Assembly (NCBI RefSeq): GCF_021390495.1
Contig: NZ_JAJEJP010000002.1
Span: 2,356,001-2,420,000 of the forward strand
DNA: 64,000 bases
Reading direction: 5' to 3'
Source: Paraburkholderia sp. ZP32-5
Lineage (GTDB): Bacteria; Pseudomonadota; Gammaproteobacteria; Burkholderiales; Burkholderiaceae
Of this stretch, positions 1 to 64,000 are shown piece by piece. The stretch's first letter is position 1, and the number at the start of each line of letters is the position of its first letter. The notes under the pieces are model-generated. The model worked only from the letters and a program-made list of their open reading frames with translations, did no database searches and was not told the DNA's origin. A program made the translations under genes and the position numbers.

Positions 1-341
1 GACGCATCATTTCGATCGGCAGCTACTTCGCCGATCGCGTGCCGGCATCGATGCTCGGTGTTTACTCCGGTTCGAAGTCCGCGCTCGTCGCGTTCACGCA
101 AGGTCTGGCGCGAGAACTCGGCCCGCACGGGATTACGGCGAATCTGGTGCAACCCGGTTCGATCAATACGGACATGAACCCGGTTGAAGGTCCGTTCGGC
201 CCGACGCTGAAAGCACTGACGGCCACCGGCGAGTACGGCACGGGCGAGGACATCGCACAAGCCGTGGTGTTCCTCGCGAGCGAAAACGCCAGCTATATCA
301 CGGGCGCGGCGCTGACTGTCGATGGCGGCGCTAACGCGTAA
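1..341 (+). CDS. SDR-family oxidoreductase, 3' part (5' end outside window)
   Basis: Partial coding region that is already open at the first base, so the N-terminal NAD(P)-binding half lies upstream. The visible part has the active-site Ser context (ISIGSY), the catalytic YSGSK (YxxxK) pair and the usual SDR C-terminus ending in a TGAALTVDGG motif, so it is a classical short-chain dehydrogenase/reductase acting with NAD(P)H on an unknown alcohol or ketone. It converges with a TetR gene; SDR-TetR neighbours are common, so the TetR protein may control it. Substrate cannot be read from sequence. Confidence 0.85.
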   Translation, partial: RIISIGSYFADRVPASMLGVYSGSKSALVAFTQGLARELGPHGITANLVQPGSINTDMNPVEGPFGPTLKALTATGEYGTGEDIAQAVVFLASENASYITGAALTVDGGANA

Positions 342-364
342 CGCGTAGCTGAGATTTGGGTGTG

Positions 365-405
365 GTCGGCACGCGCCTGGTTTGTATTCGACAGCGCGTG
401 CCGAC
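365..405. terminator. Strong hairpin after the SDR gene
   Basis: A perfect 12-bp inverted repeat (365-376 with 394-405, arm GTCGGCACGCGC) encloses a 17-nt loop just downstream of the SDR stop. There is no U-run after it, so it may act as a weak terminator or mRNA 3' end stabiliser rather than a canonical intrinsic terminator. Confidence 0.5.
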
Positions 406-432
406 AGTATGAAAGTACAACTGCCTGATCCG

Positions 433-463
433 AAGCCCGTTCTACTGCTCGTTGAACGGGCTT
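433..463. terminator. Bidirectional intrinsic terminator between SDR and TetR genes
   Basis: Perfect 10-bp inverted repeat AAGCCCGTTC (433-442) / GAACGGGCTT (454-463) with an 11-nt loop, followed by T-rich TTGTTGTTG on the + strand. The stem starts and ends with A/T pairs, so it can serve the convergent transcripts from both sides. Confidence 0.7.
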
Positions 464-494
464 TGTTGTTGACCGAATGGTTGCCCAGCTATTG

Positions 495-1088
495 CTATCG
501 GCCAGGCCACGCATTCATCGCCACTTCAGCCGTGCCGGTCAGTTCCGCTCGCGTCGCGCCATCTCGTGCCTGAATGGCCATGCCTTGAACCACGCCCAGA
601 TAAAACCGGCTCAGCTGATCGACGTTCGTCGAGCGGGACAACTCCCCGGACGCGACCGCGCGCTTGATCCCCGACCTGAACGCTTTGAGCCCACCGTGGC
701 GCGCCGTCTTCACGGTCTTCGCTATCGATTCCGCGCATCCGTCGCCGGCCGCCAGGTTCACCATGCAGCCCGACGGAATGCCCGCGCCGCCCGGCAATAC
801 CGACGCGGCAGCCAGCAGCACGTTACGCACGCCGTCTTTGGCCGTAGGACCATCTTCGATGTGATCCCAGATCAATGAATCAGCAGCCGCGTTGTAGCGC
901 CCTACCGCTTCGAGATAGAGATCTTCCTTACTTCCGAACGCTGCGTATAGGCTTGGCGAACGAATGCCCATCGCCTCGCAGAGATCATTCATCGAGGTTG
1001 CGACAAAGCCCTTTTTCCAGAACACCAGCATGGCTGAATGCAAGGCGGCTTCGCGATCGAATTCCCTCGGTCGACCTGAGGTAGCCAT
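495..1088 (-). CDS. TetR/AcrR-family transcriptional regulator
   Basis: A 197-residue protein with a TetR helix-turn-helix at about residues 8-55 (GRPREFDREAAL through SLYAAFGSKEDLY) and a ligand-binding domain of the TetR_C/YcdC type, a class often linked to electrophile or redox-stress oxidoreductases. The ATG at 1088 was chosen over one 30 bases upstream because AGGAA sits at the right distance before it and the upstream start would be inside the operator palindrome. Probably autorepressed through the perfect palindrome at 1102-1117. The convergent SDR gene is the nearest candidate target, but genes outside the window are possible. Confidence 0.85.
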   Translation of the reverse strand: MATSGRPREFDREAALHSAMLVFWKKGFVATSMNDLCEAMGIRSPSLYAAFGSKEDLYLEAVGRYNAAADSLIWDHIEDGPTAKDGVRNVLLAAASVLPGGAGIPSGCMVNLAAGDGCAESIAKTVKTARHGGLKAFRSGIKRAVASGELSRSTNVDQLSRFYLGVVQGMAIQARDGATRAELTGTAEVAMNAWPGR

Positions 1089-1101
1089 ATCAATTCCTTT
1101 C

Positions 1102-1117
1102 TGTGTCGATTGACACA
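1102..1117. promoter_or_regulatory. Probable TetR operator
   Basis: Perfect inverted repeat TGTGTC-GATT-GACACA lying 14 bases upstream of the chosen TetR start codon. Spacing and size fit a TetR-family operator; binding is inferred. Confidence 0.6.
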
Positions 1118-1218
1118 TTAATGGACTTCCTGCTGAAAATCAACGACGTGCAGCGGGAAGAACAATCTCACCCGGCGGATGCCCGCAGATAACGCGTCGT
1201 TTGCATCAACGGAGCCTT

Positions 1219-2115
1219 CTAGCTAGTGAACAATTCACTGCGCGCCGCATCCATGATCAACGCGACAGCCGGATGACTGATATGGCGTTCGATCGAAATC
1301 GCAAAGAACTCTTCCACGATGGTGTCGATCTGTCCGGCCACCATCAGTTTGTGCTCTGCCTGCAACTGGCTCTCCAGCACCGTGGGGGCGAACAGCAGGC
1401 CGCAGCCTTCGCGGCCGAATGCGAGAGTCATGGCTCCGTCGTCGAACTCGCCGACGATGCGCGGTGAAATGGCATGCGACGCCAGCCAGTGATCCAGCTT
1501 GCGACGCACCGCGGATTCCGTGCCGGGCAGCAACACCGGCAATTGACCGAGCGATAACGGGAAACGCTTTTTGCCGTTCTGGACCAGCGCCTCAGCGCCG
1601 AAGCAACTGAGCGTCGAGCGGCCGAGCGGGTGATTGAACGCCTTGATATTGACGTCGGAGGGAATGGGCGCATCCGCGATGATCAAGTCGAGGCGGTGCA
1701 AGGCCAGTTGCGCGAGCAGCGCATGCAGCTTGCCTTCGTGACAGATCATCCGCAGCGACAGCGACGCGTTCAGCGCGGGTTCCAGCAGCCGGTAAGCAAT
1801 GGCTTTCGGTACCGAATCCGCGATCCCGACGCGAAACCGCATCGGTGCGCCGGATTCGCTCTCGCGTCGCAGCGCGCTCTCCAACTCCGAGCCCAACGAG
1901 AATATTTCGTCGGCGTAATCGAGCGCGAGCCGGCCCGCGTCGGTCAGTTCGATCATGCGCCCGCTTTTCCTGAACAGCTTTTTATCCAACGCCTCTTCAA
2001 GCAACTTGATCTGGCCGCTCAGCGTTTGCGGCGAAATATGCAATTGCTCGCCGGCACGGACGATCCCTCCCGCGCGCGCGGCAATCCAGAAGTAATACAG
2101 ATGCTTGAAGTTCAT
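1219..2115 (-). CDS. nhaR: NhaR-like LysR-family transcriptional activator
   Basis: A 298-residue LysR protein. The N-terminus (MNFKHLYYFW..A..GGI.RA.E.LHISPQTLSGQI.LLE..L) matches the characteristic NhaR winged-HTH sequence, distinct from generic LysR proteins. Start at 2115 is supported by GGAGG five bases upstream. In enterobacteria NhaR activates the Na+/H+ antiporter gene nhaA and stress genes in response to Na+. No antiporter gene is seen in this window; the divergent neighbour is a CBS-domain protein. The orthology is from recalled sequence, and the target is unknown. Confidence 0.8.
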   Translation of the reverse strand: MNFKHLYYFWIAARAGGIVRAGEQLHISPQTLSGQIKLLEEALDKKLFRKSGRMIELTDAGRLALDYADEIFSLGSELESALRRESESGAPMRFRVGIADSVPKAIAYRLLEPALNASLSLRMICHEGKLHALLAQLALHRLDLIIADAPIPSDVNIKAFNHPLGRSTLSCFGAEALVQNGKKRFPLSLGQLPVLLPGTESAVRRKLDHWLASHAISPRIVGEFDDGAMTLAFGREGCGLLFAPTVLESQLQAEHKLMVAGQIDTIVEEFFAISIERHISHPAVALIMDAARSELFTS

Positions 2116-2262
2116 GTCGCCTCCAACGATCGACAAACCATACGATTTTCTCGAAGTGTCCGCAATAAAAATACGAATTTTCTATTCCGCGGGAGTCAGT
2201 TAGATTCAAGTCTCGCAGCTGGGCACCAGTGGGTGACTCATGACAACTGATAGAGGTGACAT

Positions 2263-2757
2263 ATGGCATCAGTCGAGCAATTCCTTCGTTCAAAAGCATC
2301 CCGGACGGTGTGGTCGACGCAGGCGTCAGCGTCGGTGTACGACGCGATCGCGATCATGGCGTACAGGCAGATCGGCGCGCTTATCGTCGTACACGATGGG
2401 CGTATGGCCGGCATCGTCACCGAGCGTGATTACGCGCGGAAAATCGTTCTAATGGAGCGCTCATCAAGGGATACGCCGGTGCGCGACATCATGACGGCGG
2501 AGGTGCTCTACGTAAGCCCGCGGCAAACAACTGAAGAATGCATGGCACTGATGACGGCGCACCGGATATGTTATTTGCCCGTGATTGCGGCCGCGCAAGT
2601 GGTCGGAATGGTGTCGATCGGCGACCTCATCGCGAATCAGATTTGCGAGCAGGAACAGACGATCCGGCAACTCGAACACTACATCCACGGCAGCGGATTA
2701 CAGGTCAGTCAGAGTCGACCGATGCCGCAGAGAGTTGAAAGATTCATGACGCCATGA
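2263..2757 (+). CDS. CBS-domain pair protein
   Basis: 164 residues consisting of two tandem CBS motifs (about residues 8-62 and 73-130) and a short charged tail. Conserved signatures include GALIVV..GRMAGIVTERDYARK and CYLPVI...VVGMVSIGDL. Such stand-alone CBS pairs bind adenosyl ligands (AMP, ATP, NADH) and act as energy-state sensors; no catalytic domain is present. AGAGG precedes the ATG. It is divergent from nhaR, sharing a 147-bp promoter region. Confidence 0.85.
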   Translation: MASVEQFLRSKASRTVWSTQASASVYDAIAIMAYRQIGALIVVHDGRMAGIVTERDYARKIVLMERSSRDTPVRDIMTAEVLYVSPRQTTEECMALMTAHRICYLPVIAAAQVVGMVSIGDLIANQICEQEQTIRQLEHYIHGSGLQVSQSRPMPQRVERFMTP

Positions 2758-2836
2758 CATTACTTTTTGTAATTCCTTAAATGGCTATTGGAAGTGCGAT
2801 GCGGGCAGTTCCCTGACTCACCGAAAGAGGTTTCTT

Positions 2837-3796
2837 ATGTTCACACAATTGCTCAATCAACTTCGACGCGCTGCCGCCGCGATAACGCGCGGAACCGCGG
2901 CGCTCGGTCTGGCGGCAGTGCTTGCGCTCGGCGCGGTGGCGTCGAACGATGCCGAAGCGAAGCGGGTCGGCGGTGGCCAGAGTGTCGGACGCCAGTCGCA
3001 GACAGCGTCGCCGTCGGGCCAGGGGCAATCGGGCCAGCAGGCTCAGGCTCAAACGTCGCAGCAGGCTGCACAGCCGGCCGCCACGTCGGCAAACCGCTGG
3101 ATGGGTCCGCTCGCCGGCCTCGCCGCAGGCTTTGGCATTGCAGCGTTGCTGTCGTCGTTTGGCCTCGCTGAAGAACTGGCGCAGATGCTGGCGAATACGC
3201 TGCTGATCGGGCTAGTGGTTGTCGCCGCGGTGATGCTGTTCCGCTTTATCACGAGGCGTCGTCGGCCGGACCTCGCTTATGGACATGGCGCCGCGAACCG
3301 GCAGCAAGCGAACGGCTCGCTATTTTCGAATCCGCTCGGGCAGCCGCGGCCCGAAGCGAATCCGCGGAACTGGCCGCACGCAGTGACGGATTCCATCAAC
3401 ACGGCGAAGGTGTCGGATCATCTGCCCAAGGTAGACCAGGCCGTGTTTCTTGGCTTCGCAAAAAGCATGTTCGTGCGTCTTCAAGGTGCGTGGGACCGCA
3501 ACGAGCAAGGCGACCTGTTCGAGTTGACGACGCCGCAGATGTTCGCGCAAATCAAACAGGATCTGGAAGCCCGCGGCGGCCAGCCAAGCGTGACGGAAGT
3601 CACGCAACTCGATGCCGAAGTATTGGGCGAGGAAAACAGTGCGAACGAAACGCTGGTCAGTGTTCGCTTTTACGGCCAAATGCGCGAAGACCACGCGCAG
3701 AACGCCCAGCCGTTCCAGGAGATCTGGAACCTCGTCAGGAGCGTGCACGGCGACCAGTCATGGCGGCTGGCGGGTATCCAGCAGATAGATCGTTAG
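2837..3796 (+). CDS. Tim44-like domain membrane protein
   Basis: 319 residues. A signal-like hydrophobic N-terminus (about 12-35) is followed by a low-complexity Gln/Ser/Ala stretch (about 48-85), two membrane segments (about 94-112 and 117-137), a basic linker and a C-terminal Tim44-like (TIM44/MRPL45) domain from about residue 185. In bacteria these proteins sit in the inner membrane and their function is not established. AGAGG precedes the ATG. A 10-bp hairpin follows the stop. Confidence 0.8.
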   Translation: MFTQLLNQLRRAAAAITRGTAALGLAAVLALGAVASNDAEAKRVGGGQSVGRQSQTASPSGQGQSGQQAQAQTSQQAAQPAATSANRWMGPLAGLAAGFGIAALLSSFGLAEELAQMLANTLLIGLVVVAAVMLFRFITRRRRPDLAYGHGAANRQQANGSLFSNPLGQPRPEANPRNWPHAVTDSINTAKVSDHLPKVDQAVFLGFAKSMFVRLQGAWDRNEQGDLFELTTPQMFAQIKQDLEARGGQPSVTEVTQLDAEVLGEENSANETLVSVRFYGQMREDHAQNAQPFQEIWNLVRSVHGDQSWRLAGIQQIDR

Positions 3797-3808
3797 CGGC
3801 GGGTGTGG

Positions 3809-3833
3809 AACCGGCAGCGGCTTGCTGCCGGTT
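3809..3833. terminator. Hairpin downstream of Tim44-like gene
   Basis: Perfect 10-bp inverted repeat AACCGGCAGC (3809-3818) / GCTGCCGGTT (3824-3833) with a 5-nt loop, 13 bases after the stop codon; only weakly T-rich afterwards. Confidence 0.55.
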
Positions 3834-3952
3834 ACCACGTCGAGTATTTGTCGCGCGCCCCGATATCTCTGCTCCGTTGTCAGGGCGCCGCTCGTCCGAC
3901 ACTCATGCATGCTAGAGTCCGACGACATCTATTCGCGTGGAGTTATAGATAA

Positions 3953-4561
3953 ATGAAAGCTTTGGGGTCCGCCATTCTGTCGGCATTTCTGGCGATATCG
4001 CCGCTCGCTCTCGCAGCCGAACAGCCGGCGCCAACGTATCTGCCGGCGTCGGCCGCCGCGCAACTGGATAAAACATCGGTGATCGTTGAAGGTGCAACCG
4101 GTGACAAGGTGAAGTCCACGATCTATGTGTTCATGGACCCGAACTGCATTTTCTGTCACTACGCATGGCAGGCTTTCCAGCCCTACGAGGCCGTTGGACT
4201 GCAAGTGCGCTGGATCCCGCTGGGCTTCCTCAAATCCGATTCGCCGGGCAAGGCCGCGGCGTTGCTCGATGCGACGGACGCCTCCGCGCTTTTGCGCGAG
4301 AACGAATTGAAGTTCGTGGAAGCCACAGAATCGGGCGGCATCAAGCCCGCGAACCCTGTTTCGTTTTCGGCCCAATCGAAGCTGAACGAGAACACCAACC
4401 TGTTCAAGGCAATGGGCTTCGACGGCACGCCTACGATCATTTACAAGACCGCCGATGGCCGCTGGGCTGATACGAGCGGTATGCCGGCGCTGAGTGCGCT
4501 GCCCGCGATGCTCAAGCTGCCTGAGCAGGCGGAAAGTCCTTCGCTTCAACGGTTTCGTTGA
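3953..4561 (+). CDS. DsbG-like periplasmic thiol:disulfide interchange protein
   Basis: 202 residues with a signal peptide (cleavage after LALA, about residue 21-22) and a thioredoxin fold carrying a C65-IF-C68 active site in the DPNCIFCHYAW context typical of DsbG/DsbC, and the cis-Pro loop GTPTIIY. It lacks the full N-terminal cystatin-like dimerisation domain of E. coli DsbG (about 248 residues), having only about 35 residues before the thioredoxin domain. Probably a periplasmic disulfide reductase or isomerase. GGAG lies about 13 bases before the ATG. Confidence 0.8.
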   Translation: MKALGSAILSAFLAISPLALAAEQPAPTYLPASAAAQLDKTSVIVEGATGDKVKSTIYVFMDPNCIFCHYAWQAFQPYEAVGLQVRWIPLGFLKSDSPGKAAALLDATDASALLRENELKFVEATESGGIKPANPVSFSAQSKLNENTNLFKAMGFDGTPTIIYKTADGRWADTSGMPALSALPAMLKLPEQAESPSLQRFR

Positions 4562-4627
4562 TATTGGAGCGGTGCGGGGAGCGTTACGGCGCTGACCTCG
4601 CATCACCGCAAAGCAAACTTTGAATCA

Positions 4628-4655
4628 CCCGCCCGACGAGCCAGCTTCGGGCGGG
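4628..4655. terminator. Hairpin after the DsbG-like gene
   Basis: Perfect 9-bp inverted repeat CCCGCCCGA (4628-4636) / TCGGGCGGG (4647-4655) with a 10-nt loop, 66 bases past the stop codon and before the promoter of the biosynthetic operon. No T-run, so termination strength is uncertain. Confidence 0.5.
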
Positions 4656-4821
4656 CGCAGATCCTCCATCGGCGTCCGCGACAGGCTTTGTCATGTGATC
4701 AACCATGGTCCGCAATGCGTCAGCCAAGCCGAATCAGCCTGCCCATTCATATATCCACATCGAAGCGCTCGAATCTAGGTGAACCCTAGCAGCCACCTGT
4801 GGCGACTATGGTCAATCGACC

Positions 4822-4857
4822 TTGACAAGTTTTGACTAAAAAACTAGCTTTATAGTC
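4822..4857 (+). promoter_or_regulatory. Promoter/operator region of the eight-gene operon
   Basis: A consensus -35 box TTGACA (4822-4827) lies 30 bases before the first ATG; the hexamer at the 17-bp spacing, TAGCTT (4845-4850), is a poor -10. Interrupted repeats GACTA (4834-4838)/TAGTC (4853-4857) and GTTTT (4829-4833)/AAAAC (4840-4844) overlap it and could be the operator of the ArsR-like regulator. No Shine-Dalgarno sequence is visible, so the first mRNA may be nearly leaderless. Confidence 0.45.
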
Positions 4858-5169
4858 ATGCGCACTCAATTTGCCAAATCCATTCCCACCGAGTGGGAGC
4901 GCTTCGCTAGCGTGTTCTCGGCCATGGGCGATAGCTACCGGCAGCGGATCATGCTGTTTTTCGAACCGGGCGAGCGCCTGACGATCAAGCAGATCGTCGA
5001 CTGGCTGCCGTTGAGCCGAACGGCCACGATCCATCACATTCGCGTGCTGCAGGGCGCTGGGCTGCTGAGTGCCAAGAAGGAAGGCCGCGATGTGTATCTG
5101 ACAGCAAACAAATCGCTGTTGATTAACGCACTCGACACGACGGCCCGATATGCGGAGGAAGTGCTATGA
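4858..5169 (+). CDS. ArsR-like winged-helix regulator, first gene of biosynthetic operon
   Basis: 103 residues, almost entirely one winged helix-turn-helix (about 17-95): FSAMGDSYRQRIMLFF...LTIKQIVDWLPLSRTATIHHIRVLQGAGLLSAKKEGRDVYL. No metal-binding Cys motif (CVCxC) is present, so it is not a classical arsenic sensor. Its stop overlaps the KAS III start (ATGA), which couples the regulator to the pathway genes and points to autoregulation of the operon, possibly by a pathway metabolite. Confidence 0.8.
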   Translation: MRTQFAKSIPTEWERFASVFSAMGDSYRQRIMLFFEPGERLTIKQIVDWLPLSRTATIHHIRVLQGAGLLSAKKEGRDVYLTANKSLLINALDTTARYAEEVL

Positions 5170-6173
5170 ACCGCAACTCGACACGTGGCATCCGTATCTG
5201 CGGCACAGGCACCGCGGTACCGGCCAACACGCTGACCAGCGAAGAAATAGACAGGCGTTTCGGTCTGCCCGTCGGCACGATATTCGCGCGCTACGGCGTG
5301 CGGACCCGGCACTATGCGAGGAATGAAAACGCGGCGACGCTCGCCGTCGAAGCCTGCGAACAGGCGCTGCAGCGCGCAGGTTTCGATTGGAGCGACATCG
5401 ACTGCCTGGTTGCATCATCCGCGACGATGGATCAGGCGCTGCCGTACAACGCCGCGATGATTCTCGCGGCCGTCGGACCGGGCGTCGGTCATATCAGTGC
5501 GTTCGATATCGGTGCCAGTTGCCTGTCGTTTCTCGTCGGCCTCGATACGATCAGTTATCTCGTGGAATGCGGCCGATATCGCAACGTGATGGTCGTGTCT
5601 TCGGACATCGCGACCTTCTCACTCGACTGGACGACACTCGGCGAATCCGCGATCTTCGGCGACGGCGCGGCAGCGGCCATCATCCGTAAAAGCGAGCCCG
5701 GCGAGCGATCCTGCATTCTCGCGTCGCAGATCGAGACGCATGCAAGCGGAGCAAACGACTGCCATATCAAGGCGGGCGGCTCTCGTTACCATCCACGCAG
5801 ACCCGGCGTCGATTTTGGTCCGCTCACCTTCTTCCATATGGATGGGCCGCGCCTCTTCCGGACCGTATCCAGAGAACTGCCCCGTCTCGTTTCGCAGTTG
5901 CTCGACGGCGCAGCACTGACACTCGAACAGATTCGTCTTGTGATCCCGCATCAGGCGAGCCGCCTTGCGCTCGATCATCTGTCGAAGCGCTTGCGGATCG
6001 AGCCGGCTCGCGTGATGGATATCCTCGCGGAGTCCGGCAATCAGGTTGGCGCTTCGCTTCCTTCGGCACTGCATCGCGCGATCGAAGATAGCCGGATAAA
6101 GCGCGACGAACCGCTGATGCTGCTCGGCTCGGGCGCCGGACTGACGCTCGGCGGCATGGTGCTGGTGTACTGA
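5166..6173 (+). CDS. 3-oxoacyl-ACP synthase III-like (KAS III) enzyme
   Basis: 335 residues, full length for the FabH/KAS III family. The catalytic triad is intact: C119 in DIGASCLSF, H262 in IPHQAS and N292 in ESGNQVGAS. The YGVRTRHYA motif near residue 43-51 is typical of FabH-like enzymes. It should condense an acyl-CoA or acyl-ACP with a malonyl or second acyl thioester by a Claisen reaction. As this is an operon copy with tailoring genes rather than a fab cluster member, it is probably a dedicated secondary-metabolism enzyme. Its start overlaps the regulator stop by 4 nt; the next gene begins 1 nt after its stop. Confidence 0.85.
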   Translation: MNRNSTRGIRICGTGTAVPANTLTSEEIDRRFGLPVGTIFARYGVRTRHYARNENAATLAVEACEQALQRAGFDWSDIDCLVASSATMDQALPYNAAMILAAVGPGVGHISAFDIGASCLSFLVGLDTISYLVECGRYRNVMVVSSDIATFSLDWTTLGESAIFGDGAAAAIIRKSEPGERSCILASQIETHASGANDCHIKAGGSRYHPRRPGVDFGPLTFFHMDGPRLFRTVSRELPRLVSQLLDGAALTLEQIRLVIPHQASRLALDHLSKRLRIEPARVMDILAESGNQVGASLPSALHRAIEDSRIKRDEPLMLLGSGAGLTLGGMVLVY

Positions 6174-6174
6174 C

Positions 6175-7182
6175 ATGCGGATACTCGTGACAGGCGGCAC
6201 CGGCTTTCTCGGGCGACACGTCGTATGGCGCCTCAATGCAGCGGGCCACGATGTCGTCTTCACCGGCCGCAACCAGCAGCATGCAGCGACCGTAATCGCG
6301 GGCGCGAAACGCGCCGATCACGAAACGCGCTTCGTCGAGCTCGAACATGGCGGCGCCCAAAGCCGCGAGACGATGCTTGAAGCCGCGGCAGGCGCCGAAG
6401 CCGCGGTCCACTGTGCGGCGCTTTCCTCACCGTGGGGACGACCCGAAGCCTTCCACAAGGCAAACATCGCGTCGACACAGGAAGTGGTTGATGCCTGTCG
6501 CGCTCGTGGCGTGTCCCGGCTCGTCCATATCTCGACGCCAAGTCTTTATTTCGATTTCCGCGATCGCATCGGCATCCGCGAAGACGAACCGCTGCCCTCG
6601 CCCGTCAACGACTATGCGCGCACCAAGGGCATCGCGGAACAACAGGTCATGCAGTCGTCGCTCGACTCGGTCGTGGCGCTCCGTCCTCGCGCGATCATCG
6701 GCCCTTACGACGCCACGCTATTGCCACGGCTTCTGCGGGTTGCGCGCGTATCGCGGCTGCCATTGATGCGCGGCGGCAACGCGCTCATCGATCTGACCTA
6801 TGTAGACAACGTCATCGATGCAATCGAAGCCGCGCTCTCGGCCGATCTCCGGCGCGCCGTCATCAATATCAGCAACGGCGAGCCGATGCCCGTGCGAACA
6901 CTATTCGCGATGCTTGCGGACGCATTCAACATCGAGCTACGCGTGCGCCGAGTACCTTATTGCGTCGCCGACGCCGCTGCTACGTTGCTGGAGTGGGCCG
7001 CGTCCTTTCGGCAGGATTGGGAGCCGCCCGTCACGCGATATTCAGTGGGACTGCTCGCCTGGTCGCAGACACTCGATCTAACCCGTGCCCGCGATCTGCT
7101 CGGGTATATACCGCAAGTGACGCTTGCCGACGGCATCCGGCGCACGGCTGCGTGGGTCAATCAGTCGGAGCAGACGCGCTGA
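6175..7182 (+). CDS. Extended SDR, NAD-dependent epimerase/3-beta-HSD-like (OleD-like)
   Basis: 335 residues with the Rossmann motif GGTGFLG at 7-13, VHCAALSSPWG at 78-88, the catalytic S/T120-121, Y147 and K151 (YARTK), and a C-terminal domain with DLTYVDNV and EPPVTRYSVGLL. The overall pattern resembles OleD and 3-beta-hydroxysteroid dehydrogenase-like reductases. Next to a KAS III it would plausibly reduce the beta-keto product to a beta-hydroxy acid. Substrate unproven. Its stop overlaps the next start by 1 nt (TGATG). Confidence 0.85.
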   Translation: MRILVTGGTGFLGRHVVWRLNAAGHDVVFTGRNQQHAATVIAGAKRADHETRFVELEHGGAQSRETMLEAAAGAEAAVHCAALSSPWGRPEAFHKANIASTQEVVDACRARGVSRLVHISTPSLYFDFRDRIGIREDEPLPSPVNDYARTKGIAEQQVMQSSLDSVVALRPRAIIGPYDATLLPRLLRVARVSRLPLMRGGNALIDLTYVDNVIDAIEAALSADLRRAVINISNGEPMPVRTLFAMLADAFNIELRVRRVPYCVADAAATLLEWAASFRQDWEPPVTRYSVGLLAWSQTLDLTRARDLLGYIPQVTLADGIRRTAAWVNQSEQTR

Positions 7183-8030
7183 TGACGACGACGCTCGGCT
7201 TCCACCTGCTTCGGATTGGCCATTGCTCGCATCCCGAGTGCGTGACGCAACGTGGCGGGCGCCTGGGCAGCGTCCCGTTCCCGGCGCTTGCAGGCCTGCT
7301 GCTCCATCCGCGCCTCGGCCCGATGCTGTTCGACACAGGCTACAGCAACGCATTCTTCGCGGCGACGCAGCCATTTCCCGAGCGACTGTATCGGCTGGTG
7401 ACGCCGGTGTCACTGACAGCAGACGAATCGCTGCCCGCGCAGCTCGCCCAACACGGGCTCGCATTGCACGATATCGGGAACGTGTTCCTGTCGCATCTGC
7501 ATGCCGACCATATCGCCGGCATCGGAGAGTTGTCGAATGCAAGATTCTTCGCAATGCGCGACGAAGTCGATGCAATGCGCCGCGCCTCTCGCATTGGCGG
7601 CCTGCGTCGCGGCTATCTGCGGACCTTGCTGCCGAGTTCGTTCGATGCACGCTTGACCTGTGCGGATGATTGCGAGCGCGTCGCGCTGCCGCCCGACATG
7701 CATCCATTCGCGCACGGCTTCGACCTGCTGGGCGACGCAAGCGTGATTGGTGTTCCGCTGCCCGGTCATACGCCGGGCCAGCTCGGCATTCTGTTTCAGA
7801 CAGCGGGTGCGCGGACCGTGTTTCTCGTCGCCGATGCATGCTGGTCCCTCGAAGCTGTCCGGCACGACAAACCGCCGACATGGATCGCGTCGCGTCTGTT
7901 CTCCGACAAAAGGGCATACCTCGCGACCTTTGCCGGATTGCGCCATCTGCTAGGCCGCAACGACGCACTCACCATCGTCCCATCGCATTGCGAATTCACA
8001 TGGAGGCGCGTAGCCCGTGAATTTCACTGA
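7182..8030 (+). CDS. Metallo-beta-lactamase-fold hydrolase
   Basis: 282 residues starting at the ATG that overlaps the previous stop by one base; a much longer upstream reading would lie inside the epimerase gene. The zinc motif HLHADH (H105, H107, D109, H110) is complete, with a further histidine in PLPGHTPG (about 197) and Asp in VADACW (about 217). The arrangement resembles AHL-lactonase-type and other thioester/lactone hydrolases. In this operon a lactone, thioester or beta-lactone hydrolase role is plausible but not shown. The 3' end overlaps the next gene by 14 nt. Confidence 0.85.
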   Translation: MTTTLGFHLLRIGHCSHPECVTQRGGRLGSVPFPALAGLLLHPRLGPMLFDTGYSNAFFAATQPFPERLYRLVTPVSLTADESLPAQLAQHGLALHDIGNVFLSHLHADHIAGIGELSNARFFAMRDEVDAMRRASRIGGLRRGYLRTLLPSSFDARLTCADDCERVALPPDMHPFAHGFDLLGDASVIGVPLPGHTPGQLGILFQTAGARTVFLVADACWSLEAVRHDKPPTWIASRLFSDKRAYLATFAGLRHLLGRNDALTIVPSHCEFTWRRVAREFH

Positions 8031-9378
8031 CTTCGCCCAGATGATGGGTGCCTTCGCATCGACACGCTACGGTCTTCGCTTCGATGACCGTGCATCGTTC
8101 GAGCGCTGGCAGACGCGGCGGCTCGATGCATTCCTGCAGACGCGGCTAAAGCAGGCGAGCTTCTATCGCGACTACCCATGTCGCGAGCTTGCCGCACTAC
8201 CCATCGTCGACAAGGCATTCACGCTGCAACGCTTTTCCGCGTTCAACACCCGCGGCATTGCACTGGAGACGGCATTGGCAGCGGCACGCGCTTCGGAGGA
8301 AGCCGGCGTACTGCCAGCGCAATTCGATTCGGACCTCACGGCGGGACTGTCGAGCGGCACCAGCGGCCGTCCCGGCGTCTTTCTCGCGAACGCATCGGAG
8401 CGCGCGAAGTGGGCGGGCATCATGCTCGACCGCACGCTCGATCGCGACCTGCTCAGGCTGCTCGCCACACGTGCGAAACCGCTCCGCGTCGCGTTTTTCC
8501 TGCGCGCAAACAGTTCGCTCTATACGACGTTGCGCAGCCGCCGCATCGACTTTCGCTTCTTCGATCTTCAGGCGGGAGCACATACCCACATCGATGCCTT
8601 GGCCGGCTTTGCGCCGGAAGTGCTCGTCGCGCCCGCGAGCGTGCTCGGCTGGCTTGCAGTTGAAACGCTTGCGGGACATCTGCGCCTGTCGCCGCGCAAG
8701 GTGATCTCGGTCGCGGAAGTTCTCGAGCCCGACGATGAAACGCTTATCCGCGACGCGTGGAGCAAACCCGTTCATCAACTGTATCAGTGCACCGAGGGCT
8801 TTCTCGGCTACACATGCTCACATGGCACGCTGCATCTGAATGAAGAATTCGTGCATGTCGAGCCTGAATGGATCGACGATGCACGCACGCGGTTCATCCC
8901 TGTCATCACGGACTTCACACGTCGCACGCAGTTGATCGTCCGCTATCGGCTCGACGATATTCTGCGTGTGCGAGCGACGCCCTGCCCGTGCGGACGCGTG
9001 ACGATGGCGCTCGATGCCATCGACGGCAGGCTCGACGACGTGCTGTGGCTGCCGTCCCGCCACGGCGGTCCGCTGCTTCCGCTTTTTCCTGATTCAGTCC
9101 GGCGTGCCGTCGCACGTTGCGGCGCGGCCGTCGACGACTACTCGCTCGTGCAGTATGGACGCACATTGTCGCTCGGCGTTCGAGGTTCGGAGACTGCGTT
9201 CCCTTCGATCCAGCATGCGCTCGACGACCTGATCGCATCGCAGGGCATGTGCAGTCTTCCATACCGGCGCGCCGCGCTTGATCTACGGTTACCGGCGGCA
9301 AAACGCAGGCGGATCGTCTGCGCCACGAAGCCATCGGCTGATGACGAAATCCCTTCCTTCGGTCGCGATCACCCATGA
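8017..9378 (+). CDS. PaaK/F390-synthetase-type adenylate-forming enzyme
   Basis: 453 residues, GTG start, with GGAGG 10 bases upstream inside the preceding gene. The adenylation P-loop SSGTSGRPG is at 112-120, followed by LYQCTEGFLGYTC (about 253-265) and YRLDDILRV (about 308-316), all characteristic of the phenylacetate-CoA ligase/coenzyme F390 synthetase branch of ANL enzymes. CPCG (about 323-326) may be a zinc site. It should activate a carboxylate as acyl-AMP. With KAS III and an OleD-like reductase next to it, an OleC-like lactone-forming or CoA/amine-ligating role is conceivable. Acceptor unknown. Confidence 0.8.
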   Translation: MNFTDFAQMMGAFASTRYGLRFDDRASFERWQTRRLDAFLQTRLKQASFYRDYPCRELAALPIVDKAFTLQRFSAFNTRGIALETALAAARASEEAGVLPAQFDSDLTAGLSSGTSGRPGVFLANASERAKWAGIMLDRTLDRDLLRLLATRAKPLRVAFFLRANSSLYTTLRSRRIDFRFFDLQAGAHTHIDALAGFAPEVLVAPASVLGWLAVETLAGHLRLSPRKVISVAEVLEPDDETLIRDAWSKPVHQLYQCTEGFLGYTCSHGTLHLNEEFVHVEPEWIDDARTRFIPVITDFTRRTQLIVRYRLDDILRVRATPCPCGRVTMALDAIDGRLDDVLWLPSRHGGPLLPLFPDSVRRAVARCGAAVDDYSLVQYGRTLSLGVRGSETAFPSIQHALDDLIASQGMCSLPYRRAALDLRLPAAKRRRIVCATKPSADDEIPSFGRDHP

Positions 9379-10535
9379 AAAGTAAGGTGCTCATCCTTGG
9401 CGGACGCGCACCCGTGGCGCTCGATCACGCCCGGCGTTTCGCGCGTCAGGGCTGGCAGGTCACGGTGGCGGACAGCATCCCTTGCCTGATCAGCGGAGCG
9501 TCGCGCGCAGTCGATGCATCGCTGCGGATCGCTTCGCCACGCCATGCCCCCGCGCAATTCGCCGCCGATCTCGCCAGTGCCTGCGACAGACATCGCTTCG
9601 ATCTGATCCTGCCGACATGCGAGGAGGTGTTCTTCCTGTCGCGATACCGGCGGCAACTGCCCGATCAGGTACGTGTGCTTGCCGATGACTTCGACACGCT
9701 GCGCGCGGTTCATAGCAAATGGCAGTTCCTTGCGCTCGCGCGAGGCTGCTGCGTGAACGTGCCGGACTCGACGCTCGTCGGTTCGATTCACGAGGCGCGT
9801 GAGTGGGCACAAGGTGCGCCCATCGTGCTCAAGCCGGAATTCTCGCGATTCGGCGTGCACGTGCGGCTTTACGGATATGGCGTGCCAGATGATGCACCGC
9901 CCCTCCCTTCGCTCGGCAACTGGGTCGCCCAACGTTATGTGAGCGGCACTGAATACTGTTCATACAGCGTCGCCGATCGGGGGCAGTTGCGGGCGCACAG
10001 CCTCTACCGACCCACCTGGCGCATGAACAGAAGTTCGAGTTTCTATTTCGAGCCCGCACGAATCGAAGCGATCCACACATTCGTCGCGAACTTCGTGCGC
10101 AAGCTCGACTTCACCGGACAGGTGTCGTTCGACTGGATTCAGGATGCCAGTGGAAACGTGAGCGTACTCGAATGCAATCCGCGTGCGACGAGCGGCTGTC
10201 ATCTGTTTCCGCTCGACGCGCCGCTTCCCGCGGCACTCGCCGGCACGCTCGATCAGTGCATCGAACCCCGCGCGGCAGCACCACGCATGATCAGCGCGGT
10301 CATGCTGAGTGCGGGGCTGATCGATGCGTGCCGGCGCCGTGACGTGCGCCGCTGGTCGCGCGACTATCGCAATGCAGCCGATGTAATCGGCGTGCCGGAC
10401 GACCGGCGTCCGATTGCAGGTGCACTCATCGACCTGATGTCGTATGCGCGGCTCGCGCTTGCGCAGCGCTGCAACATGCGGGAAGCAGCGACGCGAGATA
10501 TCGAGTGGGACGGCGAAGCGCTGCCTGACGTATGA
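9375..10535 (+). CDS. ATP-grasp domain ligase
   Basis: 386 residues. N-terminal pre-ATP-grasp Rossmann-like part (VLILGGRAPVALDHARRFARQGWQV), ATP-binding Lys in PIVLKPEFSRFG (about 149-160), and the metal-binding VLECNPRATSG (about 255-265). The family couples a carboxylate to an amine or thiol via an acyl-phosphate; the early fold resembles carbamoyl-phosphate synthase/biotin carboxylase-like ligases used in secondary metabolism. ATGA overlap with the previous and the next gene. It suggests that the pathway product contains an amide or an amino acid unit. Confidence 0.8.
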   Translation: MKSKVLILGGRAPVALDHARRFARQGWQVTVADSIPCLISGASRAVDASLRIASPRHAPAQFAADLASACDRHRFDLILPTCEEVFFLSRYRRQLPDQVRVLADDFDTLRAVHSKWQFLALARGCCVNVPDSTLVGSIHEAREWAQGAPIVLKPEFSRFGVHVRLYGYGVPDDAPPLPSLGNWVAQRYVSGTEYCSYSVADRGQLRAHSLYRPTWRMNRSSSFYFEPARIEAIHTFVANFVRKLDFTGQVSFDWIQDASGNVSVLECNPRATSGCHLFPLDAPLPAALAGTLDQCIEPRAAAPRMISAVMLSAGLIDACRRRDVRRWSRDYRNAADVIGVPDDRRPIAGALIDLMSYARLALAQRCNMREAATRDIEWDGEALPDV

Positions 10536-11662
10536 ACGTAACCGGCATGGGTGAAACCCTCTACGCGCCACAGCAATGCTTCGTCGAACTGGCGACTGCA
10601 TTCTCGACCCTTCATGCAGGCGTTGAAACGCAAAAGTTCGTTCGCAACGTCGACGTGCGCATCGAGTCCGTCACGTTCGGCGGCATGCCGTTTCCCGTGA
10701 CGATCAACGACATCGATAGTGAAAACGCGTGGGTGTGCTCGCCACTGACGACCTATAGCAGGTACGCACTGGAAGAAACGCGCCGCCTGTTTCCCCGCGC
10801 GCTCGCATGGCCACTGTGCGGTGTGATCGGCACGGTAGACCGCTGGTTGCGCAATGCAGGAATCGATCAGGCGGTATCGATCAATAACTGGCTGCTCAGC
10901 ACGAACCTCTATCCGTCGACCGAGAGCCTCGATTTTGCGGCGATACGTGAGGCGCTGAAGTCGCGTTGGCCTGGACATGCTATCTGGTTTCGCTCGCTGA
11001 ATTACATGCAGCACGCCGAGTGGCTTCACGCGCTCGAACGCGCGGGATTCGAACTGATTCCCACGCGTCAGGTTTATCTGTTTCATGACATCGATCGATG
11101 TGCCGCGAACCATCAGAACCTGCGACGCGATCTGAAGCATCTGATCTCGACACCGCTGCATCGCGTCGCGGGCCACACATTCTCCGACACGGATTTTACG
11201 GAAAGCGAGCGGCTATACAGCCTGCTCTATCTCGACAAGTATTCCCGGCTGAATCCTCACTATACGGCGACGTTCCTGAAAGCATGGCAACGCAACCGGC
11301 TACTGGACCTCACCGGCTTCAAAGACGATTCGGGGAAACTGCGCGCCGTCGTCGGTATCTTTGCGCAAGGCCGATTGCTGAGTGCGCCTATCGTCGGATA
11401 CGACACATCGGCGCCCGTCTCGGATGGCTTGTACCGGCTATTGATGGCGCACGTTCTGTCCGAGACTCGCGAACGATCGGGCATCCTCAACCTCAGCGCG
11501 GGCGCGGCCCACTTCAAACGGCTTCGAGGTGGCGAACCGGCAATCGAATATAGCGCGGTTCTCTCGGAACATCTGCCGGATTCGTTGCGTCGCGCGCTGC
11601 GGCGCCTTCGACTCCTCACTCAACATCTCGGCGTGCCGCTGATGCGGCGCTTTCAGCTATGA
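10532..11662 (+). CDS. Acyl-CoA N-acyltransferase (GNAT)-like protein of the operon
   Basis: 376 residues. No strong motif is unmistakable, but the C-terminal half (LFHDIDRCAANHQNLRRDLKH, YTATFLKAWQRNRLLDLTGFKDDSGKLRAVVGIFAQGRLLSAPIVGYD, LNLSAGAAHFKRLRGG) follows the FemAB/GNAT-like pattern of two beta-sheet acyl-transfer folds. The N-terminal part contains TINDIDSENAWVCSPLTTYSRYA. Most likely an acyl- or aminoacyl-transferase tailoring the product. ATGA overlaps on both sides place it firmly in the operon. Assignment is tentative. Confidence 0.55.
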   Translation: MNVTGMGETLYAPQQCFVELATAFSTLHAGVETQKFVRNVDVRIESVTFGGMPFPVTINDIDSENAWVCSPLTTYSRYALEETRRLFPRALAWPLCGVIGTVDRWLRNAGIDQAVSINNWLLSTNLYPSTESLDFAAIREALKSRWPGHAIWFRSLNYMQHAEWLHALERAGFELIPTRQVYLFHDIDRCAANHQNLRRDLKHLISTPLHRVAGHTFSDTDFTESERLYSLLYLDKYSRLNPHYTATFLKAWQRNRLLDLTGFKDDSGKLRAVVGIFAQGRLLSAPIVGYDTSAPVSDGLYRLLMAHVLSETRERSGILNLSAGAAHFKRLRGGEPAIEYSAVLSEHLPDSLRRALRRLRLLTQHLGVPLMRRFQL

Positions 11663-12684
11663 CTCCATGGAATGCGACGCTGTTGCGTAGCTGGTTCGTC
11701 GTCGCGCGGTCACGGCAGGTCGGCGACAAGCCGCTCGCTGTGACGCTTCTCAACCGTCCGCTCGTGATCGCCCGCGATCGCGAAGGCACGCTGATGGCGC
11801 TCGACGATTGCTGCCCTCATCGCCACGTTCCGTTGTCGCTTGGGCGAATGACGGACGACGGCTTGCAGTGCGCGTATCACGGCTGGACCTTTCGGGCCGA
11901 TGGTCGCTGCGTGTCGGTGCCGGGCCTCGTGCCACCCGCTTGCGCGCCGGCTGCACGAGTGGGCAGCGCCAGCGTGATGGAAAACGATGGCCTCGTGTGG
12001 GTAAGACTCGACGGCCACGGAACGACACAGAACGGGACGCTGCCCGCGTTCCTTCATCGGCTTTCGCCATCGAGTCGACGTTTTGTTTGGCAGTCGACAT
12101 GGCGTGCGCGCGCAGTCGATGCGCTTGAAAATTTTCTGGACGCACAGCACACGCATTTTGTGCATGCAGGACTGGTTCGCAGTGTCCAGAAACGCAACAT
12201 CGTTGAAGCGACGGTATCGAAAACGCCGGGCTCGATCCAGGTGGATTATCGCGGGCAACCGACGCAAAGTGGATGGTTGTACAGACTCTTCGAATCACCT
12301 CGCGAAATCGAACGCGCCCACTTCTGCGCCAGCGCAGCGGGTACGGCACAACTGGAGTATCGGTATCAGAACGGAAGCGCACTGTATTTCACGCTTCATT
12401 TCAGCCCGATCGATGAAACGCGCGTGCGCGTGCACGGAACGCTTCACGTCGAGAACAGATGGGCGCCTGCATGGGCGTTACGACTGATCGCATGGCCGTT
12501 CTTGCGACGGGTATTGGCACAGGATCAGGCGATCGTCGAGGCGCAGCAAAGGAACAGAGAGCGCTTCCGAAGAGGCGAAGGGATATGCAGCGAACTGGAC
12601 CTCGTAAAACCTGTTCTTGATGCAACGTGGTTACAGAGCAGTAGTCCGTGCAACGTTGTGTCCGTCGTGTCGATGAGCATTTAG
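11659..12684 (+). CDS. Rieske non-heme iron oxygenase, last gene of the operon
   Basis: 341 residues. The Rieske [2Fe-2S] ligands are C52, H54 (CPHRH) and C71, H74 (CAYHGW). The catalytic domain shows the facial-triad pattern D161-x2-H164-x4-H169 in NFLDAQHTHFVH. The sequence resembles KshA/VanA/PaO-type monooxygenase components rather than ring-dioxygenase alpha subunits with a beta partner; no ferredoxin or reductase gene is adjacent, so electrons must come from elsewhere. Probably performs an oxidative tailoring step (hydroxylation, demethylation or desaturation). Overlaps the previous gene by 4 nt; no hairpin was found after it. Confidence 0.85.
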   Translation: MTPWNATLLRSWFVVARSRQVGDKPLAVTLLNRPLVIARDREGTLMALDDCCPHRHVPLSLGRMTDDGLQCAYHGWTFRADGRCVSVPGLVPPACAPAARVGSASVMENDGLVWVRLDGHGTTQNGTLPAFLHRLSPSSRRFVWQSTWRARAVDALENFLDAQHTHFVHAGLVRSVQKRNIVEATVSKTPGSIQVDYRGQPTQSGWLYRLFESPREIERAHFCASAAGTAQLEYRYQNGSALYFTLHFSPIDETRVRVHGTLHVENRWAPAWALRLIAWPFLRRVLAQDQAIVEAQQRNRERFRRGEGICSELDLVKPVLDATWLQSSSPCNVVSVVSMSI

Positions 12685-13019
12685 TATCGGAGTACGCCAC
12701 CCCGGCGCCGACGAATCGCGGAACGACTCCTTCGGCGTTAGCACGTTGGCTGATTCAGGATTAGCATCGTACGACACCAACTCCGCTCGCCGGATGAATT
12801 GCTGCACCTTCGATACTTGCCGAGATGGAACGTGCCGACTATGAGTCCGGACGAAGCCCGGTCTGTTGGGTTTAGTGGGCAATCGAGCGTCCTCGACGCA
12901 GCAGGCGTTCAGACTGGTAAAGTGAGCCCCGTCCCAGTTTTTCTGTGAAGTTGGATTCAGTCTTGCTGCTTTTTCCTTCATCGGGCATACGCGGCCCAAC
13001 TTTCTAGCGAGTGTGAACC
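12685..13019. other. Intergenic region, no supported gene
   Basis: 335 bases between the Rieske gene and the next reading frame. One open frame on the minus strand (about 120 codons) overlaps the end of the Rieske gene, has no ribosome-binding site and no recognisable domain. No promoter, terminator or RNA stood out. Confidence 0.4.
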
Positions 13020-14456
13020 GTGCATCAGGACTTACTCGACGCGCTGACCATCATTGGTGCAATTTCCTCCGTCAGCCGCCTGAAAATCGAAGCCAAGCTA
13101 CGCGATCTGTCGCAGCGGGAACAGTTGCAGATCGTCGACCTGATCAAAAGCGCGGATAACCTCGCGTATTTCTGGCAGGGAAGCTGGGTGCAAGCGGCGC
13201 GCGCCTGGCTGCTAGCGCGTGTAGCGCAGTGGGCCGCGCCGGGCATGTTCCTGCCACCCCGCGACGCCCAGGCGCAAATGGCCGGGTGGGTCGGGCAGTT
13301 GCGCGCGATGGCGGAAACAGTGGTGCGCCGGCAGTTGCTCGATCTGGTCACCGGTCGCGCTACGCTGGACGCGTTGGCGCTGGCGCAGTGCAATATCGAG
13401 CGGCAGCTATGGCAGCCGGACTCGGCTTTTACCGAACCGCGAAGGCACAGCGACGACAAGTTCTGCTATCTCGTCCATGCGATGCGCCCTACTACCGGAC
13501 TGGGTGTGCCGGCACCGGACACGCTGCAAATGCACGAGTACACGGTGCAAAAGCTGGGGCACTTCATCGAGACCGGCGACGACCGTTCGCTGACGCTGAA
13601 ATCCGCCGCGCTTTACCTGAGCAATCCCAGCGTAATCGAAGCCGAGATGCTCAGTTGCTCGCTGATCAGCGAAAAGCATAAGAAGCTCTATGGAAACTTC
13701 AGCTTCGGTTTTATCCTCAAGGCGCCCAGCACCAATATCTGCATGGCAAGCAAGAGTGATCTGGCGATTTCCAACTCCAAGGCGCGCGCCGCCGTGCTGG
13801 CCATGCAGCCTACTCCGTTGCACCGGCTGGTGCAGGTAGACGACTTCCTGGAGTCGCTGCTTGGCATGTATCAGCAACCGCTGCCCTCGCCGTCACAAGT
13901 ACTCGAACTCAGTCTGCCCACCGGCCACAACGAAGTGGTGGTGTTGGGTTTTGCCGGCACCGCGCGGGTGAAAGTGGCCGGGATCTTTATCAAGGTCACC
14001 GGCAAGAACATGCTGTGGCAATCCTTCGTGAAGGATGACGCCGCACATCAACTGCGGGACATGATTCTGATGTGCGCCGACATGTGCAAGGTGCCCATCG
14101 TGCCGATTCAGGACGACAACGTCGAATGTCCGGGCTCGGAGATCGGCTTCCATGAATGGTTGAAAGGAACGAAGAAATCGCCTGCCCCCAGCAACAGCCC
14201 GTCGATCCAGGCGACACCGTCGATGCCGATGTCTGGTTCGCCGTCGCTGGTGGTAGGCGACATGGTTTCGGTCTACCGCGATCAAAACGTCATCCGCGAA
14301 TACGACATGATTGCCATCCGCGGGGATGCCCGTTTGTACCTGGAGCAAGGCATGACTCCAGAGCAGGTGCATCGGCGTTTACACGATAAGGATGGCCTGC
14401 CGCACGCGGTGGTGGAGCGTGCACTCGCGTTGCTGGGGCATCGCAATTACATGTAA
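13020..14456 (+). CDS. Large protein of unknown function
   Basis: 478 residues, GTG start (GTGCATCAG) with only a weak GCGAG upstream. Not recognised. Residues 1-150 are helical and Trp/Arg/Ala-rich (AYFWQGSWVQAARAWLLARVAQW), the middle (about 150-380) is mixed alpha/beta, followed by a Ser/Pro linker (about 385-410) and a final segment with VGDMVSVYRDQNVIREYDMIAIRGDARLYLEQGMTPEQVHRRL. No signal peptide or clear membrane span. It stands alone between unrelated genes, upstream of a convergent membrane-protein gene. Confidence 0.65.
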   Translation: MHQDLLDALTIIGAISSVSRLKIEAKLRDLSQREQLQIVDLIKSADNLAYFWQGSWVQAARAWLLARVAQWAAPGMFLPPRDAQAQMAGWVGQLRAMAETVVRRQLLDLVTGRATLDALALAQCNIERQLWQPDSAFTEPRRHSDDKFCYLVHAMRPTTGLGVPAPDTLQMHEYTVQKLGHFIETGDDRSLTLKSAALYLSNPSVIEAEMLSCSLISEKHKKLYGNFSFGFILKAPSTNICMASKSDLAISNSKARAAVLAMQPTPLHRLVQVDDFLESLLGMYQQPLPSPSQVLELSLPTGHNEVVVLGFAGTARVKVAGIFIKVTGKNMLWQSFVKDDAAHQLRDMILMCADMCKVPIVPIQDDNVECPGSEIGFHEWLKGTKKSPAPSNSPSIQATPSMPMSGSPSLVVGDMVSVYRDQNVIREYDMIAIRGDARLYLEQGMTPEQVHRRLHDKDGLPHAVVERALALLGHRNYM

Positions 14457-14632
14457 AGCCCTGCTTCTTTGACGGAACATCAGTCCACCTCGACCGCTTA
14501 TCGCTCCACTCATTCCATCTCGGCGCATCGTTCCAGCCCGTGACCGTCGCTCGTCGCGATGCTCGCCGGCCAGATGCCGGTGTCAGGTACAAACACGCGG
14601 CATTCCTCGGTCGATGCGCCGATCGTCCACCA

Positions 14633-16216
14633 TCACGATCCCAGCACGACGACCGGATGAAGCGGCGATCCAGGGCCTTGCGTATCCGGCGTCCGCTTCA
14701 TCCCACGCATCGTTTGGCGATACCAGTGCGGAATAGTCGCGCCAAACAGACCGCCGATCGCCGCACTCAATATCATCGGCATCCAGGGCTGCGGCGGAGT
14801 ACGCCAATGCTCGGCATGGAGGTCCGCGGCAATCCATGTAATGACGAGATAGCCGACGAGTGCCATGCCGCAAGCGACACCTACGCTCTCGGCCGCTCTC
14901 AGCCAGCGAGGATCGCGCTCTTCAAGGGCGTAGTTGTCGCAAGCAAACGCAAGCAGAACGGCCAGCGCGGTGGACAGAACGAGCCATTTACTCTGCACGC
15001 TGAATGGAACGAGCGACTCGGTGTGAGGCACGGCCAATCTGATTGCATAGACGATTGCCGATAGCGAGAACACCACGGTTAGCGTAAGCAGCCCCGAGAT
15101 AAGGTAGGCGAGCACCGGCCGTTCGCGCTCGTGGCAACGATTGGCAAAAGCCCAAAGTTGCTTCGGGATAACGGCAAACGCAGCGGCGACACAGTGGTTG
15201 ATCGCGATGAGTAGGCCTATCGTGAGCCGCCGGGTCATTGCGCCGCCGTCATGCGGCGCCGTGAGCACCGCCACCGCGGCGAACAGCACCACCACGGCGA
15301 GCCAGTTGAGTGCGAGAACATTGAGCGGGAATGCAACGCCTCTCAACGCAGTGATCTCGAAGCCCAATGCCTTGAGTTTGTCGGCGATCTGCGCTTCCCT
15401 GTTATTGCTGTCAAGCAGTATCCGGGCAGCCATCAGCCGGACGTCCTCATAGGCCGCCGAGGTCAACGCCGAATACGTCCTGGTGGAATCAGGGAGCACA
15501 GCAAGCTGCTGAGGCGAAAGCTGCGCAACGACCGTGAAAAAGCCGACGCATTGGGCAAAATAATTCTTCATGCGCTTTTCGAATGCATCGACATCCTCCG
15601 CAAAATCCGCCTCGAAACGCGCGCGGGCCTGATATTTCTTCAGCCAGACATAGAGAACAAGGATTCGTGTAAAGCGATACTGCTGTGGAGCCCCATCCTT
15701 GTCGGTACTGATTTCCGCGACCAGCGCGGTTGGCAGATCCTCGCTCTCGCGAATGTACTCCCGGGCTTCTTCGACAAGACGCTCGGGCATCTCGAACGGC
15801 GCATCCTTCATGCGTTGTGCCCAGCGCACAGCGCCAAATGGAATCTCGCCCATTCGATGGAAAAGCGCGAGGATCTTGTCATCGATTCCGTGCAGGATCG
15901 GCACGGAAGGCAACAACGTGGTGAGCATCAACGCGGCGACGAGGGGCGCTTCCAGTCCATCGATTTTCGTGCCCTCGGTGCCCGTTGGATGCAGTATCGA
16001 TAGCCACTGGGGGTTTTGCTGGATCGCCAGCGTGAGACCGGTCCACAGGCCCGCGCAGGACAACACGTACATCACGGAGCTTGCCAGGTACTGGAAGCGG
16101 CTGGTTTGAGAACGTACAGCCCTGGGCGTATTAAACCGGCTCCAGGCATAAAAGCCGACGAGAAGGCAAGCGAGCACGTGGCTCGCCGGCAAATGCGCGA
16201 TGAAATTCAAGCCCAT
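14633..16216 (-). CDS. Multi-pass inner-membrane protein of unknown function
   Basis: 527 residues. ATG at 16216 is preferred over the adjacent GTG at 16219 because GGAGG lies six bases before it. Roughly nine to ten hydrophobic segments: three near the N-terminus (about 8-25, 43-65, 90-108), then a soluble region of about 190 residues with charged helices, then five or six spans (about 300-480). No family recognised with confidence. It is convergent with the 478-residue unknown protein. Confidence 0.7.
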   Translation of the reverse strand: MGLNFIAHLPASHVLACLLVGFYAWSRFNTPRAVRSQTSRFQYLASSVMYVLSCAGLWTGLTLAIQQNPQWLSILHPTGTEGTKIDGLEAPLVAALMLTTLLPSVPILHGIDDKILALFHRMGEIPFGAVRWAQRMKDAPFEMPERLVEEAREYIRESEDLPTALVAEISTDKDGAPQQYRFTRILVLYVWLKKYQARARFEADFAEDVDAFEKRMKNYFAQCVGFFTVVAQLSPQQLAVLPDSTRTYSALTSAAYEDVRLMAARILLDSNNREAQIADKLKALGFEITALRGVAFPLNVLALNWLAVVVLFAAVAVLTAPHDGGAMTRRLTIGLLIAINHCVAAAFAVIPKQLWAFANRCHERERPVLAYLISGLLTLTVVFSLSAIVYAIRLAVPHTESLVPFSVQSKWLVLSTALAVLLAFACDNYALEERDPRWLRAAESVGVACGMALVGYLVITWIAADLHAEHWRTPPQPWMPMILSAAIGGLFGATIPHWYRQTMRGMKRTPDTQGPGSPLHPVVVLGS

Positions 16217-16774
16217 CACTCACCTCCATGTGAAGCACTCAGTGGCGAAACTGCGAGTCACGGGCAAGCGCGTTGGCGTGACGGTGACCACAGGCAATCA
16301 GGGAAAAAGCCCGCACCGCAGGCTCACGGGAGTTCTGCAAAAGCCGCACCAAGCGTGCGAGCGGGCCATGATTAGCGAGGGCTTTCTCGCGCGGACGTCA
16401 AGGTCCGATGAGCGTCGGGTCGGCAGTAATGTTCAGGAGAACCTTGCCGGCGAAGCGCCTCGAGCATCTGGCGCACGACTGGAATCGCCGTTTTCTCCTG
16501 ATCACAAAAGCAACCCGAAGATGCGATTGCGCGCGCTGGACGGAGCGTCGGACTAGCACAGTGTCGCTGTCGGAACGACAGGTTCGTTGGTCTGTTGGTA
16601 TTGGCCCAACAGTGGATGAATGCATGGCCAACGCGCTGCACTCTGGCAAGCGAACGGCCATTTGCACGGCAAAGCCGGCTCATGAACGACCGACAGGGGC
16701 CGTGGCTTCAACCTGTCGACGCAACCCACTACAGCCCGCGAGAGCGGCGAATACTCATCCCGCGCCGATCAGGG
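16217..16774. other. Intergenic region, no supported gene
   Basis: 558 bases between the membrane-protein start and the helicase stop. Short frames on both strands are Arg/Cys-rich with no ribosome-binding site and look non-coding. One minus-strand stretch (about 16400-16550) could be a decayed gene, but no family could be assigned. Confidence 0.35.
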
Positions 16775-18220
16775 TTACCGTTTGCCGCTACCGCTACCAC
16801 CAGTAGGCTTGCCCCCAGGCTTACGTGAACCCGCAGCCGCCTTGCTGGCGGGTTTGCTGCGCGGCTTCTTCACGCTGAATGGGCTACCGCTAGTAAAACG
16901 TGCGCTTTCACCCGCAGCCACATCGCGCGGCACCTCGGGCTTGCGTTTGCTTTCGCCACCTTGCGCCCCCGGCTTCTTGCCGGGCACCTGCACAGCACCC
17001 TGCGCAGCTTGCGGCACCTTGGGCTTCTTCGGTTTTTTGGGTTTCTTGATGATCTGGCCCGTCGCGCTGGTTTGCGGCACGCGGTGCTCGGCTTCAAAAC
17101 CCGGCTCTTCTTTACGCGGCAGCGTCTGCCGGATCAACGCCTCGATTGCGGCCAGTTGCGGCGCTTCATCGGCGCAGACGAGCGACACCGCCACACCGCT
17201 TGCGCCCGCGCGGCCGGTGCGGCCAATACGGTGCACATAGTCTTGCGCGACGATCGGCAGATCAACATTGATCACGAGCGGCAAGTCGTCGATATCCAGC
17301 CCGCGCGCAGCCACATCGGTGGCCACCAGCATATTGACTTCGCCGGTCTTGAAGCGCTCCAGCGCGCGCAGGCGCGCGGGTTGCGGTTTATCGCCGTGGA
17401 TGGTGTCGACCGCGTAGCCCGCTTCATCCAGCACGGCTGCCAGGTAGTCCACGCCATTGCGGGTTTTGACGAACACCAGCGCGTGTTCCCAGTTGTTTTC
17501 GGCCACCAGGTGCATGAACAGATCAGGCTTGTTCTTTTTATCCACCGGCACGACCCACTGCTTGATCCTGGCCGCGGTGGCATTGGGCGGGCTGACGCTG
17601 ATATCGACCGGGTCGCGCAGAATGCCCGCCGCCATCGCGCGGATATCGTCGGTAAACGTGGCGGAAAACAACAGCGTCTGGCGCTGCGTGGGCAACGCCG
17701 CAAACACGGCGTTGAGTTCGCGCGCAAAGCCCAGATCCAGCATGCGATCAGCTTCATCCAGCACCAGCGTTTGCACCTGATCGAACTGCACCGCGTTCTG
17801 GCGATTGAGATCCAGCAGACGGCCCGGCGTGGCAACGAGCACGTCCACGCCTTTGCGCAACTTCATCATCTGCGGGTTGATACTGACACCGCCGTAGGCG
17901 GCCAGAAATCGCAAATCGAGGCCTTTGCCATAAGCGATAAAGCTTTGCAGCACCTGCTCAGCCAGTTCACGCGTGGGCACCAGCACCAGCACGCGCGCGC
18001 GGTTGCTGGACACCGACGGGCCGTGCTGCACCAGCCGTTGCAATAGCGGCAGCGCAAAACCCGCCGTTTTGCCGGTGCCCGTCTGCGCCGCGGCCATGAC
18101 GTCCTTGCCACTGAGCACCACGGGAATCGCCTTGGCCTGCACCGGCGTCGGGGTCTGGTAATTGAGGTCCTGCACATTACGCAGCAACGCATCGATCAGG
18201 CCAAGCGAGGCAAAAGACAT
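16775..18220 (-). CDS. rhlE: DEAD-box RNA helicase, RhlE type
   Basis: 481 residues starting at MSFASLGL (18220), 26 codons inside the longest frame because that is where family homology begins. All core motifs are present: Q motif (YQTPTPVQ), Walker A AQTGTGKT at 45-52, PTRELAEQ, TPGRLL, DEAD, SAT, and HRIGRTGRAG. The tail (about 385-481) is Lys/Pro/Ser-rich and low in complexity, as in RhlE proteins. ATP-dependent RNA unwinding in ribosome assembly or mRNA turnover. Subfamily call rests on tail and N-terminus; a related paralogue is possible. Confidence 0.85.
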   Translation of the reverse strand: MSFASLGLIDALLRNVQDLNYQTPTPVQAKAIPVVLSGKDVMAAAQTGTGKTAGFALPLLQRLVQHGPSVSSNRARVLVLVPTRELAEQVLQSFIAYGKGLDLRFLAAYGGVSINPQMMKLRKGVDVLVATPGRLLDLNRQNAVQFDQVQTLVLDEADRMLDLGFARELNAVFAALPTQRQTLLFSATFTDDIRAMAAGILRDPVDISVSPPNATAARIKQWVVPVDKKNKPDLFMHLVAENNWEHALVFVKTRNGVDYLAAVLDEAGYAVDTIHGDKPQPARLRALERFKTGEVNMLVATDVAARGLDIDDLPLVINVDLPIVAQDYVHRIGRTGRAGASGVAVSLVCADEAPQLAAIEALIRQTLPRKEEPGFEAEHRVPQTSATGQIIKKPKKPKKPKVPQAAQGAVQVPGKKPGAQGGESKRKPEVPRDVAAGESARFTSGSPFSVKKPRSKPASKAAAGSRKPGGKPTGGSGSGKR

Positions 18221-18322
18221 GGACGTATTCCGGGCTAAAACCGCAATTCTAGCGGTTGCCGCGCGGATTGCATCGCGCACCGATCGATTGTCATGCACGC
18301 GCGGTCAGCGCGGACGGCCCCC

Positions 18323-19669
18323 CTACCGAACCGCCACTTCGCAACCCGAAGCCGACTCAATCGCCGGATGCCCAACTGGCTGCAAATCGTCGAGCCCGTC
18401 GATATTCTCCCGATTCAGCACTGCACGGGCTCTGTTCAGATCGAGTTGCCCTTCCCAGCGCGCCACCACCACAGTCGCGACACCATTGCCGATCAGGTTC
18501 GTCACTGCGCGAGCTTCGTTGAGGAAGCGGTCGACGCCGAGCAGCAGTACCAGACCTTCAACCGGAATCTTGTGCATCGATGCGAGTGTGGCAGCCAATG
18601 CAACGAACCCCGCTCCGGCGACCCCAGCCGAGCCTTTCGATGTCAGCAGAAGCACGCCGAGTACAAGCAACTGGTCCCAGATGGACAGATCGATGTTCAT
18701 CGCCTGAGCAATGAACAAGGCCGCCATCGTCAGATAGATTGCCGTTCCGTCCGCATTGAACGTGTAGCCGGTGGGCAATACCATCCCGACCACGGGACGC
18801 GAGCAGCCCATCTTCTCCATCTTGATCAGCATCTGCGGCAATACCGCTTCCGTCGACGCCGTGCCGAGCGTGATCAGGATTTCGTCCCTGATGTAGCGGA
18901 GATATTTCCACAGCGACAGCCCGCACATCTTCAGCACGAGACCGAGTACCACAACGATGAAAACAATCGAGGTCAGATACAGGCAAAGCATCAGCTCGCC
19001 GAACGACGCGAGTGTGCCGATTCCGTACTTGCCGATTGTGAAGGCCACGCCGCCGAATGCGCCAATCGGTGCAACGTACATCACGATCCGCACGACGCCG
19101 AACATGCCTTGCAGAAACATGTCGAGCATATCGACGAAAGGCGCGGTTCGCGGACCCAGTTTCGCAAGCGATATCGCCAGCAGAACCGAGAAGAAAATGA
19201 TCGGCAGCATTTCACCGTTGGCGAATGCCCCGACAATGCTATTGGGAACGATGCTCATGAAAAATTCGAGCATCCCATGTTGCTTTGCCGCGTGCGTATA
19301 AGTGGCGATCGCCGAGCCATCGATATGCGACGGATCGATATTCATCCCGCTGCCGGGCTTGATCACATTCACGACGACCATGCCGATCACAAGTGCGATC
19401 GTCGATGCAACTTCAAAGTACAGAACCGCCTTGACGCCGACTCGACCCGCTTCGTGAAGGTCATTCATGCGCGCGATGCCGACGACGACCGATGCAAAAA
19501 TGATCGGTGCCAGCAACATCCGGATCAACTTGATGAACAGATCTCCGAGCGGCTTCATTTGTGAGCCGATATCCGGATAGAAATGCCCCACCAGGATGCC
19601 GGCGACAATGCCGATCAGAACCTGTACGTAGAGCCTGGAAAGGGTTTTCCTGAGTTTCGAAACCAGCAT
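18323..19669 (-). CDS. dctA: C4-dicarboxylate transporter DctA
   Basis: 448 residues, full length for the dicarboxylate/amino acid:cation symporter family. Characteristic parts include LYVQVLIGIVAGILVGHFYP near the N-terminus, the Ser-rich reentrant loop TLGTASTEAVLPQ, the NADGTAIY motif and LLLTSKGSAGVAGAGF. It imports succinate, fumarate, malate and sometimes tartrate with H+ or Na+. AGGAGA precedes the ATG. It lies 163 bases downstream of tarD on the same strand, so it probably supplies D-tartrate to that enzyme. Confidence 0.9.
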   Translation of the reverse strand: MLVSKLRKTLSRLYVQVLIGIVAGILVGHFYPDIGSQMKPLGDLFIKLIRMLLAPIIFASVVVGIARMNDLHEAGRVGVKAVLYFEVASTIALVIGMVVVNVIKPGSGMNIDPSHIDGSAIATYTHAAKQHGMLEFFMSIVPNSIVGAFANGEMLPIIFFSVLLAISLAKLGPRTAPFVDMLDMFLQGMFGVVRIVMYVAPIGAFGGVAFTIGKYGIGTLASFGELMLCLYLTSIVFIVVVLGLVLKMCGLSLWKYLRYIRDEILITLGTASTEAVLPQMLIKMEKMGCSRPVVGMVLPTGYTFNADGTAIYLTMAALFIAQAMNIDLSIWDQLLVLGVLLLTSKGSAGVAGAGFVALAATLASMHKIPVEGLVLLLGVDRFLNEARAVTNLIGNGVATVVVARWEGQLDLNRARAVLNRENIDGLDDLQPVGHPAIESASGCEVAVR

Positions 19670-19790
19670 GCCTGTCTCCTGGGACTGGTGTCTTTGGTGG
19701 AAAAGCGGCGAGCGACATCACTGCGAAGCGCAGTCTGCTGTGATGAGCGCGGCGGTCTTTCGCGTGCGACGAATTGTTTTTATTTTTCGC

Positions 19791-19815
19791 CGCACCGGCG
19801 CGAAGCACCGGTGCG
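19791..19815. repeat. Hairpin between tarD and dctA
   Basis: Perfect 8-bp inverted repeat CGCACCGG (19791-19798)/CCGGTGCG (19808-19815) between the two genes of the tartrate operon. Without a T-run on the minus strand it may attenuate or stabilise segments of the transcript rather than end it. Confidence 0.4.
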
Positions 19816-19832
19816 TTTGCAACTGCCCAGCG

Positions 19833-20999
19833 CTATGCGGAGAGCTTTTTCATTTCGACGATCAGATCGGACTTGCCTTCGAAGCCGATGCCGGGAAGAT
19901 CGGGCATCGTGATATAGCCGTTATCCACCTTGACGCCATCGGGGAATCCACCGTACGGCTGGAACAGATCCGGATAGCTTTCGTTACCGCCCAGTCCAAG
20001 GCCGGCAGCGATATTCAGCGACATCTGATGGCCGCCATGCGGGATGCAGCGGCTCGGCGACCAGCCATGCTCGCGCAACATGTCGAGCGTGCGCAGGTAT
20101 TCGACGAGGCCATAGCTCAGTGCGCAGTCGAACTGCAGCCAGTCGCGATCGGCACGCATGCCGCCGTAGCGAATCAGGTTGCGCGCGTCCTGCATCGAGA
20201 ACAGATCTTCGCCGGTCGCCATCGGATTGGCGTAGTAGTTGCGCAGCGTGGCTTGCAACTCGAAGTCGAGCGGATCGCCCGGTTCCTCGTACCAGAACAG
20301 ATCGTATTGCGACAGCGCCTTCGCGTACTGGATCGCGGTATCGAGATCGAAGCGGCCGTTCGCATCGACAGCGAGCTTCTGACCATCCTGCAGCACGCTC
20401 AGGATCGAGTCGATACGGCGCAGATCTTCATCGAGGGATGCACCGCCGATCTTCTTCTTCACCACCGTGTAGCCCCGGTCGATATAGCTGCGCATTTCGT
20501 CTTTCAGCTTCTCGTGATCCTGGCCGGGGTAGTAATAGCCACCCGCCGCGTACACGAAAATCTTGCGATCCGGCTGACCATTGCCGTAGCGATCGGCGAG
20601 CAACTGAAACAGCGGTTTGCCTTCGATCTTCGCGACGGCATCCCAGATCGCCATATCGATCGTGCCGATCGCGACCGAGCGCTCACCGTGACCGCCGGGC
20701 TTTTCGTTGGTGAACATCGTGGCCCAGATCTTGTGCGGGTCGAGATTGTCGCCCGTATCGTTGACCAGCGATGCCGGATCGGCTTCGAGAATGCGAGGGA
20801 TAAAGCGCTCGCGCATCATGTTGCCCTGACCGTAGCGGCCATTCGAGTTGAAGCCGTAGCCGACCACGGGCTTGCCGTCGCGGATCACGTCCGTGATCAC
20901 GGCGACCAGACTCAGCGTCATCTTGCTGAAGTCGATATAGGCGTTGCGGATCGGGGAACTGATAGGAACGGTTTTTTCGCGGATTTCAACGATTCTCAC
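19833..20999 (-). CDS. tarD: D(-)-tartrate dehydratase (enolase superfamily)
   Basis: 388 residues, GTG start with GGAG nearby. The sequence closely follows the characterised Bradyrhizobium tartrate dehydratase: SSPIRNAYIDF, GYGFNSNGRYGQG, NEKPGGHGERSVA, KKKIGGA (catalytic Lys183), metal ligands D212, E238 and E264, and H321 in CIPHGGHQMS, matching the known enzyme with a one-residue offset. Converts D-tartrate to oxaloacetate. Adjacent dctA and a divergent LysR gene make a complete uptake-degradation-control module. Confidence 0.88.
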   Translation of the reverse strand: MRIVEIREKTVPISSPIRNAYIDFSKMTLSLVAVITDVIRDGKPVVGYGFNSNGRYGQGNMMRERFIPRILEADPASLVNDTGDNLDPHKIWATMFTNEKPGGHGERSVAIGTIDMAIWDAVAKIEGKPLFQLLADRYGNGQPDRKIFVYAAGGYYYPGQDHEKLKDEMRSYIDRGYTVVKKKIGGASLDEDLRRIDSILSVLQDGQKLAVDANGRFDLDTAIQYAKALSQYDLFWYEEPGDPLDFELQATLRNYYANPMATGEDLFSMQDARNLIRYGGMRADRDWLQFDCALSYGLVEYLRTLDMLREHGWSPSRCIPHGGHQMSLNIAAGLGLGGNESYPDLFQPYGGFPDGVKVDNGYITMPDLPGIGFEGKSDLIVEMKKLSA

Positions 21000-21118
21000 G
21001 GCACTGTCTCCAGAGGTTTAGACGAGTATTGCGTCACGTCAGCTGCAATATGGGAGGTAGCTTAGCGGTGAAAAACGCTGCTAGACTGCACTTTCATTCA
21101 TTTCATTTTTCACATCTG

Positions 21119-22081
21119 GTGAATACTGAAACCCAAACCGCCACCGATTTCGAGTTTTTCATTTTGCTTGCAAAGCTCCGGAGCCTGTCCGGCGCGGCGC
21201 GAGCGCTCGACCTTTCGCCGCCTGCCGCGACGAAGCGGCTCGGTGTGATCGAGCAACGCCTGGGTGTGCGTCTGGTGAATCGCACCACGCGAAGCGTGAG
21301 TCTCACGCCCGAAGGCGAAACGTATCTGCGCTACGCGTCGCAGATCGTCGGTCAGGTCCGCGAAATGGAAGAAGCGATTTCCGGAGCGAAGCGCGACCCG
21401 CACGGACTTCTGCGCATCAACGCGACCCTCGGATTCGGGCGGACGACGATCGCGCCGATCGTGTCGGAGTTTGCGAAGCGCTTTCCCGCTGTCGAGATTC
21501 AGTTCGAGGTGACGGACCGGCCCGTCGATCTGACCGAAGGCGCGTTCGATATCGCAATCCGATTCGGCGAATTGCCCGATAGCCGCCTCAGTGCCCGGCG
21601 GATCATGAGCAATCGCCGCTTTCTTTGCGCGTCGCCGAAGTACCTGGAAAAGTTTGGAACGCCGGAACGGGTCGAGGATCTCGCGCAGCATCGGTGCATC
21701 ATTCATCGACAAAACGATGATGCGTACGGCGTCTGGCGTTATATCGTGAACGACCATACCGAGGCCATCAAGGTGAAAGGTGCGCTTTCAAGCAACGACG
21801 GTGACATCGCGCTTCGCTGGGCATTGGACGGACATGGCATCCTGATCCGCTCGGAATGGGATCTGGCAAAGTATGTGCAGAGTGGGCGGCTTAGTCTGGT
21901 ATTGCCGAATACCGTGCTGCCTTCCGCCGATCTTTTCGTTTATTACCCGCGGCAGAAGAATCAGACCGCTCGTGCGAGAGCGTTCATCGACTTTCTGGTT
22001 GGCCGGTTTCAGGCGCCGTTCACGCCGGTTGATACGGGTGTCGAACCGCGTGAAAGGCAGAAGCGAAGCGCTCGCAAATGA
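21119..22081 (+). CDS. LysR-family regulator, divergent from tarD
   Basis: About 320 residues with a LysR winged HTH (DFEFFILLAKLRSLSGAARALDLSPPAATKRLGVIEQRLGVRLVNRTTRSVSLT) and a periplasmic-binding-like effector domain of the CrgA/DsdC-like branch. GTG at 21119 gives the normal distance to the HTH; a GTG at 21068 with GGAGG about ten bases upstream is an alternative that adds 17 residues. Divergent from tarD-dctA, so it is the likely tartrate-responsive activator of that operon. Confidence 0.8.
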   Translation: MNTETQTATDFEFFILLAKLRSLSGAARALDLSPPAATKRLGVIEQRLGVRLVNRTTRSVSLTPEGETYLRYASQIVGQVREMEEAISGAKRDPHGLLRINATLGFGRTTIAPIVSEFAKRFPAVEIQFEVTDRPVDLTEGAFDIAIRFGELPDSRLSARRIMSNRRFLCASPKYLEKFGTPERVEDLAQHRCIIHRQNDDAYGVWRYIVNDHTEAIKVKGALSSNDGDIALRWALDGHGILIRSEWDLAKYVQSGRLSLVLPNTVLPSADLFVYYPRQKNQTARARAFIDFLVGRFQAPFTPVDTGVEPRERQKRSARK

Positions 22082-22132
22082 GTTCGCGTGGCGACGTATC
22101 GATCAACGACTACCAGTTGAATAGAGCGTGTT

Positions 22133-22540
22133 ATGACTACTCCATTTTCCGGCGGATGTGCATGCGGATCCATCCGCTATGTATGCGCGCGCGCGCCCGT
22201 TGCGACGCTGAACTGCCACTGCCTGGACTGCCAGCGCTCGAGTGGTGCTCCTTTTGCTTCCGGCTTCATCGTGCAGGTGTCGGATGTGACGATCACCGGC
22301 ACGCCGAAGACGTACTCGGTTCGTGCCAGTAGTGGCAGGCTCGCTACTCGCAGCTTTTGTTCCGATTGCGGCTCTCCTTTGTTCACGCATGGCGAGGCGG
22401 CTCCGGAAGTTATGTCTATTCGTTTCACTACGCTGGATGATCAGTCGGAATTTCAGCCGATGCTGGATATCTGGACGTCTAGCGCGCAACCGTGGGTTTG
22501 TCTTGATCAGGCGATGCCTCGTTATTCTGAGTCGCCGTAG
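22133..22540 (+). CDS. GFA/CENP-V domain zinc protein
   Basis: 135 residues matching the glutathione-dependent formaldehyde-activating (GFA) fold: GGCACGSIRY (residues 7-16), CHCLDCQRSSGAPFASGF (about 28-45) and SFCSDCGSPLF (about 75-85), together supplying the Cys ligands for two zinc ions. Family members include Gfa and many small proteins of unknown role; the name does not prove glutathione-formaldehyde activity. It follows the LysR gene by 51 bases and could be cotranscribed. Confidence 0.8.
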   Translation: MTTPFSGGCACGSIRYVCARAPVATLNCHCLDCQRSSGAPFASGFIVQVSDVTITGTPKTYSVRASSGRLATRSFCSDCGSPLFTHGEAAPEVMSIRFTTLDDQSEFQPMLDIWTSSAQPWVCLDQAMPRYSESP

Positions 22541-22577
22541 TCTGGTTGTTGCAGAAACGGATTTCCGCGATCGACCC

Positions 22578-22718
22578 TTAGCCGTGGTCTAACTCATACA
22601 ACCGCAGCGGCCGCTTGCTGGATGCGATGGTCATCGACGCAATCGGACGTCGAGGGACGTACTCATAGCTCGCAAGCTGCTTAATCAGATCGTCCGTTTG
22701 ATGTCTGGTATCACGCAC
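22578..22718 (-). CDS. Possible 46-residue basic small protein
   Basis: A short frame with a GTG start preceded by AGAGGG six bases upstream, ending in TAA. The translation begins VRDTRHQTDDLIKQLASYEY and continues with PRRPIASMTIASSKRPLRLYEL. It is soluble, basic and has normal codon bias, unlike the surrounding shadows. No family recognised. The call rests only on the ribosome-binding site and composition. Confidence 0.35.
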   Translation of the reverse strand: MRDTRHQTDDLIKQLASYEYVPRRPIASMTIASSKRPLRLYELDHG

Positions 22719-23017
22719 TCATTGCCCTCTTTACAGCAGTGCCGGTCTGTATCGACTCGTTCCGTTGATCAAGATCAACCCGCCATATTGGATAGGCGCG
22801 ACGATCCAACCAAAGGACAGGCCGCTCGCAAGATTCAACGACCGTGATGAGGGCCCGACGCGAGGGTGCGCAGCCCCCTGTTTCCAACAGATGATTGAGC
22901 ACACACCGTGGTGATCACGCTGGGGCCTGTTCACGCCGAGGCTTGGCACCCCTGAGCAGGTCCGCAATCGTTATTGCCAATGAAACTCAATCGGTCGACG
23001 TCGTGTAGGAGGCAAAC
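22719..23017. other. Intergenic region, nothing recognised
   Basis: 299 bases before the small secreted protein gene. No gene, hairpin with T-run or RNA was identified; the promoter of the downstream gene must be here. Confidence 0.4.
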
Positions 23018-23302
23018 ATGAAGAAGCTGGTGATACTGATCGGGCTCGTGCTCTCCACAAGTGCATTTGCGGAGTGCGCGACAAATTCGCGCGGTGAGAC
23101 TGTGTGTGGCAACGGGCAGACGGCTGGCGGTTACAACCGGAATTCCGGAACGGCATGGTCGGCCCAGAAAAATCAGAACGGGGTTACGACGACGCAGACA
23201 AACCGGGGTGGGCAGGCAAAAACCATGAACGGCAAAGGCGTAGCCAAGGGACCCGGCGGCACGACCTGCTACCGCACCGCGAATAGTCACGGCTGCAATT
23301 GA
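23018..23302 (+). CDS. Small secreted Gly/Asn-rich protein
   Basis: 94 residues with a clear signal peptide (cleavage after AFA, about residue 18). The mature part contains four Cys (ECATNSRGETVCGNG and TTCYRTANSHGCN) likely to form two disulfides, joined by a Gly/Thr/Asn-rich linker. AGGAGG precedes the ATG. Similar short periplasmic proteins are widespread in Burkholderiales without known function. Confidence 0.7.
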   Translation: MKKLVILIGLVLSTSAFAECATNSRGETVCGNGQTAGGYNRNSGTAWSAQKNQNGVTTTQTNRGGQAKTMNGKGVAKGPGGTTCYRTANSHGCN

Positions 23303-23549
23303 ATGCGCCTTCATCGCCCCGCGCTTCCGGCAACCGCCATTCTGTTCGCGCGACTGGCTAGTATTTGCCGGTTAGCTCGACCGTAACGAAGGCCGTTAGC
23401 GGTGGGCGGTGTCAAGCCACTCTGCGAAGATCTCACGCCAACTTCCGTTGAGACCGCTTGTCATCGGCTATCGACATTCCGATACGCCCGGCGTTGTACC
23501 AGGCACGCCTCCTTGTTCGTTTCCTGGGTCAAACGCTTAGGAGAGGGAT

Positions 23550-24077
23550 ATGAGTAAGCTGGCTGCCATGTGCAAGCATGAGTTCATGGAGATGCTGCCA
23601 CCGACCATCTTCTTTTTTGTGATTCTTCACATCGTCGCGTTGGTCCGCACGTTGATGTCGGAGGGTACCTTGCCGTCGTGGCATACCTCGGGCACGGTCA
23701 CCATCGTCGCGCTGATCCTCGGCAAGTCGGTATTGGTCGCGAACATGTTGCCTTTCATCAATTGTTTCCCCGAAAAGCCGCTGATCTGGAATGCGGGCTG
23801 GAAGACCTTGATCTACACGCTCGTGGCGCTGGTCGTGCATTTTCTTGAACACTTGTACGATTACTGGAAGCTTTCGCCAAGTCTCGTGGTTGCCTATCAC
23901 AAGCAGCTCACCGAACTTAATTGGGCCCATTTTTGGGCAATTCAGATTCTTCTCGTGACCCTGATTCTCAACTACTGCGTGCTGGCGGAACTGTCCCGTA
24001 TCATCGGGCGCCAAAAATTCAAAGCGATTTTCTTTGGCCCGATGCCGACCAATCCAGCGGGACAGGCCACCATGTAA
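23550..24077 (+). CDS. Four-span inner-membrane protein of unknown function
   Basis: 175 residues. Hydrophobic segments at about 17-36, 48-66, 82-101 and 124-148. The N-terminal CKHEFMEMLPPTIFFFVILHIVALVRTLM and the middle MLPFINCFPEKPLIWNAGWKTLIYT recall a conserved family of uncharacterised bacterial membrane proteins. GGAGAGG lies just before the ATG. Convergent with a LysR gene (10-base gap). Confidence 0.7.
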   Translation: MSKLAAMCKHEFMEMLPPTIFFFVILHIVALVRTLMSEGTLPSWHTSGTVTIVALILGKSVLVANMLPFINCFPEKPLIWNAGWKTLIYTLVALVVHFLEHLYDYWKLSPSLVVAYHKQLTELNWAHFWAIQILLVTLILNYCVLAELSRIIGRQKFKAIFFGPMPTNPAGQATM

Positions 24078-24087
24078 TGGCTGGACT

Positions 24088-24990
24088 TCACCCCCCTTCA
24101 GCCGAAATAGCTTCAACCTCCCCCACCAGATAATCGACCAACGCACGAGCCGCCGGACGTATAGCCCTGCCCGGCGGAAACACTGCATGTATCTCGACGG
24201 GTTCGAGCTGCCAGTCCCGCAGTATCTGCACGAGGCGCCCATCCGCGATCTCGCTGCGGCATCCCCACAAACCCACCGGCAAGATGCCGAGCCCGGCGAC
24301 CGCCGCGGCCGTCGCGCCTTCGTTCACGGTCGTCGTGACGCGGCCTTCCGCGCGAAACGCAGCCTCCAGTCCGTCCTTTCGCAGCACCCAGCCTAACGAC
24401 GCCACGCTCGATGGGCCCAGCACAAACGTATGCCGAGCCAGATCGGCTGGATCGACGGGGCTGCCGGCGCGAGCGAGATAGCTCGGCGCGGCAACCAGCA
24501 GTCGCGGCGAACGTCCGATCAGTCTCGATCTGGCGCTCGAATCCGGCAGAGCGCCGAAGCGGATCGCCACATCCGCGCCTTCCGCAATCAGGTCCTGCCG
24601 ATCGTCCGACATCAACAGGTCGACGTGCAACGCGGTATGCGACTCCATGAAGCGTCCGATGCGAGGAATGACCTCGCGAATACCGAAGCTCGTGGATAGC
24701 CCCACGCGCAGGTGTCCGCGCAGTTCGGAACTGCCGCGCGCGACATGGTCGGCTTCATCGAGCGCTTCGAGAATTGCCTCGACGCGCATCAGATAGTCGA
24801 CGCCCGCCTCGGTGAGTTTCACCGCGCGGGTGCTCCGGACAAAGAGCACCGTGCCCACGTCCGCCTCGAGTTCGGAAATCTGCCGCGATACGGATGGCTG
24901 GCTGATGCCCAATTCGCGGCCCGCCTTCGTAAAGCTCGACGTACGCGCGACGCGGATGAACAGCCGCAGCACCGAGAGTTTGTCATTCAT
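24088..24990 (-). CDS. LysR-family regulator (CrgA-like)
   Basis: 300 residues: winged HTH at 4-63 (LRLFIRVARTSSFTKAGRELGISQPSVSRQISELEADVGTVLF) and LysR effector domain with VGLSTSFGIREVIPRIGRF and IAEGADVAIRFGALPDSS typical of the CrgA/AaeR-like group that controls neighbouring oxidoreductases. Divergent from a peroxiredoxin-like gene, which is its probable target. Confidence 0.8.
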   Translation of the reverse strand: MNDKLSVLRLFIRVARTSSFTKAGRELGISQPSVSRQISELEADVGTVLFVRSTRAVKLTEAGVDYLMRVEAILEALDEADHVARGSSELRGHLRVGLSTSFGIREVIPRIGRFMESHTALHVDLLMSDDRQDLIAEGADVAIRFGALPDSSARSRLIGRSPRLLVAAPSYLARAGSPVDPADLARHTFVLGPSSVASLGWVLRKDGLEAAFRAEGRVTTTVNEGATAAAVAGLGILPVGLWGCRSEIADGRLVQILRDWQLEPVEIHAVFPPGRAIRPAARALVDYLVGEVEAISAEGG

Positions 24991-25095
24991 TTGACTGGCG
25001 AATAACTGAAAGTCATCTAGCCATTCTACCCGTCACGAGCCAAATGAATCACTATGACTTCACGCCAACACCGGCGAGCAAACACGGAGTCAGAG

Positions 25096-25755
25096 ATGAA
25101 ACTGCAACAGAAACTGGATGCCTTCAAGTCGCACTTCGAAAGCAAGGTTGCACCGCCCGAAGTGGTCGAACTCTTTCACAGGACCACGGCGGAGCTGATC
25201 GCAACGGGTCAGGTGGAGCGGTCGCTGAAGGTGGGCGACCTCGCACCGACGTTCACGCTCACCACGGCGGAAGGCGAAGTCGTATCGTCCACGGCAATGC
25301 TCGAGCACGGGCCTTTGGTTGTGACGTTTTATCGGGGCGTCTGGTGCCCGTACTGCAACATCGATCTGCAGGCCATCGAGGAAGTCGCGAGCGAGATCCG
25401 CGCGCTCGGCGCGCAACTCGTTTCGATCTCAATGCAGACCGCGGCGAACAGTCTGAAGTCGCAACGGCAGAACAAGCTCAGCTATCCGATCCTCGCTGAC
25501 GAAGGCGGCAAGACGGCTGACGCGTTTGGAATCCGCTTCCGCCTGCAGGATGAACTGATCGAGGGCTACAAGCAATTCAATGTCGACTTGCCCGTCATCA
25601 ACGGCGAACCGAGCTGGACGCTGCCGATGCCGGCCCGATATGTGATTGCGCAGGACGGCACCATTGCCTACGCCGAAGTAAGTCCGGACTACACGCAACG
25701 GCCCGACCCCAGCGAACTCGTGACCGCACTGCGGCAACTGAAAAGTCTTGTTTAA
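25096..25755 (+). CDS. Peroxiredoxin-like (AhpC/TSA family) protein
   Basis: 219 residues from the ATG at 25096, chosen because GGAG precedes it and homology starts there. A thioredoxin fold begins around residue 45 (VGDLAPTFTL) with the active site FYRGVWCPYCNIDLQAI, giving C84 and C87. The CxxC arrangement suits a peroxiredoxin-like or thiol peroxidase enzyme rather than a typical 2-Cys AhpC. The N-terminal 40 residues are helical. Divergent from a LysR gene, and followed by a strong terminator. Confidence 0.8.
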   Translation: MKLQQKLDAFKSHFESKVAPPEVVELFHRTTAELIATGQVERSLKVGDLAPTFTLTTAEGEVVSSTAMLEHGPLVVTFYRGVWCPYCNIDLQAIEEVASEIRALGAQLVSISMQTAANSLKSQRQNKLSYPILADEGGKTADAFGIRFRLQDELIEGYKQFNVDLPVINGEPSWTLPMPARYVIAQDGTIAYAEVSPDYTQRPDPSELVTALRQLKSLV

Positions 25756-25764
25756 CAAGCTGTT

Positions 25765-25797
25765 CGGATCTCGCCTACGCGCAGTAGGCGAGATCCG
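25765..25797. terminator. Strong hairpin after the peroxiredoxin gene
   Basis: Perfect 14-bp inverted repeat (25765-25778 with 25784-25797; arm CGGATCTCGCCTAC) and a 5-nt loop, 10 bases after the stop. No T-run follows, but the stem is very stable. Confidence 0.65.
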
Positions 25798-26081
25798 ATC
25801 GTGTGGCTCGGCGTTGGTGCCTTTGCAACCGCTCAAAGCAGATACGGAGCAGGCGGCTAACTGACCGTTATTGCTTTTATCTCCGCCCCTCAACAAAAAG
25901 CTTTCTCACGAATTACAGCGCTCGCAAATAACCGCCATTCATTCGTTGCCAAATACTCTCGGCTACCGTTTGTCGGATATACCCCGGCTACTTGCATTGT
26001 GATGGAAGCATCGGAAGTACCACACCACTACCCACTGCCATCGCACCAGGCACAGCGACGCCGGGCCATTGGAGGGCTTTC

Positions 26082-26345
26082 ATGCCGGGATTCCCCGCGA
26101 GACTTGAGATGCCATGCAACATCTTTTATCGGTTTCGTACACGTATTGGGCCGTTTTTCATCTCTGACAGAGACGAGCGATGGCATGTGGTCTTTGACGG
26201 CGAATCTCTCGGCAGCTACGAGAATCCAACGCAGGCGGCAAATGAGCTTGCCAGCGGTCATACGGCTTCATTGCGCAATGGAGAGGACACGTCGACGCTC
26301 GGTATCCCAAAGGACATCTCGAGATGGGAACGAGTACCGATCTAG
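26082..26345 (+). CDS. Small conserved soluble protein of unknown function
   Basis: 87 residues. ATG at 26082 is preceded by GGAGGG six bases upstream; the ATG at 26109 (MPCNIFYRF) is an alternative. The body FYRFRTRIGPFFISDRDERWHVVFDGESLGSYENPTQAANELASGHT resembles short Burkholderiales proteins with alternating beta strands that carry LGSY and ASGHT motifs. No function known. It converges on the AhpF-type gene. Confidence 0.6.
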   Translation: MPGFPARLEMPCNIFYRFRTRIGPFFISDRDERWHVVFDGESLGSYENPTQAANELASGHTASLRNGEDTSTLGIPKDISRWERVPI

Positions 26346-26396
26346 TTACGAGCGGGAACTCGAAAGGCTTACTCCGAACTGCCGCCGACCCACGGC

Positions 26397-27041
26397 TCAG
26401 TGCTTCGGCCTACCCGTCCCCTGCAGTGCCACTCTCATACTCATTTCCAGATCCTGAAGTCGCGCGCCGAACTCCGCCAGGCTGCCGCGCCCCTCGCCGA
26501 ACATCTCGCCGTTCACATAAATCGTCGGCACCACGCTAATTTCACGCACCGCCACCTCACGTTGGAATACTCCCCCGTCGATCGTGATGTTGTGAATTCG
26601 CGGATTAATTACCGTCATCATATTCAGCGCTTGCACCACATCCACACAGCTTCTGCACGATAGCGAAATATAGGTTTCGAAATAATAGTCAGATTCCAGG
26701 GTGCGAATCTGATCGATGGTCGGACCGTCGGCGATAACCGGATGTCCGCCAACCTGGAGTATCGCAAGCACAAGGGACGAAAACTCGGGCCCGGTCGGAA
26801 TGCCGGCAAACTGGATGCGGGGCTGTGCGCCTGCCTGCCTGATCGAGAACGACGGCTTGCGGTCGTCGCCGTGCTGTTCTTCGATAACCGTCACCAGCTC
26901 TGTCAACGATGCGATTTCGCTCAACATCGCCAGCATCTCGTGCGATTCCTGATTATCACCGGGGGAGACGATCAATTCGACAGGTCTGCGGATGTTTCGC
27001 AGATATGTTTGCAGTTGTGACCTGAGACTGACGTTTAACAT
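26397..27041 (-). CDS. Stand-alone AhpF N-terminal domain (double thioredoxin fold)
   Basis: 214 residues equal to only the N-terminal domain of alkyl hydroperoxide reductase subunit F: a redox-dead first thioredoxin fold (1-100, with the FAGIPTGPEFSSLVLAILQVGGH motif) and an active second fold carrying SLSCRSC (C129, C132, the same numbering as E. coli AhpF). The FAD/NADPH pyridine nucleotide-disulfide domain is absent and no continuation exists downstream, where another gene lies. In AhpF this domain relays electrons to AhpC; alone it may be a thiol donor for a peroxidase such as the peroxiredoxin 640 bases away. GGGGG precedes the ATG. Confidence 0.75.
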   Translation of the reverse strand: MLNVSLRSQLQTYLRNIRRPVELIVSPGDNQESHEMLAMLSEIASLTELVTVIEEQHGDDRKPSFSIRQAGAQPRIQFAGIPTGPEFSSLVLAILQVGGHPVIADGPTIDQIRTLESDYYFETYISLSCRSCVDVVQALNMMTVINPRIHNITIDGGVFQREVAVREISVVPTIYVNGEMFGEGRGSLAEFGARLQDLEMSMRVALQGTGRPKH

Positions 27042-27351
27042 GGTTCGATCCCCCTAGGCCCTGCACTAAGTTATACGACGAAGTGACAGGAACTGAAAGA
27101 AATCCGCACACAGCACTGAGCGCCAATCTGCCGGAGGAATCGGAAACACGCTAGGCTAAGCGGCCGTTCCAGTCATCGATCTGTCATTCAAACCCGCCGC
27201 CTGCACGCTACCATCTAGCGCTGCACGGAGGGCGGGCGGACAGTCGCGGGACGATCCGCTTACGCACAGACTGCAAGTCGCCCGAGCCCGGCCCGCGTTT
27301 TTCCCGACACACACCTCGCGTTGAGCCCTGTCACGACAACAAGGAAACGAC
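27042..27351. other. Divergent promoter region, no gene seen
   Basis: 310 bases between the AhpF-type gene (minus) and the acid phosphatase-like gene (plus). GC-rich in the second half; AAGGAA sits before the plus-strand ATG. No other element was identified. Confidence 0.4.
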
Positions 27352-29103
27352 ATGACAAAAAAGGAAGACCCGTCTGTTGAACTCTCGCAATCGACCGAAG
27401 CTGAGCAAGCTCCGTCCGCGCCGAATCCGCGCCGCCGCACGTTCCTCGGCGGCCTTGCGGCGGTCGCCGTCGGCGGCGGCCTCGCCGGCTGCGCATCGCC
27501 CGAGGGCACCGGCGATGGCCGCGCCACGCGCGGCCTGGCAGGCGCCGAACTCGATGCCGCACTGCGGGACAACGTGAAGACGATCGTCGTGATCTATGCG
27601 GAAAACCGCAGCTTCAACAATCTGTTCGGCGACTTCCCCGGTGTCGAGAAGCCGCTGTCGGCGGTGAAGGCCGCCGACTCCGCTCAACGCGACCGCGACG
27701 GCAAAACGCTGTTGCCGCGTCTGCCCCCGGTGCCGGGCGGCTGGCTGTTGAAAGACCAGGTCGCCGACGGCGTCTCGTACGCCGCCGGGCAGCAGTATCA
27801 GACCAACCTGCCGAACGGCCCGTTCGCGCTGAAGGGTCCGGCCGGTGAAAACCTGCCGCTGTCGCTGATTACGCACGATCTGTGGCACGTGTTCTATCAG
27901 AACCAGATGCAGATCAACGGCGGGCGCAACGACATGTTCGTCGCGTGGGCCGATTCCGCCGGCTTCACGATGGGCCACTACGCGAACACGAGCTACGACC
28001 TGCGCATGTGGGATCTCGCCAGCGAATACGTGTTGTGCGACAACTTCTTCCAGGGCGCATTCGGCGGCTCGTTTCTGAACCACCAGTATCTGGCCGCGGC
28101 CACGCCGCCGCGCTATGCGAATCCGAAAGAGAGCATCGCGAAGTTCCAGATCGCGGAGACCGTCAGCGGACGCCCCGACGACCCGAACCTGAAACCGCTG
28201 GCGGCATCGCCCGCAAGCGCGATGGACGGTATCCCGAAGTTCGGCCCGAGCGCGTTGACGCCGCCCGAGACGCTCGCCGACGGCGCGACGCTGAGCTACG
28301 CCGTCAATACGATGATGCCGCCTTACCAGCCGACGCCGCTGAAGACCGGCGCCAACGGCGAGGTCGATTTCCATCTCGATGCGAACGCAATGGCCGTTCC
28401 GCCGCAGACCCATGAGCACATCGGCGACAAGCTCGACCGGCGCGGCGTCGAATGGGCATGGTATGCGGGCGCGTTCAAGGAGACGCTGGAGACTCAGGGC
28501 AAGAACCTGTCGAATGGCTCGCCGGTGATTCCGAACTTCCAGTATCACCACCAACCGTTCAACTACTTCCGCAATCTCGGGCCGAATACCGAAGCTCGCG
28601 CAAAGCGCCTGCGCGACGGCGGCCTTGGCGACGACGAAAGCACCAACCGCTTTCTGGCGGACGCGCGCGCGGGACGTCTACCCGCTGTCACGTTCTACAA
28701 GCCGCAGGGCAACCTGAACATGCATGCGGGGTATGCGGACGTCGCGTCGGGCGATCGCCATATCGTGCACGCGGTCAAAGCGCTGCGCGCGAGCCCGCAG
28801 TGGAAGAACATGGTGGTCGTCATCACCGTCGACGAGAACGGCGGCTGGTGGGATCACGTCGCGCCGCCGAAGGGTGACCGCTGGGGTCCGGGCACACGCG
28901 TTCCCGCGCTCGTCGTCTCGCCGTTCGCGAAGAAGGGCTACGTCGACCACACGGTCTACGACACGGGCTCGATCCTGCGCCTCGTGACGCGCGTGTTCGG
29001 GCTCGAGACGCTCGACGGTCTGAAGCTGCGCGACGACTCGATGCGCGCGCGTGGGCAAACGCCGATGGGCGATCTCACGCACACGCTGACGTTCGGCGCA
29101 TAA
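27352..29103 (+). CDS. Tat-exported acid phosphatase / phospholipase C family lipoprotein
   Basis: 583 residues. The N-terminus has a twin-arginine-type signal (RRRTFLGGLAAVAVGGGLAGC, about residues 27-47) that ends in a lipobox (LAGC), so export by Tat followed by lipidation is likely. The phosphoesterase core (PF04185 type) shows IVVIYAENRSFNNLFG, the metal-site motif VVVITVDENGGWWDHVAPP and TRVPALVVSPFAKKGYVDH. The length and inserts suit AcpA-like acid phosphatases. It hydrolyses phosphate esters in the periplasm or outside. AAGGAA precedes the ATG; the 3' end faces a second family member. Confidence 0.8.
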   Translation: MTKKEDPSVELSQSTEAEQAPSAPNPRRRTFLGGLAAVAVGGGLAGCASPEGTGDGRATRGLAGAELDAALRDNVKTIVVIYAENRSFNNLFGDFPGVEKPLSAVKAADSAQRDRDGKTLLPRLPPVPGGWLLKDQVADGVSYAAGQQYQTNLPNGPFALKGPAGENLPLSLITHDLWHVFYQNQMQINGGRNDMFVAWADSAGFTMGHYANTSYDLRMWDLASEYVLCDNFFQGAFGGSFLNHQYLAAATPPRYANPKESIAKFQIAETVSGRPDDPNLKPLAASPASAMDGIPKFGPSALTPPETLADGATLSYAVNTMMPPYQPTPLKTGANGEVDFHLDANAMAVPPQTHEHIGDKLDRRGVEWAWYAGAFKETLETQGKNLSNGSPVIPNFQYHHQPFNYFRNLGPNTEARAKRLRDGGLGDDESTNRFLADARAGRLPAVTFYKPQGNLNMHAGYADVASGDRHIVHAVKALRASPQWKNMVVVITVDENGGWWDHVAPPKGDRWGPGTRVPALVVSPFAKKGYVDHTVYDTGSILRLVTRVFGLETLDGLKLRDDSMRARGQTPMGDLTHTLTFGA

Positions 29104-29112
29104 CGGCAACGA

Positions 29113-29140
29113 AGCCGGTGCCGTCGCGACGGCACCGGCT
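29113..29140. terminator. Shared palindromic terminator between convergent phosphoesterases
   Basis: A perfect 28-bp palindrome (half-site AGCCGGTGCCGTCG) sits between the convergent stop codons at 29103 and 29149. It can form a stable stem from either strand. Confidence 0.65.
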
Positions 29141-29148
29141 CCCTTCCC

Positions 29149-30615
29149 TCACTCCTTGCCGCCGCGCCGGCTGCGCAGACGCTGCATATGCTGACTCCAC
29201 GCGGCCGAGCGGTCGCGGATGAAGTTCGTCAGTTCGGCGCTCGAATCCGGCAGCGGGTCCGGCTCCACGTCGTAATGACCTTTCTCGTTGCGCACCGGCA
29301 GCGCGGCGACGCGCGCCGCCTGCAAGCGGTCGAGCCGCGACGGCGTCGACGCGTTCTGGTGATGCGGGCTCGCAGCCGGCACGGCGACGTTCGCGAGCGG
29401 ATCGTCGTCGCGCGGCTTGTCGAGCGTGAGCGCGTTACCGAGCGACGGCGCGGCCGCGTCGCGTTTGGTCAGCGTTTTGGTGCCCCAGCGCTCGTGAATG
29501 GTCTTCAGCACCGACGTGTGGTCGATCGTTTGTCCCTTCGGCGCGCGGAACACGGTGCCGGCTTCGATCAGCGGCGACACGAGTACGGCGGGCACACGCA
29601 GGCCGAAACGCGTGAAGTCGAAACCGTATTCGCCGACCGTGCCGTCGCCCGGCGGCGTTGCATCGGACGGCGGCACGACGTGATCGTAATTGCCGCCGTG
29701 CTCGTCGTAAGTGATGACGAGCAGTGTCGAGCGCCACGCCTTGCCGTTGCGCAACGCGTAATAGGTGTCGTGGATCAGTTGCTCGCCGGCCGCGACGTCG
29801 TAGTTCGGATGCTGGCTATTGCCGGTCGCGTCCCAACTGGGTTCGAGAAACGTAAACGCGGGCAGCTTGCCGTTCGCGGCGAGTTCCTGAAAATCGCGAA
29901 AGTGTCCGAAGTGGGACTCGGCGGCGTGCTGCACGTCGGGAAAATCATGACGCGTGAGCGGATCGCGGTTATAGCCGAAGATCGCCCAGTCCACTTTCGC
30001 GTCTCCGAGGTCGGTGATCCGGCCGAAGATGCTCGGGCACGTGAAGATCTTGACCTGGTTGTCGAGATGGCCCTGCGACGTGCCCGCGAGCGCGAACGCG
30101 CGATTGGGCATCGTCATCGTCGGCACCGACGCGAACCATGCGTCGCACACCGCATATCCGCGCGCGAGTCCTGACAGCACCGGCAGCAACTCGGGCGTGT
30201 ACATACCCATGATCTGCGACGGCGTCGTGCCGGGCAGCGAGTCCTTGTAGTGCTTGGCGAGATCCGAGGCGATCGCCGATTTGAAGTTCAGCACGAAACC
30301 GCGGTTGTCCGGCACGGCGCCGGAAGCGGGATCGTCGGTCGAGAACAGCTGGTAGTTCGTGTTGTAGAAACCTTCGCCGGGATCGGCGCCCGGCATCAGG
30401 TACGGATGCGGATCGCTCGCCTGAATGCGATAGACCTGGACCTCGCGGCCCGTATCGTCGGGATTCGATTCTTTGCCGGTGAGGCCGTCGAACGGGTGAT
30501 CGAGCGGCGAACGGTTTCCGGTGTCGCTGTAGAGGAAGCCGAGCATCTGATCGAACGAACGGTTTTCCAGCATCAGATACACGATGTGGTCGATTTTTCC
30601 GAGCTTGTTTGCCAT
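29149..30615 (-). CDS. Phospholipase C / phosphoesterase family protein
   Basis: 488 residues of the same PF04185 superfamily as the convergent neighbour: [20 protein letters not shown] near the N-terminus, [20 protein letters not shown] (about 302-321), [31 protein letters not shown]. Unlike its neighbour it has no signal peptide or lipobox, so it is cytoplasmic or exported by another route. AAGGAGG lies before the ATG. The last 90 residues are variable and basic. Likely substrate phosphate esters or phospholipids; not proven. Confidence 0.8.
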
Positions 30616-30706
30616 GGCTGCCTCCTTTGCAATGTCTGCAAAGTACGGCGCTTGCGTGATCGTTGTGTGACCGGAAGCCTCGACTCAAGTCGACTTCGAA
30701 CCGGCA

Positions 30707-31837
30707 CTATGCTGGTTGGCTTGCATGCTGTCTGTGATGTTTCGCAACCTCACAAAAAATACGATATGAATCGGCGTTATTGATGGCAGCAGCGGGATCC
30801 ACTTTGGCTAACGTGAAACAGGTGATGGGCCCGTAACCTTGTGCTCTTCCTTCGCCCTTTTTGGGGGGCTGGTGACCGAGCTTCAGATAAACTTCATCCT
30901 TCAGATATTCATCGCGGGTACCCGCAAATAAATGGGTCGCCTCATGCAGCAGCGCGCCTCCTCGCGATATCTGCATAGCCTCGGTGCTATTTTCGGTCGG
31001 ATCGATGGCGGCGATTTGCTGTTCAAGCGCAAGCTTCGTACTGGCGGGATCGAAGAAGTCCACACACAACCTGATCCCATTGGGATCTGTTTCGCTCTTT
31101 GCGTCGCCCCAGCCCTTCTTCGTTACCACGGCGCCAATTGCCCCTGACGACGAACACCCCTTCTCCCTCAGTTCGGATGCGGCCTTGACGTTTTTGCCGG
31201 CATAACGAAGAGCCACATACGTCGACTGAAGACCCGCCAGCGTACGCTGAAGTTTTTTCTTCACCTGCTCGGTGACATTGGGCGTATCTCCGAACCACAT
31301 TCTCAACATACCGAAATAGGTATCGGCCATCGCGCCGCGAATGGGATTGGGAGCAGCGCCATGAGCGGCATGATTGGCCGCGACCAGGCCATACGTGCAG
31401 AGTTCGATTGCTTCGGCGCGCGACGCGAGCGCGTACAGCCTTTCTTCTTCAGTGGCATAGGCCCAAAAACTGCCGGCCAGATAAACGCCGCCTGCGCCAC
31501 TTGGGATAGCGCTGCCTGCCTGCGCCTTCTGGTCGTCGATATATTGTTCGAGTATCCGGTTGTCCCAGCTTTCCGGGTCGAGACGCGATCCTACTGGACG
31601 CCGCGTACCGATCGTCTTCGCTATCAGAATCGCCACACGTCTTGATTCAATCGTCCCATCCAGATCGATCGGACGTACCCGATAAAACGGCAGCGCGAAA
31701 TTGAGCGCGTTATTAATCGCCGTGACCTGAGTTCTGTTCTTTTTGCTCAGGGCACTCGCGATATGTTCGAGCAGCTCCGGCCCATTGCGCTCGCGCGAGA
31801 TTTTCACCATCGCCTTTTCGATGTACGTGTATTGCAT
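30707..31837 (-). CDS. M35-type (aspzincin) metallopeptidase-like protein
   Basis: 376 residues. A zinc motif HEATH is at 298-302, followed by GTRD (with the third ligand Asp typical of aspzincins) and the conserved downstream NADSYRIF, which fit the lysine-specific metallo-endopeptidase/deuterolysin group (PF14521). Members are normally secreted; here no signal peptide is visible, and the N-terminal 200 residues are an unrecognised helical domain. ATG at 31837 has AAAGG upstream. It lies 91 bases upstream of the phospholipase gene on the same strand. Possibly a toxin or effector exported by a specialised system; that is speculation. Confidence 0.7.
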   Translation of the reverse strand: MQYTYIEKAMVKISRERNGPELLEHIASALSKKNRTQVTAINNALNFALPFYRVRPIDLDGTIESRRVAILIAKTIGTRRPVGSRLDPESWDNRILEQYIDDQKAQAGSAIPSGAGGVYLAGSFWAYATEEERLYALASRAEAIELCTYGLVAANHAAHGAAPNPIRGAMADTYFGMLRMWFGDTPNVTEQVKKKLQRTLAGLQSTYVALRYAGKNVKAASELREKGCSSSGAIGAVVTKKGWGDAKSETDPNGIRLCVDFFDPASTKLALEQQIAAIDPTENSTEAMQISRGGALLHEATHLFAGTRDEYLKDEVYLKLGHQPPKKGEGRAQGYGPITCFTLAKVDPAAAINNADSYRIFCEVAKHHRQHASQPA

Positions 31838-32031
31838 GACAACACCTTTGATAGCAGATAATTTCCCGGCACCGATCCGGTGAGATGGCACATTCTGGGC
31901 GCGGTGGTCGGAGTCAGCGTGATTGTATTTACGCGTGCCGCGAAGGTCTGTAGTACAAATGCGCTACATGGCCCACGCATTGCGGCCCCTGCAATGGCCC
32001 CGCGATGAAAGCCCCCCGGAAGGCAAGGCCG

Positions 32032-32952
32032 CTACAGAATGTGCAGCCAGCCGATCAGCGTGATGACCGAGAACAAGGTGGTCATCGAGATGACGCCGCT
32101 CACGACCGCTTTTTCCACATCGTATTGCACCGCGAGCACGTAAGCGCTCTTCGCGGTCGGCACGGCCGCGCACACGACAGCGGCGACGGTCGCCATATGA
32201 TCGAGCCGCACGGCGACACACACGACATACACGACGAGCGGCACGATCGCGAGCTTGAGCGCGGTCAGCAGCGCGTAGAGCGTCATGTGCTCGCGTAGAT
32301 CGCTCAGCGTCAGTTCAAGTCCGATCGAAAACAGCGCGCAAGGCGTCAATGCCTCGCCCAGCATCGTCAGAAACGACGCGGCCGGGGCCGGCAACGTCAC
32401 GCCGACGACCGACCAGGCCACGCCGCAGATAGTCGCGAGAATGACGGGGTTGGTCGCGATCTGCCGAAACAACGCTGTGCCTCGCAGGTTGCGCGACGCG
32501 TCGGGTCGATCCATTTCGAACAGCACGACCAGTAGAGGAAAGATAATCGCGCCGACGAAAATCGTTGCGATAGCCGCGGCGAGCACGCCGGGCTTGCCGA
32601 ACAGCGTCTTCAGGATCGGCAGCGCGACGAACCCGGTGTTGGTCATCGAAACAGCGGCGGCAAGCATCGCGCTTTTGCGCAGGCTGGCTCCGCGCACGAT
32701 GCGCTCGAACATCGCCACCGCCGCGAAGCAGATCATCGAACCGCCGCCGAATGCGGCGACGAAGCGCCAATCGAGAAGCGAGTGCAGCGTCTCGTCCGCG
32801 ATCGTCACGAACACCAGCGCCGGCATCGCTACGTGATACGCGAAGCTCATCAGCGGCCCGGCCAGGTTGCGCGGCATGTACCCGGAAGCGCCGGCAAGCC
32901 ATCCAACCAGGATGATCGCGAAGATCGGAAGTACGGTGCCGGCGAGATCCAT
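32032..32952 (-). CDS. AEC-family (auxin efflux carrier-like) transporter
   Basis: 306 residues with about ten transmembrane segments, two five-helix halves, as in the AEC/membrane transport protein family (PF03547): LPIFAIILVGWLAGASGYMPRNLAGPLMSFAYHVAMPALVF, TNTGFVALPIL, PCALFSIGLEL, AAVPTAKSAYVLAVQYD. Family members carry malonate, malate or other weak organic acids. AGGAGA precedes the ATG. Not linked to an obvious substrate pathway here. Confidence 0.85.
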   Translation of the reverse strand: MDLAGTVLPIFAIILVGWLAGASGYMPRNLAGPLMSFAYHVAMPALVFVTIADETLHSLLDWRFVAAFGGGSMICFAAVAMFERIVRGASLRKSAMLAAAVSMTNTGFVALPILKTLFGKPGVLAAAIATIFVGAIIFPLLVVLFEMDRPDASRNLRGTALFRQIATNPVILATICGVAWSVVGVTLPAPAASFLTMLGEALTPCALFSIGLELTLSDLREHMTLYALLTALKLAIVPLVVYVVCVAVRLDHMATVAAVVCAAVPTAKSAYVLAVQYDVEKAVVSGVISMTTLFSVITLIGWLHIL

Positions 32953-33270
32953 GCTGGTCTCCTGACAGTCGGATGCCTGGGGGGCGGACGCGCTGCTTAT
33001 GAATGGACGGAATTATCGCTGAAAGCCCGCGTGGCATTGAAGGAGTTGCCGGGTTTGGGCTAAGGGGCGGACGCAAGTTGCGTTCAGGCGCGAGCGAATG
33101 GCTGTTATTGCCTGGCGGCGACACGCTGATCGCTGGCCAGGCGACCTTAGTGTCGGTGTGTTAGTGCGTCTTCACGAATGCCATGAGCGGACTGGTTGCG
33201 ATCAGATGATGTTGGCGGTAGTCGAGCCGTTGCAGCCATTGAAGCGTCGAGAAAGCCAATCGCTGTTTAT
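32953..33270. other. Intergenic region, nothing recognised
   Basis: 318 bases between the AEC transporter start and a LysR stop, both on the minus strand. It must contain the transporter promoter; no gene, hairpin with T-run or repeat was identified. Confidence 0.4.
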
Positions 33271-34254
33271 CTACTTGGCGGACTTCCGCCGAGGAGTGGC
33301 CGGCTTTCGGGTTTGTTTGCCTTTGCGTGACACGGAGCGCTGAACGTCAGCCTTTGGCAAGCGCTGAGGATTGGCAAGAAGCTCGACCAGCCGTGTCTCG
33401 CATTCGGAAAACGAGTACCCATGCCGCTGCGACACCATGAACGTGAGGGTTCGCATGTGCCATGCGCGCCGTTGCAGTTCGACGAGTGTTCCATTCGCGA
33501 GATCTTCCGCGACCATATGATGCGGCATATGCCCCCAGCACAAGCCTCCCCTGAGCAGATCGTGCTTCGCGCCGAGGTCATTCACGCGCCACTGGCGTTC
33601 ACTGGCGACCCCCTGCTGGGTCTTTTCCGCATCCGGCTGATTGTCCGTTACGACGAGCTGGATGTGCCGGCCAAATTCCTCCCGCGGGATCGGTCCCGCG
33701 ATTGCAGCCAGCGGATGCGATGACGCACAGACGGTCACCATTCGCGCTTCACATAAATGCTGCCTTTCTATGGCACCTGGATTCAGCTCGGGCACGTCCA
33801 TGATCGTCACCGCCAATGCACACGTGCCGTCGAGAACCAGACGCTCGCCGCCCTGCATGGTCGTCATGCGCAGATTGATTGCAACCGTTGGAAAGTCCGA
33901 CTGCAGCGTACGCAGGCATTCAATCAGGTGCGCGCGCGGAAAATAGGTATCCACGGCAATCGACACTTGCGGCACCCCGGCTTCGGCAATCGAAACCGCG
34001 CGCATCTTCATTTCCTCGGTGCGTGAGATCACGCCGCGCGCATCGGGCAGCAGGCTACGGCCCGCGGCCGTCAGCGTCGCTTTGCGCGTGTTGCGCTCGA
34101 ACAGCAACACATCGAACGCACTCTCGAGCGCGTTGACCGCGTGACTGATCGCCGACTGTGCGCGCCTCAGCTCCCGTGCAGCCCCGGAAAAGCTCCCCTG
34201 ATCACACACGGCGACAAAAGCCCGAAGCTGATTGATGGTGACGTTGTCCAGCAT
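33271..34254 (-). CDS. LysR-family transcriptional regulator
   Basis: 327 residues: winged HTH (INQLRAFVAVCDQGSFSGAARELRRAQSAISHAVNALESAFDVLLFERN) and LysR effector domain; the last 30 residues are Arg/Lys-rich (SRKGKQTRKPATPRRKSAK), an unusual basic tail. Divergent from an SDR and an F420-type reductase gene, which it probably controls. Confidence 0.8.
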   Translation of the reverse strand: MLDNVTINQLRAFVAVCDQGSFSGAARELRRAQSAISHAVNALESAFDVLLFERNTRKATLTAAGRSLLPDARGVISRTEEMKMRAVSIAEAGVPQVSIAVDTYFPRAHLIECLRTLQSDFPTVAINLRMTTMQGGERLVLDGTCALAVTIMDVPELNPGAIERQHLCEARMVTVCASSHPLAAIAGPIPREEFGRHIQLVVTDNQPDAEKTQQGVASERQWRVNDLGAKHDLLRGGLCWGHMPHHMVAEDLANGTLVELQRRAWHMRTLTFMVSQRHGYSFSECETRLVELLANPQRLPKADVQRSVSRKGKQTRKPATPRRKSAK

Positions 34255-34360
34255 GGCTATCTAAAAAGTAGATGGTATTGATAGATATTCAGTCAATTGG
34301 CTTCATGAATCAAGTGCTCCAGAATCGGGCTTGTCGCTATTGTTTCGAAGGATGCATGAC

Positions 34361-35095
34361 ATGAACAGACTGAATGGAAAGACCGCCGTGATCACCGGCG
34401 GCGCGACCGGTATCGGCCGCGCGGCGGCGAAGCGCTTCATCGAGGAAGGTGCCTTCGTCTTTATCTTCGGCCGCAGGCAGGAAGCGCTCGACGCTGCCGT
34501 GGCCAACCTTGGGCCCAATGCTCGCGCGGTGAAGGGCTCGGTCTCCGATCCGGCCGACCTCGACCGGCTCTACGCGGCGGTGAAGTCCGAGCGCGGAACC
34601 GTCGACATCGTCTTCGCGAATGCCGGCGCCGGAAGCCAGCTTCCGCTCGGCAAGATTACCGCCGAGCACATTGACGAAATCTTCGACACCAATGTGAAGG
34701 GTTCGATCTTCACGGTTCAGAAGGCGCTGCCGCTGATGCGCGACGGTGGTTCGATCATCCTGACCGGATCGAGCGCGGGCACCACGGGCGCCCCGGCATT
34801 CAGCGTCTATAGCGCGAGCAAGGCGGCAGTGCGCAATCTGGCGCGGACCTGGGCTGAGGACCTGAAGGGCACCGGCATCCGCGTCAACGTTCTGTCGCCC
34901 GGGCCGACCGCGACCGAACTCGCGGTGGAAGCGCTCGGCGAAGAAGGCATGAAAGTCTTCGCCTCGCTCAATCCGCTGAAGCGCATGGCCGATCCGGCGG
35001 AGATCGGAGCGGTGGCTGCCTTTCTCGCGTCGCAGGACAGCAGCTTCATGACCGCCAGCGAGGTCGCCGTCGACGGCGGCCTGGCGCAAATCTGA
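34361..35095 (+). CDS. SDR-family oxidoreductase
   Basis: 244 residues from the ATG at 34361 (AAGGA eight to nine bases upstream). Classical SDR with TGGATGIGRAAA, NAGAGS, catalytic Ser (GSSAGT), YSASK and C-terminal PAEIGAVAAFLASQDSSFMTASEVAVDGG. Substrate unknown. First gene of a likely two-gene operon with the dinucleotide-binding reductase 71 bases downstream, divergent from a LysR gene. Confidence 0.85.
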   Translation: MNRLNGKTAVITGGATGIGRAAAKRFIEEGAFVFIFGRRQEALDAAVANLGPNARAVKGSVSDPADLDRLYAAVKSERGTVDIVFANAGAGSQLPLGKITAEHIDEIFDTNVKGSIFTVQKALPLMRDGGSIILTGSSAGTTGAPAFSVYSASKAAVRNLARTWAEDLKGTGIRVNVLSPGPTATELAVEALGEEGMKVFASLNPLKRMADPAEIGAVAAFLASQDSSFMTASEVAVDGGLAQI

Positions 35096-35166
35096 CACGC
35101 TACGCCCTGCTGGTCGCTCCATCGATATCTGGATCCCGCAGGGCGTGGTCAACCAAAGGAAAATTT

Positions 35167-35766
35167 ATGAGCTACGCAATCATCGGCTTCGGCAAAATCG
35201 GCCAGGCGCTTGCCAGGGCGTTTGCCCGCAACGGCATAGAGGTAGCCGTCGCAACCACGCGCGAGCCGGCAAGCTTTGCATCCGATGCAGCCGCGATCGG
35301 CCCCACGATCATTCCCACAACCCTGATGGAAGCCGTCACGGCGGACATCATCTTTCTGGCTGTCCGTTTCGAGTCGCACCCGGAGGTCGCGAAGGCGCTG
35401 CCCAACTGGAAGGGAAAGATCATCGTCGACGCGATGAACACGTTAGCGCCGCTCGAAGAACTGGACGGCCTTCCCTCCTCCGCCGTCGTTGCGAAGGCGT
35501 TCGCCGGAGCCAGGCTGGTGAAAGGCTTTAACCATCTGGTCGCTGCCGTCCTTGACCAGAACCCCGCCATACATGGTGGCAGGAGAGTCGTGTTCCTGGC
35601 GAGCGACGATGACGGCGCCGCAACGGAGATTGGCGCGCTTGCGGAAAATCTCGGCTTCGCGCCGGTCAAACTCGGTGGGCTTATGGAAGGTGGACTGCTT
35701 GTGCACGCGCGCGGGAATAGTTGGGGTCAACTGATTTTCAAGGACCTGGTCAAGTTCGACGGATGA
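35167..35766 (+). CDS. NADPH-dependent F420-type reductase (Rossmann) protein
   Basis: 199 residues with N-terminal dinucleotide-binding motif YAIIGFGKIGQALARAF and the general organisation of PF03807 (NADP oxidoreductase, coenzyme F420-dependent). Burkholderiales lack F420 in general, so the domain name likely marks fold not cofactor partner; these proteins often accompany SDR genes and are probably NAD(P)-dependent reductases. AAAGGAAA precedes the ATG. Confidence 0.75.
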   Translation: MSYAIIGFGKIGQALARAFARNGIEVAVATTREPASFASDAAAIGPTIIPTTLMEAVTADIIFLAVRFESHPEVAKALPNWKGKIIVDAMNTLAPLEELDGLPSSAVVAKAFAGARLVKGFNHLVAAVLDQNPAIHGGRRVVFLASDDDGAATEIGALAENLGFAPVKLGGLMEGGLLVHARGNSWGQLIFKDLVKFDG

Positions 35767-35820
35767 AACGTAAGCGCGAATTCGATGCGAATCAGCGCCC
35801 GTTCAATCCCGTTGATTCGC

Positions 35821-37116
35821 TCAGTCGCACGGTTTCCAGTTGACGGCGTCGTCCCAGATCACGTTGTTCACTGCGAGGACGGTGTCACCACCGATCCGAT
35901 CGACATTCTGGAATTCGGCAGAAGTTGTCGGTGCCTGGATACCCGCGATACGGATTTGAATCCGCGTGCCCGACGTACCCTCCGTGAAACCCGTCACGAA
36001 GTACGTTGTAGCCTGTTCGTTTCCGTAGACGGTGTGACCGAGCGAGGTACCCAGCGCTCGCCTCCATGTTCCCGGAACAGACTTGCAGATTTTCGTTCCG
36101 ACCACCCGAGCCTGGGTAGCGGCAGCTTGCTGGGCGTCGTGCTGGTTTTTTTCGGTCGCCAGCCTTCGCGCATCGAACTGATCGATCTCCGCCATATAGG
36201 CTTTTTCGTTGCCGGAGTGCGCCGCGATGTGATGGAGCAACGTAAGTGCATTTCCCTGCTGGAGTTCCATGTGCTGACGCGTAGCGTTACTGATGTCGTC
36301 GGCAGAGAAACGGAAGCCGGCCGCAATGAGTGCATCGACCACGGCCAACTTGCCTTGAAGGTATTGCTGTTCCGTCATGCCTTCCTGGAGCATCGTACGA
36401 TCGACGAGATTGGTTAGCACCTCGTTGCTCGACATCCTCCAGTCGACGCCGTGGCGATGCATGATCGAAATCATCGCTGGCTGCGAGGCATACGGCAAAT
36501 CAAGGATATCCCGTAACCGGATTACGTTGGGATCTCCGCCTGCCTGGATGGCGGCTTCGACCGCTGCGCTATCGCCACGACGCAACGCCTGCACAATCCG
36601 CTGATCTGCTTCTGTCGCCGGAGACTCGTCATTGCCAACCGACGAGTTGTCCTTTCGCACGGTATGGTTCGAATCTGATGTAGCCGTATTGCTCTCATGG
36701 CCCGCCGGGGACCGGGCAGAACTATCGTTGAATGAAATGACAGCGGGAATGCCGTCTCGAAGCTGATTCCCGAATCCTTGCGTGTCAATCAAATATCCCG
36801 CTTGATTCGAGACGCTGATATTCCTCGCCTGGTTGTAGACCGTATAAGTAAAACCGGGTTTGGTATCAAATTTAATATAGTAGAATTTTTCGCATAAAGC
36901 GCCGCCACCGCAGACGCCTACAACGTGATTGCCAGCCGCGACGACATACTCTTTTGCGAATGGGGTTTTATGTCCGTCTACATTACCGGTTCGATCCGCC
37001 AGAATGATTTTTGAATTGCCTTCGAGATCGTTGCCGGAGGATTGTTGAACTTCAGCTGCGGCACATCCAGTAATGCTGGCAACTATTATGGTTGTTGCGA
37101 ATAATAGCCTCTTCAT
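35821..37116 (-). CDS. Predicted lipoprotein with ankyrin-like segment, unknown function
   Basis: 431 residues. Signal peptide with lipobox SITGC (residues 14-18). About 20-150: an unknown beta-rich domain with two Cys (CGGGALCEKFYYIKFDTKPGFTYTVYN). About 168-300: helical segment with ankyrin-like wording (ALRRGDSAAVEAAIQAGGDPN, VVDALIAAGF). C-terminal 90 residues: beta-rich with KICKSVPG..W and a final Cys. The promoter-proximal part is clearly more AT-rich than the surroundings. No family named. Confidence 0.6.
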   Translation of the reverse strand: MKRLLFATTIIVASITGCAAAEVQQSSGNDLEGNSKIILADRTGNVDGHKTPFAKEYVVAAGNHVVGVCGGGALCEKFYYIKFDTKPGFTYTVYNQARNISVSNQAGYLIDTQGFGNQLRDGIPAVISFNDSSARSPAGHESNTATSDSNHTVRKDNSSVGNDESPATEADQRIVQALRRGDSAAVEAAIQAGGDPNVIRLRDILDLPYASQPAMISIMHRHGVDWRMSSNEVLTNLVDRTMLQEGMTEQQYLQGKLAVVDALIAAGFRFSADDISNATRQHMELQQGNALTLLHHIAAHSGNEKAYMAEIDQFDARRLATEKNQHDAQQAAATQARVVGTKICKSVPGTWRRALGTSLGHTVYGNEQATTYFVTGFTEGTSGTRIQIRIAGIQAPTTSAEFQNVDRIGGDTVLAVNNVIWDDAVNWKPCD

Positions 37117-37239
37117 GCTAATCCCCGAAAAAACGATAAAAATTATTTAGTGTGCAAAAAGCTGACGTCTGCGGAAAAATTGTACCTTCAAGCCGATGCA
37201 AGTAGACAACAACGCCGCGAACGAACCACCCCGCCGCGC

Positions 37240-37245
37240 TATACT
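37240..37245 (+). promoter_or_regulatory. Possible -10 box of the trpS leader transcript
   Basis: TATACT lies 7 bases before the leader-peptide ATG; transcription would then start at or next to that ATG, in keeping with the missing ribosome-binding site. No good -35 is seen at 17 bp, so this is weak. Confidence 0.3.
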
Positions 37246-37252
37246 CGCCACT

Positions 37253-37303
37253 ATGGATACGAAACCAATCTCGTTGAAGCTGCACGGTTGGTGGCACGCC
37301 TGA
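37253..37303 (+). CDS. Trp leader peptide (attenuator) upstream of trpS
   Basis: A 16-codon frame encoding MDTKPISLKLHGWWHA with two consecutive Trp codons at 37289-37294 and a TGA stop. It is followed 38 bases later by a 9-bp terminator hairpin with a T-rich tail. The arrangement is that of ribosome-mediated transcription attenuation: stalling on Trp codons when Trp-tRNA is scarce would favour an alternative hairpin (GGCGGC 37308-37313 with GCCGCC 37344-37349) and allow read-through into trpS. Translation start lacks a Shine-Dalgarno site. No expression evidence. Confidence 0.6.
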   Translation: MDTKPISLKLHGWWHA

Positions 37304-37341
37304 ATCCGGCGGCCCGTTTTCCCACGCATATCGCAAACGTG

Positions 37342-38428
<1,087 letters not shown>

Positions 38429-38494
38429 AGCACCGGCCGCAAGGGGGCTGAATCAGCAACGCGAGCAGCGAATGCATAGGACGCCCCCTAGTTT

Positions 38495-39364
38495 TCATGC
38501 ACCTGGCACGTGAATTCTCGCTTTGACATGCTTCAGATTGGCCACGATCGTGAACGTCATGACAATCAGCAGCGACCACGAACTCCACTTGCCCGCACCG
38601 ACGGTAGCCCACGCGCCGATCTGGTTGGGATACTGCCAGATCGCGAAGAAAGTACCGAAATTTTCAGCGATCCACAGAAAGAAGCCGATCAACACGAAGG
38701 CCAGTAGCAAAGGCATCTTTCTGCGACGATCCAGCGGGCGGAAATAAACCGTTGTGCGGGCATACAGTCCGACCAGCACGCATGTCAGATACCAGCGGTA
38801 GTCGCCGATGTAGCGATGCGTAAAGAAATTGGCATAGATCATCACCGCTATCGCACCCGCCATCCAGTGCGGTGGATGATGCCGTACGCGAAGCTCCAGG
38901 ATACGCCATGCCTGAATCACATAGCTGCCGACCGCGGCGTACATGAAACCCGAGAAAAGCGGCACACCCCAAACCTTGGTATACGCGAAGTCGGGATAGC
39001 TCCATGCCTGGATTCCTTTCGATGTTTTGAAAACCTCGAGCGCGAATCCGATCACGTGGAACAAACTGATGGCCTTGACTTCGTCGACAGATTCGAGCCC
39101 CGTCCAGATCATGACTACCTGAGCCGCCAAAGCAATCACCAGTAGCAGATCGTAGCGTGGGATACCTGCCAGGCCGGCACGCGGCACTGCAAATATCGCC
39201 AAAAAAACCACCGCGGCAAACAGACAACAGCGAGCCTCCTTGATGCCGAAAGCGAGGCATTCAAAAAGTACGCGCCTTAGGCCTGTCAGAGGGCGGCCGC
39301 GCTGTGAGGCTGGCAGGTAAAAATTCATCCGATGCTGGCGCTGCTGCGCTTTCGTCGTAACCAT
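38495..39364 (-). CDS. DUF817 integral membrane protein
   Basis: About 289 residues with seven to eight hydrophobic segments. FHVIGFALEVFKTSKGIQAWSYPDFAYTKVWGVPLFSGFMYAAVGSYV and FFTHRYIGDYRWYL are typical of the DUF817 family, of unknown function. The first codon is uncertain: ATG at 39364 is used, ATG at 39328 and a GTG at 39454 are alternatives, none with a strong ribosome-binding site. Confidence 0.75.
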   Translation of the reverse strand: MVTTKAQQRQHRMNFYLPASQRGRPLTGLRRVLFECLAFGIKEARCCLFAAVVFLAIFAVPRAGLAGIPRYDLLLVIALAAQVVMIWTGLESVDEVKAISLFHVIGFALEVFKTSKGIQAWSYPDFAYTKVWGVPLFSGFMYAAVGSYVIQAWRILELRVRHHPPHWMAGAIAVMIYANFFTHRYIGDYRWYLTCVLVGLYARTTVYFRPLDRRRKMPLLLAFVLIGFFLWIAENFGTFFAIWQYPNQIGAWATVGAGKWSSWSLLIVMTFTIVANLKHVKARIHVPGA

Positions 39365-39914
39365 CGATAGTCGAGTTAGAAAAGGATGTTTAGAACGCAA
39401 CGGTCGGCGCCGCTCCATGTTGCAACCTGACAAACGCAAAAGTACCTCGATCACCAGAGCGCATTAGCATTAGTTACCTGCCTGAATCCGATCACCTTGC
39501 GAACCGCCCGATTGTCGGTGATCTAAGCGCTTCCGTCGACTGTGGCCGAGCCGGAACCGTCACCGGCGGCTGAGCAACCTGACATTCCACTTCGGACAAG
39601 TAACGGGCATTTACCTCGGTTTATCTACCATCGAGAAAACAGCTAGCACAGCACATTGACGCTTCAAGCATGGCGCCAAAAAGAAAAAATCAACGCCCAA
39701 CGAACAGGTCGCGGAAAATTCTTGTATGACGATAGCGTCGGTACTAGACTGCGTCGCTGAGAATCTGCAGAGCACTGTCAGCGCAGCACCGATCGCGTCA
39801 ATCAACAGAAAGCCAATAGAAAGAGTAGCTAACCGTAGGCGCGCAACAGCGTCCCGGGTATCTGCCGTTGTCTCCATGACCGGCGTTCCCATCCCTTGAG
39901 CGGGTATCGATAAA
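39365..39914. other. Intergenic region, no supported gene
   Basis: 550 bases between divergent genes. A minus-strand frame (39611-39877 or longer) has one hydrophobic segment but poor codon bias, no ribosome-binding site, and overlaps the start of the next gene; it is not accepted. No repeats or RNA recognised. Confidence 0.35.
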
Positions 39915-42023
39915 ATGTCGAAACGTTTTATTCGTGCGGTCATTGCGGTGTTATCTCTGGGTCTCGCGGCATGTCACGGCGGAGACACGCTCAACAGCAC
40001 GCCGGTACAGAATTACCTCGTAGCAGGCAACATCACGGGACTGAGCGCGGGCGGCGCGCCGATCACGCTGGTCAATAACGGGCAAGACAAGCTCACGCTC
40101 GACGCGAACGGCGGCTTCCATTTCCCCACCCCACTCGCCAATGGCGCGACGTACTCCATTACGATCGCCACTCAGCCCCCGGGCGAGACCTGTACGGTCG
40201 TCAACGGCACCGGCACGGTAAGCGCGGGTAACGTCACGTCGATCTCGGTGAGTTGCAGCGCGATCCCCGCGCAGTACACGGTCGGCGGCAACGTTGCGGG
40301 TCTGAATAGCGGTGCATCGGTAACGCTCAAGAACAATGGCTCCGATATCGTTACCGTGTCGGCCAACGGCTCCTTCGTTTTTCCTGCCTCACTCGTCAAT
40401 GCGGCGGCATACGATGTCACAGTCGCCACGCAGCCTAACGGCGAAACCTGCACGGCAAGTCACGCGCTCGGCACGGTCGATAACGCGAACGTCGCGAACG
40501 TCAGCGTGGTGTGTACCGCCAATGCACCGACGGTCTACACGGTCGGTGGAATGTTATCCGGTCTGGGCACCGGCGCATCGGTGACGCTGCTCGACAACGG
40601 TTCCGATACGAAGACCGTGTCGGCCAACGGCGCATTTACGTTTCCCACCGCACTGGCCGGCGGCGCCTCCTGGAACGTGACAGTAGGAACGCAGCCCGTC
40701 GGCGAGACGTGTACCGTCAACAATGCGAGCGGTACGCAGATCGGCGCGAACGTGACGGCCGTGAGCGTGGCATGCAGCGCGAACCCGACGTATTCGATCG
40801 GCGGCACCGTGTCGGGGTTGCGCGCGGGTGCGTCGGTCGCGCTTCAAAACAACGGTGCGGACACGCAGGCCGTAGCAACCAACGGCAGCTTCGTTTTTGC
40901 CACGCAGTTATTGGGCGGCGCGTCGTACAACGTGACGGTCTCCACTCAGCCCGTGGGCGAAACCTGCACGGTGACGAATGGCAGCAATGTCGTGGGTGCG
41001 GCCAACGTCACGTCGGTGAACGTAACCTGTGTGCCGGCCCAGTTCGCCTACGCGGTCGAATCGGCCAATGCGATCTACGGATACGCCGTCGATGCAACGA
41101 CAGGGGCGCTTACGCCCCTCGCAGCGAGCCCGTTTCCGGCGTCGGGCGATCCCAGCAACATCGCGATCACACCGACGGGAGCGTTCGCGTACGTCACATT
41201 GTCGGGCAATAACACGGTGGCCGGATTCGCAATCGATGCCGGTACCGGCGCATTGACCCCGGTGGCCGGCGGCCCGGTTCCCGCGGGGGCCGATCCGCAC
41301 GCGATCGCGATCACGCCATCCGGGAAATTCGTCTACGTGACCAATCTGAACAGCAACACCGTGTCGGGCTATTCGATCAATGCCAGCACTGGGGTGCTCA
41401 CCCCGATTGGGGGAGCGACGGTCCCGACGGGCAATTCGCCCTACTCGATCGTGGTCGATCCCAGCGGCAGATTTGTGTACGTCGGAAACTACAACGACGC
41501 GGACGTCAGCGGTTACACGATCGACGCGACGACGGGTGCACTCACCCCGATGGCCGCGCCGTTTCCGGGTGGGCCCAATCCCTTTTCGATTGCGGTCAAT
41601 CCCGCGGGAACCCTCGTCTATACGGCGAATGCCGGCGGCGGTATCTCCGGCTGGTCGATCGACCAGACGACGGGTGCTCTCACGTCGACAGGTCTGACCG
41701 CCGCGGGTATATCGTCGGATGCCATCCAGATCAATCCTGCTGGAACAGTCGTGTACGCTAGCGACGAGTTCGCGAGCGGCGTGAATGCCTACACCATCGG
41801 CTCGGGCGGTGTACTCACAGCCATTGCTGGAAGTCCGTTTCCGTCGGCGCCCGGTGCCGACGGCATTGCGATTTCCACGTCGGGGAAATTCATCTATGTC
41901 TCGTCGTCCGGTGGGGGCGTGTACGCCTCCAGTATCAATACGACTACCGGCGTGATGACGGTCATTCCGGGTAGCCCCTTTGCGGCGGCGGGTAATACGC
42001 AATCTGTTGCGATTACGCCCTGA
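39915..42023 (+). CDS. Lipoprotein with four Ig-like repeats and a lactonase-type beta-propeller
   Basis: 702 residues. Signal peptide with lipobox LAAC (residue 20 Cys). Residues about 33-370 form four tandem repeats of about 80-85 residues, each running from a V.GN/GG...GL..GA..TL.NNG start through a FVFP/ATQ strand to a G.TCTV..GT....V..V.C end with paired Cys. Residues about 378-702 form a seven-bladed-type propeller of the 6-phosphogluconolactonase/YncE-like group, with repeated YAVDATTGALTPL-type blades. Outer-membrane surface anchoring is likely. Function unknown; the repeat architecture suggests adhesion or polymer binding. The start has only a weak ribosome-binding site. Confidence 0.75.
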   Translation: MSKRFIRAVIAVLSLGLAACHGGDTLNSTPVQNYLVAGNITGLSAGGAPITLVNNGQDKLTLDANGGFHFPTPLANGATYSITIATQPPGETCTVVNGTGTVSAGNVTSISVSCSAIPAQYTVGGNVAGLNSGASVTLKNNGSDIVTVSANGSFVFPASLVNAAAYDVTVATQPNGETCTASHALGTVDNANVANVSVVCTANAPTVYTVGGMLSGLGTGASVTLLDNGSDTKTVSANGAFTFPTALAGGASWNVTVGTQPVGETCTVNNASGTQIGANVTAVSVACSANPTYSIGGTVSGLRAGASVALQNNGADTQAVATNGSFVFATQLLGGASYNVTVSTQPVGETCTVTNGSNVVGAANVTSVNVTCVPAQFAYAVESANAIYGYAVDATTGALTPLAASPFPASGDPSNIAITPTGAFAYVTLSGNNTVAGFAIDAGTGALTPVAGGPVPAGADPHAIAITPSGKFVYVTNLNSNTVSGYSINASTGVLTPIGGATVPTGNSPYSIVVDPSGRFVYVGNYNDADVSGYTIDATTGALTPMAAPFPGGPNPFSIAVNPAGTLVYTANAGGGISGWSIDQTTGALTSTGLTAAGISSDAIQINPAGTVVYASDEFASGVNAYTIGSGGVLTAIAGSPFPSAPGADGIAISTSGKFIYVSSSGGGVYASSINTTTGVMTVIPGSPFAAAGNTQSVAITP

Positions 42024-42234
42024 GGGGAAAATTGCTACAGCCCCCGTCAATCTTGCGCTTCATTCTTCGAGGAGCTGTTGCGTCGCTGTAGCCTGCATGT
42101 ACAGCGATCTGCTCAGCAGTAGCAGTCCTTCGACTTGTGGCGCGCAGCACTCGCGCCGTGCCAGGACGTTCGACTCGCATCGCCCGCGAATGCGGACGAT
42201 TCAAGGTCATACATTCGCTTCATGACAGATACGG

Positions 42235-42675
42235 CTACTTGATGTGAGTATTTTTCAGGCCGCCGTGCCCATCAAATTCATATTCGACCGATTTCGTGCA
42301 CTGGTCGCAATTTCCGCCGCCCCAAAAGTCGATGTGAATACCTGTCGGTCCGTCGCACGCAACCTTTGCGACGACCCATAACTTGTGTTGGATAAGCGCA
42401 TTGTCTTCAGGCGACAATGATCGGACCGATGGCAATATTTCGGACGGCAGGCCCTTACGGGTAAGCCACACCTGTTCCTTCGCCGCGGGGACATCGCCGA
42501 GGCAACTTTGGTATTTTTCAGGATTCGCGGCACCTTCGACGTGAATAGTGCCGATCGGACATTGAAATGACTTTGTATACGCGATCGTTTGAATTGTTTC
42601 CCCTTTGCTGGGACAAACATCCGCAATTGCCACCATCGAATACAACAAAAGTCCGGCCGATATCAAGCGTCGCAT
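42235..42675 (-). CDS. Secreted Cys-rich protein of unknown function
   Basis: 146 residues from the ATG at 42675, where a signal peptide (RRLISAGLLLYSMVAIA) begins. Mature part has six or more Cys (DVCPSKGETI, FQCPIGTIH, CLGDV, ACDG, CDQC). A CDQC motif near the C-terminus might bind a metal or form a disulfide. Probably periplasmic. Lower GC than the housekeeping genes, as are the next several genes, which suggests transfer. Confidence 0.6.
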   Translation of the reverse strand: MRRLISAGLLLYSMVAIADVCPSKGETIQTIAYTKSFQCPIGTIHVEGAANPEKYQSCLGDVPAAKEQVWLTRKGLPSEILPSVRSLSPEDNALIQHKLWVVAKVACDGPTGIHIDFWGGGNCDQCTKSVEYEFDGHGGLKNTHIK

Positions 42676-42750
42676 GGTTCGTGATATATGCGCAGTAGAA
42701 TCGAAGAGCTGCAGGTTACCGGGCATGGAGCGAACGGCAGCAGACCGCCC

Positions 42751-43923
42751 TTACAAAAACGGCTTGTACTGCGGCAGCGCTTTCACGCAATTCGCGATCT
42801 GGCGTTTTTCGATGAAAATCCTGTGGTTGTCCATGTAAGAGCCCAGCGCATATGGGTCAGTGTAAAACTCAATGCCCTCAGGCGTCACCAGATAGTCCTG
42901 CGGGATGTCATCGCGCAGGACTATATCGTGTTCCCCATGACTCGTGGAGTTGGCGAGGTTGCGGCCGGGAAATACGGTATAGGCATTTTCCGGCTGTGCC
43001 GCTTGATCCGCCACAAGCCCGACGACCATCTGGTCGAACAGCTGATTTTCGCAGGCAAGGCTGGGCTCATAGAAGGAATCCAGATAGACCTGCTCGTACT
43101 GCCCATCACGAAGTTCGTAGTGAGATATGGAATACAAATCCCCGATGCCGTGGGCAGCGCCCAGTCGATACTCATTCGACAATTTGGTAAGAAACAGGAA
43201 ATCTGCAGACGCCCACTCGGCAGCCAACGTAGAGCTATCCTGGACGTCGCAATATGACTCGGCCGCGCTGTCATTAAGTTTGTCCAATAATGTGTGCAGC
43301 GCCGCTCTCTTCGGACCATGCATGGAGTCGTCCATGATCGGATACGTTCTCACGTTAATACTCCGTCTGGAATCCCACAATTGAATGGAGTCGTCGGTTA
43401 AAAAGCTATACACGCTTGTCCTATAAGAGAACGCCCGCGTCATATGAAAGTGCATTTCCTTGTGCAGCGTGTCGCTGGACCAGACACCTTCGATTTCCGC
43501 CCAGTCTTTCGAATGCGTCGCTGTGAACGTCTCCGATGTCGATTTGCCTGAGTCCGATTCTTTGTCGTCGGTGATATGAGGCCACTGCACTATGCCCATT
43601 GTGCGAATCAAAAGACCAGCTTCTCCTGACACCGAGACTTCGAGATGGAGTTTGGCGCGCCGACGGTGCCGCGGATACCAGTACTCGCTTTGAAGTCCTT
43701 CAGCCGGCATCTCGTTTTCAACCGCCGCCGGCGGTGGCTGAAACAGATTCATCTGAAACGGCGTACCGTCCTCAAACGATCCTTCATAGAAACCACCAGA
43801 TATCCATTCAGCCTGCTTTTCGTCGAGGCGTTTGCACTCAGTCGTAGGATTGTCCGCACGGGCCGTCGTCGCGCCCAGAAGCATCGCGACGGTCACAAGG
43901 ACGTAGGCAACAGTTTTTCTCAT
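42751..43923 (-). CDS. Secreted protein with DUF3298/RsiV-like C-terminal part
   Basis: 390 residues with a signal peptide ending ATTARA (about residue 22). Residues about 25-175 are an unknown beta-rich domain with many acidic and aromatic residues. The C-terminal part (YLVTPEGIEFYTDPYALGSYMDNHRIFIEKRQ) has the pattern of DUF3298/RsiV C-terminal domains, found in periplasmic proteins and in anti-sigma factors. Function unknown. Confidence 0.6.
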   Translation of the reverse strand: MRKTVAYVLVTVAMLLGATTARADNPTTECKRLDEKQAEWISGGFYEGSFEDGTPFQMNLFQPPPAAVENEMPAEGLQSEYWYPRHRRRAKLHLEVSVSGEAGLLIRTMGIVQWPHITDDKESDSGKSTSETFTATHSKDWAEIEGVWSSDTLHKEMHFHMTRAFSYRTSVYSFLTDDSIQLWDSRRSINVRTYPIMDDSMHGPKRAALHTLLDKLNDSAAESYCDVQDSSTLAAEWASADFLFLTKLSNEYRLGAAHGIGDLYSISHYELRDGQYEQVYLDSFYEPSLACENQLFDQMVVGLVADQAAQPENAYTVFPGRNLANSTSHGEHDIVLRDDIPQDYLVTPEGIEFYTDPYALGSYMDNHRIFIEKRQIANCVKALPQYKPFL

Positions 43924-43997
43924 GTTTTATGCACCTGTTCTGCGATACAGCGGGTTCCCGCTTGCCAAAGGCCGAACATCGAGCGCAAGCGCCCCGT

Positions 43998-44231
43998 TCA
44001 TATGAACGTGACAATGGCAACCCATTTAGCGTCCGCCTCATCCGGCATGATCATGCCAACGAGTCTTTTGTCATCGACCGTCTGTCCCATTGAGCGCAGC
44101 AAGCGAGCCGCGGCGGACGCGGGCACAAACTTGTCACTTGCCGGAAAAGCAAGCGTCGCTTCATTGAAGATCGAGATCTGGCCCGGGCCAGACAGTGCGG
44201 CCTGATTAAACTCCTCGGAAGCAGCAATCAA
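43998..44231 (-). pseudogene. Remnant of a DUF2167 family gene
   Basis: About 80 codons that follow the start of DUF2167 proteins: AALSGPGQISIFNEATLAFPASDKFVPASAAARLLRSMGQT, then VDDKRLVGMIMPDEADAKWVAIVTF and a stop. Intact family members are about 300 residues, and the signal peptide, long membrane and remaining domain parts are missing. Only a poor TTG could serve as start. Interpreted as the leftover of a deleted gene. Confidence 0.6.
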
Positions 44232-44335
44232 GCGGACACTCGTCTGTACTACGTGAGCCAGGCATTATTCATAACGCGTATCGACCAGCTATCCCGAACT
44301 TTCAATCCAATTGAAGCGTTCCGTAGACTGATCGC

Positions 44336-45634
44336 TCATGGCGTCGCAGGGTTCAGCACCGCCGTGTGATCGCCGGACGCATTGCGGAATACAACATGGA
44401 TGGGTGCAGGGGCGAGGCACGTCGCGTCCAGATGATCGTAGAACGCCGGCACATCGCCGTCGTCGATCGACACGATCTGATCCCCTGGTTGTATCCCGGC
44501 TGCCTCAGCAGCGGAACCTTCGATCACTGAACTGACCACACCGTGTCCCTTGTAAAGCCAAGGCGTAAAACCCGCCGCGCCAGGGTTCTGAGCCGACGAA
44601 ACCATGCGACACGGAAACGACATTTTGTCGCGACGACTGAGCCACATCTTGCCGGCCAGTTCATCGATAGTCATGTCGAATGCTCCCAATACGCGCAGGC
44701 CGACCACCCCGTCGACGGGCACTTCGTGCACCAATACGCGATCGCGCGGCGATGGTCGAATCGGCACCGGCAGAATGTCGAGGCGACGCGAAAGACTGAC
44801 ACGCGCTGTCCGCCGCTGACCGCCGATCTCAAGCTCGCTCGCGGTTCCAACCTGCGACCTGACGATGCCGTCCGGGGTCCACCCCCTGACCGTCAACTGG
44901 TGAGGCGATTTGTCGAGCAGGTTCCTGCCGAGTGACGAAGCTTCCTGGAAACTCACCGAAGCAGCGGAGAAGGTCACACGAAATCTGCCGGGCTGTCCGT
45001 CGAGCGACAAATTAACCGCTGGCAGACGATCGAGGTCCGCTCCGTTCGCGCTTTGATCCAGATTCAATTCGATTGAATCAGGCGGCGGGACGGTGGCGGC
45101 CGTCCGCGGGGATAGCACCAGGCGACTATGCGACAGATCGAGCCGCACGATGCGGTTGCGGAATACTTCGACTCCGAGCGCGCCTCCGTAGTTTGGAACA
45201 GGAACGTAAGCCGACAGATCATGATCGGGGAAAACGTGCGCACCATTGAGTGACGTCTCTTTGTCGCCCAGCCGCAGAGTCGCGTCCGTCAGTTGCAGGT
45301 CCTCCTCGATGTGGTTGCTACTGCCGTCAATAAACACCCCCTTGTCTCGGGTCGCGAGGCCCGCGTCCATGACTACAGCAGGCGTCAGGAGAGTGTGTTG
45401 GACCATACCTATGCTGAACCGGTAGGGTCCGCGTCCATTGACGTAGCCGACAACGAACAAGCCGAGCGATGGACGGACTTCGAGTGGCACGAATGTCTCA
45501 TTCTGTTCGTCACCACCGATCTGAAAGTCCTGAGCGCGGATTGGCCCAGCCATGCACATCATTGCTATCAGAAGAATTGCACTGCGCCGCACCAGCCACC
45601 CCCAATAAACATTTTTATTGCGCCGCCAATGCAT
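44336..45634 (-). CDS. Aspartyl-protease-fold plus PDZ secreted protein
   Basis: 432 residues. Signal peptide about 15-35 (cleavage near IRA). Two retropepsin-like halves (about 50-180 and 200-340) are followed by a C-terminal PDZ domain (about 345-430: GHGVVSSVIEGSAAEAAGIQPGDQIVSIDDG). The first catalytic site reads VVMDAGLA, with Ala in place of the usual Thr/Ser after Asp, so activity is uncertain. Family members are periplasmic clan AA proteases. Cotranscription with the upstream small gene (45722-46156) is possible. Confidence 0.7.
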   Translation of the reverse strand: MHWRRNKNVYWGWLVRRSAILLIAMMCMAGPIRAQDFQIGGDEQNETFVPLEVRPSLGLFVVGYVNGRGPYRFSIGMVQHTLLTPAVVMDAGLATRDKGVFIDGSSNHIEEDLQLTDATLRLGDKETSLNGAHVFPDHDLSAYVPVPNYGGALGVEVFRNRIVRLDLSHSRLVLSPRTAATVPPPDSIELNLDQSANGADLDRLPAVNLSLDGQPGRFRVTFSAASVSFQEASSLGRNLLDKSPHQLTVRGWTPDGIVRSQVGTASELEIGGQRRTARVSLSRRLDILPVPIRPSPRDRVLVHEVPVDGVVGLRVLGAFDMTIDELAGKMWLSRRDKMSFPCRMVSSAQNPGAAGFTPWLYKGHGVVSSVIEGSAAEAAGIQPGDQIVSIDDGDVPAFYDHLDATCLAPAPIHVVFRNASGDHTAVLNPATP

Positions 45635-45721
45635 CCTATTGAAACGGCTGCGTTTGTATTACGCGCTTTCATCTTGTTGAATTTGATCCCGCGATTCCGC
45701 GCGTGGCGCGGTACTTTAGGC

Positions 45722-46156
45722 TTACGGCGTCTTTTCCGCATCCTTCGCCAGATGCAGGCTCAGACGTAGCGGCTGCCGCATGTCGGGCGGCGGCTGGGTC
45801 ATTAAATGGCCCGTGAGAATCCGATGCAGGTTCGCATCCGCAGTTGCATCCCCCAGCGAATCAAATTCGACCTGCTTGACGCGGTCGTCCGCGCCGATCC
45901 AGGCACTCACTCTGATGACTAGCGGCGGCGGACCGCCGCTCGTATTCGGAGTCCGGTCTTGCAGATACTGGCGAAACGCATTGGAGTAGTCGTCATCCGC
46001 CTGCAGCCAGGTCTCAAACTGATACCCGACGAGCTGCGCATACGCCATCCATCGCTCGGGCACATCCGGTGATTGCGCTCGAGCAGGCGTGGCGAATACA
46101 AGCACCAGTCCTATCACTCCAATAGTCAACTCGATCCAGTTTCCTCTGCGTGCCAT
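45722..46156 (-). CDS. Small secreted TonB-C-like protein
   Basis: 144 residues with a signal peptide (cleavage at about ARA). The mature part has YQFETWLQ..DD.YSNAFRQYLQDRTPN and IRVSAWIGADDRVKQVEFDSLGD, which resemble the alpha/beta fold of TonB C-terminal domains. It lacks a membrane anchor and Pro-rich spacer, so it is not a canonical TonB. It ends 88 bases before the aspartyl-protease-like gene starts. Confidence 0.55.
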   Translation of the reverse strand: MARRGNWIELTIGVIGLVLVFATPARAQSPDVPERWMAYAQLVGYQFETWLQADDDYSNAFRQYLQDRTPNTSGGPPPLVIRVSAWIGADDRVKQVEFDSLGDATADANLHRILTGHLMTQPPPDMRQPLRLSLHLAKDAEKTP

Positions 46157-46621
46157 CCCCGTTCCCCGCGACTCCGCGTCTCACCAGCCTACGGATTGTT
46201 TGTTCGAGTTCTTACGAGTTGAATCTGAAATGCGCTTGCAATATTCGCTTCGATGAAACTCTTAGGCTCCGTTTAATTGCCGCATGAAGCCTTACGCTTT
46301 GTTAGCAATTCCGCTTTCCGGGCAAAAATCGCAAGCAGAGAAAATATCTCATTCAGCGGGAAAGCTCCGTGAACATTTGGCGACGGATGTTACGGACGAT
46401 CCTGGCGGAGTAAGGTAAGGCTCCGGCTTACCGCGGTTGCGCAGCAGCATCAATGCCAACTTCCGCAGCCGCCCCGTTCCGGTCGTCCGACCACGTCAGC
46501 ATCGCTGTGTGCTTTAGTGAATTCCGCCGCCATTCGAATCTGAAAAACCACCAGGCATGAAGGCTTGAGGAAGTCGACATGCTGATATGATCGCCGCACC
46601 TAATTTGCCTGGTCCGTGTCT
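46157..46621. other. Intergenic region, no gene seen
   Basis: 465 bases between divergent genes. GGTAAG (about 46414) /CTTACC (about 46427) can form a weak 6-bp hairpin. No open frame or known RNA family was recognised. Confidence 0.35.
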
Positions 46622-47602
46622 ATGCGATTTTCCGTATTGATCGTCACAGCAGCAATACTACTTTCGGCATGTTCTGCCATGGCGCGTGACTCTCATTCCA
46701 GAGCAGAAATCGCCCCCCAGACGCCTAGCTCGGCGAGTAGCCCGGATCAAGCTGTGCCCTCTCCGGAGGCTGCGGGCGGCAATCGCACAGTGATGGTTGA
46801 CCGCTTCGTGCAGCGACTGGCCGCTGTCGCGGACGCTGGTGCAATGTTCGACGTCAGCGCCACGATGCACATGCTCGACATTGGTTATCGTGCGGAGACA
46901 TCCAATGCGATACCGTCGCCGGCGGATTGCCGTACATATTCAGATCCGAAACAGGAAACGAAAACGACGGTTACTGCGGATAAGCAAAGCTGGTACTGGC
47001 ACACCAGTTTCGGCGACAGCAAGTGGCTCACCGCGCAGGCACTCGCAATTAGTCCACCGTCGATTCTATATACCATTGACCACACGATTCGATGCACAGA
47101 CCAGTACCTGATACAAGACGGTACGGAAGCTCATCTGCAATTTACTTCATTGCCGGCCTACGCGTGCATCACCAAATCGGATCTCTATCACGCGTTGCCC
47201 GCTGCGCATCCTGCGGGTGGCAGCATGGGTATTCCCGTGATGACTTCATTCGTCGGCTATTCGGGCCAAACCAACGATGACATTGGGACCAGGCTCACGT
47301 TCACGTTTTACTCAAATTCGCCGTGCGCCGTACAAGCAGAGATTCAACAATCGCAAGAAGATGGATTTCGATTTCAGCGAGCGCTTTGGGAGCATCAGGT
47401 ATGCATTGCCGAAGAACAGCATGATTACTGCGTCGCACACGGTGGCCCCTCAATCAGCCCGGCAGATCTGGAAGGCATCTCCACATACGTAGATGCACAT
47501 TGCCCGACAATCAATGCGATGTATCTCAAGGAACCACGTTCTGGCGGAATCCCGCCGAGGCTGTCGTTGCAGCTATCCCGGGCAAATCCATGTGGGTTTT
47601 AG
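46622..47602 (+). CDS. Predicted lipoprotein of unknown function
   Basis: 326 residues from the ATG at 46622 (a GTG two codons upstream is possible). Lipobox LLSAC near residue 17. Mature protein is Cys-containing (DCRTYSDPK, CTDQYL, ACITKSDL, CIAEEQHDYC, CP) and mostly beta-rich. Ends 150 bases before the IS30 element. No family recognised. Low-GC accessory gene. Confidence 0.6.
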   Translation: MRFSVLIVTAAILLSACSAMARDSHSRAEIAPQTPSSASSPDQAVPSPEAAGGNRTVMVDRFVQRLAAVADAGAMFDVSATMHMLDIGYRAETSNAIPSPADCRTYSDPKQETKTTVTADKQSWYWHTSFGDSKWLTAQALAISPPSILYTIDHTIRCTDQYLIQDGTEAHLQFTSLPAYACITKSDLYHALPAAHPAGGSMGIPVMTSFVGYSGQTNDDIGTRLTFTFYSNSPCAVQAEIQQSQEDGFRFQRALWEHQVCIAEEQHDYCVAHGGPSISPADLEGISTYVDAHCPTINAMYLKEPRSGGIPPRLSLQLSRANPCGF

Positions 47603-47752
47603 ATACCGATCAAGGAGGCCGCAGTATCGCCACAGGAAGTAACGAGCCATTCCTGCGGCTAAGCATCATGGGCGAATGAATGTCTATTGAGAACAAGCAG
47701 CGGCTATCTAAACGTCGCCTTGCTTACGTTCAGTAATGGCCATTCCTTGGGG

Positions 47753-47775
47753 CGGATTCAACCGGTCGATGCAAC
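47753..47775. repeat. IS30 left terminal inverted repeat
   Basis: 23 bases, perfect complement of the repeat at 48954-48976; inner end at GCAAC. Confidence 0.8.
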
Positions 47776-48924
47776 GATTTGGTTAAATCGCTCAGCCGGC
47801 GTATCGAAGTCTAGTGTTTTTCGGGGACGTTCGTTGAGCCGCCTGGCGACGGCATCCAGTCCGGCCTGTGAGTAAGCAGACAGATCAGTACCCTTGGGGA
47901 AGTATTGCCTCAGAAGCCCATTCGTATTTTCGTTCGAACCGCGTTGCCAGGGATGATGTGGGTCGCAGAAATAGACCTCAATGTCGGTTGCAACGCTAAA
48001 GCGGTGGTGCTCCGCCATTTCCGATCCCCTGTCCCACGTCAGCGATCTATAGAGTTCTCTCGGGAGTTTGCTGGCGTGTCGTATCAGCGCGTCGACCACA
48101 GCCGCAGAATCCTTGCTGGGCACTTTTACCAGCATCACGAATCGACTTTGACGTTCGACGAGAGTTGCAATCTGGCTCGTCGCGTTGCCATACAGCAAGT
48201 CACCTTCCCAGTGCCCAGGTATTGCGCGATCCTCCGCCGTCGCGGGGCGTTCACTGATCGACACGGCGTCGCGAATGTTCGTGCGACCCTCAGTTTTCAG
48301 TGTGTGATGACGGGATCGGCGCATGGTTCGAAAGCGTCGCAAGTGCTCAAGCAGTTCTTTTTTCAGGGCACCACGAGCTTGAATATAGAGGCTCCGGTAG
48401 ATTGTCTCGTGCGACACCAGATAGTCCTTGTTGACCGCATAAGCATGCCTGAGCCAACCGGCAATCTGCTCAGGGGACCACTGCAACTTCAGCTTTGCAG
48501 CGACAACTCGCGCCAGCGTCTGGTTTCGCATAAGTTTGCAAACCTTCGGCCGTCGTGCCCGCTGCCACGCGATCGCATCCGCCTGGCTTGCCCGATAGCC
48601 CTGGCTGCCCCCGTTGCGCTGCAACTCACGACTTATAGTGGAAGGGGCGCGTCCCAGCCTGGCTGCTATTGACCGGATCGACAATCCGGACACCAGTGAA
48701 CGGGAAATCTCCTCGCGCTCCGCGAGCGTCAATGCCTGTGGCGCACGGTGCCTTTGCGGCGGCTGGATGCCACCGTTCTCCGATAGTATTCGCTGAATCG
48801 AAGAATGGCCCCGATCAAACAGTTTGGCAATCTGATGAATCGTATCGCCCTTGCGCCATCGGTCCCACATCAGCGCTTTCTGGGTCTCGGAGTAATAAAT
48901 TCTCGGTCGCTGTTTCATTTGCAA
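47758..48924 (-). CDS. IS30-family transposase
   Basis: 388 residues. HTH regions at the N-terminus (DTIHQIAKLFDRGHSSIQRIL and SIRSIAARLGRAPSTISREL), then the DDE core: GHWEGDLLYG, TWDRGSEM and RGSNENTNGLLRQYFP. It is full length and has no frameshift. The stop codon lies inside the left terminal repeat, as is usual for compact insertion sequences. Confidence 0.9.
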   Translation of the reverse strand: MQMKQRPRIYYSETQKALMWDRWRKGDTIHQIAKLFDRGHSSIQRILSENGGIQPPQRHRAPQALTLAEREEISRSLVSGLSIRSIAARLGRAPSTISRELQRNGGSQGYRASQADAIAWQRARRPKVCKLMRNQTLARVVAAKLKLQWSPEQIAGWLRHAYAVNKDYLVSHETIYRSLYIQARGALKKELLEHLRRFRTMRRSRHHTLKTEGRTNIRDAVSISERPATAEDRAIPGHWEGDLLYGNATSQIATLVERQSRFVMLVKVPSKDSAAVVDALIRHASKLPRELYRSLTWDRGSEMAEHHRFSVATDIEVYFCDPHHPWQRGSNENTNGLLRQYFPKGTDLSAYSQAGLDAVARRLNERPRKTLDFDTPAERFNQIVASTG

Positions 48925-48953
48925 CTCCTCCGCTGCTCACGCAGATTCTAGGT

Positions 48954-48976
48954 GTTGCATCGACCGGTTGAATCCG
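48954..48976. repeat. IS30 right terminal inverted repeat
   Basis: 23 bases, perfect complement of the repeat at 47753-47775, 30 bases upstream of the transposase start. Confidence 0.8.
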
Positions 48977-49164
48977 TCACCCGCAATGGCCAGTCACGCT
49001 GCGCGCTCTCACTGACAGAAAACTGACCGGGCACGTAATCGTGCGCAAGAAAACGGTCGTAATACCCTCGGAAAGAACGCTCCCGCCCACAACAACCCAT
49101 CGAATTAAGGCGGAACGATCGGTACAACGACAACGCAGACAAAGCCACCAGAAGCAAATTCAAA

Positions 49165-49188
49165 GAGGCCCCTCGTTAACGGGGCCTC
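49165..49188 (-). terminator. Terminator of the double-glycine peptide gene
   Basis: Perfect 8-bp stem GAGGCCCC (49165-49172)/GGGGCCTC (49181-49188); reading on the minus strand it is followed by TTTGAATTTG. It lies 25 bases after the peptide stop. Confidence 0.65.
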
Positions 49189-49212
49189 GATCTACGAAAT
49201 CGCCGTGCACCG

Positions 49213-49398
49213 TTAGTACGTCACCGAAGTCCCACTGCCAGTAAAACTATGCTGGGTAGGAGAGTCATTTGCATAGTCGGAAACGGCCTGGATGATGTTC
49301 TCGATTTGCTGCGGCAGTCTGCCGCCGCTGACGGCGGTCATTGCCGCACGATCCATTTCGACGGTCACGGCGAGGTCTTTGATTACCAGCGTGTTCAT
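49213..49398 (-). CDS. Small peptide with double-glycine-type leader
   Basis: 61 residues. The first 26 (MNTLVIKDL...EMDRAAMTAVSGG) carry the IKDL..x.EMDRxAMxAVxGG pattern seen in a large set of Burkholderiales short peptides and resemble double-glycine leaders of bacteriocin-type precursors. The rest (35 residues) is Gln/Ser/Thr-rich with no Cys and ends in TSVTY. GGAG lies before the ATG and a terminator follows, so it is expressed alone. No transporter or peptidase gene is adjacent. Confidence 0.65.
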   Translation of the reverse strand: MNTLVIKDLAVTVEMDRAAMTAVSGGRLPQQIENIIQAVSDYANDSPTQHSFTGSGTSVTY

Positions 49399-49694
49399 TT
49401 CGATTCTCCAAGGGCAAATTAGTCAGCGAGGAATGTCAGAGCCTGTATTGGGGGTGTCGCCACTCCTCGGTCAGGATCAAGGCAAAGTGCGTGCCAAACG
49501 GTAGCGCCGCGATAAGCGATCACGCAACCGTTTGAAAATATTGGATTTTTAATGACAACCGGCGCGAATTGGTAGACCGACGTGCGCGCCGCAGCCGGTG
49601 GGTCGGACCCAACTCTTCGTCTGGCTCTGTGGGTTCGATCGCGACACATACGGTCCACAGACCGACATAAAAGGCCGTGCTACCGCACGCCCCG

Positions 49695-50621
49695 CTACGT
49701 CGTAAATTTCTCGACCGCTTCTGCCTGAAAGTGCTTCGGTGAACGTCCGACGACGCGTCTGAACGCATTGCTGAACGCGCTCTCGGACGCGTAGCCAAGC
49801 GAGCGTGCAAGCACGTTGATGCGTGTCCGGTTCTCCAGAAGAGCGCGCTGCGCAAGATGCATTCGCCATTTCGTCAGATACGAAAGAGGCGGCATTCCGG
49901 CAACGGTCTTGAAGTACGCGGCGAACGTCGCACGTGACATCGCCGCTGCCTGCGCAAGCTCTCCAAGTTGCCAGGCACGGCCGGGATCGTCATGCATCAG
50001 TTGGAGTGCAGGTGCAAGCCGCCTGTCGCTCAATGCGCGAAGCCATCCAGCCGGCGGCAATCCGGCCGCCTCGAAATGCGCCCGCAGTATCTGGATGAAC
50101 ATCAAATGCGCGAGTTGGTTCGATGCGATATGCGCCCCCGGCAAGCTACCCTGCCGCTCCCGAACGAGCTGATCGAGCAGCCATCGAAGTACTTGCGCCT
50201 GGCTTGAGGTCCCGCGCACATGAATCAGAGGCGGTAGCGCGTCGAGCAAAAGCTGGCTGGACGCGATGCTCAACTCGACCTTGCCGCCGATCATGAAAAA
50301 CTCGTCGCCTTCGCCGTGATGGACGATGTTGCCGACGCGCCCTTCGAGCACATCGGCGAGATCGACGCTCTGCGCATTCAGGTCGGTCCCAAGAACATGT
50401 GAGCGCGGCTCGCTGAGCAGAAACACGTCCCCGCTTTCGATGCGAATGGGCTGCTGGTCTCCTTCGAACAGGATCCAGCAGCTTCCCCGTGCCAGGCCCC
50501 AAAACTTGACTGTATTCGCACGCGGAAATTTGATTGCCCATGCTCCGCCGGCAACCAGCCCACCCGAAATGACGGACCGCGCGCCCATGAAGCTCAGAAA
50601 GTCGGAGAAAGGATCGATCAT
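49695..50621 (-). CDS. AraC-family regulator with cupin-type sensor domain
   Basis: About 308 residues. N-terminal AraC_binding/cupin-like domain (about 10-190) with ILFEGDQQPIRIESGDVFLLSEP, and C-terminal double HTH (about 205-305: WQLGELAQAAAMSRATFAAYFKTVAGMPPLSYLTKWRMHLAQRALL and VLARSLGYASESAFSNAFRRVVGRSPKHF). ATG at 50621 chosen; one at 50642 is possible. Divergent from an SDR gene, the likely target. Confidence 0.85.
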   Translation of the reverse strand: MIDPFSDFLSFMGARSVISGGLVAGGAWAIKFPRANTVKFWGLARGSCWILFEGDQQPIRIESGDVFLLSEPRSHVLGTDLNAQSVDLADVLEGRVGNIVHHGEGDEFFMIGGKVELSIASSQLLLDALPPLIHVRGTSSQAQVLRWLLDQLVRERQGSLPGAHIASNQLAHLMFIQILRAHFEAAGLPPAGWLRALSDRRLAPALQLMHDDPGRAWQLGELAQAAAMSRATFAAYFKTVAGMPPLSYLTKWRMHLAQRALLENRTRINVLARSLGYASESAFSNAFRRVVGRSPKHFQAEAVEKFTT

Positions 50622-50754
50622 GATGGCTGGATTCTCGCGCATGAAACTGCGACTTTCAAGTATTCAAAATCTGAACACCCGGTTTTAAGCTGCGTCGACT
50701 GCCTGGACTTGCCAGGTAGACCCCGTAGCCGAACAGATCGGAAAGGATGCCAAT

Positions 50755-51597
50755 ATGACGAAGCAGACATGGTTTATTACTGGAGTGAACAGCGGCTTCG
50801 GCCGTCTGATGACCGAGCAGCTCCTTGCCCGAGGAGATCGCGTTGCCGGTACCGTGCGAGATCTCAATTCGATGACCGATCTCAAGGAGCGCTACGGTGC
50901 TGCTCTTTGGCTCGCCAAGCTCGATCTGACAGACACCCAGGCAATCCGCGGCGTCGTCGACCGGGCATTCGGTGAACTGGGGCGTATCGATGTGGTCGTG
51001 AGCAACGCGGGTTACGGGCTATTCGGTGCGGCCGAAGAAATGACCGACGATCAGATCACGCATCAGATCGACACGAACCTGATCGGCTCCATTCAAACCG
51101 TGCGCGCGGCGCTTTCGCATCTGCGGACTCAGGGCGGCGGGCGCATCATCCAGTTGTCATCGATGGGCGGGCAAGCGACGTTCCCCGGCGGCTCGCTGTA
51201 CCACGCCGGCAAATGGGGCATCGAAGGGTTCATCGATGCGGTTGCGCTGGAGGTGGCCGGCTTCGATATCGGTTGCACGTTGGTCGAGCCGGGCGCGGCG
51301 CGAACGGACTTCCGCTATCGAAGCGCACAACTGTCGCGCAAACTCGATGCCTACGATGCGTCGCCGGCGCGTGCCGCGCATCGGATCGTCGAGGAAAGAA
51401 CCAGCGTACCGATCGGTGATGCCGCGAAGATGGCCGCCATCATGATTGCCAGCGCCGACCAGCATCCCGCGCCCAAACGCATAGCGCTAGGCAGTGATGC
51501 CTACACCGTGATGCACAAGCAATTGAGCGACCGTCTCGCTGCTCTGGAGGCACAGAAAGCGCTCGCGTTCTCCACGGACTTTGGGCCAGGCATGTAA
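50755..51597 (+). CDS. SDR-family oxidoreductase
   Basis: 280 residues with TGVNSGFGRLMTEQLL, SNAGYG, catalytic SSM and YHAGK, and an extended C-terminal part typical of the SDR group often annotated as retinol-type/short-chain dehydrogenases. GGAAAGGA precedes the ATG. Divergent from an AraC regulator; a RidA-like gene follows 266 bases downstream. Confidence 0.85.
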   Translation: MTKQTWFITGVNSGFGRLMTEQLLARGDRVAGTVRDLNSMTDLKERYGAALWLAKLDLTDTQAIRGVVDRAFGELGRIDVVVSNAGYGLFGAAEEMTDDQITHQIDTNLIGSIQTVRAALSHLRTQGGGRIIQLSSMGGQATFPGGSLYHAGKWGIEGFIDAVALEVAGFDIGCTLVEPGAARTDFRYRSAQLSRKLDAYDASPARAAHRIVEERTSVPIGDAAKMAAIMIASADQHPAPKRIALGSDAYTVMHKQLSDRLAALEAQKALAFSTDFGPGM

Positions 51598-51863
51598 GCC
51601 TTGCTGCAAGGCGACTGGTGGACCGTCGCTCGCTTTGGAATGCAAGAAAAGGAGCCGACGGCAGTCGGCGCAACAACGCAGCGGCATCGAAGCCGTCACA
51701 AGAGAAAAAAATGCCGACCCAATCTTTGAATTCGAGCGCGCGCCCTCGGCTCGACCGGCAGCGTTAATATGAAACCACTCCAGCGAGCGGCACACCTGAT
51801 GTTTCCGACATCGTGCGCCGCCGGCTGGAATCTTCTCCAATCGTTTTCAATGGGCGGAACATC

Positions 51864-52253
51864 ATGTCACACAAGCTCCACAAGATCGGCGTTGCCAGTC
51901 AGATCGGCGTGTACAGCGACGCAACCGAAGTCGGCCCGAATCAACGCTGGCTGTACACCGCGGGCACGCCGGGACTCGCGCCGAATGGCGAAATTGCGGA
52001 CGATATCGTCGGCCAATCGAAACAGGCGTGGCTGAACATCATGGCCATCCTCGAAAAGGCCGACATGGACATCACGGATATCGTCAAGGTCACGACCTCG
52101 CTGACCAGCGATGCATACATCCGCGACTATGCAAAGGTGCGAGCCGAATTCCTGAAGGGCTACGAGCCCGCCTTCATGCTGCAGATCATTCCTGGTCTGG
52201 TACGTCCGGAAATCCTCGTGGAAATCGAAATCATCGCCGCTAAAGCGGTCTGA
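51864..52253 (+). CDS. RidA-family (YjgF/YER057c/UK114) protein
   Basis: 129 residues from the ATG at 51864. The conserved part ILEKADMDITDIVKVTTSLTSDAYIRDYAKVRAEFLKGYEPAF...GLVRPEILVEIEIIA includes the Arg of the active pocket (VRPEILVEIE). RidA proteins hydrolyse reactive enamine/imine intermediates; some members act on other substrates. Probably the third member of the AraC/SDR locus. Confidence 0.85.
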   Translation: MSHKLHKIGVASQIGVYSDATEVGPNQRWLYTAGTPGLAPNGEIADDIVGQSKQAWLNIMAILEKADMDITDIVKVTTSLTSDAYIRDYAKVRAEFLKGYEPAFMLQIIPGLVRPEILVEIEIIAAKAV

Positions 52254-52421
52254 TTTCGAAGACGTCGCGGCGGAACTGCTTGCGCGAATCGCCGGCATGT
52301 CATTCACGCGCTGTATGTTTCGAGGCTAACATCGGCGCATCATGTTGACTTAGTCGACCCCGAAATCCGACAAAAGCCTTACACGCCTTCTAACAAAACC
52401 ACATCACAAACCAAGAAAAAC

Positions 52422-53192
52422 ATGCTGCCACAGGTCAATCTGATTCGCGCAAAGAACGGGGACTTTCTTGCCTTCTACGAGAGAAACGGCATTTCCAGGG
52501 TACTGACGGAACACGGCGTTTGGGATGAGCTGACGGTTTCGATCGCACGGACGTTGGTCGATATGACCGACATGACGCCGATGATTCTCGATATCGGCGC
52601 CAACCTGGGCACGTTCACCGTTGCACTCGCGAAGCACATTGCGCCACGCGGCGGCAAGATCTATTCGTTCGAGCCCCAGCGCATCGTGTTCTACCAACTC
52701 TGCGGCAACGTTTTCCTGAATCAACTGGAGAACGCCTATCCGCAGAATATCGCGCTGTCGGGTGTCAACGAGCGCAAGGAAATTCCCGCGATGAATTTCC
52801 ACGCCGCATTGAATATCGGCGGCTACTCGCTCGTTCCGGGCAAGGACGCACAGGAGAAACTGGAAACGACCGATCCGTGCGAATTCAGGCGGCTCGACGA
52901 CTTCGAACTCCCGTCGAAGATCACGATGATCAAGATCGACGTCGAAGGCATGGAGATGGAGGTCTTCCGAGGCGCGATCGATCGCATCTCGAAAGACGGC
53001 TTCCCACCTATCCTGTTCGAATCGTTGAGCAGCGATCCAAGAGCCGGCGAGGTGCAGGATCTGCTGACGGGCCTAGGCTACAAGCTGCTGCGGTACGCCG
53101 ACGAAGACTGGCTGGCACAACACCCCGAGTGGCCGACCGAGATCACGCTGATGGAGAACGGCACTAGCGTCGTCTATGCGAAGGTTCGCTAA
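52422..53192 (+). CDS. FkbM-family SAM-dependent methyltransferase
   Basis: 256 residues. SAM-binding motif ILDIGANLGTFTVALAKH (about 55-72) and the FkbM hallmark ITMIKIDVEGMEMEVFRGA (about 166-184). Such enzymes methylate hydroxyls of sugars or secondary metabolites. No glycan or metabolite cluster is adjacent; an IS110 element begins 170 bases downstream, so it may have been moved. Only a weak ribosome-binding site precedes the ATG. Confidence 0.8.
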   Translation: MLPQVNLIRAKNGDFLAFYERNGISRVLTEHGVWDELTVSIARTLVDMTDMTPMILDIGANLGTFTVALAKHIAPRGGKIYSFEPQRIVFYQLCGNVFLNQLENAYPQNIALSGVNERKEIPAMNFHAALNIGGYSLVPGKDAQEKLETTDPCEFRRLDDFELPSKITMIKIDVEGMEMEVFRGAIDRISKDGFPPILFESLSSDPRAGEVQDLLTGLGYKLLRYADEDWLAQHPEWPTEITLMENGTSVVYAKVR

Positions 53193-53263
53193 GCCAGTGC
53201 ATTCTGTAAAAACTCGCTGCTGCTGTCGGTTCACAGCGAACTAACGCACTACAGGTTCCGCGA

Positions 53264-53290
53264 AAGCCCCTCTTCCGAATGGAGGGGCTT
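53264..53290. terminator. Hairpin after the FkbM gene
   Basis: Perfect 9-bp stem AAGCCCCTC (53264-53272)/GAGGGGCTT (53282-53290) with a 9-nt loop, then AATGAG. Terminates the FkbM transcript before the IS110 element. Confidence 0.6.
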
Positions 53291-53307
53291 AATGAGATGG
53301 TCACCCC

Positions 53308-53347
53308 CACCCTGCACGCGGGTTACGCTGCAGGGTGTTTTCTTTTC
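53308..53347 (+). terminator. Intrinsic terminator just before the IS110 transposase
   Basis: CACCCTGCA (53308-53316)/TGCAGGGTG (53329-53337) with a T-run (TTTTCTTTTC). It ends 13 bases before the transposase ATG, so it blocks transcription coming from outside the element; such shields against external activation are known for insertion sequences. Confidence 0.7.
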
Positions 53348-53360
53348 TGGAGAGGCCATC

Positions 53361-54386
53361 ATGCAGACCGTGACGCTGGTTGGAGTCGATCTGGGCAAGC
53401 ATTCGTTTCATCTTCACGGTCAGGACCGGCACGGCAAAGCCGTGTTCCGCCGGAAGGTGAGTCGTAAGCAGCTGATTGAATTCTTCGCCACCTTTCACTG
53501 CTGCACGGTGGTCATGGAAGCCTGCGCAGGCGCTCATCACATGGCCCGGAAACTTGCTGGCTTCGGGCATCAGGTCAAACTCATCTCGCCGCAGTTTGTG
53601 CGGCCCTTCGTCAAGAGTAACAAGAACGATTTCGTAGACGCGGAAGCAATCTGCGAAGCAGCGTCACGTCCGGCCATGCGCTTCGTGACGCCCAAGACAG
53701 AATCGCAGCAAACGCTCTCGACCTTGCACCGACTTCGCGAATCTATGGTTCGGGATCGCGTTAAGACATGCAACCAGATGCACGGCTTCCTGCTCGAATT
53801 TGGCATCAGTCTGCCGATTGGAAAGGCTGTCATCAAGCGCCTGCCGGCAGTTCTCTCCGAGCATTCGCTCCCACCGCGACTGGTGGCGATCCTCGATCGT
53901 TTGCATTCCCACTTCAAGTATCTCAGCGAACAGATCGACCAAATCGAGACAGAGCTGACCCGGCAACTGGCCGATGATGACCTTGGCCAGCGCCTGCTAG
54001 GCATCCCGGGTGTCGGTCCGATCACGGCGAGCGTACTCGCCTCCGAAATGGGCGATGGCAAACAGTACGGCTGCAGTCGGGACTTCGCGGCGTCCATCGG
54101 TCTCGTGCCGCGCCAGTACAGTACGGGCGGCAAGGCAAACCTGCTGGGCATCAGCAAACGCGGAGACAAAAATATACGTCGCCTGCTTGTGCAGTGCGCC
54201 AGAGCCTACATGCAGCGGCTGGACCGGCAGACAGGCCGGTTGGCCGCATGGGTTCGGTCGATGCTCACACGCCGACACTCAAACGTGGTGGCCTGCGCTC
54301 TTGCCAACAAGCTGGCGCGAACCGCCTGGGCGCTGGCAACGCGCAACAGCACGTTCGATGCGGGAGCGGGTGCCTTACAAGTCTGA
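53361..54386 (+). CDS. IS110-family transposase
   Basis: 341 residues from the ATG at 53361, with GGAGAGG upstream. Conserved DEDD-type catalytic domain (VTLVGVDLGKHSFHLHGQD; NKNDFVDAEAICEAASRP) and the transposase_20 domain (LLGIPGVGPITASVLASEMGDGKQYGCSRDFAASIGLVPRQYSTGGKANLLGISKRGDKNIRRLL). Full length, no frameshift. Element ends without inverted repeats cannot be defined by eye. Confidence 0.9.
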   Translation: MQTVTLVGVDLGKHSFHLHGQDRHGKAVFRRKVSRKQLIEFFATFHCCTVVMEACAGAHHMARKLAGFGHQVKLISPQFVRPFVKSNKNDFVDAEAICEAASRPAMRFVTPKTESQQTLSTLHRLRESMVRDRVKTCNQMHGFLLEFGISLPIGKAVIKRLPAVLSEHSLPPRLVAILDRLHSHFKYLSEQIDQIETELTRQLADDDLGQRLLGIPGVGPITASVLASEMGDGKQYGCSRDFAASIGLVPRQYSTGGKANLLGISKRGDKNIRRLLVQCARAYMQRLDRQTGRLAAWVRSMLTRRHSNVVACALANKLARTAWALATRNSTFDAGAGALQV

Positions 54387-54805
54387 GCCCCCGACTCTCA
54401 TCCACGCTTTGTGAAGTTCCGACTTCCTGGTTTTGCGACCGCTGAAATTTGATGACGTGAACGGCACACCGGCCTGGCGAACACCCTGTCAAAGAAATTG
54501 GCCTTCGAAGCCGCGGGCTTTTTTAGGATCGTCAGGCGCGATTCTCATCGTGGCGCGGGGAGCGATCCCCACAACGACGCCGGATAGATTTAGGCAAGCC
54601 AACCACAACATCGAAGATCAGTGTTGCAAAAACGGGGGTGACCATAGATTTTCTTTGCGTCCGTTATCGCGCAGATAGTCAGCAAAAGCATGCCGACCGA
54701 TGCGCTAAAGCGTGTCATCAGGAAAGAGGCGATCGCCGAAGTGCTCGCCGGAATCGCTACAATCGCCCGCATGAATTCCCCTCTCAACCGCATCGAGTGC
54801 AAGCC
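54387..54805. other. Intergenic region after the IS110 element
   Basis: 419 bases. A short hairpin (AAGCC/GGCTT at 54508-54520 followed by T5) may terminate transcription leaving the element. The remainder leads into the dioxygenase-like gene; no other gene seen. Confidence 0.4.
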
Positions 54806-55510
54806 ATGCTGACCTCCTATTTCTGGAGTGGCGACGTCATCCGCAGTCGGTGCGTCAGTGACGTCGTACTGTCAGGTACGGTCGACGTGCCTGCGCCGTC
54901 TGTACGTCTACTGGCGGATTGGGAAAGGGAGATATCGACGCGCATGGTGCTGGAGCCTGGCGATGTCGAGGCGATGCCGCTGGCGCGAGCGCGCGCACGT
55001 TGGCCGGACTACACGCGCTGCGTGCAGGCCATGTCCGACCGGACGTCCGCACTGGGGATACCCGAGGTGCTTGCATCAAGTGATGTCGCGCTGATGGCTT
55101 GCCGCGGCGCGAGATACCACTACGACGCCGAGCAATATGGCAGTGCCGCCTTTTGCAATCTCTTTCTGAGTGAGGACCGCGGGCTGGATTTGCATTTTCC
55201 GTCGTTGGGCCGTCGCATTCCACTAACCCGGGGAACAGCGGTGATCTTCGATACGGGCCAGCCTCATGGCGTCATTCGGCGCGGTGCAAGCGGTTTCAAT
55301 GCGGACGACTTCGCGACTGACGACGATTGCGTCCAGATATTTCTGACCTGGGAGCTTCCTATTGAAGATGGTCATGTTACGCACGCACTGAAGGTTGCCT
55401 TCGATGTCGATTCATCGACCTCGTTGCAGCTGGATGACGAACAGGTTCGGCTGGACGGTGAACGGGTCGTCGTGTGTTCTGAGTCTGGGCGTTGGCGTCT
55501 TTTTGAATAA
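54806..55510 (+). CDS. 2-oxoglutarate/Fe(II) dioxygenase-like protein
   Basis: 234 residues from the ATG at 54806. The middle shows a double-stranded beta-helix signature: HYDAEQYG (HxD type metal ligands), CNLFLSEDRGLDLHFPSLGRRIPLTRGTAVIFDTGQPHGVIRR (second His in QPHGV). The enzyme class hydroxylates amino acids, peptides or other small molecules. No close family assigned. The final 50 residues are beta-rich. Confidence 0.6.
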   Translation: MLTSYFWSGDVIRSRCVSDVVLSGTVDVPAPSVRLLADWEREISTRMVLEPGDVEAMPLARARARWPDYTRCVQAMSDRTSALGIPEVLASSDVALMACRGARYHYDAEQYGSAAFCNLFLSEDRGLDLHFPSLGRRIPLTRGTAVIFDTGQPHGVIRRGASGFNADDFATDDDCVQIFLTWELPIEDGHVTHALKVAFDVDSSTSLQLDDEQVRLDGERVVVCSESGRWRLFE

Positions 55511-55626
55511 ACGTCAGCGCAGCAGCTACGGTGTTTTGGTTTGACTGGCCGAATCCGCCATTGCTTTTCTGCCATTCGAACTCTTGCGAGCGCGAATGTT
55601 GGTTTCACTGCCGGTCAATGTCTTAA

Positions 55627-55644
55627 CTGAAATTTTAATTTCAG
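55627..55644. promoter_or_regulatory. Palindrome CTGAAATT-TT-AATTTCAG
   Basis: Perfect 8-bp arms around two bases in an AT-rich spacer; candidate regulator binding site, regulator unknown. It could alternatively be a weak hairpin after the dioxygenase-like gene. Confidence 0.35.
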
Positions 55645-55923
55645 CGTTAATTGATCGTAATCGCGCGCTGTAAGTCAGTCAGCAATTCGCTATGGCACGC
55701 GCCGTCGCATTAAAAACTTAACGTGAAACGATTGAGAAATAGATTCCGCGAGACACTGGGGAATCTCCCACCGTTTATTCATTATGAATATTTTGTACGG
55801 CGCGAGTCCGGGAATCGGTCCGGTTGGCCGCCGTCTTTATGTGTGCTAGCGCTCATTTGTCAGCTTCCAACGCGATACTCATAATCTATAAACATATCTG
55901 TTGGCGCCTAGTCCGTCCACAAT

Positions 55924-55938
55924 TTAAAACAGTTTTAA
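55924..55938. promoter_or_regulatory. Palindrome TTAAAAC-A-GTTTTAA
   Basis: Perfect 7-bp arms around a single base, 360 bases upstream of the sedolisin start; candidate operator. Confidence 0.35.
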
Positions 55939-56300
55939 TTAAGAACACTGCGGCAATGAGACCTGGACGAAAGTAAATCGATGCTCCGATAAAAAAATTC
56001 CGGCGAGCAAACCGATCAGGGTCCGCGTAGCTGAAGCGTTGCCGCGACCGCTTCCGTGGCGTGCGGGAAATGCACCCACGCCGCCGCTCAGTTTTTGAGC
56101 AGAGACCTCACGTCGAAAACTGACAGATTGCATCTGTTGAAGACTGGAACTGCCTCATCACGTTACGGCATTGAAAGATTTTTAGAAAATCTTTTTATGA
56201 ATGTTGTTTTTGCTTCAGATCCCGTCCAGTCCCGGAAACGCGCGCCGTGAGTACTTTCAAGCCGGGAAAATGCGATGCGTCCTTTTAAGGAGATAGCGTG

Positions 56301-57914
56301 ATGAGCCGAAAACTGTTCCACGACAGTATTGCAGCACTACCTGCGCAGCCCGGTCCGACCCCGAACGGTCTCAAGGTCAACGCGAAAAGCCCGGCACAAG
56401 ACAGTGACGAAATGAAAGTCACTTTCGCGCTAGGCATCGACGACAAGCTTCGTCAGGAATTAGAGTCTCGCGTGGAAAAAGGTGATGTTGTCCCTATTAG
56501 TGAACTGAACTCGAAATATGCGGTACCTCAGTCGGAGGTCGACCCATTAGTTGCCTATTTGAAAACTCAAGGCTTCAAGATCGATGAAGTATCGAACGAT
56601 CGAACACGTGTGGTGACTCATGCCACTGTGAAGCAGATCGAAAGCAGTCTGCAGGTCAATATGGTTCAGGTTACCCGGGATGGAATCACCTACACCGTTG
56701 CAAAGGACGCGCCGAGCTTACCCTCCGACGTGTCCAACGGCGTTCATGCAATTCTTGGATTACAACCCTGCTTCCATGCTCATAAGCATTTCCGCCGGAT
56801 TACGCCAACCAATCGCTTCGAACCATCCAATCCGGCAAGTAAAACCGGCGAACCTACCGCTGCGCCAAACATCGCCAACTCGCCGCCCTATCTCGTGGGT
56901 GAAATTCTTAAAGCCTACAACGCTGCCGGACTGAACCTCACCGGGAAAGGGCAGATCATTGCAATTCTGATCGATACATTTCCCGCCGATAGCGATCTGC
57001 AGAAGTTCTGGCAACGCAATGGTCTTGCGACCACCATCAACCAGGTTACCAAAATCAACGTCAACGGAGTCACGCTCCCGCAGATTGAAGGCGAGGAAAC
57101 GCTTGACGCGGAGTGGACTAGCGGAATTGCGCCTGACGCGCAGATCCGTATTTATGCCAGCGGCACATTGCAGTTCGCCGATCTGGATCGCGCACTCGAC
57201 CGCATTCTGGCCGATCTCGCTCAATTCCCGGCTATGCGTCAACTGTCCGTCAGTTTGGGGCTGGGCGAAACCTTCATGCAGCAAGGCATCGTTCGAAGCC
57301 AGCACCAGCGATTTCTCCGGCTTGCCGCCGCGGGGGTCAACGTATTCGTTTCCACCGGCGACGCGGGATCGAATCCCGACTCTACCGGACACGCGTCGAA
57401 CGGCCCGTTGCAGGTTGAATTTTCGTCATCCGATCCCTGCGTGGTTGGTGTCGGGGGAACGACACTCGTGCTTGCATCAAACGGCACCGTCAGCAACGAG
57501 ACGGGATGGGCAGACGGCGGTGGCGGCAAAAGCATTCTGTTCCAACGTCCGTCGTGGCAGCAGGGAGACGGTGTACCAGCCGGCACGAACCGGCTCGTCC
57601 CCGATGTCAGTGTCACCGCGGATCCCAATGACGGCGCATTGGTCATCCTGCATGGAAAGCCTGCCCAGATCGGCGGAACGAGTTGGAGCGCTCCTATATG
57701 GGCGGGATTCTGCGCATTGATCAACGAAGCCCGACAGAATGCCGGCAAGCCGCTTCTGCCTTTTCTTAATCCATTGATCTATTCGCTGAAGACCAACTGT
57801 TTCCGGGACATCGTTTCAGGCAGTAACGGCGTGTACACCGCCGGCAAAGGATACGACATGGTCACCGGCTTGGGGGTGCCGGATGTCAAGGCTCTTGTTC
57901 GGGCCTTGTCATGA
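56301..57914 (+). CDS. S53-family (sedolisin/kumamolisin) serine-carboxyl peptidase
   Basis: 537 residues. A pro-domain of Pro-kumamolisin type (about 36-160) precedes the catalytic domain. The residues E265 and D269 (EETLD), D354 (STGDAGS) and S461 (GGTSWSAP) complete the S53 catalytic set, and the Ca2+ site appears as FRDIVSGSNG..GKGYDMVTGLG near the end. No signal peptide is visible, unusual for a normally secreted, acid-active family. AAGGAG precedes the ATG. It is the first gene of the RiPP-like cluster, 90 bases before the small peptide gene, and may process or release the modified peptide. Confidence 0.85.
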   Translation: MSRKLFHDSIAALPAQPGPTPNGLKVNAKSPAQDSDEMKVTFALGIDDKLRQELESRVEKGDVVPISELNSKYAVPQSEVDPLVAYLKTQGFKIDEVSNDRTRVVTHATVKQIESSLQVNMVQVTRDGITYTVAKDAPSLPSDVSNGVHAILGLQPCFHAHKHFRRITPTNRFEPSNPASKTGEPTAAPNIANSPPYLVGEILKAYNAAGLNLTGKGQIIAILIDTFPADSDLQKFWQRNGLATTINQVTKINVNGVTLPQIEGEETLDAEWTSGIAPDAQIRIYASGTLQFADLDRALDRILADLAQFPAMRQLSVSLGLGETFMQQGIVRSQHQRFLRLAAAGVNVFVSTGDAGSNPDSTGHASNGPLQVEFSSSDPCVVGVGGTTLVLASNGTVSNETGWADGGGGKSILFQRPSWQQGDGVPAGTNRLVPDVSVTADPNDGALVILHGKPAQIGGTSWSAPIWAGFCALINEARQNAGKPLLPFLNPLIYSLKTNCFRDIVSGSNGVYTAGKGYDMVTGLGVPDVKALVRALS

Positions 57915-58004
57915 TGAAACGCTTCCGCCCCCGAACGACCTGCCCGCACATTCCGGCATTGCGGATGCAGTGAGGCATTGCCGGAGCCTTTACAGGAGCG
58001 CAAC

Positions 58005-58229
58005 ATGAACACCCCAAAGCTACAGACCAAACGTGCCACATTAGTACTGACTCCGCATCCCAAGCAGCAGACGAAAGATGACGTCCACGCCGTCGTCGAC
58101 GAAATTCTCAAACGCAGTGGCTGCATGACGTGCGGTCTGATCGCACTATTCCATGTCGAATTCGGCGGAGATCCTGGTCCGGATATGATCAAGCGGGGCG
58201 TGATCGCTGCGAATTACGAGAATGCCTAG
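58005..58229 (+). CDS. 74-residue Cys-containing precursor-like peptide
   Basis: Begins MNTPKLQTKRATLVLTPHPK, preceded by AGGAG at the usual distance. No signal peptide. Only two Cys, C40 and C43, in SGCMTCGL, followed by a 30-residue C-terminal segment (LFHVEFGGDPGPDMIKRG.. and AANYENA). Position between an S53 peptidase and a DUF692 enzyme and short size make it a candidate ribosomal precursor for modification at or near the CxxC. No homologue recalled. Cotranscribed: stop 8 bases before the DUF692 start. Confidence 0.7.
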   Translation: MNTPKLQTKRATLVLTPHPKQQTKDDVHAVVDEILKRSGCMTCGLIALFHVEFGGDPGPDMIKRGVIAANYENA

Positions 58230-58237
58230 CTGACACC

Positions 58238-59188
58238 ATGTCTACGCCGACGATGCATGGCGGACTCACTCGCCGACAAACCGGCACGTCGGCCCATGTA
58301 CTGGGGGTTGGTTTCAACTATTTCCCGAGCTTGCCGGCCGATATTTATCATCGACGCCTGATGGACTTCGTCGAGGTCACACCTGAGACGATGTGCAATG
58401 AGCAAAGCACTTCTGACGGGACTATTGAGGTGCTTATACGGGAGCAGCTTGACCGTGCACGGACCATCTGCGGCGAAATGCCGATGGTCGTGCACGGAGT
58501 CCAGCTATCCATCGGTTCGGCGCATGGCTGGAACAGTGCCTATCTCGCCATACTGGATCAGTTGCAGCAGCTGTGGCCTTTCCAATGGCATAGCGAACAC
58601 CTGTCGTTTCAAACATACGAGGACACCGACGGATCGGTAGCGCAGACTGGCACACCACTACCGTTGCCGTTGACCGAAGAAGCTGCCTGCCTCGTAGCAG
58701 ACCGCGGTGCCCAACTACTGCACCGCTATGGCGTGCCTTTCCTGCTTGAAAATCCAGCGCACTACCTGACTGACTTGCCGCGCGAACCTGGGGTCCCCGA
58801 CGAATGCGCGTTAATGAACAGGATCACGCTGTTAAGCGGCTGCGGGCAGTTGCTCGATTTGCACAATCTGTATTGCAACGCCATCAACCATGGCTTCGAC
58901 GCGTTCGAGGTCGTCGAACACTTCGCGCTCGAGCGCGTCGTCGAAATACATGTTGCCGGCGGACACTGGGAAAGCGGCTACTGGACCGACGCGCACGATC
59001 GCGGTGTGCCTGAAACGGTATGGGAACTGCTGGACTACACGCTGCCCCGCTGCAAACATGTCGCTGGCGTCGTGTTTGAACTGCTGGAGCCACACGCAGT
59101 TCGGATAGGTGTAGACGAGATCGCGCGCAATCTGCAACGTGCGCGCGACATATGGTTGCGCCACTGTCCCGACGCGAGAGACACCTGA
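58238..59188 (+). CDS. DUF692 / MNIO multinuclear non-heme iron oxidative enzyme
   Basis: 316 residues of the DUF692 family (MbnB, TglH, ChrH, BufB relatives). Metal-ligand motifs are all present: H86 in VVHGVQLSIGS, H118/E120/H121 in WHSEHLSF, E171-N-P in LLENPAHY, D207...N214...H218 in LLDLHNLYCNAINHGFD, H238 and H243 in VEIHVAGGHW, and H253 (DAHDRGVP). Known members oxidatively rearrange Cys (thio-oxazolone, thiazole, 3-thiaGlu) or Asp residues of peptides. The start at 58238 lies 8 bases after the peptide stop; its stop overlaps the next gene's start. Confidence 0.9.
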   Translation: MSTPTMHGGLTRRQTGTSAHVLGVGFNYFPSLPADIYHRRLMDFVEVTPETMCNEQSTSDGTIEVLIREQLDRARTICGEMPMVVHGVQLSIGSAHGWNSAYLAILDQLQQLWPFQWHSEHLSFQTYEDTDGSVAQTGTPLPLPLTEEAACLVADRGAQLLHRYGVPFLLENPAHYLTDLPREPGVPDECALMNRITLLSGCGQLLDLHNLYCNAINHGFDAFEVVEHFALERVVEIHVAGGHWESGYWTDAHDRGVPETVWELLDYTLPRCKHVAGVVFELLEPHAVRIGVDEIARNLQRARDIWLRHCPDARDT

Positions 59189-59853
59189 TGAGACTCCACG
59201 ATTTTCAGGCGACGCTCGGCCGTGCAATCTCCAGGCATGAACAGCCGCCATCGCTGCCTTGCGTCCAATTTCAGGCAGCGGAACTCGATCAAGTGACCCG
59301 GTTGCTATCAAGTCCAGGCTTTGCTTTTACATGCGACGTGCAACGATCCTGGTGCGAAAGCCGCGTCAAACTGCTCGCGAGACATACGCTCAGCGTACTG
59401 CCACCTGACCGGCGCGACGCGCTGATCTGCGCCTGGGTCGACCATGGCGGAGGACGGAACGCGTTCCGTACTGAGGAAGCCATAGCGTTCCTGGAATTTT
59501 TATCCGCGAACCTCGCGGATGACTCCACGGCTTTGTACTGGTGCCGTGTCGAACAGGCGACCTACCGGGCATCCATGGGACGTCACGCGTTTGCTTCGCC
59601 AGCATGGCCGCGCGATGACACGACGCTAATAGGCCGCGCTCCTGATTCGGCTCTTGTGACCGCTCCACACCTGACGCTGTTCTTTGCGCCGGGTCTTCCT
59701 GATCTTGTTCGTGAAGCAGCACCGCTCGAAGAAGAATTGTGGAGACAACTGCAGTCCGCCAGGACTGTCAGTGTGTTCCCTTCTGCTGTGCACGCGACGT
59801 TGAAGGAGATGCTTTCGGTCGGCATTCTTGCTGTCGTATCGTCCGGCGTTTAA
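59188..59853 (+). CDS. DUF692 partner (DUF2063/TglI/MbnC-like) protein
   Basis: 221 residues. Starts at the ATG that overlaps the MNIO stop (TGATG). N-terminal MRLHDFQATLGRAISRHEQ resembles the start of DUF2063 proteins; the rest (RLLSSPGFAFTCDVQRSWCESRVKLL, YWCRVEQATYRASMGR) is helical and not assigned further. In characterised systems such partners bind the precursor leader and the MNIO enzyme. Shorter than most (about 250). Confidence 0.7.
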   Translation: MRLHDFQATLGRAISRHEQPPSLPCVQFQAAELDQVTRLLSSPGFAFTCDVQRSWCESRVKLLARHTLSVLPPDRRDALICAWVDHGGGRNAFRTEEAIAFLEFLSANLADDSTALYWCRVEQATYRASMGRHAFASPAWPRDDTTLIGRAPDSALVTAPHLTLFFAPGLPDLVREAAPLEEELWRQLQSARTVSVFPSAVHATLKEMLSVGILAVVSSGV

Positions 59854-59873
59854 AGCAAAGCGCTAGCACGTGG

Positions 59874-59922
59874 ACGCCCCGGTCAAGCCGGGGCGCCAGC
59901 AAACAACAGCGAACCGTTATAC
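59874..59922. repeat. Copy A of a repeated terminator-plus-tail element
   Basis: Hairpin CGCCCCGG (59875-59882)/CCGGGGCG (59888-59895) followed by GCAAACAACAG and GAACCGTTAT. The same hairpin and tail, with few changes, occurs at 62983-63032. Between the convergent MNIO partner and SDR genes, where it can serve as terminator. Confidence 0.65.
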
Positions 59923-59944
59923 CTTTGCAGCCGGATGCCCTGCG

Positions 59945-60712
59945 TCAGGCAATCCATCCACCGTCGACGGTCAGGCTCTCGCCCGTCGTGAAGCCTGCTT
60001 CGGGGCTGGCGAGATAAGCCACGGCCGCCGCGATTTCCGCCGGTTTGCCGAAGCGACCCACGCTTGCGAGCTTTGTCATCGTTGCGTGGTCTTCCGTGCC
60101 GGGTTGCGGAGCAAGTTCTGTCTCGGTCGGGCCGGGCTGGACGGCATTCACGGTCACGCCGTATTTGCCGACTTCACGCGATAGCCCGCGAGTGAAGCCT
60201 CTGAGCGCGAACTTCGATGCGATATAGAGCGTCACGCCCGGCAGTGGCGCGGCTTCACCAAAGGCCGAGCCCACGTTGATAATGCGTCCCCAGCCCGCCG
60301 CGACCATTCGCGCCGCGGCGTCTTTTGCCAGTTCGATCGGTGCACGAACATTCAGATTGAAGTGGGTGTCGTATGACGTCTCCGAAGAATCGAGGAATGG
60401 TCCGTACTCGACCGTGCCCGCGTTGTTGACCAGGATGTCGAGGCGCCCCTCGAAGCGTCCGCCGAACGCACCGCTCAGCGAATCGATCAGGCTCTTGACG
60501 CCTTCCAGCGTCGACAGGTTGGCGCCCACGGCTTCAGCCTCGCCGCCGGCACCGCGGATCTCCTCGACGACTGCTTCGGCCCGCGCCTGATTTGACGCAT
60601 AGTGAACGATCACCGCTGCGCCGTCGCGCGCAAGACGTGCCGCAATAGCGGCACCGATTCCACGCGAAGCGCCCGTAACGAGGGCGAGTTTGCCTTTCAG
60701 ACCTTGGGTCAT
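59945..60712 (-). CDS. SDR-family oxidoreductase
   Basis: 255 residues from the ATG at 60712 (GAGG upstream). Classical SDR: TGASRGIGAAIAARLA, NNAG, SAFGEAAP, YIASK, and C-terminal PAEIAAAVAYLASPEAGFTTGESLTVDGG. Reaction unknown. A longer upstream reading was rejected. Same strand as the LysR gene upstream. Confidence 0.85.
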   Translation of the reverse strand: MTQGLKGKLALVTGASRGIGAAIAARLARDGAAVIVHYASNQARAEAVVEEIRGAGGEAEAVGANLSTLEGVKSLIDSLSGAFGGRFEGRLDILVNNAGTVEYGPFLDSSETSYDTHFNLNVRAPIELAKDAAARMVAAGWGRIINVGSAFGEAAPLPGVTLYIASKFALRGFTRGLSREVGKYGVTVNAVQPGPTETELAPQPGTEDHATMTKLASVGRFGKPAEIAAAVAYLASPEAGFTTGESLTVDGGWIA

Positions 60713-60918
60713 GGTTTTCCTCAACAGATAGGTTTCGAAGCGGTCCTCCGGCCTGGACGGCCAGAACGGACTGTTGCATCGGAGCCAATGTTTTCGTGCA
60801 TTGGTTGATGCGTATCCTCCGCCCGGGTGGCTTCGTTCGGTAGCCACGGGTGAGGAATAGCTTCTATTCCTGCTGCGAGGGAGCAGATCAGGGCAGTGAG
60901 TGCGCGGGCACGAAGCGG

Positions 60919-61833
60919 TTAGGCGGTGAGGCCCTCGCTGGATTTGCGCTCGTTGAGCAGGTGCTCGACAAACGCGACGAAGGCGCGCGCCTTCGTGGTT
61001 GCCATGCGGCCGGACGGGAAAACGGCCCACAGGTCGATCGGCGGCAACGTCCAGTCTGTCAGAACGGCCTGAACTGTGCCGTCCGCAAGTTCGGGGGCGA
61101 ACATCCATTCCGAAGCGACGGCCAGGCCGAGGTGAGCGAGTACCGCCGTGCGCATGCCCTCAGCTGCGTTCACGCTTATTCGGCCTGACAGGGTCACGCT
61201 GGAGTCAGAGCCGTCATTGCGGCTGAACAGCCACGATTCACCGCCGCCTCGCACGGAATAAACGACCGCCTGATGTCGGCCAAGATCGTCAGGTGTTTGC
61301 GGAAGTCCGGCTTCCGCGAAATACGCCGGTGTGCCGACGACGAGCCGCCGCCCAGAGGAGATGCGACGCGCAGTCATCGTCGAATCGTCGAGAGCACCCA
61401 TACGCAATGCGACATCGACGCCCTCTTCGAGCAAGTCGACGGACCTGTCGTCAAGCACGATATCGATGCTCAGATTGGGATGCTGATCGAGGAAAGACTT
61501 GAGTGCCGGCAAGACATGCAGCCGGGCGAAGGTGACGGCCGCGCCGATGCGCAGTCGTCCGGACAAGCCATCCGACGACTCACGCACGGCCTGTTCGGCG
61601 TGCTCCGCCTCATCGATGGCTCTGACAGCGTGATCGTAAAACCGTTGACCAGCATCCGTCGGCGCGAGGCCACGCGTCGACCTGAGTAGCAGACGGGCGC
61701 CCAGACGTTCCTCCAACTGCGCGACAGCCTTTGAAACGGCGGGTTGACCAAGCTTCAACCGGCGTGCGGCGGCAGAAAATGAACCCGCATCGACGACTGT
61801 TACGAAAGTCTCCATCGCGACCATGCGGTCCAT
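60919..61833 (-). CDS. LysR-family transcriptional regulator
   Basis: 304 residues: HTH (METFVTVVDAGSFSAAARRLKLGQPAVSKAVAQLEERLGARLL) and effector domain (LSGRLRIGAAVTFARLHVLPALKSFLDQHPNLSIDIVLDDRSVDLLEEGVDVALRMG). Start at 61833 has AGGAGA six bases upstream; the ATG 6 bases further up is too close to the site. Likely regulates the SDR gene 206 bases downstream. Confidence 0.85.
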   Translation of the reverse strand: MDRMVAMETFVTVVDAGSFSAAARRLKLGQPAVSKAVAQLEERLGARLLLRSTRGLAPTDAGQRFYDHAVRAIDEAEHAEQAVRESSDGLSGRLRIGAAVTFARLHVLPALKSFLDQHPNLSIDIVLDDRSVDLLEEGVDVALRMGALDDSTMTARRISSGRRLVVGTPAYFAEAGLPQTPDDLGRHQAVVYSVRGGGESWLFSRNDGSDSSVTLSGRISVNAAEGMRTAVLAHLGLAVASEWMFAPELADGTVQAVLTDWTLPPIDLWAVFPSGRMATTKARAFVAFVEHLLNERKSSEGLTA

Positions 61834-62064
61834 GTGCATTCTCCTGGCAGGTTGTCGGCGCAAGAGCGCAGTGTAACGAAACGACCGGCCTTCACGGACA
61901 AAGCACACGTTGTCCGGCGCTGACGTTACGTAGCGCGATTAAATGCGGCGAGCTTTTGTTGTTTGCTGAATCCGATGACTGCTTTCGAATGGAGATCGGC
62001 CCCCTGATAGCGTGCCTGGTAATTTTCCAGACCAGCGGATCGAGCTGATCGCGTTGCGTCGCGC

Positions 62065-62373
62065 TCAAAACAGACCTTCGCGACGCACACGGCCGAAATG
62101 AACCGATGCGAACACACCCATCATTAGCATGCCGACAAGCAGAGCGATGCTATCGAGGTTCACGCCCGGCGCGAACGGATGGCGGACCAGCAGCGCCAGA
62201 CCGATCAATATGTTCAGCATACCCCACAGGAAATTGACCAGTGGCGACGACGGCCCCTTGCCATGCGGTGTCGAGAACGGAGAAGGGAACACCTCGCCGC
62301 GCAGACCCGCGGTGAGATGCGGCATCGCGTTGCACAGGAAGGCGCCTGCGAAAAAGATCGCAACGAAGCTCAT
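62065..62373 (-). CDS. Small multi-pass membrane protein
   Basis: 102 residues, hydrophobic segments at about 1-18, 46-64 and 74-93, with a conserved-looking start MSFVAIFFAGAFLCNAMPHLTAGLRGEVFPSPFSTPHGKGPSSPLVN. AGGA before the ATG. 44 bases downstream of the MarR gene on the same strand, so presumably in its operon. Function unknown. Confidence 0.65.
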   Translation of the reverse strand: MSFVAIFFAGAFLCNAMPHLTAGLRGEVFPSPFSTPHGKGPSSPLVNFLWGMLNILIGLALLVRHPFAPGVNLDSIALLVGMLMMGVFASVHFGRVRREGLF

Positions 62374-62417
62374 GGTTCGTCCTATCAAAAAGGGAGAAGC
62401 GGGAAAGGCCGGGGAAG

Positions 62418-62858
62418 TCAGGAATCGCCGAGCTGCCTGATGAGTGGAATGGCCGCTGCAAGCGTTGCGACGTCCTGCGGATCGAACTGTTCGAGCTTCG
62501 CCAGCAGCCATTCGCGTTTGGCCGCCGTGCGCCGCTTGCGTTCGTCCAGCCCTTTGCGCGTGATCGCGAACAGGATCTGGCGGCCGTCCGTAGGATGCGG
62601 CTCGCGCTCGACGCATGCCTCTTCTTCGAGGCCCGCGAGGATCGTTTTCATGGACTGCGGCTTCATCGATTCGGCTCGCGCGAGATCCGCGGTGGTCATC
62701 GGGCCGTCACGTTCCAGCCGCGCGAGCACGCTGGACTGCGACAGGTTCAGGTCACCGGGATTGGCGTTGCGCAGCCGACGCAAAAGCTGGCCGACAGCCA
62801 GCGTTAAATCGGAGACGACGCATTCCAGCGGAGGAGTGGATTCACGGGATCGGGCCAT
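62418..62858 (-). CDS. MarR-family transcriptional regulator
   Basis: About 146 residues with a winged HTH (LNLSQSSVLARLERDGPMTTADLARAESMKPQSMKTILAGLEEEACVEREPHPTDGRQILFAITRKG). Start at 62858 (ATG) is preferred to a TTG at 62876. A perfect 30-bp palindrome (62876-62905) lies upstream and should be its operator. It probably represses itself and the membrane-protein gene downstream; ligand unknown. Confidence 0.85.
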   Translation of the reverse strand: MARSRESTPPLECVVSDLTLAVGQLLRRLRNANPGDLNLSQSSVLARLERDGPMTTADLARAESMKPQSMKTILAGLEEEACVEREPHPTDGRQILFAITRKGLDERKRRTAAKREWLLAKLEQFDPQDVATLAAAIPLIRQLGDS

Positions 62859-62875
62859 CCGTGAAGCGTAAATCA

Positions 62876-62905
62876 AGACAGATAAACTTGCAAGTTTATC
62901 TGTCT
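62876..62905. promoter_or_regulatory. 30-bp perfect palindrome, probable MarR operator
   Basis: Half-site AGACAGATAAACTTG followed by its exact reverse complement; its nearest end lies 17 bases upstream of the MarR start. The AT-rich, dyad-symmetric form fits MarR operators. Confidence 0.75.
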
Positions 62906-62982
62906 AATTACGGTGTGAGGTTGACGCTCGAATACGTTCAGGTGAAATGGAAAGGCGGCCACAGGCGGTGGCCAACGCGCAG

Positions 62983-63032
62983 ACGCCCCGATAAAACCGG
63001 GGCGCCCGCAAACAACAGTGAAGCGTTATCCC
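62983..63032. repeat. Copy B of the repeated terminator-plus-tail element
   Basis: Hairpin CGCCCCG (62984-62990)/CGGGGCG (62998-63004) with AT-rich loop, followed by CAAACAACAGTGAAGCGTTAT. Near-identical to copy A at 59874-59922. It lies just downstream of the MFS stop on the minus strand. Confidence 0.65.
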
Positions 63033-63047
63033 GCAACACACACACCC

Positions 63048-64000
63048 TCACTCAATCAACGCCCCCTCCTTCTTCATCTTCTGCCACGCCTTAACCCCTG
63101 GCAAAAACACCAGCGCCAGAACCGCCACCACAATCTGCGGCCCAATCAACTCAATAGTCCCCGCGAGTCGGTAATCAGCAATCCCCGTCAACCACCCGGA
63201 AACCGGTCCCGCCCCGCTCGCCACCAGATACCCAAGCGCACCGGCAAAGCCCGTTGCAATCGCAACCCGATGATTCGGCACCCCATCCTGCGCGAGCGTA
63301 TACCCCATGAAATACAGCGTATTAAGCCCAACGCCGATGATAAAAACGATCATCATCGTCACGGCCTGCCCCGCCGGATGATTCAGCAGCACATACAATC
63401 CAATCGCATCGACAATCCCGAGTGCCGCGACCACAACCTGACGCCCATAACGATCGGCAATCCAGCCGAACAACGGCGAAACCAGACTCGTCAACCCAAA
63501 ACCAAAGCCGAACACAACGCCCACGAACCCCACGCTCTTGTGCTGATACTGAATCAGAAACGTCGGCATCAGCCCGCTGAATTCCCAGTACGAAATCAGA
63601 TTGACCGCATGAATCGCGAGCCCCTTCCACATCGAACCACGGCGCGCGACATCGAGAAACGCGTCGCGCATGCTCTCCCGTTCATGATGGGCAACGGACG
63701 CCACGACCACACTGGCAGCCGGCTGATCGCGCCGCATCTTTCTGAGCGTGACAGCCATCACGATAAACATCACGAAAGCAAGCACGATCGTCACGATGCC
63801 GAATATCGACAGACCAAGCCGCCATCCCGTATCCGGATCCGAACTCGCGATGATCTGACTGAACACGGTCGGTCCGATCACCGCGCCCGTCGCAAAGAAG
63901 AACCCGAGACAGTTATTCAGAAACGCACGCCGCTGCGGCAGTACAGAACCCGCGAACGAATACGCGCTGATATTGAAGATCCCCTCGAACACGCCGAATA
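63048..64000 (-). CDS. MFS transporter, C-terminal part (N-terminus outside window)
   Basis: The frame stays open to the window edge, so the first helices are missing. About 315 residues visible with at least nine hydrophobic segments: LNNCLGFFFATGAVIGPTVFSQ, SIFGIVTIVLAFVMFIVMAVTLRKM, a central soluble loop, SYWEFSGLMPTFLIQYQHKS, GWIADRYGRQVVVA (the conserved MFS loop motif), FIIGVGLNTLYFMGYTLAQDG and LIGPQIVVAVLALVFLPGV. The pattern fits sugar acid or aromatic-acid MFS carriers, substrate unknown. Confidence 0.75.
   Translation of the reverse strand, partial: FGVFEGIFNISAYSFAGSVLPQRRAFLNNCLGFFFATGAVIGPTVFSQIIASSDPDTGWRLGLSIFGIVTIVLAFVMFIVMAVTLRKMRRDQPAASVVVASVAHHERESMRDAFLDVARRGSMWKGLAIHAVNLISYWEFSGLMPTFLIQYQHKSVGFVGVVFGFGFGLTSLVSPLFGWIADRYGRQVVVAALGIVDAIGLYVLLNHPAGQAVTMMIVFIIGVGLNTLYFMGYTLAQDGVPNHRVAIATGFAGALGYLVASGAGPVSGWLTGIADYRLAGTIELIGPQIVVAVLALVFLPGVKAWQKMKKEGALIE

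Follow-up and report, generated by a model that had tools for sequence, protein, structure and literature searches.

The region at positions 56301-59941 of the window (the whole stretch of 64,000 nucleotides from Paraburkholderia sp. ZP32-5 that was analysed) raises the question which of its genes belong together. Four adjacent open reading frames on the same strand encode an S53 peptidase, a short peptide, an MNIO (DUF692) enzyme and a partner protein (Table 1). All four were found as described in the first-pass annotation, including the 8-nt gap between the peptide and MNIO genes and the 1-nt overlap between the MNIO and partner genes. The S53 and peptide genes are separated by 90 nt. We consider it likely that the peptide, MNIO and partner genes (58005-59853) form a minimal MNIO RiPP operon of three genes, in which C43 of the peptide would be oxidised and the partner would present the peptide, and that the S53 gene is an unlinked neighbour.

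Table 1. Features of the region and of the encoded proteins.
Feature	Position	Strand	Remarks
S53 (kumamolisin-like) peptidase with activation domain	56301-57914	+	537 aa; judged not part of the system
Precursor peptide gene	58005..58229	+	74 aa, Cys at 40 and 43 only
Codons C40-M-T-C43	58122..58133	+	putative site of modification, with C43 as the invariant residue
MNIO (DUF692) enzyme	58238..59188	+	316 aa
MNIO partner (PME-type 2-like)	59188..59853	+	221 aa
Cassette extent, as bounded by relatives	57915..59941	+	similarity to genome G047 ends at 57907, similarity to genome G053 starts at 59942
Putative MNIO iron ligands	H86, H121, E171, D207, N210, H238, D251, H253, E281		counterparts of the nine TglH ligands
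Partner N-terminal domain	residues ~1-132		helical
Partner C-terminal domain	residues ~136-221		RRE-domain-like

The MNIO gene, the partner gene and the upstream peptide gene recur as a unit. For the genome scan an MNIO profile (A1) was used, comprising 36 rows including the query, from 120 listed of 1750 MNIO relatives. It found 14 loci with an MNIO of the same clade; the single window MNIO as query gave no match. Loci were selected for an exact match to WPFxWHSE or FLLENPA[HY], and the sample represents this clade only. The partner gene lies downstream of the MNIO gene in all 14 loci. In 12 of them a homologous peptide of 68-80 aa (start codons chosen by us) is encoded directly upstream, and the remaining two (L038 and L039) encode a CxxC peptide whose leader is of another type. 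The hosts include Terriglobia, Bryobacterales, Pyrinomonadaceae, sphingomonads, Acetobacteraceae and others, that is, Acidobacteriota, Alphaproteobacteria and a few other groups, and 11 of the 14 loci are from MAGs. The genes flanking the trio differ between most of the loci. By coarse clustering, no family of open reading frames of at least 90 aa beyond MNIO, partner and peptide was common to more than 3 of 15 loci. This clustering, from which overlapping reading frames were dropped, grouped 13 MNIOs and 11 partners of the 15 loci; the counts over 14 loci come from a separate analysis. Three pairs of peptides differ by mainly synonymous changes (pS/pN of 0.25/0.006, 0.15/0.030 and 0.50/0.175). 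Recurrence at 14 distant loci and mainly synonymous change in the peptide pairs show the trio to be more than a chance arrangement.

In the genomes searched, the cassette appears to be rare. With the peptide profile, 1 of 299 genomes of the family matched, namely the own genome, as did 3 of 249 genomes of the family of locus L043 (all among the loci of the MNIO scan) and 4 of 299 genomes of the class of locus L032 (three already known, one weak); these searches scored about 19-23 first-look candidates per genome, and misses are possible. Genome G909 gave a peptide match with an E value of 9.5e-7 and one stop. A marginal peptide match in genome G410 (E 0.0065, one in-frame stop) was taken as noise. 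Among 369 genomes of the class, the window MNIO was found at E<=1e-32 in its own genome only, and among 398 genomes of the phylum five others were found at E<=1e-28, with 35-40% identity. Neither plasmids (E<=1e-30) nor viral contigs contained a relative. The nearest named relatives of both peptide and MNIO are from Paraburkholderia sp. BR10937.

The peptide consists of an N-terminal region, a helix (residues 24-37) and a G39-C40-x-x-C43-G44 core. In the AlphaFold2 model, which has a mean pLDDT of only 68.6, the cysteines are located in the loop following this helix. As the first-pass annotation had stated, the single C40-MT-C43 motif is present, and both the signal peptide and the multi-Cys core of bufferins are missing. 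No signal peptide is recognizable by hydropathy or by eye, the best 12-residue mean hydropathy being 0.37 (median 0.97 and maximum 1.97 over the 120 listed peptides). Bufferin-type precursors carry a Sec signal peptide and at least four conserved cysteines. A single-sequence query returned three matches, itself included; a profile widened the set to 182 proteins at E<=0.01, and an alignment (A3) was made from 35 of the 120 listed peptides. Conservation was counted over these 120, query included, which were gathered by profile and shared words, a procedure that favours the motif. Among them C43, Q22 and P57 are kept in all 120, G44 in 119, C40 in 118 and D56 in 117. CxxC is present in 118, and exactly two cysteines in 119 (three in one). 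At loci L041, L044 and L045, C40 is exchanged for Ala and C43 is retained. Of the two cysteines, C43 is therefore the stronger candidate for the modified residue, being invariant in the listed peptides whereas C40 is sometimes Ala. C-terminal to the core, the region with D56-P57, G65 and S68 reaches about the same degree of conservation as the core itself. A tail conserved in this way is unusual in a RiPP, resembles a folded mini-protein more closely and counts against the RiPP reading. Searches of the peptide against Pfam, NCBIfam and PHROG gave no family match, and its profile found nothing better than E 0.15 in the PDB.

The MNIO matches MbnB_TglH_ChrH (PF05114) with 159.7 bits (cut-off 25) and is the only match to this family found in its own genome. 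It scores below the cut-off of every characterised NCBIfam equivalog, the nearest being BufB (134.9 of 310 bits), followed by HvfB (112.1 of 360), ApyH (88.8 of 400), ChrH (75.2 of 600) and MbnB (11.3 of 325). The iron ligands of TglH are given in PMC10880893 as H71, H107, E151, D184, N187, H216, D229, H231 and E258. That the enzyme carries all metal ligands, an earlier claim, agrees with the nine counterparts in Table 1, seven of which were aligned to TglH (8hci), while H86 and H121 were assigned via an alignment to 3bww and by spacing. None of the nine positions varies in the 36 rows of A1. In the MNIO tree the 36 MNIOs of the clade are separated with a support of 100/100 from 34 other MNIOs, 29 of which are from the same genus. 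At least 12 of these 34 other MNIO loci have a Cys-containing precursor with a signal peptide upstream, as judged by eye.

The best matches of the predicted partner structure are TglI and NGO1945, with TglI ranking first. Comparison of the partner profile with a profile of 12 partners of other MNIOs gave a probability of 87 and an E value of 4e-6 (MNIO-profile control 0.2); for the latter profile, partners were sought at 16 of the 34 loci, a reading frame was found at 14 and 12 were aligned. No match to PF09836 (DUF2063) was found in the window partner or in any of the partners scanned at 10 of the 14 related loci; 4 of 4 scanned partners of other MNIOs, used as control, did match. Of the earlier description of the partner as DUF2063/TglI-like, the likeness to TglI therefore stands by fold and profile comparison, but a Pfam match to DUF2063 does not. 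PF09836, by which PME-type 1 is defined, is absent. The features of PME-type 2 were all found: the position after the MNIO, the lack of the DUF2063 signature, a predicted NGO1945/TglI-like fold and a predicted RRE-type C-terminus. The 5-thiooxazole-forming MNIOs described in PMC13097082 pair with PME-type 1 partners; the window partner is not of this type, an observation that stands against a 5-thiooxazole.

Trio synteny, metal ligands and predicted fold thus support the compact MNIO RiPP-like operon of the first-pass annotation, in which a CxxC peptide without visible signal peptide is combined with a TglI-like partner. We propose that the partner would bind the peptide in its N-terminal part by means of the RRE-like C-terminal domain and present the loop that follows helix 24-37 to the MNIO. 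With O2, the multi-iron centre of this enzyme would then oxidise C43 of the conserved Cys-Gly dyad. For FonB, which makes 5-thiooxazoles, PMC13097082 describes a preference for a small residue after Cys. This preference is not strict, since a Cys-Tyr substrate was also accepted, and the residues around Cys differ among other captophorin families (PMC13097082). From the counterparts of the TglH ligands, the FonB preference and the Gly after C43 in 119 of the 120 listed peptides, we infer oxidation of C43. Its simplest outcome would be a 5-thiooxazole as in captophorins, which PMC13097082 defines by this group and an absorbance near 305 nm. This is a weak guess, since the MNIO lies far under all NCBIfam equivalog cut-offs. 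C40 may be modified as well or act as a metal ligand. As the product we would expect a small cytosolic peptide that carries a modified Cys and probably binds metal.

Instead of a C43 thiooxazole, MNIO and partner might act on both cysteines and turn C40 and C43, by crosslinking or rearrangement, into a ChrH-like macrocycle, in agreement with the retention of both cysteines in nearly all listed peptides and with an MNIO that is not close to thiooxazole-forming equivalogs. This is rather unlikely, because C40 is Ala at three loci despite the presence of MNIO and partner, C43 does not vary in the listed peptides, and the match to the ChrH model is weak. The fit of the partner model to TglI could point to a loss of the Cys beta-carbon as in TglHI (C-beta excision, -14 Da), a reading that we regard as improbable. 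The TglA-TglHI system of 3-thiaglutamate also resembles the trio in its nine-ligand MNIO, its helical and RRE-containing partner and the lack of a signal peptide. The Cys of TglA is one that TglB attaches at the C-terminus (PMC10880893), whereas the window peptide has an internal Cys-Gly.

It is equally improbable that the peptide is a small metal-binding or redox subunit serving the MNIO, with the true substrate elsewhere. Much of the peptide is conserved beyond the core alone, as such a subunit might be, and the coarse clustering revealed no other shared family. The usual place of MNIO precursors, however, is that of the upstream small Cys protein, as described in PMC12452194. The two loci with another leader type also fit a precursor rather than a subunit. 

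At the head of one operon, L038 encodes a peptide with a double-glycine (GG)-type leader. It is followed, in this order, by an HlyD-like protein (assigned by similarity to its L039 counterpart), a C39-peptidase ABC transporter, the MNIO and the partner. The core of its peptide, ILGRSGCPTCSRV (CPTC), with Ser after the second Cys, matched the peptide profile weakly in a small set of reading frames (17.6 bits, E 2e-4) and was undetected by this profile in the genome search. The GG-type peptide of L039 ends with LCTTCGLMQPFPVEKLA and has HlyD and the C39 transporter upstream; the peptide profile finds no match there. Both loci are at separate places in the MNIO tree, the backbone of which has weak support. 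Since a GG leader is combined with a C39 transporter at both, the C-terminal CxxC part is favoured as the product, which, judged from the encoded proteins, is probably exported there. None of the matches listed in a literature search on Peptidase C39 and double-glycine mentioned MNIO.

The S53 peptidase was regarded by the first-pass annotation as a member of the operon. Its match in Pfam is Pro-kuma_activ, and an alternative GTG start is possible 3 nt earlier. Sedolisins work under acid conditions and, as a rule, extracellularly. An HMM built from 12 S53 proteins detected no S53 peptidase at any of the 14 trio loci (231,906 bases, with flanks of at most 10 kb and less where a contig ended). 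Of the two partners that a check of MNIO neighbourhoods was expected to reveal, the peptide was found at all 14 loci (homologous at 12, a CxxC peptide with the other leader at two) and the S53 peptidase at none. In 141 genomes of the genus there is a single close relative of the S53 protein, 87% identical and located in G047. The DNA similarity to this genome spans only window positions 56280-57907, and in 19 kb around its S53 gene there is no match to the peptide or the MNIO, and the partner matches only at E>=0.029. G053 carries window positions 59942-61883 with 87.6% identity, which by eye encode an SDR and a LysR protein, and its 19-kb region contains neither S53 nor the trio. Since the similarity to G047 covers S53 only and that to G053 starts downstream of the trio, S53 and trio appear to be bounded separately. 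S53 proteins were found at E<=1e-30 in 127 of the 141 genomes, own genome included; with a gene so common in the genus, a chance neighbour is no surprise. In the gap between the S53 and peptide genes the predicted RNA fold is not unusual (z 0.82), and there is no terminator-like site. A literature search on sedolisin and kumamolisin with RiPP revealed nothing on MNIO by title. Co-transcription with the trio is possible across this gap, the E/D/D/S positions of kumamolisin, which we take to be catalytic, are kept in the alignment, and the C39 exporter protease was shown at L038 and L039 only and would not explain leader removal, if any, elsewhere; but given the loci and relatives above and the acid, mostly extracellular habitat of sedolisins, a role as a leader peptidase dedicated to the operon is very improbable. 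The S53 peptidase looks like an unlinked neighbour, its membership not being borne out by the relatives examined.

We regard the operon as a little-studied relative of a known kind rather than as a system built on a protease. According to PMC12452194 (Antoine et al. 2025), precursors of the adjamnio-7 type (WP_078758616), with a representative from Novilysobacter, lack a signal peptide, contain CxxC and are encoded next to MNIOs of SSN cluster 7. By this description, the window peptide shares both features and is likewise a small CxxC precursor in an MNIO cluster. In the groups examined in that study, lack of a signal peptide goes along with a PME-type 2 partner. As to the suggestion of a new class, no Pfam, NCBIfam or PHROG family matches the peptide, but signal-peptide-less CxxC precursors of MNIOs are already described in PMC12452194. 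Captophorins, bufferins and oxazolin (BufABC, FonABC, HvfABC) share the order precursor, MNIO, partner and a Cys followed by a small residue. In contrast to these, the window peptide has no visible Sec signal peptide and two cysteines only, the partner has no DUF2063 score, and the MNIO lies across the 100/100 branch from the 34 others. With chryseobasin (ChrH), aminopyruvatide (ApyH) and methanobactin (MbnBC), the window has the MNIO superfamily in common.

MNIOs catalyse unusual oxidations, the outcome of which differs by clade, and the clade of the window passes no characterised NCBIfam model. Tentatively, this little-studied clade, here found mostly in uncultured bacteria and rare in Paraburkholderia, might make a conserved cytosolic mini-protein bearing a single Cys-Gly modified to a new heterocycle or metal site, whose modular core would be exported by C39 at two loci. 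With three genes and one invariant Cys, the operon offers a very simple test of an MNIO and a PME-type 2-like partner acting on an internal Cys. The GG leader and C39 exporter in the sister loci point to a way in which a leader-free product could be exported.

Among the genes upstream of the S53 peptidase gene in the window, the ORF with a weak cupin match lies at a distance of about 790 nt and, judged by eye, is perhaps an iron/2-oxoglutarate oxygenase. A short stretch in the Paraburkholderia genome G047 is similar to the C-terminal end of the window's S53 peptidase (56%, E 0.009); it sits about 5 kb away from the full S53 gene of that genome and may be an S53 remnant or a chance similarity. 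A stretch of genome G909 matches the peptide profile (E 9.5e-7) with one in-frame stop, and is possibly a decayed copy of the peptide gene.

Locations of the features discussed
Feature	Location	Remark
FkbM-type methyltransferase	window 52422-53192	PF05050
IS110-family transposase	window 53292-54386	upstream of region
ORF	window 54638-55510	weak cupin match only
S53-like stretch	L058:3208-3276	G047
Peptide-profile match	G909:C2:2161480-2161677	L073
CxxC peptide operon	L038:38-4981	double-glycine-type leader
CxxC peptide operon	L039:5666-10894	double-glycine-type leader

Both CxxC peptide operons also contain an HlyD-like gene, a C39-peptidase ABC exporter, the MNIO and its partner. A pairing of MNIO with C39 or double-glycine was not found among the 12 matches listed in a text search of the literature. 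At three further loci (L041, L044, L045), Ala replaces the first CxxC Cys of the peptide and a Cys is found close to the N-terminus instead; MNIO and partner are both present at these loci.
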